Of a DNA stretch of 64,000 nt, positions 1 to 64,000 are shown piece by piece (within the stretch, counting starts at the first letter, position 1; every line of letters starts with the position of its first letter). The stretch covers positions 4,030,001 through 4,094,000 of the forward strand of contig OX596336.1 in NCBI GenBank assembly GCA_951394405.1, read 5' to 3'. A program made the translations under genes and the position numbers. Source of the DNA: Coprinellus micaceus. Lineage: Eukaryota; Basidiomycota; Agaricomycetes; Agaricales; Psathyrellaceae. The notes beneath the pieces are model-generated. The model was not told the origin of the DNA, ran no database searches, and saw only the letters and a program-made list of their open reading frames with translations.

Positions 1-18
1 TCCCCTCTCTCTTGACAG

Positions 19-1944
19 ACTGAACGCAGGATGGTCGACGTGTGTGAAGGCGGCGCAACCAAAGCCGATATGCTCAGAGTCAGTCTTCAGCAGTACAAGG
101 AGATGTATGATATCACCCAGCGCGAGTTTGCGAAGGTCTCCAGCGTGAGTGGTTCACCATCCCCTTCAACCTGCCATCATCTTAAAAGGTCATTAGGCTG
201 TTCAAAGATATGTGATGGGAAACGGAGCTGCCAATCCAGGGCCTCCTGGACGGAACGGGGGTGGCGGAGCAGGGGGCGGTCGAGGCGGAGGCCCGGGGGC
301 AGGAGGCGGTCGAGGCGGTAGCGGCGGAGGCGGAGGAGGTGCCCCGCGCGGCGGCGGGCCAAATTCTCGTGGTGGCGGCCCTCCACGACCTCCTGCAGGC
401 CGCCCTGGTCCCGCTAATGACCCGCCAATAGACATTTCAGATGATGGTATAGTTGATCTGTGCAATTGTCGTTCTGCCTGCGCTAATAACCTGCCATCAT
501 CCCAGATCAACCCCCGCCCCCACCTCGCCAACGTCCTCCCCCAGCGGCTGCGCCTACTCGCGCCCCATCATCGCGGAGCAAACCAACCTCCACATCCCGT
601 GCAGATGCCATTGCTGCTGCCCTTGCCTCAGATTTTAGTGTCGTCAAATGCACTTGCGGCCTTCCTGCTGTTCAGAAGAGAACCACGGCCGGTGCTTCCG
701 CAGGGCGCCTACGGTGGGGGTGCCCCAAGATAGACGATACCTGCTGCCTGTTCTTCAAATTCGTCGACGACAACTCACCATCCAGTCAACCTCCGCCTAG
801 TACCACTATTCCGACGAAACGACCTTACTCAAGCTATTCGCAAAACAACACGAACGCGGGGCAAGACGACGATCCGGATGCAAGGAAGTGTAAGTGCGGA
901 CAGGCGGGTGTGCAGAGGACGAGTCAGAAGGAGAACGCGAATAAGGGGAGGGTGTTTTGGGTGTGTGCGAAGCCTATGGATGCGAACGATAGGTGCGATT
1001 TCTTTGAGTGGGCAGATGAGCCTCCAAGGAGTGCGGCTGGGGGTCAGGGCGGTGGTGGGTTTGGCGGGGCAGGAGGATCTGGTATTGGGATGGGAGAGCG
1101 AACGGGAAGCGGGGGTGGTGCGGTGACGGGTGAGTGCTTTAAGTGTAATCAAACGGGCCATTGGTCGAGAGGTGCGTACGATAGGTCTTGAGTGTTTCGT
1201 AACCTACACTAATGCGTTAGAGGAACCCGTAGACTGTCCAAGCGCCGGTGCCGGTTCGTCTGGTATGGGATACGGGAGTCGGACTGGGAGCGGTGGTGGC
1301 GGTGGTGGCGGCGGCGGGCCAAGTGGGGAATGCTTCAAATGCAACCAAACAGGGCATTGGTCGAAAGGTTCGGAGAATTCTGTCTTACCGCTCACGTGCG
1401 ATGCTAATGCTACGCATATTTACCATTAGACTGCCCCAACGGCGATAGCGGATCGAGTAAGCGTACGCGAAGCTACGGCGGCGGAAGCGGAGGGTCTATG
1501 TCTGGTCTTCGATGCTTCAAATGCCAGGAACCGGGTCATCTCGCGCCAGGTACGAAGGGTGTTGTCTCCGCGCGCGTTCGGCGTCTGATTTCTTTTGGCA
1601 GACTGCCCAAGTGGCGGTGGGTCGTCATCCAAGGGTAATTATTCAAAGCGTAGCGACTCCGGGCCTGCAGCTGGCTCGGACTGCTATAAATGCGGTGGAA
1701 GTGGGCACTGGGCGAAAGGTATGTCTCAATTGTACGCTCCCCGGACGTCTATAGGATTTATGTCCTCTGTGTAGACTGTACAGGAGGTGACAGTGGCGGT
1801 GGGTCTAGCTTTAGTCGCAGCTCGTCCCGAGGATCGACTAGAGGAACATCGAAACGAGGGCGGGGGGCAAGCCGAGGAACATCAAAGCGGGGAAAGGGAG
1901 GTCGATCGAAGAAGTCTGCGTTCGCAGCTGCGGACGACCTCTAA
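19..1944 (+). CDS. TOP3: DNA topoisomerase III, C-terminal part (5' end outside window)
   Basis: Type IA topoisomerase that relaxes or decatenates DNA, normally with a RecQ helicase in the nucleus. The window opens in an intron (acceptor at 17-18). Model: join(19..144,197..446,506..1171,1233..1367,1430..1549,1602..1718,1775..1944); all phases agree. The first exon (VCEGGATKADML, then QQYKEMY) is the end of the topoisomerase core. Then come a Gly/Arg-rich linker and two GRF-type zinc fingers (first near KCTCGLPAV, about 640-770; second near RKCKCGQAGV, about 885-1020). Four CX2CX4HX4C zinc knuckles follow (for example CFKCNQTGHWSRDC) in Gly/Ser-rich linkers, then a basic GTSKRGR-type tail. Two GRF fingers are usual in TOP3A; four knuckles look expanded. 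Each knuckle is split by a phase-1 intron just before its last cysteine. The catalytic Tyr region lies outside. Confidence 0.85.
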
Positions 1945-2799
1945 CACCCGGATCTCCAGAAAGTCAATCGATGCAAAGAAGACTGAACACTAGTGAATCC
2001 GCTCAAATCCGGGATCTCCTGATCCTTCTTGGTGGTCACTCGACAAACCGCGCTTCAGACCTTTGGAAGCCCACCCTACACGTAACTTATCTTTCTCACT
2101 GCATACCTTATCTGATCGCTTTTCTCGGGTCCATGGTTTTAGGGATTCGGACGAACGCTCTTGGGCACTTGTACGATACGATCACTGCACATATCATCCA
2201 CCTGCATCCTCCGTATACCCCACAGTGTCGGGTGCATTCAATTCAGTCGCTAGAGCTTCCAGACGAGGCAATACAGGACTTCTATTTCCATTTACAGGCA
2301 TGTGTCGTATGCCAGCACCCTGTCATCAGCATCTAAATATCTCCAATTTTGCCCCACACGGTCCACACCCCACACTGGTGCGGGGTAGCAAGCGTTAGGA
2401 GGCGTTAGGTGACCACTAATGGGTATCGTAATCAGGAAGCAAAGGTTTAGCCTAGAGCGAACAATGAAGACCTAGGGAGACCCGGCCCTTACAAACCCTT
2501 TCAGCCTTTCACTCTCCCCACAGGTTCCCAGGTGCGCCCGTGTGTGTCGACGCGAGAAGCCGTTACATCACCCGGATCCGGGGGAAGCTTACCGTCACCT
2601 CGCTCCTCCCCATTATGAATGCAGGAACAGTTGCAGAACCGATTGAGGTTGCTATAAATATAGCGTGGTTCTCAATATAAGGCTTAAGCTTTAGTCTGTC
2701 GACTGGCCCCTTTCTGCTCTTCCCTCCGTTCTTCCTCGTGCCCACTCCCCCCTTCCGTCGCCGCCCACCCACCCCACCGACAGGACCCACAGGGCAAGG
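1945..2799. other. intergenic, topoisomerase III to MFS transporter 1
   Basis: No gene recognised. Two overlapping ORFs at 1971-2398 show no splice-consistent extension and no recognisable motif. The right part is pyrimidine-rich and carries a TATA-like box upstream of the transporter. Confidence 0.5.
2653..2660 (+). promoter_or_regulatory. TATA-like box of MFS transporter 1
   Basis: TATAAATA lies 147 bp upstream of the ATG at 2800, followed by a C/T-rich stretch as in many fungal promoters. Position only; transcription start unknown. Confidence 0.35.
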
Positions 2800-5312
2800 A
2801 TGTCACCGGAGAAGGAGAAAGGTAGCGTCGATCATATTTCGTCGGCGGACGCGAAGGAGGTGGAGGCATTCCAGCATGTCGACGAAGCGACCCACCACAG
2901 AGTGTTGAGGAAGATGGACTGGCATATCTTGCCATTCATTTCTCTTCTCTACCTGCTGTCCTTTCTGTGAGTACTCGGTTATCCGCCCGTTCTTCCTGTC
3001 TTTAGTGATTCTTATCGCCCCCACCCAGGGACCGAGCCAATATTGGTATGTACCGGGCTTCCGTTTCGCTCCTTCCCAGTGCTTCCAAGTCACCTGAAGC
3101 CTTCGCTCACCGTGAAACTTGCATAGGCAATGCGCGAATCGCGGGAATGGCGGTTGATGTAGGGCTAGACGGACTGAAGTACAATGTTGTGCGTATGGTT
3201 CTTGACTTGGCTTGGGAAACCCCAGTCACTAACAGATAGAATACTAGATCGCCGCTGTCTTCTTCGTGGGCGCTTTATCCCGGACCGCTCGCAATGGGCT
3301 AACCGGCACCCATAGATTCCATATGCTCTCGCTGAGGTCCCCTCGTGCGTATCACGGCATTTCGCCAATCTTGGATCGAAATTTTCACCCCTCCATTCAA
3401 TCCGGGATTCTGACTGAGCCGTCCTTCAGGAATATCTGCTTGAAACTTTTCCGACCTTCAAGATGGAGTAAGTCCATTGCGCGGCTCTCCAGAACGATAG
3501 AGTCACTGACCGCCACCTGCTTAATCCAGTACCTTCTATCATGGTCGCATGGGGTAAGCTCTCCGCTTCTGTTCTCCCATCTTAGGAAGACGACCCTCAG
3601 ATCGAGAACCGTAGGGTTGGTAATGACGCTTATGTGCCTCTGCAAGACCTATGAGTCGCTTATCATGTGTGCCCTCTCTCCCAATCCGCGTATAGGAGGT
3701 TGTCGATTGACTAACTGGTCTTTAGTGCGCGTGTGTTCCTGGGCTTGGCTGAGGCGGGATTGTTCCCTGGTGCAAGTTTCAGTATTCTGGACACCGCGAA
3801 ATATCAACCTAACAACCCAGCCCCGCCCAACAGATCACCTTCTACCTCTCCCTGTGGTACCGACGACAAGACGTCGCTAGAAGGATTGCTATTTTCTTCT
3901 CCGCTGCCACCGTTGCTGGTTTGTTGCTTCTCCTCGGGTCAACGTCGAGCGCCTAATTGGTCCCATGATGCGCGCCTGTTTTTATTGATAGGGGCTTTCG
4001 GTGGTTTGTTGGCCTATGGAATTGAGCATATGGAGGGCATTGGGGGGCTCCACGGATGGCAATGGATTGTAAGACTTGCTTCTATCGCTCACTCAATGCC
4101 TTCTAAGGCCACTAATGCCCCATACTAGTTCTGCCTCGAGGGCATTCTGACCGTTGTAGTTGCAATTGTTTCCTACTTCTACATGCACGACGTAAGTCAC
4201 TCATCTTACACAGGCAGAGGCTGTGATCGCTCATCGACATTCGTCCCTAGTACCCCGAGACCGCTACCTTCCTTTCAACCTCGGAAAGGCAGATTGTGGT
4301 CCGGATGCTAAAGGATGATAAGCTCGGCCAGGCCACTCACTTCGAGTACAAGTATGTCTGGCAAGCGATGCTCGACTATAAGACTTACGTCCAGATTGCA
4401 ATCTACATGGGTTGGTCTCTCAAGTCAGCTCACATATGTATCAAGACTAAGCTCTCTTACAGGCCTCCTGGTTCCTGTCTATGCTGTCGCGCTTTTCACT
4501 CCTACGATCGTGAGAGAGCTGGGTGGGTGGCCGATTCCCCTATTTCCCCTGCGCCCTTTCTGACACTCTGTGACAAGGCTACAGCGCAGTTTACGCACAA
4601 CTACTCACTATCCCACCTTTTGTCGCTGGATGTATCTGTACTCTGGTTGTCGGCTTCTACTCCGACAAACTTAACCTTCGCGGTCCCTTTGTCATAGGAG
4701 GTGCCACTGTCTCGATGATTGGGTACATCATCCTCATTTCACAGTCAAGGGCTGGCGTATCCTACTTTGGCGCCATCCTCTGCGCGGTGGGAGTATACCC
4801 CACGATTGCGGTCGACTTGGCCTGGTCTGGCTCAATGGCTGGAGGTGACATTTGCAAGGGTGTGACCCTGGCTATGGTGATTGGGATCGGAAACCTTGGA
4901 GGGTACGTCACCGCCGTATACCGACATGAATTACCCTGGCTCACAGTACCCCTTGTTCCAACAGTGTCGCTTCATCTTTCATCTACATCCAGGGACCTCG
5001 GTTCTTCTCTGGCCATGGCACTTGTATAGGCTTCCTTTCGGTATCGTCAGTAGCGCTCCTCGCCCGTATCTACTAGAAAGTCCTCACACATCCTTTAGAA
5101 TCATCGGCAGCGCCTTCGCAATGTGGGACTACAACCGCCTCAACAAGAAGCACATCGCCATTTGCGACCGCGATGGGATCGACGAGTCCCAGAACGAGAA
5201 GTACGTTGACGCCGGGAACCGCAGTCCATTGTTCCGGTACGTATTTCCTTTGAATCCGGATGAGATGCACTTCTCTAACATGTCTCCCAATCCCTTTAGA
5301 TTCCCGTTATGA
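2800..5312 (+). CDS. MFS transporter, Dal5/allantoate permease type, intron-rich copy
   Basis: Predicted 12-TM plasma-membrane carrier of the anion:cation symporter group; substrate unknown. Model with 18 exons: join(2800..2966,3029..3045,3127..3188,3248..3265,3316..3344,3430..3467,3530..3553,3615..3666,3726..3771,3834..3918,3992..4068,4129..4191,4251..4410,4463..4522,4578..4902,4965..5045,5099..5236,5300..5312), 484 aa. Landmarks: KMDWHILPF start, DRANIGNARIAGM after TM1, GLAEAGLFPG, GGLHGWQW. Intron 3772-3833 starts with GC (GCAAGT) and is required to keep frame. Some exons are only 17-18 nt. Every block between the seven introns shared with the paralogue at 8.3-10.2 kb has exactly the same coding length, so I regard this gene as intact although no long ORF is visible. 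It ends FRFPL, versus FRYTI in the paralogue. Confidence 0.85.
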
Positions 5313-5633
5313 TCTGGTGCTTGACCGGGCTGAGTGCGTCGACATTCTTGTACGTATATCGTGTGTATTATAGAAAGAAAGGAACCATCCGAGGAAAGTG
5401 CCTTTATCAATTCTACGCGAGACATCGTACGAACCTTCACGAATAGGTAGGCACTGATACTAAGATTGGGCGCTTATCTGCGATTGATGGCGGGCGATCC
5501 CGATCGGAGCTTGGATTCAACTCGGCAGCTGAGCCACTGGCAAGTGGCTTTCAATGTTAACGTTCCTTAGTCTCCCCATTCACGCCGCGTTGAGTAAGCC
5601 CTGCACCCACCCTTTCTGCCTCGCACCACGAAC

Positions 5634-7352
5634 ATGGATAGTCATCGACTTCAAACCGTGAGGATGGGTAATATCGCATTGCAGTCCTATGAAGTTGGTT
5701 TCCTTCGCCAGGAAATCAGCACTCGTGAACAATCCATCGCCACTCTGCTCGCCGAATGCGACGGCTACAAGGCCCTACTCTCCCCGTTGCGAAGACATGC
5801 CATTCCAGCAGAAATCCTCGGAGAGATCTTTCGTCATGCCCTCCAGATGGGCAGCCCTGACAGCGATCACACCATCGATGACCAGTTGCGCGACATTTGC
5901 CTTGTGTGCAAGTCCTGGCGTCAAGCGGCGTTGACCACGCCCCGATTGTGGTGCACCATTGAAGTCTTTCCGCTCGATGCTCGCTCCCCCAGCGACTTTG
6001 ATCGAGCGGAGGCCTGGCTCAAACGCGCCGGCTCGCTACCCAGGACGCTTGGGCTCTTCGAAAGAGATCATGGAGACGAGGAGAGGGAGTATGACGAGGC
6101 TTCTGACGATGAAGATGCCCTTGTCGTTGGGGAAATCATTCGGAGAGCCGCGCCGTGCCCTCTCGGGAATGCGGCACTGGCCAAGTTTTTGGCACAGGTT
6201 CCTCGCCTCGAAAGAGTGACTCTGTTGTGCCATAGCATGCAGTGCCTCCAAGATCTTGTGGACAATGTCGAGGCTACAGCGACATGCGCTCCTCGGTCAT
6301 GGAATTCGATGAAATCGCTTGAACTCCGAGTCGAAGACGGATTCTGGGACGAAGACAACCCGCCCAAAGTCGATATCCTTCGTCGCTTACCCCACTCCTT
6401 GACGCAACTCCAATTGGATCTCCCGTGTTTCCTCGATATCCTCGACGAAGAATGGATACCCCTGACCATATCTTCCCCGAACCTGACGGAACTTGAACTT
6501 TCTATGAGCGCTTGGCCGACCTATTGGGTCCTTCTTTGTGCCGAATCTTGCCCAAACCTCCAAACCCTCACCATCGACCTTTGCCATAACGATGCTGACT
6601 GGGATACAGCAGGGCCTTGGACCGGAGACTCCATGTCAGCGGGCTACACCCTTCCCCACCTCCATACACTCCGGCTGCGAAATTTCGTGGACCGACGGTC
6701 CACCACGAAAGTCCTTCAATTTCTCAACGCCCCCTCTTTGGTGGGGCTCGACATCAGCTTTGACTATCCTCGTAGCGACCTCGAGACCAAGGAAGATGCG
6801 CGACGCAATCCCGGTTTCGAAGACTTTGCGGACCACATGCACGCCTTTATGTTGCACTCGGGTTGTGCGAATACTCTTCGACGAGTTCGCATCCATTCCC
6901 TTGTCATCCCTTGGAATACCTTGCGGTCGGTCCTCGAGGCAGTCGGTCCAATAACTCATCTGACCTTGGAAGGCGTATGGTCGAACGAACCGTGGCCTGT
7001 CTGGCCAGCTACTCTTCTTCCTTCCCTCCAATCCCTTGAAATACTCGAGGTAGACGACACATTCGACTACCAGTCTATCTTTTCCTCCGTACAGGCACGA
7101 TCTGAGAAGACTCGTACCCAACACGACCTTCTGAAGCACCTCAAGATATCGATGTTCCGCAAACCCACTTTCAGTCATCCCAACGGGTGTGCTGCGGCTA
7201 GAAAGATCAGACAAAGCGGCGTTGAAGTCGAGGTTGTTCTAGAGAATCCTGAAGACGTCTGGGTACGTTATTTTTTACTGGGTCCTTGGCTTGTATCTTC
7301 ATACTGACCCGCCCTGCTGCAGTCGAAGGCAATACTGAAGACGATAGAATGA
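5634..7352 (+). CDS. F-box-like / LRR-type protein
   Basis: Probable substrate-adaptor protein of an SCF-type ubiquitin ligase, by family. Residues 15-50 form a predicted coiled coil. Residues 51-105 are the F-box-like domain (LSPLRRHAIPAEILGEIF, then ICLVCKSWRQAAL and TPRLW). The rest is a degenerate leucine-rich repeat region (for example LTELELSMSAW, LQTLTIDLCHN). Model join(5634..7262,7323..7352), 552 aa. The short last exon uses GTACGT at 7263 and CAG at 7322; read-through would stop at 7307 instead. It lies between the two MFS paralogues. Target unknown. It is the only intact member here; several decayed relatives lie at 35-56 kb. Confidence 0.8.
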
Positions 7353-8273
7353 AGGTGTACTGCCATATGCTGTATAATAGCACATTTCCCCATGCATTTC
7401 GGATTCAGACAAACAAGCTTTTGGGTCTTGCCCCTGGTTATCATCTGGGGCTTCGCGAAGACCGGGGTTGCCTGAAAATATGTTCCTCCCGTCGGTTCAA
7501 ATTAAGGCTCGATACATGGGGCCTGAGGGAGGCAAAAATAACATGAAGATATCGTATCTACTTCCAAGTGGTGAAGGCCGATCGAAGGCCATTCCAGTGT
7601 TCCCCCGAGCATTTAGCGTCAGCGCCCACAGACCCATCTCGATTGGCATTGCCCACTCTGAGGGCTCTGGCGAAAAGGACGCTGATTGGCTATTCGGGCT
7701 GTGATGGGTCCAGGCCGGCTCTCGGCTCGAATCGAACACGCTCTCGGGCGCCTCTTGCCTCTTCCCGCCACCACAGCCAGGTGGCTTCCTCTCAAACGAC
7801 GTTGCACGTTCGAAGGGGCTCATTTGTCAAGCAGTCCCTTGGTTGACATTAAACCCCGAAACCCCACTTGTCATGCCCTTACGCGCACGGCGTAATGGAG
7901 CAGCCCTAGACCTGGGCATTGCCACCTGCTTCTCTTCCTTCGGTGGCCTGGATTGCTCCATCGTCCAATAAGCTCTGCTTTTGCTATGACATGTCAGTTC
8001 TTGGCAGCTCGACTCAACGCTTGGCCTACCGCTTTCAACTGAAATCGTGGGCTCGGAATTGCTCTACGATAAGGCTCCATCACCTAGCACATTCTACGAT
8101 TGTTCTAAGAACCCTTCCCTAATTGCTCAATGGGAAGGGATATAAGAAGGATGTGAGTCGCTCGGGGGGAGATCCAGCAAGCCACCATATCGAATTTTGT
8201 ACTCAACACCACTACACCACTACACCCCCCACCCCTCCTACCCGACTTCCCCCCTTCCCTCTCTTCGACAATA
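7353..8273. other. intergenic, F-box gene to MFS transporter 2
   Basis: No gene seen. ORFs at 7468-7895 overlap in several frames without recognisable motifs. The last 70 bases are strongly C/T-rich, as expected next to a fungal start site. Confidence 0.5.
8141..8146 (+). promoter_or_regulatory. TATA-like box of MFS transporter 2
   Basis: TATAAG, 133 bp upstream of the ATG at 8274. This spacing is similar to that of the paralogue's TATAAATA box (147 bp), which slightly strengthens both. Confidence 0.3.
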
Positions 8274-10163
8274 ATGACCTCGACTCCCACCTCGATGGAG
8301 AAGGGACGAGAGATTCAGAAGGAGAAGAAACTCTCGCTTGAGGGCGCTTATCACCATGACGTCTCCGTCACGCACCAGGACGAAGAAGCTATGTCGGCGT
8401 CTCAACGCGCTCTCGAAATAGAACGTAAAAGGGTCCTCAGAAAAATGGATTGGCACATCTTACCCTTTGTGTCGATTCTATATTTACTGTCCTTCTTGTG
8501 AGCTTCGGTTTCTCGGCAGGTGAGGCTTTTCTGCTAATTATACGCTATCGACCATAGGGATCGTGCCAACATAGGCAACGCGAAGATCGCCGGTATGGCG
8601 CACGACCTACATCTCGACGGATTGAAATACAACATTGTGAGTTTGTCGACTTTCCGATAGTACCTTCGTCGCTCACCATTAATTGGTCAGATCGCTGCTG
8701 TGTTCTTCATACCTTACGCCTTCGCCGAAGTTCCCTCAAATATTTGCTTGAAGCTCTTCCGTCCCTCACGATGGAGTACGTTCGAATAATTATGGTGTCT
8801 TATTCTATTTACTGACCGAATATTTTACAGTCCCCTCTATCATGATCGCCTGGGGTCTCGTCATGACACTCATGTGCCTCTGCAAGAGCTTCGAAGGCCT
8901 GATCGCCGCCCGTGTCTTCCTCGGCTTGACTGAGGCTGGGCTCTTCCCCGGAATCACTTTCTATCTCTCATTGTGGTACCGCCGTCGCGACACTGCTCAG
9001 AGGCTTGCAATCTTCTTCTCTGCCGCAACTATCGCCGGAGCCTTCGGTGGTCTCCTCGCCTGGGGTATCGAACATATGGAAGGAATTGGAGGATTGTACG
9101 GCTGGCAATGGATCGTGAGCACATCTAGTATAACTCTCGGGCCTTATTTACTAATACATACTCCATTAGTTCTGCCTGGAAGGCATTGCCACCGTAATCT
9201 TCGCTGCAGTCTCGTACTTCTTCATGCACGACGTGAGTCGTCCATCTGCCTTATAACGTGCCCATTCCTGACTCTGGCCGTAGTACCCTGAAACCGCTAC
9301 CTTCCTGAACGAGAAAGAGCGGGCGATAGTTGTCGAGATGCTTGCGGAAGACCGACATGGGCTTGCCACCGAGTTCTCGATGACCTACGTCTGGCAGGCT
9401 CTGAAAGACCGTAAAGTTTACATCATGGTTGGCATCTACACAGGTCTCCTCATCCCTGTCTACGCCATCTCACTATTTACGCCCACCATTGTGAAGGAGC
9501 TTGGTACGTCCTTTCTCATATGCTCACAGTTGCTTCACTCACACCCGATCACAGGCTTCTCGGCCGCCAATGCCCAGCTTCTCACTGTTCCTCCATTCGC
9601 ATGCGGCTGTTTCCTCACCCTCGCCCTCGGTATCCTATCCGACAAGAAGAACCTTCGTGGGCCCTTCGTCATGATCGGAGCCTCCATCTCTATTATAGGT
9701 TATGTCGTCCTCATTACCCAGAAGTCCGCAGGCGCGTCGTACGTTGGCGCCATCCTCGCAGCTACTGGTGTCTACCCCTGCGTTCCCGTCACGCTTGCCT
9801 GGGCGGGATCCAACGCTGGTGGAGACATGAGGAGAGGTGTCGCCTTGGCGATGGTCATCGGAATGGGTAATCTTGGAGGTATCTGCTCCTCGTTCATATA
9901 CCTCAAGCCACCTCGCTTCTATCTGGGTCACGGTGTCATTCTTGGGTGCCTTGTTGGAGTCATCGTGCTTTGCATGGTCGCTATGTGGGACTTCAATAAG
10001 CACAACAAGTTGAACATTGCCAGGTGCGAGGATGAGGGCATCGACGAGAGTAGGACGGACGAGTTTAAGAAATTGGGTAACGACAGTCCCTTGTTCCGGT
10101 GAGTTTGGCCTCCTTCCTCCCTTCGAGCCCAGTGCTGACTTTGCCTACAGTTATACCATCTAG
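8274..10163 (+). CDS. MFS transporter, Dal5/allantoate permease type, intron-poor paralogue
   Basis: Same family and role as the 2.8-5.3 kb gene; substrate unknown. Model with 8 exons: join(8274..8497,8558..8636,8691..8775,8831..9114,9170..9232,9284..9503,9555..10098,10151..10163), 503 aa. Landmarks: KMDWHILPF, DRANIGNAKIAGM, GLTEAGLFPGITF, GLYGWQW, SPLFRYTI end. The N-terminal cytoplasmic tail is 19 residues longer than in the paralogue. All seven introns occur at the same codon positions in the paralogue, which has ten more. The two genes are probably an old local duplication now separated by an F-box gene. Confidence 0.9.
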
Positions 10164-11346
10164 AGGAATGTCACATCATGACACAAAAAACTTCCTTGTT
10201 AGTGTCTCTCTTTTTAATGGGCTTTATGACTCCTACGACTCCTGTACGATATGGACAATGATCACCCAGCGTAGGATCAAACGATTCGGCGACGATACAG
10301 TTTCTACTGAATAGATTGTACATTACCTATCACTGTACTATTACTTGGGGACCCCTAGATAGTCGAGCTTGACTTCTACTCTTACAAGCTCAAATGATTT
10401 ACGATTGAAATACGATTGACGTTGATACTGCCATTCAAAGCGCCGTGCGAAGTTAGTGGGGTTGACAGGTTAAGCGCCCAAGTTTCCTCGGGCTTCCAAG
10501 GCTTCGCTTGCCCGATCAAACGCGAGGTACTTCGATGAAACTTACCGGTGCAAATGCAATATATTGTGTTCTTCGGGTCTCTCTTTGACCTCTGACCAAC
10601 CTCTGACATTCGACAAGCGTATTGGAGTTGTCACCTTTCGCCTTCTCTCACCCTTGAGGTATTCACCTCCCGTCACTAATGCGGGGATTGCCGAGCGAGG
10701 CATTACGTCCCTCAAGGATACCGGATCTGCGTTATCTCCCCGCACCTGGAATGTGTACCTCGATCCTTATCACCCTCGTGCACGTCTAGCCAAGCCTCAG
10801 ACCTACTTTCGGGCACCGATGTAACGGAAATTGGACTGGCACTGGAACCTTCGCAGGCTCTCTGAGGCCCTTGCGAGACTTGAAGAATCGGACTGACAAG
10901 CCTTTCTTCAAACCATCCAGGGTCGAACTACCGGGTGTAATGTTGGGAGTTCTTAACTACGGCATCTCCTGAAGATCCTGAAGAATCCGGGCTCCGAGGC
11001 TGACCCCCGACGTGAGTCGATGCATATCACGGTCAGGGCTCCCCGCTCTTGAATCTGAATGCGCTCCTGTCTGATAATTTCAACGACCTCCTCTGGTGTC
11101 CCACCGTGTCTGTCTCAAGAGGTATGACGATGAGCGAATAGTGACTGATCTGAAGGGTGCAACATCTGTTTCAGATGTGTACCACTTCAATCCTGCGGCG
11201 CGTATTGAAAAGTTGCGAGAGGGTTTCCAGTGGAAAGGACGAACACGCGCCTGGAGCGAGGGCTTAAAAGCCAAACGTGGAGTAGTCTTTCGACCCAAGA
11301 TCTTCATCTTAAGCCCCCTAATCCACCAAGCCCTCCTCCATCCGCA
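10164..11346. other. intergenic, MFS transporter 2 to secreted protein
   Basis: No supported gene. ORFs here are short and lack motifs. TTAAAA at 11264 could serve as the TATA element of the secreted-protein gene. Confidence 0.45.
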
Positions 11347-11896
11347 ATGCGATTCGGTCTCTCCTCCCTCTTCGTTCCTCTCGCCTTCGTGGCCGGTGCC
11401 TTTGCACAAGCCTCTGTCATTCAGCTTCCCGCGTCGGGTGCTTCCATCGCCAATGGAGCCTCTTTCACAGTCCAAATCGCAAAGCCTGTACGCCAAGCGT
11501 TCCTTTTTCCCTCTAATCTTCGACTCTGACTCTCGGTTTAGATGAGCCACCAAGGCTCTCGCGAGGCTGGCTTCGTCATCGCTCTCCTTCCCTGCTACAA
11601 CAACGGCGTTTGCCCGCCTCCCACCCAGGAGTTGGGGAGGATCTTGTATAATGGACCCTACACTCCTACCCTCCAAGACCAGCCCGGACGACCCTACCAG
11701 AACTTCGAGTTTACGATGCCCCCCGCAGATGAAATCCAGAAGGGCCCTGCGCAACTCGCGACTGTCAGGCTCCATCTGTTTGGGGTGCGTGGTCTTCCAC
11801 ACAGTTCTGGGTAACACATTGGATACTAACCGAGAGAGCTAGGCCACCGCTTACCCCGAGATGGAGGTCCACTCCATCCCCATCACTGTCGTCTAA
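11347..11896 (+). CDS. small secreted protein (145 aa), function unknown
   Basis: Model join(11347..11487,11542..11784,11843..11896). Residues 1-19 are a clear signal peptide (MRFGLSSLFVPLAFVAGAF, cleavage probably after AQA). The mature part starts SVIQLPASGASIANGASFTVQI, contains two cysteines (CYNNGVC) and ends EMEVHSIPITVV. It resembles short beta-sandwich-like secreted proteins common in agaricomycetes, but I cannot name a family. Both introns are phase 0 with standard borders. The alternating hydrophobic pattern suggests beta strands; no catalytic motif is visible. Confidence 0.7.
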
Positions 11897-12413
11897 AGCT
11901 GGTTGTAATAATTGGACTTCGGTGAACGTGCGACCGCGATCGCGGTTGGCGTTGGACTTGACGAACATTTTCAACGTTTTTTTAATGTCGGACACGAACG
12001 ATGACCTTGACGTATTGCTGGTGCTTATGTAGGCTGAACTGGACATTAAATGTTGTTCGGGTACACCGTTGAATTTCCGAGCGAGACGTATGTCAGATGG
12101 TATCCCAATCGGTGTGGGCGCCTAAATTTTGATGGGCTGTCCAAGGATAGTATACCTTGTCATTTACCAGTAAATGAAGGCCAAAATACTCTCGAAGAAC
12201 TGTATCGTGTATTCCAGCCCATGCGGAGGGTAACTGTCCTCCAGGGGTATCGGACTCAATGGCGATCACGTTTTAAATGATCCGTTCTGGGCTACAATTT
12301 GACGTCCAACTTGTTCCCGACCCTTCAAAAGCGTTGAATGCTGGTGCCCACAAGCAGCGCTGGGTTGGGATGCCGCCCAGCCTTGTTCCTCCCCTACATC
12401 CTCATCCTCGAGG
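11897..12413. other. intergenic, secreted protein to glycosyltransferase 1
   Basis: No gene recognised. ORFs at 12050-12280 and 12266-12465 have no motif and no splice-consistent continuation. Confidence 0.45.
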
Positions 12414-14124
12414 ATGGATCTCCTACACTGTATGCGCACTAGAATCATCGCGCCGGGATTCATGATCGCATTCTTGCTCTATTTTCTCCACGCGGCGTAC
12501 ACCTCAGCGGGCAACCCGGCCAGGTTCGATGACCTCGACAAGCCAGGTCCAAGTCCCATTTCAACGCCTTCAGCCTCTGAGCGAAATCCTGCCGACCCGG
12601 TGAAGGAATATGGCGACTACTCATTCCTTCCCACTTCGTTATCAGACCCTTTTCCAGCACCAGACGGCAAGAGGAAGGACTATCATGAATGGAACGCCCT
12701 GAGTATAAGGGAGCTCTACGTTTGCATGGCTTTAGATAACTGTGGAGTGAATCAGCGCAAGGTTGCGTTGCTGGCTTCTCATTGGTTTGAAGAAGCGATT
12801 GTACGTGGCTGGAGAGGGGGCGAGGGTGTCTGGTGAGCGTTCTTTTGGATACACGCGCCTCGAATCAGGGCGGGACTAACATGAATCGCTGGTAGGGCCC
12901 TTTCGATGTACAAACACCTCAAAGCGCTGGGGTATACAACATTATTCGCCAATTCATTCGAAGAAGCGCTCGCCATCTATCGTCTCTTCCCCTCGCTCAT
13001 ATCCGTCGTTATCCGTAACAAAGCAGGCGAATGCCATTCTGACCCCAAATGCGTCAAGTCGGAGAGCAATCCCACTGGCATACCAGCGTGGAAGATATTC
13101 GACTTTGAGTATTTCCCTTCAACGACCGGAGGGCACTTCCATGCCAGTTTGATGAAAGGCAAATGGATTCTGAGCGCCAATCCCGAGCGGGGGAACAGTG
13201 CCGCGATTCAGTATATTGGGTGAGTTTGGTTTGGCGCCATATTTCGCCCCAATGTCCTCCAACATTCCTTTAGGTTCTCTGTTGAAGATGCGTGCAAGCG
13301 CAGAACATTTATCCCCTTCTCCCAACGCAAGGACCGGATATTTATGCTGATGAAGCAGCTCACCTATGTCTACGACCACCGCTTTGCATGGAACCGCTCC
13401 TACTTCTCCCTCGCCTCTTCAGAACTCGGTATACCGTTCGTAGGCGCTTGGCTCGTAGACCAGACGTACCAGCGGAAGCCTGAGGAGATGGGTACTATGG
13501 ATGATATCGAGGACCGCGATAAGGGCGTGATAAACCTGATAAGTGGTGCTGGGGCGGACGCAAACCGTACGGCGCGGTTTGGGCCGGAGAGGTGGGCAGC
13601 GGAGGTGGGAATGAGTAAAGCCATGGTGGGGATGGGGAACCCTTGGTGGAGCCCCTCGCCGTACCACGCTCTGTGCGCTGGCGTGCCTTTCATCAATCCC
13701 GTACGATCCGTGATTCCCTCCCCTCCTCGCGCCGAAAGTGCTGACAGACGTGTAGATCATGAACTTCGACCCCAACGACCCGTGGAACAAAGGAAAATGG
13801 TACACGCAGCATCCATCCCTCGTCAGGTTCGATCCTCCGTGAGTCACGCCTTTGCACCCACCGGTCTCCCATCGATCCCTTCGTTCTGACGACCTCGACG
13901 ATAGATACGTCTACCACGTCCACAAGCAAAACTACACGGGGTTCGTGGACGCCCTCAAAGCCGCTACCACGAACGAGATACCCTCTTTCATCCCCGACCA
14001 TATGACGGAGATGGCGGTTCGGGGGCGGGTAAAATACCTCATGGAGCATGATTGGAAGGAGGATGCCCGAAAGCTGCTTGAGGAACGGAAGAAAGAGGGG
14101 AAGGGGTATATATTCGAGCTTTGA
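12414..14124 (+). CDS. GT18-like glycosyltransferase (copy 1)
   Basis: Probable Golgi type II membrane enzyme related to alpha-1,6-mannosylglycoprotein 6-beta-N-acetylglucosaminyltransferase (family GT18, MGAT5-like); fungal activity unproven. Model join(12414..12832,12896..13219,13274..13700,13756..13838,13905..14124), 490 aa. One N-terminal TM (about residues 12-30, APGFMIAFLLYFLHAAYTS), a Pro/Ser-rich stem, then the catalytic region. Landmarks: HWFEEAIVRGW, WKIFDFEYFP, and the conserved C-terminal GMGNPWWSPSPYHALCAG followed by VPFINP and QHPSLVRFDPPYVYHV. These correspond to the nucleotide-sugar-binding end of MGAT5 (GxGxPxxxPxxxEAxxxGxxFxNP). It has an inverted paralogue at 33.0-34.7 kb with the same exon structure and total length. 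Confidence 0.75.
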
Positions 14125-14730
14125 TACTGCTGCCCATTAGTTGACTCGCGCCGCATAGTATGCAAGTCCGTTCGCGGTCACGACCACCGGAATGTGCTGA
14201 CCGTCGCGTCACAGACTCGGTCTGCCTCCCGACCTGCAAAAAGGTCGGAGAGTGCTCCTCGGGCCAAGCACCAAATGCGGTCGTGATATGATGAGTGCCG
14301 TTGTGCCGATAGAATTCGGGGGAGTTCAGTTCAACGAATTGGCTGACACATCCAGTTCAATGAATTGAACTTCAATTCGACGGGTCACGGCAACACTACT
14401 TGGAGGTCCTCAGGTGAAGGCAAGCTGCCGGTGTGGTGGGCGCCAGTGCCGCGCCACGCTCCAGGGGAGGGTGATGCGACCAGTGGTAATCACTGCCGCA
14501 CAACAACGTCCGTATACCATTTTCTCTGCCAGACGTCAATGCGAGATGGGGGCGTATACTTGCTCCAATCGGAGTGCGTGTGTGTACTTAACCAGAGGTC
14601 GGGGTTGAAGCTTTGGAGCCTGAGGCACCTTACTTTCCTTTATTCCCTCCCTTCCTGCCTGTGACTGGTCCCTCTCTTGTTACATTGCCTTACCTGCCAC
14701 ACTCCTTTAGCCCACTCACCCTCTACCATT
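14125..14730. other. intergenic, glycosyltransferase 1 to secreted protein 1
   Basis: No gene seen. Contains an AT-rich imperfect direct repeat of a 'ttcaatgaattg'-like word around 14330-14375 and a CT-rich leader before the ATG at 14731. Confidence 0.45.
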
Positions 14731-16207
14731 ATGGTGATGCTCCGTGCGCTCATCTCCTCGGCTATCCTTCTCGGATGTGCGATACCCTCCTTCGCAACCG
14801 CCCAATTGGACCATATCGGAACCCGTGATTCCGCCGACCTTTCGTTCTATCCTGAGCTCGCTCTTCCCGCTGGCCCCGCCGTCTCAATTCTAGCGCCGGA
14901 AACGAAGCGCGAGGAGCTTGGCGTACGATGGATGACAAACGCCGAAAGGCTTGCGAGGAACCTATCACCAAACCCACCCAAACGAAAGGGCCCATCGAGG
15001 AGGCACGGTAAGTCGGGGCTAACTCCCGGCCCTGCCCTTTAACTGACCGTACTACTGTCAATGATCGCTCGACGAAATTTGTAGTTGCGGCACGCACGAC
15101 GCCCTCCCCTGGTCCTGTGGCTGCGACTACGGGAAGACTAAAGGTCACGGATGCGAACGGCTTGTCTCTGGGATATATGAAGAAGACGTACGCCTCAGCC
15201 GCAAGCATTTTTGGGTTTACTTCGAGCGCATCGGAAGCCCTGGTGTTAACCGTTGGGTATGACTCGCTCTTAGCCAATGGCCCAGCCGAGGTTAAGGTGG
15301 TCGTGAGTTGTTTACTCGGCTTGCTTCACCCGAAGACCTAGCTTATAACCACATTGCATTTCCGCCCAGAACGGACCATCGACTGCCCTCCCGTTCCTTG
15401 GATTTATTAATGGGCCCAACAACTTAGCCCCGGCGCGCGATCTCGGACCTACCTCCCCCAAGTGAGTACTGTTGTCCTCGATTTTGAAGGCGTCCTCACC
15501 CCTCGGCGCAGCCATGTCTTCGTCGTTGGAATCGCAGAACCTGGCAGTAAGAAAGCTCCGTGCCCAATTCTCATCTGGAGCTGAACTGCTTACGATCGCA
15601 GCCCCGCGCGGGTCTTCTGGTTCTAACACCATTGCAAATTCATTCAGCTCTGGCTATTCCCAAAGCGACGTCGTATGCGACTCTTCTTCGACTTTCGACC
15701 CAATCTAACTTCTATCGCAGTGGACGTTCAATGTTGCTGAGAGACGTCTCGTACCAGTCTGGATTAACTCTGGCCTGCGTGAGTAATCACCCCTTCCTTC
15801 TGCGATCGTTCAGACAACTCATTATACCTTGCATCGTAACAGAACCCGTGAATTTTGATCTCTACTACAGGGACGGGAGCTCGAGGCACTTCATCGGCAC
15901 TCCTAATGCACAGGGATTCACGACCACGTTCAGTGGCACGGTCACAGGCCCTCTGGTAAATACCTACCCTTTCTTGATATGAACAATTCATTGACATTCT
16001 CTCTCGACTCAAGCGGTTTATCTTGGAGACCTGAATGAGGTCCCTCTGTGTAGGTGCTTCAACATTGTGTTGCGAGAGCCTCCCATATCAATATCGCCCG
16101 TATCATATCGTCTCATCTACCTAATGCCGTCCGTTATCGAGGTCTTCGTTGACGCTAATGCACTTTTCTACGCGGTGCGCCATTTCCACCGTTGTGACCA
16201 CCGTTGA
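14731..16207 (+). CDS. secreted 'NAERLAR' family protein, copy 1; last exon uncertain
   Basis: Function unknown. Signal peptide at residues 1-23 (MLRALISSAILLGCAI, then ATA). A short propeptide-like segment ends in the family motif MTNAERLARNLSPNPPKRK. The rest is probably beta-rich (LGYMKKTY, YDSLL, PLPFLGFI-like segments). Model join(14731..15007,15085..15302,15370..15461,15512..15546,15602..15672,15721..15778,15843..15955, last exon). Exons 2, 3, 4 and 6 have exactly the lengths of the paralogue at 28.9-30.2 kb (218, 92, 35, 58 nt). For the last exon, the acceptor at 16053 gives a stop at 16152, whereas a weaker one at 16039 gives CFNIVLREP and a stop at 16207. The second resembles the expected family end better. 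Confidence 0.65.
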
Positions 16208-16948
16208 AACACGTGAAGGTAGGCCAGTCCCAATCGGAAAGCCCGATACACCGTGCAGGCAGGGCGAACAAATCTATGTCGTAGTGGGCACTTACAAGGC
16301 TCCCAACATTGTTGGAGGGGATGGGTAGTGAATCGGTCAGAGCCTCGACGGCCCACAAGGCCAGGTGGGAGCTACTTAAACCGAAGGGGCTCAACTCAGA
16401 CCATCTTGATTCTTGGAGAGGTTATGATGCCTGTGGGGTCTGACCTTGTCACACCGGTCGGCCCAGTGACAATTCATATCTAGCCAGGGATGTTTCGCTT
16501 ACGCCTGTATCGAACCACTGCGCGTGCCCAAGACCCGTTGACGTCCACCCTCACCGGCTTCCTCGGTTTGGTCGTCGACTCGAGCAACAACCGACGATGC
16601 CGTTGAATATTGATGTTGAATGGCCGACGTTGAGATTCCCGTTCTATTCGATTTGTGACCTCAATCAGTATTTTTTGGGACTTTATATAAGACAAGAGAC
16701 ACGACCTATCCTCTAGGCTTTGCACCTGGAAGCCCCTGCTGTCGCCGACTGCGAGGCGATTACATAGCTGGTGTGTGCAGTCTACCCCCTACTATGGGTA
16801 GCCTCAGACTGTCCCTATCGTCGTCAACATCGTCGAACCCTTCATGATCAAAGCTATATCTCAAGCCCCTTTTCCTGAAATTTCCGCATGAGCATTCGAG
16901 TTGAACCAGCGGCGGCTGCTCCAAGCATTTTCGAACAGGAAAACCGAC
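16208..16948. other. intergenic between convergent genes
   Basis: Separates the secreted-protein gene from the minus-strand MYND gene. No coding feature seen; ORFs on both strands are short and motif-free. Confidence 0.45.
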
Positions 16949-19038
16949 TCACCCCACCCTGAACGCACTGTTCACAACCTTGTACTTTCCACACTCTCGC
17001 GCATCTTCTTCGTACTTCATCTTGGCGAACACGAACATCGAATCCTTATCGTGGAACGGAAATACGCCTTCCACCAGCACATACTTGTCTGGCTCCTCTA
17101 AGACGTCCTCGACACACCGCTGGATCCGAGCATCCCATACGTGATTGATCCGGCGCCACGTCATTTGGTGAGTATTCAACGACACCTTGTGGAGGTCCAT
17201 GGGCCAGGGATGGTCGAACACGGTGAGGTCGAATAATGAGATCGCAGCTCCTGGAGGGTAGGTCCGTACGCCTTTGGGCGTTAGTTTCTGTCGGTCGTTT
17301 TCGTCTGTACAGAACAATTCGGCTGGCGTGGCTTCGAGATATTCGGGAAGGGGTGGGAGGTAATGATTGGTTAGAACCTCCACGAAGTGGAGGCGGTCGA
17401 GCCAGGTTGACAGGTTTGTCCATACTTTGCAGGTCTTTCGCACTAAAAGAAATGAGGACAACGAGTCAACATCAAAGCTAGTATATACGCAATGTGGGGG
17501 AGTGTGTTTACTTTCGTATTCTTGACCCAGGTATTGGCATTCAACAGAATGAAAGAGTCTCCAATCTTCGGCCTGACAGGTTGCTGAGCAGTAGAAGACA
17601 CCGTGGCATCGACTACAAGACTTGAGAGTGACACCTTCTGCATTTTCAGCCTGTATCGTGGATGAAGAGTGCTACCTGGGGTGTAAGTTTCGCCCCATGT
17701 TAGGCTTAACAAGGCACGCACCTTGGTATTACTGCACATATTTACCGTGGACCCCTCCCTCACCGACGCTGCCTGACGGCCCTGGAGGGCGGCGGTGCTC
17801 ACCTCTTGACAAACCTTCCGTGCGTTGGGCGGCAAGCTAGGGTTGTCCTTCGCCTCGAGAAAGTATTTGAAGTCGCCCCGCTCCTCAACCATGGCGTGGA
17901 TGTTAGTCTTGGTAAGGAATGGGAGGATCCACTGAAGGGCCAATACAGCCGAGGAACGCCCGTAGCGGTTGTATGGGTAGTCCCAGGGCAGGCAGAGAGA
18001 GGCACAACGCATGATACCCCCCGCAATTAGCCGTGGCATAAACCGCTGGGGGTTTGTCGAGTTGTTCAAGACGAACGACACCAGGAAGACCATCGCCGTG
18101 GCGATGTCAACCCAGCAATCACGAATGGCAACACCATAGCGTTGTGCCTTATTCGCGAGGGCTGTAATTGCAGACGCAAACTCGAAAAGGAACCCCTGCC
18201 GCTCGAGGTCCATGGTGATTTGACCCGAGGAGTCGCCGGTGAGGATCGTGGTATTGCTAACGAGCTGAAGCACGGATACAGCCATTTCATGCAGGTTATG
18301 CGAATCAACCATATCCACCATTTGCTGGACACGGCCGATGAGAGCTGCAGCAAACTTTCGCCTCATGTGCGGGGCCTGGGACTTCCACTCCAGCCTCATG
18401 ACATCCCAGACCGAACTGTCTTCAAAGGCTCCTTTGAAGAGTTGAGCCATCGAGCACCCCTCCCCTGAAGAGTCGGGGGTGGATAGGATGAGATACTTGC
18501 CCGCCTGGATTTCTGCTTGACAAAGCAACAGGTAGACCAGCTTCGCAGTCCCGTGAATAAACCACAGCTCTTGCTTGATGGTGTCGTCCCCGGATTTCGC
18601 GAGGATGGCGTATAATGCATCAGCGCAATCCTGGGCAATTTTCTTGTGGCTGATCGAGTGCATCGCATGCGTAACGAGGTAGGCCATCCATCGTACTATT
18701 GCTGCCCAGCGCTCCAAAGTCATTGCCATACACTCGGCGATGTAGACCCCCAATCGAGGAGTACGTCGCTTCGCGTGCAACAGAGACTGGAACAAGGGAA
18801 CGCAGTCGGAAACCGACGAGGAAGCAAGCAAAACCTCCTCGGCCGTAGCTGGTCCTTCAATGCCGCGCGACGGGCCCAAAGGCGGGACCGTTGCGTCGAA
18901 CGCTTCCAGTATCTTCGCTAGCGGTTGAAAGTATTGTTCATCACTTAGGAAATCTGCGACCGCTTGGAAATCTTCGATGGTGGCCTTTCCAGGTATTGCC
19001 CTTTGGATGAGCTGTAAAGGTGTGAACCATGTGTACAT
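16949..19038 (-). CDS. MYND-type zinc-finger protein, copy 1
   Basis: Function unknown; MYND fingers usually mediate protein contacts. Model complement(join(16949..17442,17512..17671,17722..19038)), 656 aa. Residues 1-435 form a long, probably all-helical region (FLSDEQYF near the start). Then comes the MYND finger: NMCSNTKH, a spacer, then CSRCHGVFYCSATCQAEDW and FHSVEC. The first zinc pair reads C-x4-H, not C-x2-C. Both introns lie in or next to the finger. The C-terminal domain (residues about 495-656) has the landmark DPWPMDLHKVSLN and ends SAFRVG. Related copies: an intact one at 30.7-32.8 kb and a broken one at 25.8-26.5 kb. The ATG at 19038 is the first in frame. Confidence 0.7.
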
Positions 19039-21463
19039 GAGTTCCTCTCAAAACGCGTACCCTGGTGTACTTTTGTTGTCTGCGGCGTTCTGCGTCGGGG
19101 GTGTGGTGGGATGGCATCGGTCGTCCTGCCGACCGCGTTGTGGAGCTTTGGGTAGAACTGAGTTTAACTAGACATGCTCTTTAGTGAAGATACCATGAGG
19201 AGCCATAGCCAGTGGTGAGCTTACTGCCTCAAGAGTGATGGAATTCAAATTGGCATGAGAGAGACGGTTGAACAGTTCGACGACAACGATCATGGCACAT
19301 GTTCGGTTAGGGCTACCCAATGTGGTCTATTGGCCCCTATTTTTTATCCCACCATATGCTTGGTAGGTGGAACAGTGTGGGTGGGTGTGGTTCGGTCGGT
19401 ATGACTGGCCCTGGCCTTCGGTTAGCATTTGTAGTAGCTGACCCGTGTCTTACATTCCTCAGAGAGGATCCTAAGGGTAGCTGCCGGTTCACTCTCGCCA
19501 TCCAGGAGCATTATCACAATTTATCAGCCTCTGGCGTCCCAATCATTGGATGGGAGTGTTGGCACACTGCGAGAGACTGACCGAGAGTAGTAAAACGAAG
19601 CAAGGAGCTCATGAGGGTCAGGTTCAAGTTACAAATTCAGTCACAGTTCCTGTTATTCACGTTGCGTATGCACCGCCCAGACGTTGTATCAAGTCTTCTA
19701 AACGGAAATTGGGGATGGATCACATCAGGGGAGGCAGCACTTAAAGATATCTAAGAGAGCCCGTCCCTGTTAGACTTAGTCTGTCCAGAACGCCACCTAG
19801 AACAGCGGTCATACAGAATCTCCACGACTTGATACCTCACTTTTTTATGTCTGGGTCGCGCCGTCGCCCAATCTCCTTCAGGGGACGAGTCCAGCTCTGC
19901 CACACTATCGATGAGACGGCTGGAAATATTGGTTGCATATCCAATTGCGAGGATTAAAATTTGCCAGACTCACCAAAGGTTGGAGGACAAGCGCAGGGCC
20001 GATCACGAGACGCGATGTGTTTGTTTGCGGCTATTGTCACTGTATGCGTCCAGGGCTACGCCGCTTCCTTGCCATCCCCCTTCCCACTGGGCATCTACAC
20101 ATTTCTCAAGGTCCCCCCTTCTCTCCACCTACACATTGAGGTTTTGTCTCTCCTCCGATGTGCGGTCACTGGGGCACATTTAGGCCCAGGGGCCCATCCG
20201 TGTTCCAATCTATGTGCTCATGACCGGCCCTTGCCTAGTGAGTTTGGTCCGATACCGCATTCTCTATGTATTCACACTGACTTGGACCGTGGCGCTCCTC
20301 GGTAGTTATTCACTTTTTAAACTCGTTCTGGGCGCTTGCAAGGATTCAGGCTCTGGGGGGACGCTATGCGGCATGGTCTACAGCTATGGATAAGGTGGGG
20401 GCAGAGGCAAAGACACACAGTCGCGACTTCTCCGCGTCGCTTCATCTCCCAGAGAGCCTTTCCTAATCTCCAGCGTTCACTGTCCTTGTTCACTCAGTGG
20501 AGGGTCGTTTCCCGTTCGCCTGACCCGCTTCGCATTTTTAGCGCCCGCTGTGCACAAGCATCACAGGCGCCCTCGTATAGCCTGCTATGTCCGGTTGCTG
20601 AGGCCTGGCGGTAATCTGGGAATAAGAGCCAGCCAGGTTGGCTCAGGCAACACTCCCACATGATCCCCGATTCGAGTTCACCTGGGACGCCGACTCCCAA
20701 GTTCACATAAACTAACATGCAGCTCGTGCTACGGCAAGGAAACGGTTTGTTCTGCGAGGACACTCACTTGGCGTGGCAGGAATAAATCGATGCTATGGTC
20801 TCCCCATTCGTTCTTAAGGATCAAGTTCTCATTTTTTGGTCCTCAGATACTCTCATAATTGGCTTGTATTGCTGCTGGCTGGGACCAGAGAACCTCTGGG
20901 GACGTTTCCAAAATATAGCGAGGCTAGGGCTAGCCTTTTCCACGGATAGTTGACTCTAATATGGCGATGTTGGTGGGTGCTACCTTCTATCATCGAGAGG
21001 GATCTTCTCACTTCTAGAGTCTGGAAGTTCACGAGACTTCGAGAGGAATTGTGAGCCATTGGCAGACATTCGCCCTCGCCAATGTTGAAAAGTCCAGCCT
21101 CGGGAAGGATGACCAAGCTCTGACATCCCAAGGTTTGGATGCGAATACGACCTCCCTGCGAGAGAGATAGAGAAACGACCGTAACGATATCGAGTTCAAG
21201 TTCATGCGAGTCTCAGGCTGGTCAACTACGGCTAAGGTTAAGGTCAGACTTGCTTGCTTTTGCTTGATCTGAAGGTCAATAGCTTCCAATGAACGCGCTT
21301 GCTGTTTGGCAGTGAACTGGAATTTGTTCACCGCCAACCACGACGTTGAGCGCTTATTCCTTTTCTCCTTCTCCCTTACACGTTACGAAAAGGTCCTCGA
21401 CAGAGTCAGTATTCATCGCTGCTCAGGACAGCGTGACATTTGTTCACATTCAGCCCGCCCACG
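19039..21463. other. 2.4 kb gene-free stretch upstream of RSE1
   Basis: I find no gene. Many short ORFs overlap in all frames, none with a motif or a consistent splice pattern. A decayed insertion is possible but no terminal repeats are visible. Confidence 0.4.
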
Positions 21464-24400
21464 ATGCATCTTTACAACTTGACCCTTCAACCACCTTCTG
21501 CCATCCTCCAGGCCATCGTTGGAAACTTCTCGGGCGCAAGGCAGCAAGAAATCATCGTATCTCATGGCACGAAGCTTGAACTTCTCCGACCGGACCCCCA
21601 GACGGGCAAAGTCTCGACAGTCATCGCGACGGACGTGTTTGGATCCGTGCGCTCGCTCGCAGCGTTCAGATTGACGGGTGGTTCGAAGGGTGAGCAAGTC
21701 GTACGTATCGCCTCGTTTCATCTCTAACTCCTCTCCTCAGACTATGCCATTGTAGGCTCCGACTCCGGACGCGTCGTCATCCTGGACTACGACCCCAAGA
21801 CCAGCACCTTCGTCAAGCTACACCAGGAGACCTTTGGCAAGTCGGGTGCGAGGAGGATCGTGCCGGGGCAGTACCTTGCGACCGACCCCAAGGGCCGTGC
21901 GATGATCATTGGGGCGATGGAAAAGGCCAAGCTGGTGTACATCCTGAACCGCGACGCTGCTGCGAACCTGACGATCTCGTCGCCATTGGAGGCGCACAAG
22001 ACGAACGCAATCATCCACCACATCGTTGGCGTGGATGTGGGCTTCGAGAACCCCATGTTTGCGGCACTGGAGGTGGACTATTCCGAGTCGGATGCGGACC
22101 CAACGGGGGAGGCGTTCAACAGGACGGAAAAGGTGCGTGGACGTACTCTTTACCTAGTGTTGGTGTTGACGTGTTGCAGATGCTGACGTACTACGAACTG
22201 GACTTGGGCCTCAACCACGTCGTCCGCAAATGGAGCGAACCGACCGATCCCCGCGCCAACCTCCTTGTCCAAGTACCCGGAGGCCAGCTAGCTTCGTCTG
22301 ACCGCTACGATGGTCCCTCTGGGGTCCTCGTATGCTGCGAAGACTACATCATCTACCGGCACATGAACGCGCCTCAACATCGAGTCCCCATCCCCCGGCG
22401 CAAGGGTCCCCTAGAGGACCCCAAACGAGGCGTGATCATCACGACCGCCGTCATGCACAAAATGAAAGGCGCGTTCTTCTTCCTCCTCCAAAGCGAAGAC
22501 GGGGACCTGTTCAAGGTGACGATCGAGCACCAAGACCAGGACGTGACGGCGCTCAAGATCAAGTACTTTGACACCGTGCCCGTCGCATCGAGTCTGTGCA
22601 TCCTCAAGTCGGGTTTCCTGTTCGTCGCGAGCGAGTTCGGGAACCATTACCTGTACCAGTTCCTGAAGCTTGGGGATGACGACGAGGAGCCCGAGTTCAC
22701 GTCGACGTCGTACCCTGAATACGGCATGTCCGACCTCCCGCGTGCGTACTTCAAACCTCGGCCCCTAGAGAACTTGGCATTGGCGGACGAACTCCCCTCC
22801 CTGGACCCGATCATCGACTCGAAAGTGCTCAACGTCCTCCCCAACTCTGACACGCCGCAAATCTTCGCCGCGTGCGGACGAGGGGCGCGGAGCACGCTGC
22901 GCACGTTGCGCCACGGGCTGGAGGTGGAGGAGAGCGTGAGCTCGGAGTTGCCGGGTATACCCAATGCGGTGTGGACGGTGAAGAAGACGGAGGCGGATGC
23001 GTACGACAGCTATATCATCTTGTCCTTCGTCAACGGCACCCTCGTTCTGTCCATCGGCGAAACCATCGAGGAAGTGCAGGACACGGGCTTCCTCTCGTCA
23101 TCGCCCACCATCGCGGTGCAGCAGATCGGCAGCGACGCCCTCCTCCAGGTGCACCCACACGGGATCCGGCATGTGTTGTCGGATAGGAGGGTGAATGAGT
23201 GGAAGGTGCCAGAAGGGCGGACGATCGTTCAGGCGACTACGAATAAGAGGCAGGTGGTAGTTGCATTGAGCAGTGCGGAGTTGGTGTATTTCGAGCTGGA
23301 TTTGGATGGCCAATTGAACGAGTATCAGGATAGGAAGGCGATGGGGAGTACGGTATTGGCGTTGAGTATTGGAGAGGCGCCGGAGGGGAGGCAGAGGACG
23401 CCCTATCTAGTATGCTTACTATCTCCAGTGGTTCTTTCTGGTTGACTGATTGCGTCCGTTCTTTTAGGCCGTTGGATGTGAAGACCAGACTGTCCGCATT
23501 ATTTCTCTTGACACAGAAAGCACCCTCGAGACTCTGAGTTTGCAAGCCCTCACTGCCCCCCCATCCTCAATTTGCATCGCCGACATGTTGGATGCGTCTA
23601 TCAACAAGTCGCAACCCACTATGTTCGTGAACATTGGCCTGCAGAATGGTGTCCTCCTCAGGACAGTCCTGGACCCAATGAACGGGCAGCTGACCGATAC
23701 CCGGACTCGGTGCGTGTCTCTTCCGTCCCTTCCGTCCTTCCTACATCCTTCCATCTGGAAGTACCTGTTCCTGACGTTCGGTTTATTGTATAGGTTCCTG
23801 GGAACTCGCCCGATCAAATTGGTTCGTGTGATGGTGCAGAAGAACCCAGCTATCCTTGCTCTATCGTCGAGATCGTGGATCAACTATACGCATCAGAACC
23901 TGATGCACTTCACCCCTCTCATATACGATAACCTCGACTATGCATGGAGCTTCTCGGCGGAGCTGAGTCCTGAGGGGTTGATTGGAATTGCTGGGAACGT
24001 TCTGAGGTAGGTCCCTTTCAATTTTTATCGCAAGGCGTCTTTGAGAGCTGAATGAACGAAATAGGATCTTTGTGATTCCGAAGCTTGGGACGAAGTTGAA
24101 GGAGGATGTTATCCCGCTTGACTATACCCCTCGGAAGTTCGTGACGCACCCCGAAAACCAATACTTCTACCTGGTTGAGGGCGATAACCGGACACTCGGT
24201 GAAGGTGCCGCACAGGAGACAATCCAGAAGCTGGTATGTCGACTTGGTTTCAACCCCACCTTCCCTCCCCCCGTGTTGACACCTTCCCCTCAGAGAAAAG
24301 AAGGCAAACGCGTCGACGACGAAATCATCAACCTCCCTCCAGCTGAATTCGGGCGCCCAAAACAAGCCTCAGGCACCTGGGCCGCCAACGTCCGAATCAT

Positions 24401-25500
24401 CGACCCGATCGAGAATGCCACCATCGCTGTTGTCCCCATCGACGGCAACGAGGGAGTCTTTTCTGTTGCTGTCGTGCCCTTCTCTGCTCGGAACGGGGAA
24501 CTGCATTTGGTTGTGGGTACGGCTTCGGATACGACTGTGTCGCCGAGGTCATGTTCGTCCGGGTATCTGAGGACGTATAAGTTTGTGGATGAGGGGAGAG
24601 GACTAGAGTTTATGCACAAAACGGAGTGCGATGATGTCCCCCTTGCGCTGTTGGCGTTCCAGGGAAGGCTCGTGGCGGGTGTGGGGAAGAGTTTGAGGAT
24701 TTATGATATCGGGAAGAAGAAGCTGTTAAGGAAGGTTGAGAATAAAGTGAGCCTTTCCTCACCCCCCCCTTTTACATAGTGCTCATTCGGCTTAGTCCTT
24801 CACAACGGCGATCGTCACCCTTCAAACCCAAGGCTCAAGAATCATCGTTGGGGACATGCAAGAGTCCATCCAATACGTCGTCTACAAAGCCCCCGAAAAC
24901 CGCCTCCTCACCTTCGCCGACGACAACCAGCCGCGCTGGGTCACCGCCGCAACGATGGTCGACTACAACACTATTGCCGCTGGGGACCGTTTCGGCAACG
25001 TCTTTGTCAATCGGCTCGACGCCAAGATCTCCGAACAAATCGACGACGACCCCACAGGCGCTGGAATCCTGCACGAAAAGTCTATCCTGATGGGTGCCCC
25101 CCACAAAACAGAGATGTTGTGTCACTTCCATGTTGGGGACCTCATCACGTCGATACACAAGGTGTCATTGGTAGCAGGGGGACGGGAGGTCCTTTTGTAT
25201 ACGGGGTTGCACGGGACGATTGGGATCCTCGTGCCGTTTGTCTCGAAGGAGGATGTCGACTTTATTTCGACGCTGGAGCAGCACATGCGGAGTGAGCAGC
25301 CTAGTCTTGTGGGGAGGGATCAGCTGGCGTGGAGGGGGTATTATGTACCCGTGAAGGCGGTTGTGGATGGGGATCTGTGTGAAACCTACGCGAGGTTGGC
25401 GGCGAGTAAGCAGAGTGCGATTGCGGGAGAGCTGGATAGGACGGTTGGGGAGGTGTTGAAGAAGTTGGAGCAGATGAGGGTTACGTCGAGTGGGTTCTAA
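21464..25500 (+). CDS. RSE1: pre-mRNA-splicing factor RSE1 / SF3B subunit 3 (SAP130)
   Basis: Subunit of the SF3b complex of the U2 snRNP in the nucleus, needed for branch-point recognition. Model join(21464..21689,21741..22132,22180..23409,23468..23709,23794..24006,24065..24233,24294..24746,24796..25500), 1209 aa, the usual length. It starts [14 protein letters not shown], then [12 protein letters not shown], has [12 protein letters not shown] and [13 protein letters not shown] in the propeller domains, and ends with the CPSF_A-type domain ([21 protein letters not shown], end [11 protein letters not shown]). The 60-nt intron 24234-24293 is in frame, so retention would add 20 residues. It is the conserved single-copy anchor between the two duplicated gene sets. 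Confidence 0.95.
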
Positions 25501-25779
25501 GTTCTGAGCGTGGCTTATTCCTTCGTCATGCCTCGTACTTCTTGGTCGTTTAGTGGTGAAACTGTTGTTCGACTAGGTGTCTGCGTCCTCGGCTATCTGC
25601 TGTTCTGTGTCTTTAATATCATGATTACCCGCTCGATCGCCCTGTATGAAGTAGCTGCTATCTTCGGGCGGTGCTAAACCCACCACGCTATGCATGTGTC
25701 TGCGAGGGTGACTTGAGGATGATAACCTGAGGAGGCCAGGACCCTAACCCCAGGCATCTGACAATGGCATGTTCACCAA

Positions 25780-26456
25780 TGGCCCCTGAAGCTGTAGCGG
25801 GTGCCATGGTGTGTGCTATTGCTCCACAGCCTGTCAGGGAGAGGATTGGGACGCTTTTCATTCTCGCGAATGTGAACCTCTCAAAGGGACGTGCATACGT
25901 GAGCAGCCCTTACCCCCCTCGTCACTTCCATAATAACCCAAAGATCACACATTCAGACCACAAATATTATTACAACGTTTGGCCGCGCTTTCCAATATGG
26001 CGCGACCATCTCCTTTTCGTGGAGACGCTCGCGAACACCAATATCCCTTCAATCTCGGAATACTGTGAAGCCGATGTCACCGAATTTCCCTCCCCTTCTC
26101 AAGATGACTTGGGACGGGTTACACCACAGGGAGGGCAAAGCTATCCCCCAGAAGCAGTTATCTCTGTTTTTGACTTGGTCGCCTTCAGTGATCCTTGGCC
26201 CATGGATCGCCACAAGGTTTCCCTCAACAGCCTTCGCAAGAACTGGGAGTACACAGTCGGGGACACTCACGAAGCACGAAGCCAGCAATGCATTCAGGAG
26301 GTGCAAGCCAACCCCGACGAGTAGGTCCTTGTTGAGGGCATCTTCCCGTTTTCCGACAGTACCGTAGTGCGCGTGTTCGCTAAGATGCGATATGACTCGG
26401 CGGCGCCGACCTCTGAGGGAGATAGAGTAGTAACCAGTGTCTTCAGGTTTGGGTGA
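25780..26456 (+). pseudogene. truncated third MYND-finger gene copy
   Basis: Only the finger and C-terminal domain of the MYND family remain. About 25790-25890 encodes SCSGCHGVCYCSTACQGEDW then FHSREC, matching the fingers of the two intact copies. An intron (about 25899-25957) precedes YYYNVWPRFPIWRDHLLFVE and DPWPMDRHKVSLN. Two lesions: an in-frame TGA directly before the finger, and a TAG at 26322-26324 where the intact copy has Tyr (PDKYVLVEG versus PDE-stop-VLVEG). After the TAG the same frame continues to a natural end (SVFRFG, TGA at 26454). The roughly 430-residue N-terminal region is absent upstream. Confidence 0.75.
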
Positions 26457-27034
26457 GTAAATCCACGGGTGTCGCAGCGTTCGCCGACTCTGAGGCCTAC
26501 CATGTTCTTCAGATCCAGGGGAAGAAAATATAGCCCAGTTCGGCGGTCTTGAGGGCACTTGCACCCCGCGTACTATCCCACCCGAGTGTCTCAAAGTAGT
26601 CTATAACGATCCACAAGCCGTTTAGCGCCCATCCATTGCCTGATTGGGAATGGCTTCCGAAAGCATCGTCGGGCGCAGCATTCATACTGGTCGGCAGTCG
26701 GCGTGGATAGACTTGCTAGCATGACCCCTGGTTATTGACCACGCATTATACTGGAGCGGTAATTGTACAGTACGTGGGGTACCAATACGCGTCCGCGCCC
26801 TCTAGTGTTTGTAAATTCATGATTTCTTGCTCAGCGTCCGTCACAGCCCGCGTGGACACAACGGTATCGGGCACTGCACGGGATAAATATTGGTAAGTCT
26901 AAGCGACGAAGCTTCCATCCATCGGTCATACATCCGGCCTGGATATCACCGGAGAGCCCATTCAAAATCGTATATAGACGCCGCTTCGAAAAGAGTGATC
27001 CCGACAGGCTTGAACTCATACTATCATCATCACC
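26457..27034. other. intergenic with promoter of the Ohr-like gene
   Basis: No coding feature seen. TATATA at 26971-26976 lies 64 bp upstream of the ATG at 27035, and ATCATCATCACC directly precedes the start. Confidence 0.45.
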
Positions 27035-27794
27035 ATGCTCACCACTGTTTCCCGACGCGTCGCTCTCGCTGCTACCGCCCGAAACCAGCTAGCATCCCGC
27101 GCATCTGGCGCTCGCTTTGTGTCCACTTTGAAGGAGTACAAGGTGCGCACAACCCAGGTCCTCGATACTACGACGGGTGCCGGGTTCAACTTCTATGACG
27201 ACATCACGGAATATGGCACTAATGGTACGACGACGCTGTAGTACACCGCCAAAGCGACGGCGACTGGTGCTGGGCGCAATGGCAAGGTTGAGAGCAATGA
27301 CTTGAAGCTCCAGCTTTCGATGCCGAAGGAGTTGGGAGGGAGCGGAAATGGACAGAACCCTGAACAACTGTTCGCGATGGGCTACGCTGGTACGTGGTAT
27401 ATTTCCCGGTCGGGGCGGGGTACACCCCGAAGGGCCCAAGAGTACCTGATACTGACGTGCCCATCTTGAACCTCTTCTCGAACCTCTGGACGAATAGGAT
27501 GCTTCCTTGGAGCTGTCCAGTTCCAAGCGCGCCAGTTGGGCAAGGAGGACCAGGGGAAGAAAGCTGTGGTCCATGCCCAGGTGCATATCGGCCCTCCCGA
27601 GGACAGGGATGGGTTGGGTCTTGCCGTCGACTTGACGGTGGAGGGTGTCGACGAGGAGTTGCTCCAGGCTGCGCACCAGGTGAGTTTGTGAGTATGAACC
27701 AAAGAGAAGGATGGTGACTGAACCGAAAACGTAGATGTGCCCCTATAGTCGCGCGGTGAGCGATAGCATCGTCGTTAACCTCAAGAGGGCGTAA
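27035..27794 (+). CDS. Ohr/OsmC-family organic hydroperoxide reductase, probably mitochondrial
   Basis: Thiol peroxidase that reduces organic hydroperoxides. Model join(27035..27142,27242..27389,27498..27679,27735..27794), 165 aa. Residues 1-34 look like a mitochondrial presequence (Arg/Ala/Ser-rich, no acids, ending ARFVST). The core starts YTAKATATGAGRNGKV, with NPEQLFAMGYAGCFLGA carrying the first catalytic Cys (C87) and MCPYSRAVS the second (C148), ending VNLKRA. The in-frame stop at 27239-27241 is not a lesion: it lies in the first intron (27143-27241, containing an actaat branch-like word). The introns are about 100 nt, longer than most here. Confidence 0.85.
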
Positions 27795-28922
27795 ATCGTA
27801 ATTCAAGTGTACTATTCTCCAACCAAGTCTATGAGAACAGTTAGCCGTGGAAGCTCGCTCGTTTCTTACCTCGGCCGATTCTAGGTGGAAGGCAGGCACG
27901 CAGCACTCATGGATTATGGTGCGTGTAAGGCTCATCGACCATTCCTGATCGAATGTCGGGTAGTGTCCTTCAGGTTGGATCGACCAAAAGGGGTGCCTTC
28001 AGATAACCGAACAGGCTGCCCTCGCAGTTTGAATCACTTTCGGTGCCTCTCGCCCATGGAACATATGCGCGTGCTCCGTTCATTTTTGGGTCGCCTTGTG
28101 CGTATCAGAAACTGGGATGGTGCATGCATTGCTAGCCGTGGTGATCGTCATTCTTCCACTGTTCGCCCAGTCCAACTGTGGCAGTCGCTTTCAAGCGACC
28201 TCACCGGTGGGATAGCACATCGGGAAGCCCCTTGGTAGGACGTTGTTTCCTTGTCCGGTTACCAGCACCCAGTTTCTACCTTGATGTTGTGCAGCGCCGG
28301 AGTCATATCCCACAGCCAACTCGTGGGCGCTTAAGCTGGTTCGATTGGTGACGTCGAGGAGATATCTGAGCAGGAAGGACCCAGGAAACTTCTCGAAAGG
28401 CCCTCCGCCAAACGCCAGCATCCCCCTTGGTCAATGCACACACACTCGGCCCAAATTATTTCGCGACAGGCGGCCCTGAGGAGCCCTGAGGGTGAGACCA
28501 GATAAAGCGCCCGTGCCCCCACGAGTTTGTTGTTGCCAAAACTACACGTCTTTTTGACCTACCAAACACTTTACTACTATGTCGTAGATATACATCAAAG
28601 CTGGCTCGGAGAACGAGGCCCACACAAGTATCGCCTGGTGGCGAGGATTGGGCAGAAACTTCATCGGCAGCAGGGTGAGTTTGCGTCATTTATGAATCGG
28701 CCTCCACTCAATTTTCTGCCCTGTCAGGCCATTATCATCGTGCTGTCTACACGGGTATACCGTATACCCGCCGTCACAGGAGGCTTAGCGCCGAGGGGGG
28801 CCGATGTTATAAAAGCCATCGTTACATTTTTTGATGAGGCCCAGTGTTCGTCACTGTTCTCCTCTGCTCCATACTGTCCCATAACCCCCCACGCTCTTTA
28901 CATCCAGTCACTCATTTATAAC
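27795..28922. other. intergenic, Ohr gene to secreted protein 2
   Basis: No gene recognised. TATAAAA at 28808-28814 lies 115 bp upstream of the next ATG. ORFs at 27885-28238 and on the minus strand have no motif. Confidence 0.45.
28808..28814 (+). promoter_or_regulatory. TATA box of secreted protein 2
   Basis: TATAAAA, 115 bp upstream of the ATG at 28923. No comparable box precedes the paralogue at 14731, so the two may be expressed differently. Confidence 0.4.
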
Positions 28923-30236
28923 ATGCTTCTCCGTTCGTTACTCTCCATGGCCTTACTGCTATCATGCAGCCTTCCATCTCTTGCAGCCCCCCATCCAAGC
29001 CACATTGACTCCCGGGAACCCACCGCAGTCTCCCTCAACCCACCGGCTTCTGTCGTCGAGAATCACCACGCGACGTCTGTATCCAAGCGCGACGGCGACG
29101 AGGAGCATTGGCTGTCGAATGCCGAACGACTTGCGAGGGATCTCCCGCTTAACCCTCCGAGGAGGCGCCCATCGAGGAGCCACAGTACGTTCTTGCAGCC
29201 CTCCCCTGAAATCTTGATTCGTTAATCTGAGCGAATCTCTAGAGGCTGCACGGTCGGCACCATCCGCTGGCCCTGAGGCTTCCATCACATCGAGGCTCAG
29301 GCTCGAGAAAGCTGACGGTACCCTCCTTGGGTATATCAAATCCACCTACGTCAACATCTTCGGGGAATATGGAATCACGTCAAACCCCTCTGAAGCCCTT
29401 TCGGTGTCCGTCAAGTACGACTCGCTGTTGACAGTTGCGCCAGCTGAGGTTAAGATTGTCGTCAGTCGCCTTTACGAACTCTTGTTCTCCATCACTGACG
29501 GCTCCCTTTACGACCAGAATGGGGGCGATTCCGCTCGACCGCTTTTGGGATTCATCCAGGGCTTTGCCAACGCCGATCCTGAACAGGACATCGGGCCTGG
29601 TCTCTTCAAGTGAGTGGGCCAGCCTATCTTTTCTGGAATGTACACGAATTGCCTTTCCCACCCTCAGCTACCTATACTTTGGTGGAATTGCGGAACCCGG
29701 AAGTGCGTGGGCTCCTTCCATTTTCTTTCAAGCGAAACTACTAACCCTCTGTAGCTCCACGCGGATCCCCCGGGTCCGAGAGCATTTCGAACTCGTTTAC
29801 AGAAGAGACCGGGATCATGCGCCACTCCCAGAGTAACATAGTACGCACACCCACTTCCCTTTATCTGGCGTCCGAAACTTAGTTCCTTGGCTTCAGTGGA
29901 CGATTGACCGCACCGAAAACCGCCTTATCCCTGCCTGGATCAATTCCAGCCTCAGTACGTCGTACATAGCTGCGCCTACTCTCCCTTGGTATCACATGTT
30001 ATCTAACCGCCGAATCCATCCGTTAATGTAGACTCCATCTCTCCTGAGATATATTACAACCCGAGCGATCCCTTCCTCCTTGGTCTTGGGGATCTGGAAG
30101 CCATGAAGGCCACCATGGGGGGTACTTACGAGGGGCCTATCGTGAGTAAACCCGTCATCTTCCACCATTGACATAGCACCTACTGAACCTACGATAACTG
30201 TAGCGCATTATTCTGGAAGTCGAAGGCAGTCAGTGA
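28923..30236 (+). CDS. secreted 'NAERLAR' family protein, copy 2
   Basis: Function unknown. Model join(28923..29184,29243..29460,29518..29609,29668..29702,29755..29840,29897..29954,30032..30141,30204..30236), 297 aa; all phases agree. Signal peptide at residues 1-20 (MLLRSLLSMALLLSCSLPSL). The motif WLSNAERLARDLPLNPPRRR follows, then a beta-rich part (LGYIKSTYVNIFGEYG, KYDSLLTVAPAEVKIV, YFGGIAEPG, TPRGSPGSE, LIPAWINSSL), ending RIILEVEGSQ. Exons 2, 3, 4 and 6 match copy 1 in length exactly. Dibasic sites near the NAERLAR motif could be processing sites; that is inference. Confidence 0.75.
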
Positions 30237-30735
30237 AGGAACGAACCTTGTGCTAGGATTGCTCACGTTGCAGTGGTGACCCCCATCATGATCCTTTCAA
30301 TTGGACACTCCGCCCGTACCTTAAACTCGTATACTGCCGCTACGTTCTACCTAATCTCATTGCCCGATCCCATTCCTTCGCTCCCCAGTGCTTTAAGACT
30401 TGCTATCCCGGCCGGCGCTTAATCCGAGCAATGACATCAGAAACGTGGGATCCTGATGTGTCTCAGTTGGACAAAATTCATCACCGTTGATCGGGTCGCC
30501 GCCTTCATCTGTGAGCATACCGCTGGTTTCTATCCGTCTCGCTGGTCAATGGCGATGTCTTACTGGACTTCACCCTTGCCTTCAGGCAGTCATCCGGAGA
30601 TAACAGCCCCCGCACGAAGAAGCGATGCCACGTACTACCGATAGGTATAGGGAACTCAGGCTAGCCAAGGCAAGTCAACCGCGGATATAAACCTCACCAT
30701 ATGTTGGAAACTGACTGTGCATGTGCGGGAGATAG
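30237..30735. other. short intergenic stretch before MYND copy 2
   Basis: May hold a missing 5' exon of the MYND gene. An ATG at about 30627 is followed by possible donor sites, but none joins in frame to the exon at 30736, so I leave it unassigned. Confidence 0.4.
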
Positions 30736-32800
30736 CTCCTGCGAAAGTCAGAACTGGTGCCCTCACCGGAAGTCTACCAGGAGGTCGTCGACTATCTCAA
30801 TGATGAACAATACTTCGGACATACCAAGAGGATACTAGAGCATCTCGATGGGTCCCTAGTTCCCCAGGCTACACTCGACACCGCCGACCGGGACGCTTTC
30901 AAAAGGATAGAACTCGCTCGCCAATCCGTCTATTCATGTGTCCCCTTTTTTCGGGCGCTTCGATGGGCACCTCACCAGTCGATCGAGATACAGGCCTACA
31001 TCGAACGATGCATCGAAATGCTGCTCGGAAGCTGGGGAGGCGTAATCGCTTGGATGGCGTACCTCGTCGCGCACTCCCCAAGGACACAGGCGACGGACAC
31101 AAAGAAGGTCCTTCAGGACTGCACGGATGCACTCGTCGCGATGCTCGCCAACACTGAGGAAAGTACAGCGAAGCAGGCGATAGTCTCGATGCCAGGGACG
31201 GCAGACCTGATATACGTCCTTGTCTGCCAGATAGACCGCAGCTCTGGGAAGTATCAGATCTTGCGAATTTACGACCACCCCCAGGCACATTGCGCACTTA
31301 CCGAACTTCTCAAGCACAGTCTCGAGTCTACCGCAGGTTGGGACACCATGGAGACCAGGCTAAGGTCCGTTAGCCGCGGTACTACGAAGAAAATTGCCGA
31401 GGCTCTCGGTGGTCGTGCTTTGCAGATGGCGGAGGAGGTTACCGCCCGAACGATGCTTGGTTATGTTCTGTCTTTTCGCTTCCTCACGGAGGCCATCAAC
31501 CGCTTGTCGTCACATCAAGACCTTTGGGATGTCTTCTACGAAAGGCTGGTGTTTTCCCGATGCGCCTCCGCCTTCTGCTCGATCACCGAAAAGGCTCACT
31601 CAGCCCCAGCCCTGGACCAGATATGCTGGGGGGAGATCGAGACGAGTATTTATCATTTGACCCATGCCTGTGTGCTATTTGCCCCGCATCCAACGAAGGC
31701 ACTTCCGTCGCTTGTGGAGGAGGGCTTCTTTCATGCGGCCCTAGCGTGCCTGCCCCACGTCGACCCACACACCTCAACTCTGAAGGGTAAATCAACCGGC
31801 GCGGTTGCATCACTCGAGGTCATAATACCATATTTCTACGTCAACAAAGTCTACTGGGCTGCCGCGAACAGGGGAGATTTACTCGACTTTGGTGGCTTGG
31901 ACTCTTTCTATAAGCCTCCATCCAACATCAATGGGGCGAAAGCTATGCGGATCTGGAGGCTGTTCGCGGTGGAACTCGAGCGAGCACGACTCGCCCATCA
32001 GGGAAGAGTTGGGATACCCATCAATATGTGTAGCAACATCAAGGTAAGCACCACAACCATCGGTTTCTCAATTAAACTAATTTTTATCCTCTTTCGATCT
32101 TGTATGCTACGCGACTTGGGACATTGGATCACCCGTAGCATGAAGAAAGGCACTCACATTTCGAAGACCTTCCGATCAAAACTTGCAACGGTTGCCAGTG
32201 GGTAACGTACTGCTCCAAGGAGTGCCAGGGGGAAGACTGGACTAATTTCCACTCACGAGAGTGCCATATTACAGCTGACCGCGCACGGAGTGAGCCCCGA
32301 TCCTTGCCATCCTTCCCACCATATTCCTAACCAACCCGCCCTTAGAATTTCACTTGACCAGTAGCAAACACCTTCTCGACCTCCGGAGATCCCAGATTCT
32401 TTACCTAGAGTCCCACGTCAACCAATACGGCCTCACCCAGATACTCGATAGATCGAAGGCGCCCCCAACTCGCGCTCAGGGTGACCCTACCCCAATCTTA
32501 ATCCAGAATTTCTCGATTTTGAACCTCCAGGAAAGCCCCCAAGGCCCTGGGGTTGTTCCACAGTACACGGAAGCGTGGGACAGCGGATTCGAGATGGCTG
32601 GACGCGTGGCGCAGTTTGTGCAGGACGCTCAAGCAAATCCAGATAAGATCTCGCTGATGGAGGGCAACTTCCAGCTTACGGATGAGGTGGCGGTCAGGAC
32701 GTTGGTGAAGCTGGAGTACGATCCGGGAAAGGAGAACGGACATCCTGAAACGAGGAAGACGAGGTATAGGGTTGTGGGGAGTTTGTTCCGGCCAATGTGA
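30736..32800 (+). CDS. MYND-type zinc-finger protein, copy 2 (start unresolved)
   Basis: Function unknown. Model join(30736..32043,32139..32289,32346..32800), 637 codons. The first exon follows a TAG acceptor at 30733-30735 and has no ATG near its start, so the initiating exon must lie upstream or the gene is 5'-truncated. The helical N-terminal region starts PEVYQEVVDYLNDEQYF, parallel to FLSDEQYF in copy 1. MYND finger: NMCSNIKH, then TCNGCQWVTYCSKECQGEDW, FHSRECH; the first zinc pair is again C-x4-H. The C-terminal domain keeps NPDKISLMEGNFQL but has lost the DPWPMD motif, so it is diverging. It converges on the glycosyltransferase copy 2 gene, whose stop is about 215 bp downstream. Confidence 0.65.
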
Positions 32801-33015
32801 GTCTCTTTTACCCTGCTCTGTACCCCTACGTTGTGGGACGGGGCGATCCCTGACGGGAGCTGATGCTGTTGGATTTCGTCAGGCCAAGCGTTGTGTCTCT
32901 CGAAGAATACATGGCGGGGAATCTGCGACCAAACCCAGAAGATATCGTATGGATGACGCCATGAGCCCTGGAAGATGGAACGACGGAGCGACACTGCGCG
33001 GCCATACCCAGCGTC

Positions 33016-34734
33016 CTAAAGCTCAAATATATACCCCTTCCCCTCTTGCTTCCGTTCCTCGAGCAGCTTTCGAGCGTCCTCCCTCCAATCATGCTCCATG
33101 AGATACTCGACCCGCTCTCGAACTGACATCTCCGTCATAGATTCGGGTATGAAGGAGGGTATCTCGTTCGTCGTGGCAGCTTTGAGAGCGGCCACGAACC
33201 CAGTGTAGTTGTGCTTGTGGACATGGTAGACATATCTAGCACCGAGGACGTCAGAACGGATCGGCAGATGGTACCGATAGGTGGGAAGGCAGGGCTTACG
33301 GAGGATCAAACTGGTCTAGAGATGGGTGCTGGGTCCGCCATTTATCCCTGTCCCATGGGTCATCGAGGTCAAACTCTGTGATCTAGGTGTACATGAGTAT
33401 TTTTTCTGTGGGCAATATGTTGTCCTTACTGGATTGATGAAAGGTACTCCAGCACACAGAGCGTGGTACGGCGAGGGACTCCACCAGGGATTTCCCATCC
33501 CCACCATCGCTTTACTCATCCCCACCTCCTCAGCCCACCTCTGCGGACCAAACAGTGTTAACGCATGGCCGGCGTTGAAATCAACACCACTTATTAAATT
33601 AATTATACCCTTATCACGATCCTCGATGTCCACCAGCGGGCCCATCTCCTCGGCGTTCCAGCCGTACTTTTGATCTACGAGCCAAGCGCCGACGAAGGAC
33701 ATGCCAAGCTCTGAAGAGGCGAGGGGAAAATAGGAGCGGTTCCATGCGAAGCGGTGGTCGTTGGCGTAGGTGAGCTGCTTCATCAAAATGAATGCCCGGT
33801 CCTTGCGCTGGGAAAAGGGAACGGGTGGTCTACGTTTGCAGTCGTCTTCCACAGAGTACCTTCAGAAGTGTCAGTATCGAATATTTGTTTGTTTTGGGTA
33901 TACCATAATGCCAAACTCACCCGATATACTGAATCGCGCTTCTGTTCCCCTGCTCGGGATTGGCGCTTAGGATCCATTTACCTTTCATCAAACTGCCGTG
34001 GATGTACCCTGTTGTCGTCGCGGGGAAGTACTCAAAATCGAATATCTTCCACGCTGGTATGCCAGTGGGATTGCTCTCTGACTTGACGCATTTGGGGTCG
34101 GAGTGGCATTCGCCAGCGCTATTGCGGAGGACCACTGATATCAGGGAGGGAAAGAGACGGTAGATGGAGAGCGCTTCTTCGAATGAATCGGCGAAAATCG
34201 TCGTGTACCCCATAGCCTTGAGGTGTTTATACATCGATACGGCCCTATCGACGATTTCTATTAGTGTTTGTTCCTATCTCCTCTGAAGCGCCCGTCGCAT
34301 ACCAGGGAAAAAACGCACCAAATACCTTCACCGCCCGTGTAGCCCCGCACAATTGCTTCCTCAAACCAATGAGAGGCCAAAAGCGCGACCTTGCGCTGGT
34401 TCGCTCCACAGTTACCCAAACCCAGACAGACATAGAGCTGCCTGATGCTCAGGGCGTTCCAGTCATGATAGTCCTTCCTCTCCCCGTCCGGCGCTGGAAA
34501 AACGTTTGGTAACGAAATAGGTGGGAAGTCGCCGTACTCCTTCGCCGTGCGCGCAGGATTTCGTTCGGACGTTGAAGGGGTTGGAATGGGGGTTGGACCT
34601 GGCCCGTTGAGGGTATTGGCAAGACTGACCGGGTTGGGCGCTAAAGTGTAGGTCGCGCGTAGAAAATACAAAACTAAAGCGATTGCGCATCCTTGTGCGA
34701 TCATTCTGGTGTGAACTCGGCGTAGCAGATCCAT
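33016..34734 (-). CDS. GT18-like glycosyltransferase (copy 2, inverted)
   Basis: Same family and predicted Golgi topology as copy 1 at 12.4-14.1 kb. Model complement(join(33016..33235,33300..33382,33430..33859,33921..34244,34319..34734)), 490 aa. TM at about residues 12-30 (AQGCAIALVLYFLRATYT), then a Pro/Thr-rich stem. The catalytic landmarks are retained: HWFEEAIVRGY, WKIFDFEYFP, GMGNPWWSPSPYHALCAG, QHPSLDQFDPPYVYHV. Exons 2, 4 and 5 have the same lengths as copy 1 (324, 83, 220 nt). Exon 1 is 3 nt shorter and exon 3 is 3 nt longer, so the totals are equal. No lesion seen, so both copies are probably functional. Confidence 0.75.
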
Positions 34735-35349
34735 CCTCGAGGTCGAGAGTGTTGAAGTGGAGCGACACTGGATGACGTTCTAATCAAGCAATGCTTTGTG
34801 CTCACCCGCCGCTAGCGATACAGAATATTGCAGGAGGTGATTCTTATCTTGCCTACCAATGGGAGTAATTAGAACCTCGGTTCTCTCGATTCGTGACGCT
34901 TCGCCGTGTTCTCCGAATCAAAGCACTCCGGGAGGTTCGATGCACACGTCAGACAGAACGAACATTTGCCCTCATTCGCTTGCCTAAGTTTAGGCTCGTC
35001 CTTCGGGTGGTGCAGCTCATAGAGAGTGGGGAGATGCGGCTCGTCCTCAAGCTACGATATGATGGGAACCCGGGGTTGAAGGTATAGTTAGCGCCCAAAC
35101 CGCCAATAGCTGCCAGCGTGACTGTAGTTGCGCCTGTCCGTCCCTGGAAAAGCGGAGGTCGAAGTACGAGACCGAAGTGAACCTGGTGGCGAGGTATTGA
35201 GGAGCGTCTCGCGCCCAGGTAGGAGTGAGTGAAGAACGGGAGTGAAATGGAGGTACAGGGGCAATAGGCTGACCCCAACCCTAACCGCCGCGAGATTCAC
35301 CAGACAGCTTCGGTCACCAGCCTCTCGCTGAAACCGAGTGCATCGGCCC
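34735..35349. other. intergenic, glycosyltransferase 2 to F-box remnant
   Basis: No supported gene. The right end may contain further decayed LRR sequence of the F-box remnant but I cannot align it confidently. Confidence 0.4.
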
Positions 35350-35992
35350 AGAAATCTCGTTTCTCAAATCGCAACATTTGACGGGCCTCATTGTTGAATG
35401 GACATCCCAGCCTGTGTGGTAGCTCCCCCAACCCGCCGAACAAAATCCCGACATCAAAACACTCACCCTTGACCTACTTCACATGGGCACGAATTGGAAA
35501 GAATCGCCTTCCGACTTGCTTCCGACGGTAAGGTTTATCGTGCGCCAACCTGCATCACCTCCAATTCCACTCGCTTCCGATTTCAGGACAGGGCATACAA
35601 TGGATACTCCAGCCACTTCATGGTTTGCGGTGGTCTGCGACTCTGCGGCATCTGACGCTGGACGGCGTCGCCATTACAAGGGTCCTTTGCAATACTATAC
35701 TTACCAGCTTCCCCAGGAAATATTCCACCTCGAAGCGCAGGACCCGGAGCTGCTCAATCTATCCGACGAGGATGAATTTGGATGGTATTTTCTATTTTGC
35801 TCCGAACACCCAGAGCAGGTCGGCTACGTGGTGGAAAGGGGGAGTAAGCTTGTGGTGACCATGGGGCACAAACCCAAGTTTCCAGAGCACCCCAACGGCA
35901 TCGTTCGGTTCAACGAGCTCCGGCGACAAGGGGTGGAGATTACGATCGCTGCTGTATGCGTAGCTCCTACCATTGAATCAGACGAGTTTTGA
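35350..35992 (+). pseudogene. F-box/LRR gene remnant A
   Basis: Decayed C-terminal LRR part of an F-box family gene. HLTGLIVEWTSQPVW, an in-frame TAG (35420-35422), then NPDIKTLTLDLLHMGTNW parallels LTELELSMSAW and LQTLTIDLCHNDADW of the intact gene at 5.6 kb. A frame change separates SATLRHLTLDGVAITR (frame of 35625) from PEHPNGIVRFNELRRQGVEI near the end. A related remnant lies at 55.89-56.24 kb and the similarity continues into the downstream non-coding DNA. Confidence 0.65.
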
Positions 35993-36640
35993 GGCCCGAG
36001 GGCTGTCCGTCGGCTCCAAAAATACACCAGTGAATAGATACGAGCGCTTTGCAGTACAGATGAGGTGGGACAACATAGACAGGACGGAAGGATACATATG
36101 AGTTGGGACAACATAGACGGAATGGAAGAATACACGAAAACACGGTCGCACAAACATCCGAATCCCGGAGCGTGCATCGAGAATACAATAATAGGCGGTC
36201 AATGTGAATTCTGGATCCATCCATTGCAGTAAAGCCCCCATAACGCAAGTATGAACGTACCGTTCACGGAGCATAGTGCCTGACATGGGCCTTGAAGGTC
36301 CTGTGTTTTTCCTTGAACTACTCTTCCAGGACGTGGACTACGGGAAGTGGTGAGAGGGGGAAGGAAAGGTGGATCAAGGGGTTCGGTGAACATACATCTG
36401 GATGGCCCAGGTTGTTGGTCGTGCGATATTGCACGCTGAAAGTCGTAGGAAAGGGCGTCGCGAGATGCATGGCATTGAGCACATTACACTGAGTATCACT
36501 TGAAGAGTTGAGGCTTACTTGCTGAGTAACATGAGATGTCCTGTGTTGAGCTACACTGACCAATGCAAGTGACGGAACCTGGACTTACTCTCTGAAGAAT
36601 GAACGGGGCGTCTGGCGTTGAGCTACGCTCGCCGGTCTGA
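35560..36640. repeat. segmental duplication, copy A
   Basis: Matches 55.89-56.66 kb in the same orientation, about 20.3 kb apart. The block at 36019-36095 is nearly identical to 56281-56357 (only a few mismatches). It spans the F-box remnant and the terminal exon of the single-codon-exon gene, and leads into the 67-bp array. Confidence 0.75.
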
Positions 36641-39600
36641 AGAACTGGGACTTACTCTCTGAAGAGCAAATGGGGGGTCTGGTGTTGAGCTGTGCTCGTC
36701 GGTCCGAGGAACTGGGACTTACTCTCTGAAGAGCAAACGGGGTCTGGCGTTGAGCGACGCTCGTAGGTTTGAGGAACTGGGACTTACTCGCTGGAGGGCA
36801 AACGGGGCGTCTGGCGTTGAGCTACACTCGTCGGTCTGAGGAACTGGGACTTACTTCCTGGAGGGCAAACCAGGCGTCTGGCATTGAGCTGCGCTCGTCG
36901 GTCTGAGGAACTGGGACTTACGAACTGGAGGGCAAACGGGGCGTCTGGCGTTGAGCTGCGCTCGTCGGTCTGAGGAACTGGGACTTACTTCCTGGAGGGC
37001 AAACCAGGCGTCTGGCATTGAGCTGCGCTCGTCGGTCTGAGGAACTGGGACTTACGAACTGGAGGGCAAACGGGGCGTCTGGCGTTGAGCTGCGCTCGTC
37101 GGTCTGAGGAACTGGGACTTACTTCCTGGAGGGCAAACCAGGCGTCTGGCATTGAGCTGCGCTCGTCGGTCTGAGGAACTGGGACTTACGAACTGGAGGG
37201 CAAACGGGGCGTCTGGCGTTGAGCTACACTCGTCGGTCTGAGGAACTGGGACTTACGTCCTGGAGGGCAAACCAGGTGTCTGGCATTGAGCTGCGCTCGT
37301 CGGTCTGAGGAACTGGGACTTACTTCCTGGAGGGCAAACCAGGCGTCTGGCATTGAGCTGCGCTCGTCGGTCTGAGGAACTGGGACTTACCAACTGGAGG
37401 GCAAACGGGGCGTCTGGCGTTGAGCTACACTCGTCGGTCTGAGGAACTGGGACTTACCAACTGGAGGGCAAACAGGGCGTCTGGCGTTGAGCTACACTCG
37501 TCGGTCTGAGGAACTGGGACTTACTTCCTGGAGGGCAAACAGGGCGTCTGGCTTTGAGCGATGCTTGTCGGTCTGACGAACTGGGACTTACCCTCTGAGA
37601 GGCAAACGGGGTGTCTGGAGTTGAGCTGCGCTCGTCGGTCTGAGGAACTGGGACTTACTTCCTGGAGGGCAAACCAGGCGTCTGGCATTGAGCTGCGCTC
37701 GTCAGTCTGAGGAACTGGGACTTACGAACTGGAGGGCAAACGGGGTGTCTGGCTTTGAGCTACACTCGTCGGTCTGAGGAACTGGGACTTGCCAACTGCA
37801 GGGCAAACGGGGCGTCTGGCGTTGAGCTACGCTCGTCGGTCTGATGAACTGGGACTTACTTCCTGGAGGGCAAACCAGGCATCTGGCATTGAGCTGCGCT
37901 CGTCGGTCTGAGGAACTGGGACTTACTCGCTGGAGGGCAAACGGGGCGTCTGGCGTTGAGCTACACTCGTCGGTCTGAGGAACTGGGACTTACCAACTGG
38001 AGGGCAAACGGGGCGTCTGGCGTTGAGCTACACTCGTCGGTCTGAGGAACTGGGACTTACCAACTGGAGGGCAAACGGGGTGTCTGGCTTTGAGCTACAC
38101 TCGTCGGTCTGAGCAACTGGGACTTACGAACTGGAGGGCAAACAGGGCGTCTGGCGTTGAGCTACGCTCGTCGATCTGATGAACTGGGACTTACGATCTG
38201 AAAGGCACACAGGGCGTCTGGCGTTGAGCTACACTCGTCGGTCTGAGGAACTGGGACTTACTTCCTGGAGGGCAAACCAGGCATCTGGCATTGAGCTGCA
38301 CTCGTCGGTCTGAGGAACTGGGACTTACTCGCTGGAGGGCAAACGGGGCGTCTGGCGTTGAGCTACACTCGTCGGTCTGAGGAACTGGGACTTACCAACT
38401 GGAGGGCAAACGGGGCGTCTGGCGTTGAGCTACACTCGTCGGTCTGAGGAACTGGGACTCACTTTCTGGAGGGCAAACAGGGCGTCTGGCGTTGAGCTAC
38501 ACTCGTCGGTCTGAGGAACTGGGACTTACTTCCTGGAGGGCAAACCAGGCGTCTGGCATTGAGCTGCGCTCGTCGGTCTGAGGAACTGGGACTTACGAAC
38601 TGGAGGGCAAACGGGGCGTCTGGCGTCGAGCTACGCTCGTCGGTCTGATGAACTGGGACTTACTTGCTGGAGGGCAAACGGGGCGTCTGGCTTTGAGCGA
38701 TGCTTGTCAGTCTGACGAACTGGGACTTACCCTCTGAGAGGCAAACGGGGTGTCTGGAGTTGAGCTGCGCTCGTCGGTCTGAGGAACTGGGACTTACTCG
38801 CTGGAGGGCAAACGGGGCGTCTGGCTTTGAGCGATGCTTGTCGGTCTGACGAACTGGGACTTACCCTCTGAGAGGCAAACGGGGTGTCTGGAGTTGAGCT
38901 GCGCTCGTCGGTCTGAGGAACTGGGACTTACTTGCTGGAGGGCAAACGGGGTGTCTGGCTTTGAGCTACACTCGTCGGTCTGAGGGACTTGGACTTACGG
39001 CCTGAAGGGCAAACAGGGCGTCTAGCGTTGAGCTACGCTCATCGGTCTGAGGAACTGGGACTTACTTCCTGGAGGGCAAACCAGGCGTCTGGCATTGAGC
39101 TGCGCTCGTCGGTCTGAGGAACTGGGACTTACCAACTGGAGGGCAAACGGGGCGTCTGGCGTTGAGCTACACTCGTCGGTCTGAGGAACTGGGACTCACG
39201 TTCTGGAGGGCAAACGGGGTGTCTGGCTTTGAGCTACACTCGTCGGTCTGAGCAACTGGGACTTACGAACTGGAGGGCAAACAGGGCGTCTGGCGTTGAG
39301 CTACACTCGTCGGTCTGAGGAACTGGGACTCACGTTCTGGAGGGCAAACGGGGTGTCTGGCTTTGAGCTACACTCGTCGGTCTGAGCAACTGGGACTTAC
39401 GAACTGGAGGGCAAACAGGGCGTCTGGCGTTGAGCTACGCTCGTCGATCTGATGAACTGGGACTTACGATCTGAAAGGCACACAGGGCGTCTGGCGTTGA
39501 GCTATGCTTGCCGGTCTGATGAACCGGGACTTACTGGCTGGAGGGCAAACGGGGCATCTGGTGTTCAAATAGGCTCTCCGGACTGACGAACTGGGACTTA

Positions 39601-40668
39601 CCATCTGAAAGGCACACAGGGCGTCAGGGATTGAGCTACGCTCGTCGGTCTGACGAACTGGGACTTACTTCCTGGAGGGCAAACCGGGCATATAACGTTA
39701 AACACCCACTGCTTGGAAAGGTTTCCCACTCACTGGCTAAAGGCAAAGCATGTCTCGTGTCAGTCAGAAGACACCACTTACCGAAATGTCAACCTACAGC
39801 CTGAAGGAGATACGGGTGAGGAAACATCATCATTTGGAGAAAACTGGTCTAGTGTGCTTCACTCACCATCTGGATGATGGTCAGTGTGTTGCCCCAATTT
39901 TCCCTCAGGACAGAGACCAAGTACTCACCACCTCGATCTTGCGTGTGTGGCGAAAGAATGCTTCGTCATTGTCACCATTCGGGCTCGCCAGTTGGAACTT
40001 CCCCCTCCTAATCGATGAGGTGAAACGGGTATTACACCTTCGACTGAATCTCCGTGAGCATGGAATAGCTATGGTATATACACATGCAGCAAACAACGCA
40101 CCACACCTGCCACCCTTCGTCCTCAACAGTCCCGAGCTTTGTCTTCCCACATTTTGGGCACTTTTTTCTTAGTTCTACCCCGAACGCCTGTTCAATCAGC
40201 ATAGCCATCACCAAATGCTCAGGTTTCCCGACAATACTTATCCAGGTCTCGGGGGTAACGTCTGTTCCACCCTCCGCTCCTCCTGCCCGAGCGATGCAGT
40301 AACGCCCCTCTGTCACATGGCGTTCCCCAACCTTGTCCCTGAAATGAGTAGCAAGCGTCTTATGCAAGTCCTGCCGCATGGGTGTCAGGGGCCAGTTCCA
40401 GGCGTAAATGCATTTGCAGTGAACTCACGTCGTAGGTTGAGACGATATCCCAAGGGAGGGTGAAGGTCGACCCCAGTGCATCAGTTATGGTCAATGCATT
40501 GGCGCTGGTGTAGCCCGGGCGGGGTGGAAGGGATGCGAGCGTGGCTTTAACTTTAGCCCATATTTCCTCCTGAATTCTTCGTACTGACATGCCGATTAGA
40601 TGCCATCTCTTTGACCATTTTAACCCGAGGGGTAAACGTACATTCCTCAGAGTCGATACCGTGCACAA
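36199..40668 (-). CDS. ubiquitin-like-domain protein with a tail encoded by single-codon exons (proposed gene)
   Basis: Function unknown; model partly speculative. Minus-strand exons up to 40429 and 40370..40107 encode ALTITDALGSTFTLPWDIV, then DLHKTLATHFRDKVGERHV and KKCPKCGKTKLG. I read this as the fungal ubiquitin-like fold (ULD_2-like) plus half a zinc ribbon. After GWQ, splice signals give a 2-codon exon (40043..40038), a 3-codon exon (39937..39929), then 51 exons of one codon each: ATG 39869..39867, GCT 39800..39798, CCA 39736..39734, 47 in the 67-bp array (39671 down to 36589), and CAA 36521..36519. A last exon from 36435 encodes SHDQQPGPSRCMFTEP, with a stop at 36199-36201. All joins are phase 0 and no triplet is a stop. 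The 5' end above 40668 is unresolved. Confidence 0.45.
36589..39671 (-). repeat. 67-bp tandem repeat array (47 triplets) with intron-like units
   Basis: About 47 units, period 67 bp (a few 65-68). On the minus strand the consensus unit is 64 nt from GTAAGTCCCAG to CCCTCCAG, followed by a variable 3-nt triplet. The donor is GTAAGT in nearly all units, GTGAGT in three and GCAAGT in one; all are usable 5' splice sites. The last intron bases are always CAG, although the preceding bases vary (CTCCAG, TTTCAG, TCTCAG, CTGCAG, CTTCAG). A GCTCAA word about 30 nt before the end is the best branch-point candidate. Triplets in the array: GAA 11, TTC 8, TTG 7, CGA 4, AGA 3, AGG 3, ATC, CAA and AAC 2 each, and GAC, AAA, GCC, CCA and ATG once. 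No ORF longer than 60 codons exists across the array. Confidence 0.9.
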
Positions 40669-41681
40669 TCATATCTCTCCCAATGTTCGTAACGTCCAAA
40701 CGGCCGACGGAAGTATTGGCGCTGTTGCAGAGGAGTTGCACCCCGGTCTGCTCCGTGCTGGTCGACCGAATCGCGGCTGAAGATCATATTAAACGTCGAG
40801 ATCCGGGGTTCAGAGGTCAGTTCGACCAGACTACTCACCCGTTCTCGAGTATGGATGCCAGCGGTGTGATGTGGAGGGCATTTGAACTCTTCCGCGACCC
40901 TGCATGTCTGAAGCGCGACTCATGCCTGTTGCGGTGCGATATAACCTGGGCTCGAGGAGGCTTTATATCGTGTCGCTGGTTTATGTTGAGTGGGTGGGAG
41001 AGTTCAAGAAGTGTTCTAGGGAGACACACCTACGTGGGTGCGAATATTGCGCTCCCAAACGGCCGAGGTGGGGGTTGCGATATCTGACCCGACGTCTTTC
41101 GGAATCCTCTGCGACTCAGAATCTTGGTTGAACCCTGGATAGGTCCTCGGTTGAGTCTTGTCGGTGAGCAGAGTCGGCGTCGCTGTGCGATGGAAGAGCT
41201 CCCAGGGTACAGCCCTCAGTGGGGTGGGTAAGAGTACAAATGTATGGCTTGCGGCTTCGTTAACTGTAGGTGAAGGCATGAGGCTTCCTCGTGTGCGGAA
41301 ACGTGACCTACCGACCGATGTCCGCAAGGCTGAGTGCAGCCAAGTGGCATTGCACGATGACAGAATGTAATTAATACGATTGCAGGCTTGGTCGAGCCGC
41401 CGCCTGTAATCCAGGCACTGCTATGCCCTTGGGAGCATCTCTTCCTCCCAGCGAAGAAGTTGGGAGAACCGAAGCGAGGGTGGTCAAGCCGTTCACAAGG
41501 GACGCGTTTTCGGAGAGGGACCAAATGTTAGATATTCTGGTTGGTCGGGGTAGGAGGAAGAGGCAGGGCGCCAGGTCCGAACGTGACCCAGAGCCGGCAT
41601 ATGATCCGCTTTCCGGAACCCTCCCGATGTGGCAGCCTGCCCCGATTCGAACTTTGCCGTCAACCACCAAGATCGACCAAC
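40669..41681. other. unresolved stretch upstream of the ubiquitin-like gene
   Basis: Probably contains the 5' exons of the minus-strand ubiquitin-like gene, but several short minus ORFs (40553-41029) cannot be joined unambiguously. No plus-strand gene recognised. Confidence 0.35.
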
Positions 41682-42575
41682 ATGGACCCACTCGCCCACT
41701 TGTTTTCCAGCAACTCGTCCCCACGGCGCACAGAGATGATCTTCATCCAGAATCAAATCGACGCAGACACGACCGCCGTTCAGGAGTTGGAAAATAGGGT
41801 TCAAAGATACAAGGTCCTTATATCTCCCCTCCGACGTACGCGCCCGAGGTTCTTGGGGAAATCTTCGTGCTGGTAGGAGCAGGAATTCCCCGTGGCTAGA
41901 CAAGTCGTTCGAATTTGCCTCGTATCCCGCACCTGGTGCAGTGCGGCACCCGACAACGCATCCATCTGCTTCAAGAGAGTTGGAAATTGCCTCTCGCGCT
42001 CCCATACAACTCCAAGAGATCTTACGGTCGACTCGGCGTGCGCCCATCGTCGTGATGTACCATGTAATGGTAAACGACAGTCCTGCGCTCATCCTTTCCG
42101 ACGGTCCTTCTCTACGGCACTTCTCCCTTTCGTGCAAACTCAAATACTTTCAACGGCTGTCGGAGCGGGTAATCGCACATTCCCAAAGTGCCAAGCTCCA
42201 CCCTTGGAACTCGTTATGATCCTCAGATCTCAAGCTATCTGGGGTGTCATAGGACGGCCCCCCTCTGCGCACCAAATACTGTCGTATATCCCCACGGTAC
42301 CCTCCTCGTCCCTGTCAGGATTCCCTGTGCAGGATGAGATGACAGGAGTCGGCATCAGCCCTCACGCCCAGAGCCTTCTGGCCAACCTCGCCACCCTGAC
42401 CATTCCTCCCGTCTGGCCGGCCGTCTGGGAAGATGTATTCCTTTCCCAGTGCAGCAAACACCTTCGAGAGTTGACCGCCGACTTCGGCTACACCGCCAAA
42501 CGGACCACAGGGACCATTGATGTGAGGGCCCAGGTTGATGGGACCAACTCTGCAGGTCGCCGGCGCCTGTAAACA
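41682..42575 (+). pseudogene. F-box/LRR pseudogene, N-terminal and middle part
   Basis: From ATG 41682: RTEMIFIQNQIDADTTAVQE and YKVLISPLR give the coiled-coil/F-box start. The frame then shifts to APEVLGEIFVLVG and shifts again to VVRICLVSRTWCSAAP. The three pieces are in order of the family consensus (LSPLRR, EILGEIF, ICLVCKSWR) but in different frames, so at least two frameshifts are present. Further on, LANLATLTIPPVWPAVWED resembles the LRR part (SMSAWPTYW). Not translatable as one protein. Confidence 0.65.
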
Positions 42576-43699
42576 GTGTGGGAGCACTGTGGCCAGTCGC
42601 ACATCTCATCAACGCCGCTCTGGATGTGGTGCCAATGTATTCGTGAAACCTGGGGTCAGGTCTCTGGCCGGATAATAGTAGAAAATGCCCTAGAAAATGC
42701 TGAGCGTGTTTGTCCAGGTTCTGGGTCTGCTAATGAAGTTATCTTAGCTATTCCGTCAATTCTATGTAAAGATTCCATGGGAAGCCACTTCAATGAAGGT
42801 GCTGCTCAAGGGGAACGGGGACTTGAGGCGACGCGGACGGGGCACCCGGCAGACAGCCCAAGCCGGAATGTCTATTCGTGAGAGTGCCTGTTCGTTCTCC
42901 GACGCAAAGTTGAACATAAACCAAACGTCGTCAACAATCGCGTCGCGCACCCTTGTCCTCCACCACGACAGTCTCCACCCTTCCTCTCTAGCAACGTAGC
43001 TCAGGTATGTGCGTCAAGGTGTCCGCTTGCCCTCGCGTTTCTGACTTTGCTTTCTAGATTTCTTGTGGGTTCGTGTGCACCGCCATGGCTTGCGCCTGAC
43101 CAACGAGGTACGCATTTGGGCCATCCTTCAGAGGCTCGGGATTCACTAACATTCCCGTAGGTTCCTTTTAATGTGCTGGGGGTCGACGATGGGCCGGCAG
43201 ATGGGTGGTACCGGGTGGAGGGTGGAGGGATTGTCTTGCAACAGTACGACCTTCCTTCGGTTTCTTCTGTCGCCCACACTGACAATATGGCCCCATGTTC
43301 GTTCCCCACTTTTGCTCACTTGCCGGTCATATTTAGCGGCTCGGTAGAACAGTGTATTATACCGTAGCACTACTAGTATCTCTAGATTTCGTATAACCAC
43401 TAGTCCCTGTGTCCATTAGCGTTGCTAGTAAAGAATATATCTCAATTTCTCGTACCATCTCTCGTGAAAGCGGCATCCTCCACAACAGCATCAATGGAAC
43501 AAATGAACATGTAAATTCAACCCGGGTCAGTGTGCCCCTCGACGGCCTCGCCACCTGAGCTCAAAACATGGCCACAGGGTGGAGCGGACACCTCTCTGCC
43601 ATATCGACCTGGGGACAGTACCCTATTAGACCGATAGTATCCTGGCAGCGATATGGCAGCGCAGCCATCACGGCCCGCTGATGGGTGTCACCAGATGAC
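42576..43699. other. stretch between two F-box pseudogene parts
   Basis: No motif recognised in any frame. It interrupts two F-box pieces of the same orientation, so it could be an insertion into one ancestral gene, but I see no terminal repeats. Confidence 0.35.
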
Positions 43700-44321
43700 G
43701 GCCAAAATGTGGTGGACAGGTTTTGTCCTTCTGCCGGTGTACTTCAACCAAGAACCCTGTCCGTTTAACTTCACCGATTCAATATCGTTCCCACGCCTGA
43801 GTACACTCCGAATTCGCGAATTCGACGTGGATTGCGAGGGGGAATTTCTCAAACTGTTTTTCACCCCAGCGCTGGTCGAACTCGACCTCGACTTTGCGTC
43901 CTACGACCCCGAATACGTGCGTTACGATGGAGACGGACTGGGCGACGGCCTCGCCGCGTTTCTGACAAGGTCGCGTTGCAAAGCCACGCTGATTCACCCT
44001 CGACTTGCCCACATAAATCTGGCGGGGTATTCTCCCCCCCAAATCGCTCACCTTACGTTAAACTACATTGACGTTGATTCAACGGAGTTCTTCACAGGTC
44101 CCCATGATCCCGAGGAAAAGCTCTTGCCCAACATCGTTGATTTGCATGGCTTCAAGCGTACGAAGACACCGACCTCAAGAAGCTCTGCTACTACTTTACT
44201 TCAGATGCGGCGGGAAGCGGGACGGCTTCGTAGGCCTGTCATCGAGTTACCGGAAACTGTGGCGGAGTACTCTGAAGTCGCAGAGGTCAAGAATTTGAGG
44301 AGGTTGGGAGTAGGAATGTGA
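43700..44321 (+). pseudogene. F-box/LRR pseudogene, C-terminal part
   Basis: Frame of 43653 gives FPRLSTLRIREFDVDCEGEF, PALVELDLDF, then PPQIAHLTLNYIDVDSTEFF, typical of the C-terminal LRRs of this family. Near the end the sequence shifts between frames (DLKKLCYYF lies in another frame), indicating an indel around 44170. No start codon, F-box or upstream exon is attached, and a 1.1 kb unrelated stretch separates it from the other half. Confidence 0.6.
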
Positions 44322-46239
44322 CTTCGTGTGGGGTGGTCGTTTGGTAGCGATATGTTGAGTTTTCAATTGCTCTATTTGAGGGAGTAGGCCAGCTACTACA
44401 GGGTGTGTTTCGAATATGGATACTCATGTGGCAGAGCTTTGCTGATCCTGTGGTCGAGCCTGGATTCACTGACGTGTGCCTATGGATATGGGGGTCCGAT
44501 CGAATCCCGAGGGCTATACACTTGCGACGGCGTTTAATACCTACATTTTCTTTCGGATCGTGGAACCGCCTCGGAACGGGCGCTGCATCCGAGACTCGAA
44601 TCAGCGTACTTATGCTCATTTAAGCGCCCGACGGTTTTGAGATCACGCAATCGAAGCGCCGCTGGAACGCATGTTGAACGTCGACCACGTCATCCTCATC
44701 CTCTGCCCGTATCTCCGCTCACTCTCGTCGTTCGTTCTTCTCGAAGCCTACCTCATAGTATGCCTCGCGATTAACCTGAGGCTCCGGATCAGGTCCCTCA
44801 ATGTGCCTCCACACCGAAAAGCTTCACATAAGGCGGAACGAGGACCTACCAGCGACTACTGGGGCTGGTGTCGGCCTGCCTTCGTTACGCCTCCACCGCT
44901 TTCATTATCGCCCGCTCTTACAGGGGAATCATAGACAGGTCACGCCGGCTTGTGACCTCGCCTCATAAGGCCCGCCGGGAAAGGCGATATGGCAGAAGAA
45001 GATAGAGAGCAGGTGCGATGAAGTTGTGTCATCGGGGAGAGTTGGATCCATGGCATGGTATGTATCCATCCCGTCTTCACCTCCACCTCCACCCTCCCAT
45101 CCTATCCCTCTACTCGTTTCTCGTCCGCCTTCAATTCGACTCGCTGTCACTTCCACGCCGATACATACCCCGAACCTTCCTCCGTTTTCATTGGGCACCT
45201 TCCCTCAGGCTGTACTCGAGTGCCCCATGCTAACTTTATCCTTCTAGACAGAGGTCCACGCGTCTCACTATCGCTTGGGTACATGACGTTCGACGTTCCT
45301 CCTCCTCGCTCGAGTCCATACCGTTATCTACCTTCCCCCACCGTTAGGACCCTCTGCAAGTGCCCTCGTAGAATGCGGCTCCCCAAGAATTGTTCATTCG
45401 GCGGGCTAACAGCATATGCGCTCCGGACTCCTCCCATCCCCTACTGATTAGTCGTCGTCCCCACATTCAATCTATTCGAGGTGTACTACGCAATTTCGAG
45501 ACCGCCATTCGGCGTATGGTTTCAACACCCTCCACACAGAGACGGAGTATGGCTGTTGGCATTCGCCATCCCTTAGACTCTTCACGTATCAACGTAGAGT
45601 CGCCCGTCCAAGACGTTTCCCTGAGCCAGGTTCAACGCCTCGTCACACCAACGACGTCTCACCGCGTGGCCCTCCCAACCCATCACTCCACCATCCTGGG
45701 GCCGACCGGGTCGTCCAGTTGGTTACCATACATTTCCTGTTCCCCCTCCTCTTCGGAATTGTCACCCTTTCTGGCTTCCATCCGCCTCAGTGTTCCAGGG
45801 CTCCCATTTGCGATTCTCTCGGGTCCTCGCGCCCTTTCCCTCCTTTTGAACAAAGCTCGAACTCGATCACAGGCTAACTACATCCACACGCAGATATATA
45901 CGTCGCGTCGGCAACCCCCGTGCCGCTCTCTCCTACTCTGAATGTGTCGTTCACCCCGGATTTTCACCTATACCTGCATGTAATATACGCTACTCTGCAT
46001 CTTCCGGTGTAACGGTCTCCTCTCCGACACTATGTCTCTCGAAGTCCGAACACCGGATCGCAGTTGCTTATCGCCACCAGGTACATTCGGCCACTACCTT
46101 CTACGTTCCACGCCAGCCCCAGTGACATCCCGATCACGCCCTCCACCGTACCGCCTTTCCCTTCCGACGAGGATTCCGTCGAACACATACCGAAGCTACC
46201 ACTTAGCTCAGGTGTGCAGACAGCACCCTCTCTATTCCT
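44322..46239. other. unresolved Ser/Pro-rich ORF stretch
   Basis: Overlapping plus-strand ORFs at 45026-45247, 45055-45447, 45390-45941 and 46064-46648 are Ser/Pro/Thr-rich and together look like a protein read across frame breaks. I cannot identify a family or a consistent splice pattern; it may be a decayed gene. Confidence 0.3.
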
Positions 46240-46720
46240 CCCTCATGCTCTATTGCGAGTAACGCAACCACCACGACCGCATCGGCTGGAGGCGGTCCGT
46301 TTCGTGGTTCCTCTCGTCCGAGTCGATGGCTCCAGCCCGCCCCACGAATTCCGCGCGGAAGCGCCTACTCCCCGCCCTGTTGAGCCAGTGAGCGACCGGC
46401 TGAAAGTCGATTTCACCTCCGAGGTCGAGCCCGAGGGTGCTTTAAAGTTGGGGCGTTGCTATGGCCCCGTTCCGCCACGTCTTGCACACCAGGTTGAGAA
46501 GGACGAACGCAGTGGGAATGTCGCAAGGGGTTGCGGATGCTGGAGAGGACGACCGCAAACGCCTCTCCAAGAAGCTCGTTGGGCATGCTTCGAATTGAGG
46601 GTGGAGTTGCCTGGTTCATCTGCATGTTCAACAGGCTCGCGGAGGTGAGAGTCTCAATCGCTTGTCATACAGAGGCAATTGTAAGGGTGCGGGCTACAAG
46701 CGAGGTGGGAGGCAAGCTGG
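46240..46720 (-). pseudogene. F-box pseudogene fragment (minus strand)
   Basis: On the minus strand SIRSMPNELLGEAFAVVLSS is an F-box start. A frameshift follows, then NLVCKTWRNGAIATPQL, an in-frame TAA at about 46442-46444 where the family has Trp, and STLGLDLGGEIDFQPVAHWL then NRAGS. Downstream LRR sequence is missing. It lies head to head with another F-box fragment on the plus strand at 46.87 kb. Confidence 0.65.
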
Positions 46721-46869
46721 ACTGGTCTCTCGTCGAGAAATCCTAGGTCTCGAACCAAGTTCGCGGAGCACCTCGAGGTGATGCCAGGGTCACAAGACCG
46801 CCATCCTAGTCAGGCCAAAGTCAGGCCAAAGTCGTCCCGCCGCTGCACACTGAGCCAGAACTCGTTCGT

Positions 46870-47315
46870 AAGGCGTACGTTTGCGGCGATCAGTGTTGGC
46901 GACCCCCGGGTTGTGGAAGAACCCCACGATTGAGGGAAGCTCGCTGTCCACAGCGGTTCACAGGGTTCAAGCATGGCTTCCGCACTCCGGAGACCTTCCA
47001 AGGACCCTCACCCTCTTCGATAAGGACCAACGCTGGAGTGAGGATGATCCGGAAAACGACGAGAGCGAATCGCAAGGACCCTTGGAGGCTGAAGACGACG
47101 ACAGCGTGTGCTTGTTGCAAGTTGTTGAAGGCGGGGGAGCTGGAAGAAGCAGCGGCCAATATTCATTATCTCCCTATTTCTCTCTGAAGGCGTACTCCCG
47201 AGGTCGTTCAGGGCTGGGTGAAGTGATTCAGAGAGTGCACGATGATATACTGCGCCGCCACACTTCTACCGTTGCCAGACTGCCCAAAAAGCGGCTGGAT
47301 TTTCCCTTCCTTTGA
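46870..47315 (+). pseudogene. F-box pseudogene fragment (plus strand)
   Basis: VLATPGLWKNPTIE and VHRVQAWLPHSGDLPRTLTL then FDKDQ match the TPRLW and AEAWLKRAGSLPRTLGLFERD region of the intact F-box gene. The F-box itself is absent upstream and the LRR part soon ends in unrelated sequence. As it overlaps the same family region as the minus-strand fragment at 46.2-46.7 kb, it comes from a separate copy. Confidence 0.6.
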
Positions 47316-48555
47316 TATATAAGCTCGTATCAAGCTAGTTCTGCTGGACTGATTATATGCGCCTGTCCAGTGAAATACATCGCACTGCTTACCATGACGA
47401 AGATTGTTCCATCACATCCCTACCTGGTCACATCCTATCAATTCAGTGCCTCATACCGATGTAAGAGGCTCTGAAAATGCAGAATTTGACCTCCAAGCTT
47501 CGAGCCGGCCTTTGGAAAATTTCAAATTAAATTAAACTCGGGAATACGTATCTGCACTCGTTTACTGGGCACCCCATCCGATTCACTACAAAACATCGTC
47601 GTTTCGGTTGGAAAGATAGGCCCCAAGGAGCCCCCCACTCATACGCGCCCTTCGCTCTAGGTCCCGAACTCCATCTAGGGTTTTCCGGGTCCTCGAGGAC
47701 TCGGAATGTCTGCGAATAGCATTCGCACCATAGAGTCCTAAAATCCCGCCTTCTGTGAGTCCGCTGTACCTTCTGCCCCAAGATCTTCTCAAGCCCCAGA
47801 AATCTAACCATGTCGATGGTTCACGAAATCTCAATACAATTGAGACTCTCATGCTGTGTACCCCGCCAAAACAAGCCAGAGTGCATAAGGATTTCCCATG
47901 CACCTTGAATGCCCATATCCCCGGGCCCCCTCAGATTGGATCTCGTAGTGCATAAATCTCCTACTGCTTAGGTATCCAGGTGTTCTTGGTGGGCCCGCCA
48001 AGATGCGATATAGTTTCAACTGTATCGCCTTTCCGCGGATGATACCTTCTGTTTGACTCCCTCCCCCTTGTGAGTCGGGGACTGACGCTACGATGACTTG
48101 TGATCACGACGTGCGCGGGTCGCAGGGATACGAAGTGGAGGGTTTCTTATTCCAAAGTCCCAGCCCGAGGTTGAGTCAAGGAGATTCCCCACCTCTCGCC
48201 CACGGGGGGGTTTTTGGGGGTGAGGGCGTTAGTTACTTTCTCGAATGACCGGTGGTTTAAATCGCACCATAGAACAATGTCCCTGGAAGCTGAAAGTGTC
48301 CGTGTACTGATATAGTTCAGTGCTTCGAGTTCCAATACTCTTACTTAGTCGGAATTCATGTGCAGAATTCAAAAGGAGATAAGCACGTGCCAAGCCGACG
48401 GCACAGCGTGGCATCAGACGCGTACATATTCGCACACAGTGGGAGCGGCGGTGTTTGAATTGGTCAACTGCAGTGGGCAGCCTCGTTCGCAACTTGTTCT
48501 TGAACTGCCACCATCTACCAGCCTCACCCTTCTACCGCATCCCCTCCCCACAACA
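47316..48555. other. gene-free stretch
   Basis: No supported gene. Minus-strand ORFs at 47527-47903 have no motif. A G-run (ggggggg, about 48203) is the only compositional oddity. Confidence 0.4.
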
Positions 48556-49133
48556 ATGAGCAAGTACGACGAGCCCGACGTCATCTACCGCGGTTATATG
48601 ATTCCCATGGAGAAGTTCAACCAAACGATGAAGAAGATCCCCGCTTACAGGCAGCTCATGACATCGCAATACGGGGAACATAGCCACACCTATTGCTACT
48701 GCCATTGGAAGCATGCCGTTTTGGATGAGAAGCTCAAGAAGCGAGCCCCAAAAATTAAAGGTATATACCATCGTTCCCAACATGCCGCCCCGCTGTGCTA
48801 ACCACAGCTTGTTAAGAACACTCGGAAAACGGAGACGATAGCTCGGTGGAAGGGACCCATATGATGCTCCTACTCGGATACATTGATTACACGAGCCCGA
48901 GCCAAGTTGAAGATCCCGACCACCCCACCGCCACCAGCCTTGTCGAGAGAGACTCTGACCGCAAAGCCATCGAAAACTTTGTCAAGTTTTTCCAGAATCG
49001 TGGCGCCAAGGACTTGAAGCCGGAGGACTTTACCTTCGGTTGGTCTATTGGAGAAAATCCCTGTTTACTTACGGTGCGCACCCCTAGTTCCATCTTATCT
49101 ATGATTTACAACTGACCTCACCCTCAGACTTGA
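48556..49133 (+). CDS. hypothetical protein, 155 aa
   Basis: Model join(48556..48760,48817..49073,49128..49133); all phases agree and the last exon is only ACT TGA. It begins MSKYDEPDVIYRGYMIPMEK, contains a Cys/His-rich stretch HSHTYCYCHWKH (about residues 42-53) that could bind a metal, then a basic segment KLKKRAPKIK, and later HMMLLLGYIDYT and NFVKFFQNRGAKDL. I do not recognise the family. The first acceptor must be at 48816; using the earlier one at 48807 would create a stop at once. Confidence 0.55.
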
Positions 49134-50061
49134 GTGGCAACAGGGGCCCTCGCCCAGACTCATCTGCCCGTGTACGCCCATTCACCGTGGACTCACCGTA
49201 TATATATACATATATATAGTTGCTCGATTTCTCTGTGCCATCTTTCTAAGCTAGAAAGCCCTCGAGACTCGTATCGCATTCCATGTAAAAACACACCATC
49301 TGGAGGATAGGAATAGCATGTTTCGCCAACATTGTTTATGCTTCCGACTTTTAAACCAGTACCCATGACTTGGAATTTCCCAGAGGATGAAGGCGCCTTA
49401 CACCATACACCGTGAAGGTGCAGACCTTCGAGTAGGTCAGGAGGGTGCTTCCTATCGATGCCCGAGGGCGGATACCGAGCGATCGATAAAGGTGTAACCA
49501 TCTTATCGAAATAATCTAATATTCTTATGCCCGCTTGCCACGAGGTGACGTGTGGGGGTACTATGAAGAACAATGAGATGATACGCCAGCGGCGAGAGGG
49601 TGCGAGACTCTGAGCCGATATGCGGGTTACAAGTGCCGCACCTTCCGTTTTCGGTCAAGGGACTTGTTGTGGTGTGTGGGTCCCATCGCGGCTGCCCTCC
49701 GAGTCCTGCGGCTCAGCACGACCTGACTTGACTTCCTGCTTTCAACTAGACTCTACCATACAAGGCCATACTATTACTGTAGCAAAATTCCTCTTGTTTT
49801 CCCATGGACGGATAATTGGTCCAGGCTTGATACTAGCTGCGGCCTCCCCCTCATTTTAAGTGGCACTAATTGTTCCTTGGTCGCATGTGATGGCTCTGCA
49901 AGAAGATGCGATGATAAGAGAACCCCCGAGTCATTTCCCTACAATACGATGCAGTTAATCCCCAAATATAAGACCAAATCCTGCAGCCACTCTCTCGCAC
50001 GCTCCCCGTTCCCTCTCTTTTCACCCACTGCACCGCAAGTCCGCTGCCCGCCTCATACGCC
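49134..50061. other. intergenic with a TA microsatellite
   Basis: A short imperfect (TA)n run at 49199-49219 follows the hypothetical gene. TATAAG near 49967 lies about 95 bp upstream of the next ATG. No gene seen. Confidence 0.45.
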
Positions 50062-52043
50062 ATGCCCGAGCGCCAAAGCCTGGGCTTTGACCATAACGAG
50101 AAGATACCAGAGCCCTTTCGAGAACGTCTCCGGAAGGTGCTGCGGGATCCGCCCAATAGCCAACATGATTTCTACCCCGAGCTCATGGCTTACTTTGGAA
50201 TCAAGTTTCGAGTAGAGAAGGGCTTCATACAGAAGCCTCAGAAGATGATGCGCCTCCTCGCTGGAATGTCTAAGTGTAAGCTTCTCAGATTGGTTTTTCC
50301 AACCTTTCTCTTGAGCTGACCATTACCACCTTTGACAGACGACTACGACGAGGGATACGGAAAACTCAGTGGAGGAGAGCCGATGACATTCAACACGTCC
50401 ATGGCAGACAGGAACCCGGACATACTCAGCACGACAACCACGGGCTCGGCTTGCACTACTGATAGCAATGGTAAGCCTCAATCATGGTGAATATTGAGTG
50501 ACGGAAACTAACGGCCAATGCTACCCATGTGCAATGCACTGTAGCCCGAGAGGTTAGGATCACCTGGCATAACGCGTTCCCTGATATAGCAATCGAGCAA
50601 TTCTTCGGTCGACAACCTCGCAGCACGACAGATGATGTGGTCCCTGACGTTCTGCGAGTTTTGGTCGAAGTTGGGTGGTGTGCAGGTGACCTTAGTCCGC
50701 GCGAAGAGCAGACGTTATGCGCAGCTGTCGTCAAACAACTCATGGGCTATATGTTGCGTGCGACGAAGGCTTGGACCGGTAACCTCTGGGGTATCGCCAT
50801 CATCCGCAAACGCTTCACGTATGTTCAATGGAGCCAGCCCAACACGACATCGACCGACTATGAAGTGGCACATGCCCCCGGGGAGTGGTTCCCGCTCGAC
50901 TCGCTACAATTTATAAGGCTGCTCAATAAGATTCAGAAATGGTGCTTGGCCCAATACGATATGCACGCACCTCAAGGCATTATCGACGACACCCCCTCGC
51001 ACCCCGGCTTCAAGTTCGATCCTGGGGCGAACCTACCCATCGCACTTCAGCAGAGAATTGACGATTGGAGGATCCACACTCCGAGGCAGTACTCTGCGTA
51101 TGGACCACTTACAGCGTATCTTGGCTGGGTATTCCCTCTTGACAAGTATCTGGTGAAGCCACAGAGGCGTGTAGTAAAGAAACAGGGAGGTGCGTTGCGA
51201 GCCTCATACCTAGTAGACTTATGGGAAGTTGCTAACAGAGACATAGATGACCGTCAACATGAGGAAGAAGCCAACGATGAGCAAAGGGATGTCCCTGATA
51301 TGGGCCCACAGAGCATCAGCCGTGCTGGCTTACATGGCGATGACCGAAAGCAGGACCGCCCATTCATGGAGACTATAGAATACGAAGCGGAGGAGGACCG
51401 ACCTGATGACGAGGAGGACGGCAAAGGGGAGCTTGGAGAAGAGGGGGAAGAAGCTTTCCCTGAGGAAGGAGCATATGCTGAAGAAGAAGGGGAGGTTCAT
51501 GTCACTGATGGTCAAATGGATGAGGATGGTGTATCAGAGAGTGTGAGCGCGATATCCACTCAACTTGGGGAACTGGATCTCCTGGGTGCGTCACCCCGTT
51601 CCCTTGCACTAGTATTGATTGAATTCATTACCGACACGCTAGATCCTGTCGTGCGGGTCGTTTACCCCGACTTCACGGTAGACAAATATCAGGCTACAGG
51701 GGATGCAGCAACCGACAAAATCTGCCTCATCGTCGAGGTCGGACAATCTCCGGGAAGGGGGGCTTCGAATAAGACCAAGGGTGAATTACGCACCCGCATT
51801 CAAAAGCAACTTCACAGTTACATGATCGCCAGCTTGCAGCACTTCGAGAAGCAGCTGTATGGGATAGCGATCTGCGGCACAGACTTTTGCTATATGCGGG
51901 CTACGGACACACGCGGGGAGAGGAAGTTGACGACCGGGCAACACGTCCCTGTGGGTGAGGGGACTTTTCATGCGAATGTGAAATGGGGCTCTATTTTCAC
52001 CACGAGATGGGAGAAGACTCTGAAATCGGCAAGCCGAAATTGA
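50062..52043 (+). CDS. hypothetical protein with internally duplicated nuclease-fold-like domain
   Basis: Model join(50062..50275,50339..50470,50545..51189,51247..52043), 595 aa. Two similar segments: about residues 116-205 (VRITWHNAFPDIAIEQFF, VVPDVLRVLVEVGW, KQLMGYML, NLWGIAIIRKRFTYVQW) and 440-545 (VRVVYPDFTVDKY, DKICLIVEVGQ, KQLHSYMI, QLYGIAICGTDFCYMR). The D...(I/V)EV-G pattern followed by a helix resembles the PD-(D/E)XK nuclease core, but the lysine position is Gly in both, so catalysis is doubtful. Between them lies a very acidic linker (residues about 331-410, many Glu/Asp runs). Function unknown; family membership is inference. Confidence 0.6.
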
Positions 52044-52779
52044 TTATGTTCGTTTGTCTCTTGGTACTTTATAACTGGAGGCGTCCGTTTGTCTTCACCC
52101 AATTGAAATATTTTCCCGTGTTCAAGGGGTCGAAAGAGGAGTCGCTCACGGAGAAAAGGTACTCTAAATTCGGGGTGATGATCAACACTTTTCTCGATGG
52201 GCATGTTTGGAACCGGTTTCCGCAGCTCAGTCACCGTCTAATATTGAGGAGGGCTTGCCCCTGGGGGTATACCTTTCAGAACGAAACGAGGGGGTCACTA
52301 AATCGGGGCAGACTTGAAGATAGGAAGAGAAGGATCGCAAATACCTGAGGACCCACACCAAACTCTTCCAGCGCCGAGGGTTGAGAGATGATGATTGGTC
52401 GCGATCAGACCTACGCACCAAGGTTTTAGGACACCCTTCACCGCGAACGGCATGTCAGCTCACCTGCTGTTCGACATGAGAAGTACGGCGGCTGCGACTG
52501 GAAAATGAGCGAACTGGCTCCGGTTCTGTAGTGTGTTTCTGAGTTCTGAGAAGCGTAGTTTAGCCGGAGGCACTCAACGGACATAATCAACCTTTTTATT
52601 GCCCCAAATATAGAGTACTTACCTAAGATAGAGGAGACTACAAGGTATGGGCAATGTAGAGCCTGAGAGGCTGAGGGAGGGTCGACTCCAGGATGGGAAA
52701 AAAAAGTTGCCACAGGGGCAAGCCTCCACTGTTGCCTGTCATTGGGCATACCCGGAGCGTAGTATCCGACCTGCCCTTA
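52044..52779. other. intergenic before the LTR-like sequence
   Basis: No gene recognised; short ORFs only. Confidence 0.4.
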
Positions 52780-53512
52780 TGTTGACGTGCGGAACGGAGC
52801 AGGGTAAGTAGCGCTCGTACCTTGCGTTAAGACTTACGAGACCTTGAGATCCACTAAGGTAGTCGTTAGCTCATAATAAATAGTACAAGGGGAAATCGAC
52901 GCACGGTACCGACAAAGAGCCAGGCAATACGCCACTCTTTATCCACGCAGGAGCGCAGGGGACTAGAGACGCCGCTCGTGATTTCCAGGTGCAGCTTCTT
53001 GAATCCAGGTACCCTGTCCTGCTCTGAAGAATGGAAGACGGGGTGTAATTGTTACGCTTCGCTTCACGTACTTACTTTTTGCCCCTATTTTCTCTTTTTA
53101 TCTTATCTCATCGCAGACTCATTTTATTTTCAAGCGATTATCTCTTTTGTGACTCGTATTGTATGACTCGTTTCGCGCAGCCTTGCGCAGTATGTATGAC
53201 TCGTTCTACGCAGCTTTGCGCAGCTTCGCTTTACTCAGCTCGCGCAGCTTTGCTTACTCGTACGCAGCATCGCGCAGCATTCCGTAGTATATGCGGCTGG
53301 TCTTTGACTCAACTCGGACTTGTACTGACTCATAGCGACTCGTACCTCTAGGTATATATACCACTTAGACATACCCGTGTACCTTAGCTTGTTATACTTG
53401 TATCTTACCCGTCTTTCGCCTTCATCAACGTCTATCACTTCGTTCCCCAAACTCTCAGGGAAACCAGTAATGGTTGTCCACCTCGTCGCTCTCTGCATTC
53501 ATTGATCTAACA
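52780..53512 (+). mobile_element. candidate LTR of a retroelement
   Basis: The interval starts TGTTGACG and ends ATCTAACA, giving TGTT/AACA termini, and has a TATATA box (about 53352-53358) and repeated GCGCAGC words at 53178-53276. The following bases (about 53575-53660) read like a gag leader (SNEENKPDGSLKTKSDY in one frame). There is no second LTR, no matching target duplication (cctta versus ctacg) and no pol sequence, so this is a weak call. Confidence 0.3.
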
Positions 53513-54600
53513 CTACGCCGACCAGAAGTGAGTCCCATTTAGATGATCTAATCTGACAACCCTCTATCCCAGAGCAACGAGGAGAACAAGCCAGACGGAT
53601 CTCTCAAGACTAAGTCCGATTACATCGTCATAGAAGCCAACAATAACTATGATCCACACTGACGACTCCCGCATCGACATAAGGACAGAGATACGTACGA
53701 CACGGGTATACGAGACCCCACTGACATTACGTGCAGCAGCAGGGAAGTAGCGATCGCCGACATCGCACTCACAGGAATATATACGACACAGATATCCAGG
53801 ACTTCGCAAATGACGACGAAATTCTACATAGGAGAGATCACATCTGAAGACTCCGGTAGCCGAGGAAGACAGACGATAACGACTCAAGCTTCGTCGACAC
53901 AGAGACATCTGGGACGTCGACATAGAGGATGAGATAGGGATCGCTGACATCCCACTCGTCAAGACATTGATGATTCCCGTACTAATACTGACAGACGTCG
54001 ACACGACTAAGGTATACAGAATGTGATAGCGAACGCCGAAAGCGCACACGCAGTAAAGGAAGGACGATCGTCGGCGTCACTCTCGACCGAGACACCACGA
54101 CATCTACGATACAGACATATAAGGTTTAACAACCTTCAACGACGACGCAGTACCTAGGATAGCAATCGCCGACATTGCACCAGGAAGTAAGGAGAGAGGT
54201 GATCGACGACATCACCCCCGACCCGAGACGTGACGGCATCTATGATGCAGACATATAAGGTTTAACAACCTTCGACGACGACGCAGTACCTAGGATAGCA
54301 ATCGCCGACATTGCACCAGGAAGTAAGGAGAGAAGTGATCGACGACATCACCCCCGACCCGAGACATGACGTACGGCCGCCAAACCGCGCACACTGGTAG
54401 AACGACTACGATCGCCGATATCGAGCGTGCCAGAGATTGACCAGACCGAGCCGACTGTTGGAGACACCCCAACCGAGTCGTAACAGTAATTGGCCGGGAC
54501 ATATGGAGGTAAGGGGTAGAATGCGTGAGGAATATCGTAGAGAAAATGAGGCCAGTATCCGAAGGTTCATGAGAGGGTAATGTAACTCGAAGGGTGGAGT
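53513..54600. other. low-complexity GA/CGAC-rich stretch
   Basis: Words such as cgacat, gacgac and atcgccgacat recur irregularly, giving biased composition with no ORF that makes sense. Contains the 136-bp direct duplication listed separately. May be decayed retroelement sequence. Confidence 0.45.
54085..54372. repeat. 136-bp direct tandem duplication
   Basis: Two near-identical copies offset by exactly 136 bp (for example cagacatataaggtttaac at 54112 and 54248; caggaagtaaggagag in both). Only a few substitutions differ, so the duplication is recent. The boundary word cgacccgagac also follows the second copy. Confidence 0.8.
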
Positions 54601-55147
54601 GACCAGGTCGCTTGGTCGTTCGATTAATTGCCCGGGAGAACATGATGGCCAAATTCCCCCCCAGATGAAGCAGAAACATCCGGTTTGCCGACCACCCCCA
54701 GATACGCCCAGAAGGTCGCCTAAAGATGAAGACGGTGATCTTGGCAGCATTGTTGGTGATTTCAACGGTACATTTGAGATGGCCTTGAAACGTAGATCTG
54801 CTACCAGTGCCCAGAGAGAGAGCAGCGATCAGGAGTACCTGCAGTCGGGTCCTCCATGAGCACCACCTGCACTACCCATTTGCTCAAACGGCGGTACTCA
54901 ACGTCGTGCGCCCGTTTCGGAGACATGGCAGCACTTCATTAAGCCGCCTGGAGATGGGCGAGGATGCCATAAGGCGCTGGTCTTCACAATGAACATGGTG
55001 GCAAAAGAAGAAGGGGCGCCTGCCATCACAGCATCCGACGTCCAAATCAAATCCCTTTATCCAATTCTGGCCGCCAACTCTTAACCTCTCCTTCATCGTT
55101 GCCGCCATCGCCCACATTCTCCAGCGCCCCCCATCGACGTCGGCGAC

Positions 55148-55807
55148 ATGGCCCGCAGGGGCTCAGCAATGACCGATATCAGCCTCAGGCTCTCCGAAGA
55201 CGCGGTGGGGCCGAACGGCGTCGCTCGACTGGCGCCTATTGAGACCCGCCCAGCGAGTGACAATGCTGCTATAGCTCCTTGGGTCGATGTACCGGTAAGT
55301 GCTCAACCTGTGGCACGGTGTGGGGAGGAGGTGGAAGGTGTCGGTGGACGCTGACCTGGGATCTTTTACCTGTAGCCGACGCCGTTGCCAAAGTCACCTG
55401 GTTGTACCTTCGCCTTTGCGGCCAAGGCCTCCGTCACCTCACTCGTTACGCAGCGCGCCGGGAGCAGTGGGAACACTGGCTACTATCGAAATGGACGACC
55501 TTCAGAGTCCCAGAGCACCCTGAGCATCCCGGATCCGAATAGGAACTCTATCGACGAGGGCGACTCCCAACGCGGCCCATTCCCCAGTAGCTCCTCCTCG
55601 AACTCATTTGAATTGCGCAAGTCCAAGTCGTCGTTGAATCTGGTAAACGGCCTATACCACAAGCTCAGGAGTCGAGCAAGCAAGCCCAATCTCTACGCGT
55701 CGGATGGACATTCATCGGACGCCATGCACCCCTCTCTGCGGAACCACGTGCCCCCACTCCCGACGCCCTTGATCAGCTTCCCAACCAGACGTTTGCTTCG
55801 AAATTGA
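55148..55807 (+). CDS. hypothetical Ser-rich protein, 192 aa
   Basis: Model join(55148..55294,55376..55807). Begins MARRGSAMTDISLRLSEDAV; the second half is Ser/Asn/Arg-rich and low complexity (SSSSSNSFELRKSKSSLNLV, KLRSRASKPN). No family recognised. The stop falls just upstream of the F-box remnant B, and the alternative frame stays open across it, so this may be the 5' part of a longer gene cut off by the duplicated block. Low certainty that it is functional. Confidence 0.4.
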
Positions 55808-55887
55808 GTAGCATCCGGCCGATGCTATGCACGAAGGCTTACACTTGCGTGAGCGACTTGTCATTCCTCAAACAGGTGCAATGGATC

Positions 55888-56240
55888 ACCAACCTGCCTC
55901 ACCTCCGATCTCTCTTCCGATTTCATGACGGGGCAACTCCAGCCGCTTCGTGGTCTGTGGTAGTCTGCGACTCTGCGGCATCTGACGCTGGACGGCGTCC
56001 CGATTACATTTACATACTTCTCAGCCGGTTGGGGACTTTTTGTTATTACCCCAAACACTCAGAGCAGGTCGGCAACACGGTGGAGAGGGCGGAACCCTTT
56101 GGGTAAGCTTGTGGTGATCATGAAGCGCAAGCCCAAGTTTCCAGAGCATGTGAACGGCATCGTTTGGTTCAACGAACTCCGGCGTCAAGGGATGGAGGTT
56201 ACAATCGCTCGTGGATACTATATTAAATTATGTGCCTCTT
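55888..56240 (+). pseudogene. F-box/LRR gene remnant B
   Basis: Closely similar to remnant A at 35.57-35.98 kb (shared SVVVCDSAASDAGRR frame, then FNELRRQGMEVTIA-like end) but shorter, with an internal deletion and a different set of frame breaks. Not translatable as a protein. The similarity continues downstream through about 56.64 kb. Confidence 0.6.
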
Positions 56241-56660
56241 ACTGTTGAGTCGGACAGGTTTTGAGGCCTGAGACCTGCTCCAAAAATACACCAGTGAATA
56301 GATACGAGCGCTTTGCAGTACATATGAGGTGGGACAACATGGACAGGACGGAAGGATACGGATGAGTCGGGACAACAGAGGCAGAATAGAAGAATACATG
56401 AAAACACGGTTGCACAAACATCTGAATCCGAGGGTGTACATAGAGGGGCCGTCAATGTAAACTCTGGATCTGTTTCAATAAAGCCCTTGTGAAGGGAGTA
56501 TAAACATACTGATTCCGGGACATGGGTCTTGAAGGTCCTGTGCCTTTCCTTGAACTAGTCTTCCAGGACTTGGACTACGGGAAGTGGTGAGAGGGTGAGG
56601 GGAAGCATTAAGGGCTTGGTGAACATACATTTGGATGGCCCAGGTTGTTGGTCATCGGGC
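55888..56660. repeat. segmental duplication, copy B
   Basis: Partner of 35.56-36.64 kb. It carries the F-box remnant B and a terminal exon encoding DQQPGPSKCMFTKPL, and is followed by a six-triplet version of the 67-bp repeat. Confidence 0.75.
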
Positions 56661-57695
56661 TGAAAGGGGTGCCAGGGAGGGGTATGCGGGACGTTTAGCA
56701 TTGCGCGTGGGACACTATGTATCCCTTGAAGAGTTGGGCTTGCCCACTAAAGGGTACACAGGGCATCTGGCGTTGAGCTACGCTTGCCGGGTTGAGGAAC
56801 TTGGACTTACGGGCTGGAGTGCAAGCGGGGCGTCTGGCGTTGAGTGACGCTAGTCGGTTTGCAGAACTTGGACTTACGGGCTGGAGGGGAAATGGGGTGG
56901 CAAACACGGCGCCTGGCGTTGAGTGATGCTCGTCGATTGCAGAACTTTCACTTACGTACTAAACCGTACACGGGGTATCTGGCGTTAAGTGACGCTCGTT
57001 GGTTTGCAGAACTTGGACTTACTTGCTGGAGGGCAAACGGGGCGTCTGGCGTTGAGCTACGCTCGCCGGTTTGAGGAACTGGGACTTACGTCCTAGAGGG
57101 CAAACGGGCATCAGGAAAATCGGGGCCAGGGGACATTCCCAGGAAGGTCTGATCATCGCCAGTAATATAGACACCCGTTATCTGATAGTGACCTGACTTG
57201 ATCGGGGCTTGTCAATGAATGGTCAAGGGTCTCAGGGCAGGCACCAACGGTGAGATGTAAAAGAATTTGAGATGCGCAGCGCATGGTAGTCAGACCATGC
57301 TCAGCAGAATCCCTGCCTGATGTGACACTCACAATATCCTGTAATACGTCATCATAGGGCACCGTTATGGCAGAGTTTCGGAAATCTCTCCCAGAAATGG
57401 ATAGGTAGAGGCGCAACTCACCATTGATGGAATAAATCCATAACACTGAGCGGACGCTGGCCATGAAATTCTCAGTGCGGTAACTGGCTTGGGTGGTGCC
57501 TCTTAGGGGTGGCCATTTTGCGAAGCTCTGGCTGAGTTGATCGAAACCCTCCCAGAAATGGGTGGGAGGGGAGGCTGATAACAGCATGGCCAGGATCAAG
57601 TCAGTGTTCTTGAGGATGCGCACGGCTGATCCAAGTTCATAGTAGGGATAGAGGAGAAGGGTGATGGTAATATTCCGCTCCAAAACCCAACACAC
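56555..57695 (-). CDS. second proposed gene with single-codon exons (short form)
   Basis: Function unknown, model partial. The minus-strand ORF from ATG 57695 encodes ELGSAVRILKNTDLILAMLL, then FWEGFDQLSQSFAKWPPL, with no family recognised. Splice signals follow, including a possible 2-codon exon GATATT before GTGAGT at about 57330. Then six single-codon exons: GAC 57092..57090, CAA 57025..57023, TAC 56958..56956, CCC 56880..56878, CCC 56813..56811, TGG 56746..56744. The terminal exon 56659..56555 (PDDQQPGPSKCMFTKPL, stop TAG) is homologous to that of the 36-40 kb gene. The exons between about 57330 and 57092 are not resolved. The ATG is only about 100 bp beyond the transposase stop. Confidence 0.35.
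56744..57092 (-). repeat. short diverged 67-bp repeat array (six triplets)
   Basis: Same unit design as the 36.6-39.7 kb array but more diverged: minus-strand donors GTAAGT (five) and GCAAGC (one), acceptors CTCTAG, CTCCAG or TTTTAG, spacing 65-78 bp. Order on the minus strand: GAC, CAA, TAC, CCC, CCC, TGG. Confidence 0.75.
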
Positions 57696-57798
57696 CCATA
57701 CACCCGAGCAAAATTTGGGGTTGTTTATTTGCTTTTTTCATTGGTTGATTCAATCTGTGTACACGACAGTCACAACTCTACCGGAAGCGCGCTTTGAT

Positions 57799-60700
57799 TC
57801 AATCCTCGGTATCATCCTCAGTATCGGGCTCCTGTATATCCCTCTCCTCGAAGTCGGATTCTTCCTCACCATCGCCGATATCAGCGACCGCCAGCTCCTC
57901 CTCCTCTAGATTTTCCAAAGTGTCAGCAACTCCCTCTCCAGTATCTCCGCCCAGCCCAGACTCGGATTCGCTCGGATTTTGGTGATCCTCTTGTGGGTGA
58001 GGCAGCAATGATTCCTCATCTTCCACCCCTGAAGCTTGGGGAAGCTCGTCGTGGTGAACGAGGGCTGCAGAGTTCGACAGCGCACTCATGGCTGGGGCGT
58101 CACAATGGCTGTAAATATGGCCTACACCATGCCCCCACGTATATCTCATGAGCATATCGCGGTCAACGAAACTGTTCAAATATGAGCTCCTAGACTCCGG
58201 CCCAGAGATTCTAAGTATCAGACACACCAATTTGCGTAGTACTCTCTCCAATCGTCTTGGTCTTGCGCAATACTCGACTTTATTCTATCCTCGTCTGTGG
58301 AATCGTAGAGGCGCCCTAAGTGATACCTTGGAATCATATGGCAAGCGCGAAGGACGTCGGAAGGGTCAAGGAAGTCGATGGCGCTCAAATCTGTTAGTGG
58401 TCTCAACTTCAGCCGGTCCAACTTATTGGCAGTTGGGGTCGCATCACAGAAAGAGTACCAGCGAACCCAGAGAAAGTCGAAGCGGCGTCTGCGCAGGTCG
58501 GGGGCACCCCTTCCTCGGTACACAATGTTGACGTGATAGACTCCGAGCACGCGAGCATGCACAAACCTATGCACGTCGCTTGGGCGGGCGTCTCCCTCTT
58601 TCTCGTCTTTCTCGAGATGACGTAGGCACATGATGTCGCGACGGGAAGTCTTGGGGTTGACTATATCAGTCTCCCGGCGGACATCATAGCTCGTGTAGTT
58701 GATGTGTAGGATATTGTGGTGGTAAATGCGATCGGAATGGAAAAAGATACGGTCCAAGTCGGAAGGTGCAGTGGGTATGGCTGAGTTTGAGCCTTCTGGC
58801 TGTGGTCCCTGCGGCGGAGAGGAAGACCCAGCTACCAACGACTTCAGTAGCTGGATGCGCAGCTCGTCTTTGTCTACAGATAGCTTTTCTTCTTCTAGGA
58901 GCCGTTGGTAGATGCGAGGGAGGAGGTGGGATTTTAGTTTCGGAATGAAGTTCTAACGGACCCTCAGTATCGCATGTCAAGCAACAATAATCCCTTACAT
59001 TTATCGCGGGGTCGCCTTGCTTGCTTTGAATGAGAGCTGGGAGTTCGACAGGGTGATTCTCTGATTTCCCCACAAAATAGTCGTCGTCTTGCCCGCTATC
59101 ATCCTGATATGATTCGCTTGCCTCCGGAAACAGTTGTTTGCGAAGCTTTCGAATACGTGCTTGGCGAGCCTGGATCCGAGATAGCTGTCGACAGACATTC
59201 TTCTTGCTTGTGCGTTTATAGTGCATCTTTGGGTAGCGGTGGAAACGCTCTGGCTGATGAAATTTCAATATCAGTGGGTGTGTGTGATACACACGCTCGG
59301 CGCTTACCATCTGTGTTGAATAGGAATCCGTCGTCCCGAAAAGGCGTATCGTTGGCACGACATCCCCGATCGCATGCCATTTGTATGTATTGAGATTTAA
59401 GGTCTTCGCCCTGCGCCCATCGCTCTCACCTCCTTCCGTGGGTTCAACTATTTAATCATTTAGTCGATCCTTACATAGGATGCAAGCACGTATCTCTTAC
59501 CTGAATCCTGGCTCGGAGGTGCTGGGTCTTCCTCCGTCGATGACTTGTGAGAGACTTTCCGGCGCTTGGAGGGTTGGGTAGATGTGTCCGACTCACGCTG
59601 CCTCTTCCGAGCCTTCCGAGCCTTCCCAGGCTCACCTGGAATATGAGAACGTCAGGATAGCTTCCTTTATGAGCCCCTGACTCACATACCTGCATGGTGT
59701 TGGCCTCCTCCACTCGGGGCCTCATGGGGGATGACTTTCCGCTTGGCTGACCGGGATTTTGACGCAGGAGCTTTCGCCTCTTTGCTATCCGCCACAGGCA
59801 TATTGTCTGTAAAACGTTCGTTATAGGAATCTTGACCCTTTTCAGACATTTAGTGACATACCAGGGATGGCGTGGGCTCCTACTAGTGAGTCCGGAACGT
59901 TCGAGTCTGCTGCTTTGCGACGTTTTCCAGCCCTCGTCCTCGATGCCCATCCTCCCATCCTCTTCTTGCTCGCTTCATCTAACCCTGACGTGCCTACGAG
60001 GGAAACTGGTCAAATGCTGGGGAAGACCTAGCTATGGGGGTCACTTACTGGTAAGGTTTTCTTGGCTTAGGCTTTGACTTGTCGAAGCTACAGGTTGGGA
60101 CGCTGACACCTGAGACGTTGTTGCCGTGTTCGCGGCTGCCTTGGACACCTTCCCCTTGGCTGCAGCTACTTTTGACGCGCTCGTCCTGGGTGTAGCTGCC
60201 TTTGGCTTAGCCGCCTGCCTGAGTGTTGTGGCCTTGGAAGGCACCGCTCTTGATTTCCTGGACGTTGTTGCCTTGGACATCGAATTAAGTGTTTCTGAAT
60301 CTTCTGTATGGCTGGATGGGACATCTGCCGACTCCCCTGCTCCTTGGAGTGTCAGTTTTGCACACAGATGAGATTTGCGAGGGGTTACCTCTCTGAGCAT
60401 TTGGGGCAGTGGGCTGCGGCGATTGGGTTGTTGTAGGCGCTGATGTCGTCGACGTAGCGACACCTTGGCCTTTCCGAGCTTCTCTCCGTTTGCGTGCTTG
60501 GTACTCCCGTGCCAGCTCCTTGGTTTCAACCTTGCTGCAAGTCTTCTGTACGAAAGCCCTCATCTCATCACCAAACTGGATTGTGAGGCTGTCTAGAAGC
60601 CGCAAAGTATGATCTGTGTGAAGGCGCAGTTTTGCGAACCCGTGCCACCGTCCGAATGTAAAGAGAAGTTTTGTGACTTGCTCGTTATGAGGAGATGGGA

Positions 60701-63497
60701 GGAGTCCTTCAAAGGCCGGAATAGCACACTATTGATATGGAAGTCAATGCCCATCGATGCTATGAGTGATTTCAATGCGAACCTGGAGTAGGTCCTCGAA
60801 GTCTCGAGCAGCAAGCTGTTTCATCTCGCTGACGTTGTTGACGAACCTGCGTATGGTCTCCCTGCCGAATGTCGGCATGTTGCGGAATCTGGGACCACGG
60901 GTAAATGTTCATGCGAGCGCCTCAGGCCCGAGATCGCTCACCTCGCATCTAATTCGTTCATGGTGCCCTTCTTCGTGGCTTCAAGTAGACGTAAAAGCTG
61001 AATAAATAACGCTTTCCAAACCCCCAATTCAACCTCATGCATAACGTCAACCACAAGCATTTCGAATAGATTGAAACCATGCTGCGATAGTCGTGCTGAA
61101 AATGCGTTCTAGACCAAGTTAGCAGGCACAAATATGAGGGCTTGGTAGACCTATCGAGATGCAGGTGAACGCACATCAGTCGGAACTAAAGAGCCGTCAT
61201 CCATTCGTGCCTCGACGAAGGTTGACGCAAATGAAAGATGGTCCTGATACAGATAGGTTCGCGTATCGGCAACCCGCTTCTTACGGTTATCGTCATCTTT
61301 TCTGGCCAGTCGCACGCGATTGTTCCGATCCCTTGCTTTCCCCATTGCCGGTACATCTCCCATTGCAATCTTGCATCTTGGACATGGGAATGTACCCAGG
61401 TTCTTAATGCTGGCGATGAGAATCCTGTTGACAAAGTAAACATGTCAATAGGATGAATGGGAAGGCAGAGAGATGACGACTCGCTTCTCGGGATAATCGG
61501 CGGAGTATGTGAAGATTCGAGGATAGAACCTGCGTTCGATGCCGTCGTAGCAAGTTACGACTATGCCGTGACAGTAAGCCTCCATAAAATCAGCGTCGAG
61601 TAAGTGTTTCCATTGCTCATGAAAGAGCTCCCTCTGGCAGTGAGTGAGGAGTGTGGGGTTTAAGACCGACTTCCCGGTGTATTTGGCGACAAACTCCTTG
61701 AAACGGTCGGGGAGCTAAACAGATATTCGTGTGAGCGCCGATAGCCGAGAACTCCCAAGTATTGGCCATACCTTCTCAAAGAAAGCAACAATTTCAAATA
61801 ATTTGTCGGATGGTTTCGCCCGTTTGTACTTCGAGTCGTTGGCAATCGACATGTAGCAGGGCCAGACCTTCGCAGATCCAAAAGAAGCCAGCATTGTGGC
61901 ATCTGAGGCGAACATCAGTCCGACGACATGTCTTGGCCTCTTGCACCCTGGTTCTGGGGCCGTGTTCTAATGCCTTGAATCAATAAAGGAACTTGCGAGT
62001 GAATTTATCGAATCGCACCTGAAGCTCCTCGTAGGCTTGTATGAATGCAGGAGAATGGTACATCTCCCCGTAAACCCGAACATCCTCTTTCTGGGCTCCA
62101 GGCCTCCAGCGAAGCTCAGCTCCAAGAGTATGAAAATGCTCTTGCCGTGTCGTCGACTCAAGTATCTCCTTGATAATGGGGACAAGTGGCCGATAGTGAA
62201 ACTCAGGTACAGTAAACGCGTAACTTCCAGGTTTTTCCGAGCTCTTGCTAATCGGAACGTTAATAGTCGTTGGGACCGTCATCCACAAAACACCGTCGTC
62301 CTGCCCAAATCTTGGATCGCACTCATCTTCATACTGAGAAGCAGCGAGGACGTCGTTAATTTGACCCCAGTTAGTGTCGCGAACATCCCCAGGTTTGAAG
62401 CTGTCGCTCCCAACAATATCCAGTAGGTGCTGAAAAGAACGCTGGCTTTTCTCGTGATCGTCGGACCAGAACCATTCCCCAAGGCGGAAGGAACTGACGT
62501 TGGGGAATGGGTAGAGAGAAGGCGCGGGCTCCTTCTGGGCGTATCCTTCAGGACTGACGTCGCCCTCCAACGCTTTCGGACCGCCGACACCTTCGAGGAC
62601 TTCCGGAGCATGAACAGCTTTGAGCATTTCCGGCCCTCCGAGACCTTCGTGGAGGTCGGCTGGCACGGTGGAGGAGTCTGGGTCGTGAGGATTGTCATTT
62701 GAATAGAGCGTGTACGACTTATACAAGCCAAAAGCGTTGAGACGGGTCGCCACGCGCCTGGGTTGAGATACAGGCGTGCTGCCTGATTGCACACCATCTA
62801 CCGAGGGAGGAAGGGTACTAGAGGGCGAAGTATGCGTGCTGTTCACTTGGCTTGTTTGGGGCTCGAGCTGTGGTTCGCCGAGAACGGCGTGATAGAGCGA
62901 GGCGGGGAGAGCAGACACGCAGGAGGGCTTTACGTTGGCGGCACGTTGGATCTTGTGCGGTAACACCCTCTTTCGAAGGCCCCTTCCAAGCTCTTCCTCT
63001 TCAGGAGTGTCCTCCTGCATCGCCAGAGGAGTTAGCCAGCCTACGAGGGTGTTTGAAAGATGCTTACGTTTGCTAGCAAGCTCGAGTGTTCGTCACTGAG
63101 TCCAAGTTCTGGCTATGAAATTCATGGCATATGACACCCGCGACATTAGTCTTAGAAAAGATGGGGAGCTCACCGGAGGGGGCGTGGCAGTAGTGATAGT
63201 AGCCTGCTTCACAATATCAACGTCGAAATCCTCGGTACTGCTCGATAGCCACGCCGGTCGTACTCGTTTCCTCGAGTGCGATTTCCCTCCGATCGAAGTC
63301 CCCGCTGACTGAGTATCATCTTTTCGCGACGTTGAGGCATAGTGTCTTTGCCGCGCTTCTTGAAGGTTACGGCCCAGTCGTTGCTTGAAGACAGAGCAGC
63401 GACTGACATGCAGTGCATAGCTGTTTGGCTGCATAAAACGCTTTCCGCATTGACACTTGGCCGACCAGGGCTGATTCGGAAGCTCATCGTTGTACAT
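57799..63497 (-). mobile_element. Plavaka-type DNA transposon transposase gene, 17 exons, apparently intact
   Basis: Probable transposase of the Plavaka group (KDZ/CACTA-related). Exons on the minus strand: 63497..63174, 63112..63068, 63014..62019, 61966..61772, 61714..61485, 61424..61175, 61108..60942, 60888..60783, 60728..60389, 60342..60049, 59993..59862, 59806..59690, 59635..59501, 59447..59308, 59253..58999, 58952..58228, 58171..57799. Total 4824 nt, 1607 aa, frame open throughout. Landmarks: N-terminal zinc finger CQCGKRF...H...C; FRLGEWFWSDDHEKSQRSF; MFASDATMLASFGSAKVWPC; LGTFPCPRCK; LVVDVMHEVELGVWKALF; NNVSEMKQLAARDFEDLLQ; FGTTDSYSTQ; ARVLGVYHVNIVYRGRG; FVDRDMLMRYTWGHGVGH. The intron 61484-61425 has a GC donor (GCGAGT). 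A Lys/Ser/Ala-rich insert (about residues 930-1090) contains nuclear-localisation-like KRRK clusters. Terminal inverted repeats were not found. Confidence 0.8.
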
Positions 63498-64000
63498 ATC
63501 GAGGGGTGCCGGGGCCTGAGGGACCTGAGCTGAGAGGCCTGTCGAACTCGAAAATCTGCGTATATTGCTCTTGGCCGTTTCAAACTTGAGATTAAAGTTG
63601 AACTCAAATCTGCGTTGGGGATTATATTGACGCCGACCATGGCGGCACGTGTCTGAGGGGCAATCTTCGCCAACTGCTGTTGGGCGCTTAGCGCCTAGAT
63701 CTTGGCACGAAAGCTCCCTCGTAACCTCTTAAAACAGCCTCAGTACCTTTATCTCTCAGTTCTTTTCTTTCTAGCTGTCAGAATAAATGAAAGATGTATT
63801 GCATAGTATGAGTAAGCATAAGAAATGATGACGAAACCTGAAGTATTGCGAGTACTAGGATGGACTGCAAAGGAAACAAGACTGAAAAGGGAGGGACGTA
63901 TGCTTATGAGTCAGAACGATTAGGTGACAACGCGGCGCTGGAAGCGAGGAGGGGATTTGGGAGCAGCACGCAACACATGCTCGATCTCCTTCTTGTCAAC
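63498..64000. other. 5' flank of the transposase gene
   Basis: No gene recognised. Contains a perfect short palindrome GGCGCTTAGCGCC near 63684. The upstream end of the transposon probably lies here or beyond the window. Confidence 0.4.

Follow-up and report, generated by a model that had tools for sequence, protein, structure and literature searches.

A long array of predicted one-codon exons in a ubiquitin-like/zinc-ribbon gene family of Coprinellus micaceus

The window analyzed here is a stretch of 64,000 nucleotides from the basidiomycete Coprinellus micaceus (contig OX596336.1, positions 4,030,001 to 4,094,000). Its minus strand carries, at 36519..39869 (window coordinates), a tandem array, here called W1, of 51 three-base exons, as read from their splice signals, and 50 introns of 61-67 nt, with a core unit of 67 bp. 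The triplets run from 39869-39867 to 36521-36519; their 3' splice signals are CAG in 50 cases and TAG in one, and their 5' splice signals are GTAAGT in 43, GTGAGT in five and another form in three. Within the 67-bp core (47 units) there are 14 different triplets, the donors comprise 43 GTAAGT, 3 GTGAGT and 1 GCAAGT, and the acceptor is CAG in 47/47; the donor forms GTAGGT and GTAAGC and the single TAG acceptor lie beyond the core. Tandem Repeats Finder describes W1 as a repeat of period 67 with 46.1 copies and 87% matches, single units and pairs of units are duplicated locally, and blocks such as GAA-TTC-GAA-TTC recur among the units. The same splice grammar persists at both ends of the array in introns of unrelated sequence. 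The first-pass annotation had given this interval, the spacer and donor repertoire of 47 units with an invariant CAG, and a continuation of the design outside the repeat in unrelated introns: the located triplets match the interval exactly, a recount returned identical figures, and the continuation is seen at both ends.

In the predicted gene, the array is preceded by five normal exons and followed by two, for a total of 58 exons and 57 introns (972 nt, 323 aa); a single frame runs through the whole model to a stop, and its coding sequence would hold 58.6 introns per kb. All its exons lie on the minus strand. Exon 1 (40839..40923, ATG at 40923) has an N-terminus that, compared by eye, resembles that of the protein P0010 (LLCNSSNFS...GDMIVH), and is followed by exon 2 (40642..40776). 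A domain search places the beginning of a ULD_2 ubiquitin-like domain in exon 3 (40429..40583) and the remainder in exon 4 (40102..40370), which also holds the first CxxC of a zinc ribbon; ULD_2 (PF22893) reaches 62.6 bits against a gathering cutoff of 24.5, and at E<=0.1 the 323-aa product shows no other domain, NACHT and ankyrin included. Exon 5 (39929..40043), supported by homologs, supplies the second CxxC (CRRC) and the conserved motif FRHTRKIEV, which ends exactly at the first array donor; with a zinc ribbon (CPKCG...GWxVCRRCNTR) and an FRH-type motif after ULD_2, the predicted product fits the Psathyrellaceae group of ULD_2 proteins. Downstream of the array, the model and its genomic copies give exit exon 57 (36396..36435, RAISHDQQPGPSR), entered in phase 0 from the array, and a last exon (36318..36337) encoding FHVLEE and the stop TAG. 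The seven introns outside the array measure 58-83 nt, and all 51 micro-exons are in phase 0 in the model, not mostly in phase 2 as in bicycle-type genes. The flanks differ from those first annotated: the upstream exon ends at 40102 and not at 40107, the further exon 40043-39929 sits between it and the array, and the single downstream exon proposed at 36199-36435 is replaced by two short exons, 36435-36396 and 36337-36318. An exon 4 end at 40107 was rejected, as a donor there leads to a stop in the next exon; the donor GTGCGT starting at 40101 gives the junction WQV-CRRC, in agreement with P0003.

The phase in which the array is entered is fixed, at the level of sequence comparison, by homologous proteins of other Psathyrellaceae. 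The C[RL]RC motif is present in 15/29 homologs (the C. micaceus protein P0003 among them), the FRH-type motif in 16/29, and both in 14/29; the 12/29 with neither motif all stop, are cut, or diverge at the ribbon. In two proteins (P0028 and P0029) the ribbon is followed by an unrelated stretch and then by RRCNTRF, the pattern expected of unremoved introns. Because so many homologs carry the two motifs, a reading in which the ULD gene stops at the TAA of 40032-40034, ahead of the array, was dropped as the main one. With intron 4 retained, nevertheless, the frame is open to a shared TAA before the array in W1, L036 and L038, and the gene may therefore also yield a shorter product that lacks the array; the retained stretch carries cysteines of its own. 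On the exit side, too, the sequences agree on the phase: W1, W2 and L037 each have a copy of the exit exon, and in all three it encodes QQPGPS[RK]F[HQ]VLE[DE]-stop in phase 0. A C-terminal end SRFEELAD or SRFEELDG is found in 2/29 homologs. In a protein search the final 129 residues gave no match at E<=10 among 62 candidates, which says little either way because ribbon-bearing family members such as P0010 were also missed. The residue order of the tail is no more amphipathic than that of shuffled sequences: at 100 degrees, 1902 of 2000 shuffles equal or exceed the observed maximum.

Three paralogous arrays lie on the same contig, the four together spanning about 100 kb. Counted by splice motifs, the two that we call L036 and L037 hold 24 and about 22 units, to set beside the 51 of W1; the remaining one, W2, lies within the window on the minus strand (56744..57092), is 5'-truncated, and holds 6 units (GAC CAA TAC CCC CCC TGG) with one 75-nt intron, followed by exit exons at 56629-56659 and 56555-56574 (together 56555..56659). 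W1 is the sole complete copy seen, and the upstream exons give dN/dS values of 0.40-0.51 when copies are compared. Array units were detected by a pattern requiring the splice motifs and a 3-nt spacer; judged by unbroken spacing, it missed no unit in W1, W2 or L036, and in L037 it missed two, one with the donor GTAGAT and one with CAC as its acceptor. The raw count of 25 for L036 took in the end of exon 5 and is corrected here to 24; the conservation and variation runs used the raw 25.

YAG-NNN-GTRAGT occurs 54 times in the window where 1.66 are expected, a number reached in 0/100 shuffles, and a spacer of four or of two bases yields two occurrences each, the chance level. Across the 50.3-Mb genome, three successive donors with introns and 3-nt exons between them match 84 times, 81 of these in the four arrays on contig C3 and 3 in a subtelomeric gene family; genome-wide, the reversed pattern gave no match, and neither did a version of the search with 4-nt exons.

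Does the repeat merely imitate a chain of introns and exons? An ordinary 67-bp minisatellite, with the gene ending earlier (for example at the TAA reached through retained intron 4), would fit both the tandem structure with its one- and two-unit duplications and the intron 4 read-through to the same TAA in three copies. We regard it as very unlikely, given that the splice grammar continues in unrelated introns at both array ends and that homologs run past intron 4 into CRRC and FRH (both in 14/29), the frame that leads into the array. Moreover, intron length varies across the arrays (57-75 nt) and the spacers of contiguous arrays hold at 3 nt (two of 9 nt occur in L037), and variation among units is concentrated in the three spacer bases (46/51 W1 units in one comparison), with exon columns showing their majority base in merely 29-48% of units.

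A second alternative has the whole array excised as one 3.5-kb (3,493-nt) intron, from the exon 5 donor to the exon 57 acceptor, leaving the triplets as relics or decoys. Such a junction would also keep the frame, since what it leaves out is 51 whole codons, and in the homolog P0015 just a short stretch separates FRHVRK from SRFEELAD. Nothing would then preserve the internal donors, branch sites and acceptors, yet in each of the three larger arrays they show better conservation than the remaining intron columns. For L037 the conservation values are 0.98 (donor), 0.96 (CTCAA branch site) and 0.95 (acceptor), versus 0.79 for other columns (p=2e-6), and L036 and W1 point in the same direction. 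These comparisons used 46/50 introns of W1, 22/24 of L036 and 19/20 of L037, excluding edge introns of unrelated sequence and the L037 gap over its two damaged units. No stop codon occurs among 103 array triplets (a set without one L037 triplet that has a dead acceptor and without the two 9-nt exons), where 7.0 are expected from their own base composition, although the triplets are not independent because units share ancestry, and among the 36 distinct triplets just 1.4 stops are expected (P=0.23). Finally, a 3,493-nt intron would be alone in a gene whose seven other introns are of 58-83 nt, and we consider this reading improbable.

Taken at sequence level, the 51 triplets are probably one-codon exons, which phase-0 splicing would assemble into the C-terminal tail of a predicted ubiquitin-like/zinc-ribbon protein. 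The original proposal of about 51 consecutive one-codon exons with phase-0 introns is supported in this respect by the entry phase, the exit copies, the conserved signals in three diverged arrays, and the lack of stops.

As to origin, the unit of a 64-nt intron plus one codon most likely multiplied through tandem duplication and unequal crossing-over; every further unit would make the protein one amino acid longer without a frameshift. Introner families, too, look like near-identical introns between differing exon bases, and the array might have been built by such elements inserting between the codons of an older exon. This is highly improbable: a 201-bp piece of the array used as query gave at least 40 matches, and the 40 listed all fall inside the four arrays on one contig, with none dispersed among unrelated genes; insertion does not explain the exact one-codon spacing; and blocks such as GAA-TTC-GAA-TTC recur. 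Splicing would probably be intron-defined and sequential: a 3-nt exon need not be recognized as an exon, because removal of the first intron leaves a long upstream exon, and the near-perfect GTAAGT donors plausibly compensate for exon positions that vary here and that in other cases would base-pair with U1. Since each triplet is a whole codon, skipping any number would keep the frame, and intron retention within the array would nearly always shift it; one gene would therefore give tails differing in length and sequence. We infer that alternative inclusion of units may occur and that diversification of the tail may be its function. It is possible, if somewhat doubtful, that the array is a splicing-based diversity generator, in which unit number in the DNA and in-frame choice of units yield open-ended tails, and that basidiomycetes and truffles each evolved such a generator on their own, for recognition proteins.

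Truffles of the genus Tuber are ascomycetes. The first-pass annotation knew of no described gene with this design, a remark that the literature does not support: the NACHT-ankyrin (nank) genes of Tuber melanosporum were reported to contain "tens of codon-sized microexons", alternatively spliced (Iotti et al. 2012, as cited in PMC3689799, PMC4986451 and PMC10197012). Like nank as portrayed in these citing accounts, the genes described here form a fungal family with many 3-bp exons per gene and expanded, diversifying paralogs; unlike the NLR-type truffle protein, ours is a basidiomycete ULD/zinc-ribbon protein, and alternative splicing is reported for nank, whereas the present case is known from sequence. 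Those citing accounts do not say that the truffle exons form a homogeneous tandem array. Chains of short symmetric exons are also found in the micro-exon genes of schistosomes, as in W1, but there the organism is an animal parasite and each exon has several codons; the exons of aphid bicycle genes are likewise longer than one codon. The numerous small internal exons of bicycle genes almost all share one phase (they start in phase 2), the encoded proteins evolve fast, and the megacycle gene has >100 micro-exons (all as summarized in PMC9168663); these are insect effectors with phase 2 exons, as against phase 0 in W1. Very small fungal coding exons were described in lipS of Dactylellina haptotyla (two 3-nt exons; PMC5639578) and in P450 genes of Phanerochaete chrysosporium (exons as short as 6 bp; PMC1184071), although the passages on these exons describe no array. 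Single micro-exons of 1-3 nt are spliced in plant APC11 and VPS55, with conserved GTRAGT donors at the VPS55 1-nt exons (PMC8831610), and in Drosophila homothorax (PMC7392893), one tiny exon per gene in these accounts as against tens in a row in W1. Introner elements (PMC9860276; see also PMC4457414) form families of near-identical introns, a likeness to W1, but they are spread over many genes, while the listed matches to the W1 intron all lie in the four arrays.

W1 is a new and large case of a predicted codon-sized exon array, in a second phylum and a gene family beyond truffle nank. Plant micro-exons are easily overlooked by annotation (PMC8831610); genes with codon-sized exons are easily missed in the same way, and therefore more of them may exist. 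If spliced as predicted, the array would be an extreme natural test of how the spliceosome copes with exons below the size at which they could be recognized as such, and would show a route by which a repeat can extend a protein residue by residue with its frame intact. Together with the truffle report, it would then suggest that codon-sized exon arrays originated in two phyla of fungi, in a different gene family each time.

The main array gene of the window lies on its minus strand, where a reading of 41400-35400 yields 51 predicted one-codon exons (triplets) from 39869 to 36519, separated by introns of 61-67 nt. The acceptor 5' of the triplets is CAG in 50 cases and TAG in one, and the donor 3' of them is GTAAGT (43), GTGAGT (5), GTAGGT, GCAAGT or GTAAGC (one each). 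Tandem Repeats Finder reports 46.1 copies at a period of 67 bp, and the 47-unit core at that period, with 14 distinct triplets and a CAG acceptor in 47/47 units, is as the first-pass annotation had described it. Read unspliced, the array holds 28-32 stops in each frame; intron retention would shift the frame for 49 of 50 introns and introduce an in-frame stop for 30. YAG-NNN-GTRAGT occurs 54 times in the window, against 1.66 in shuffles, and the same motif with a spacer of 4 or 2 bases matches twice each, which is chance level. A search of the 50.3-Mb genome for three successive donors spaced by 3-nt exons and 54-83-nt introns gives 84 matches: 81 fall in four arrays within about 100 kb of contig C3, and the other three belong to a subtelomeric gene family. 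When reversed or given 4-nt exons, the pattern has no match in the genome.

Splice signals are the conserved part of the introns, as seen for donor, CTCAA (a putative branch site assigned by inspection rather than by a tool, 26 nt from the acceptor end) and acceptor, respectively, versus other columns: 0.99, 0.99 and 1.00 versus 0.92 in the main gene (46 aligned introns; p 0.002), and, at the paralogous array loci, 0.99, 0.98 and 0.92 versus 0.87 in L036 (22; p 7e-5) and 0.98, 0.96 and 0.95 versus 0.79 in L037 (19; p 2e-6). Units were sampled by motif, and contiguous spacing implies that only two L037 units were overlooked. Such conservation is predicted neither by reading the array as a decoy nor by reading it as a satellite.

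Between its ATG at 40923 and its TAG at 36318, the spliced gene model joins 58 exons across 57 introns into 972 nt that encode 323 aa, free of internal stops. Its predicted product contains a ubiquitin-like ULD_2 domain (PF22893; 62.6 bits) and a zinc ribbon, CPKC...CRRC, whose second half is visible only once the intron with its donor at 40101 is spliced out; the junction so formed, W[QR]VCRRCNTR, is also that of the homologous C. micaceus protein P0003. Among 29 homologues (scored within the 7995 candidates with most shared words, all eight from a prior search being recovered), including proteins of Coprinellus, Ephemerocybe and Candolleomyces (Psathyrellaceae), Coprinopsis and Agrocybe, C[RL]RC is found in 15, an FRH-type motif in 16 and both in 14. 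In the main gene this motif is FRHTRKIEV, and because its last residue abuts the first array donor exactly, the codon phase entering the array is set by other species. Cutting against the main reading, there may be a shorter product besides the array-containing one, since with the donor-40101 intron retained the main gene, L036 and the further ULD locus L038 stay open to one common TAA shortly before the array.

The predicted array product ends in the array phase with QQPGPSRFHVLEE-stop, split by one further intron; the exit peptides are QQPGPSKFQVLED-stop in the window's second array (56744..57092) and QQPGPSRFQVLED-stop in L037. The C-termini of Ephemerocybe P0015 and P0020, both with the FRH motif, are SRFEELAD and SRFEELDG, an apparent agreement with the exit peptide that is weak but fitting. 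Immediately downstream of the main gene, a 38-bp repeat at 36055-36134, with similar sequence after the second array, falls within an apparent 3' untranslated region. An ordinary neighbour at 22171-23445 is part of a beta-propeller gene of the RSE1/DDB1/CPSF1 type.

Triplets are the most variable part of the units, the commonest base per exon column reaching only 29-48%. In minimum spanning trees of unit types, change per site in exons exceeds that in flanks 3.5-fold in the main gene, 2.5-fold in L036 and 3.0-fold in L037 (7.5-, 3.2- and 3.0-fold under an alternative weighting), and 6 of the 53 edges carrying an exon change are synonymous; this pattern, with few independent events behind it, hints at diversifying change. 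None of 103 triplets is a stop (7.0 expected from composition); for the 36 distinct triplets the expectation is 1.4 (P=0.23).

The four arrays differ in completeness: besides the main gene's 51 units, the second array has 6 and has lost its 5' end, L036 has 24 with a complete ULD part upstream and no exit exon found, and L037 has 22 usable units and a differing 5' end; no array accompanies the ULD copies L038 and L039. dN/dS is 0.51 between the main gene and L036 (exons 1-5) and, over the exons kept in L038, 0.40 and 0.45 between L038 and these two, respectively. Two L037 units are damaged, one by a GTAGAT donor and one by loss of its acceptor (CAC); the latter could only be skipped, with the frame preserved. 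Ahead of its one-codon units, L037 has two 9-nt exons in the same phase, ATGGCCCAG and AAACTTGAA (L037:3293-3301 and 3359-3367), an arrangement that would fit intron loss or unit fusion at this point. L037 up to 3204, L038 up to 2912 and L039 up to 2815 share at least 1405 identical bases with the same endpoint, joined to different portions of the ULD/array gene, and L038 equals L039 across at least 7.9 kb, which suggests recent mobility or duplication of the segment.

Splicing would be intron-defined, requiring the intron alone, and could proceed 5' to 3', each removed intron lengthening the upstream exon. Published exons of 1 nt and 3 nt demonstrate that splicing of exons this small is possible, and the strong donors of the array parallel the conserved GTRAGT donors that adjoin 1-nt exons in VPS55 (PMC8831610). 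Since every unit is a whole codon in one phase, skipping any unit leaves the frame intact, and units may be alternatively included.

In a subtelomeric C2H2-like gene (L041:1486-2120; G000:C1 near 5547932), splice motifs mark a phase-0 chain of micro-exons of 15, 3, 3, 6 and 12 nt (MSAAT-N-V-PD-AEEV-GPICPTCDHIF...; limits placed by eye), open into the next exons; the genome-wide search pattern also matches at C3:8386 and C6:808. Codon-sized micro-exon genes are already known as a kind, because tens of such exons, alternatively spliced, are reported for the Tuber melanosporum nank (NACHT-ankyrin) genes (Iotti et al. 2012, as cited in PMC3689799, PMC4986451 and PMC10197012) and two 3-nt exons are mentioned for lipS of Dactylellina haptotyla (PMC5639578). 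The array gene belongs to another phylum and another protein family and carries a clean tandem array; it too might have a role in recognition.
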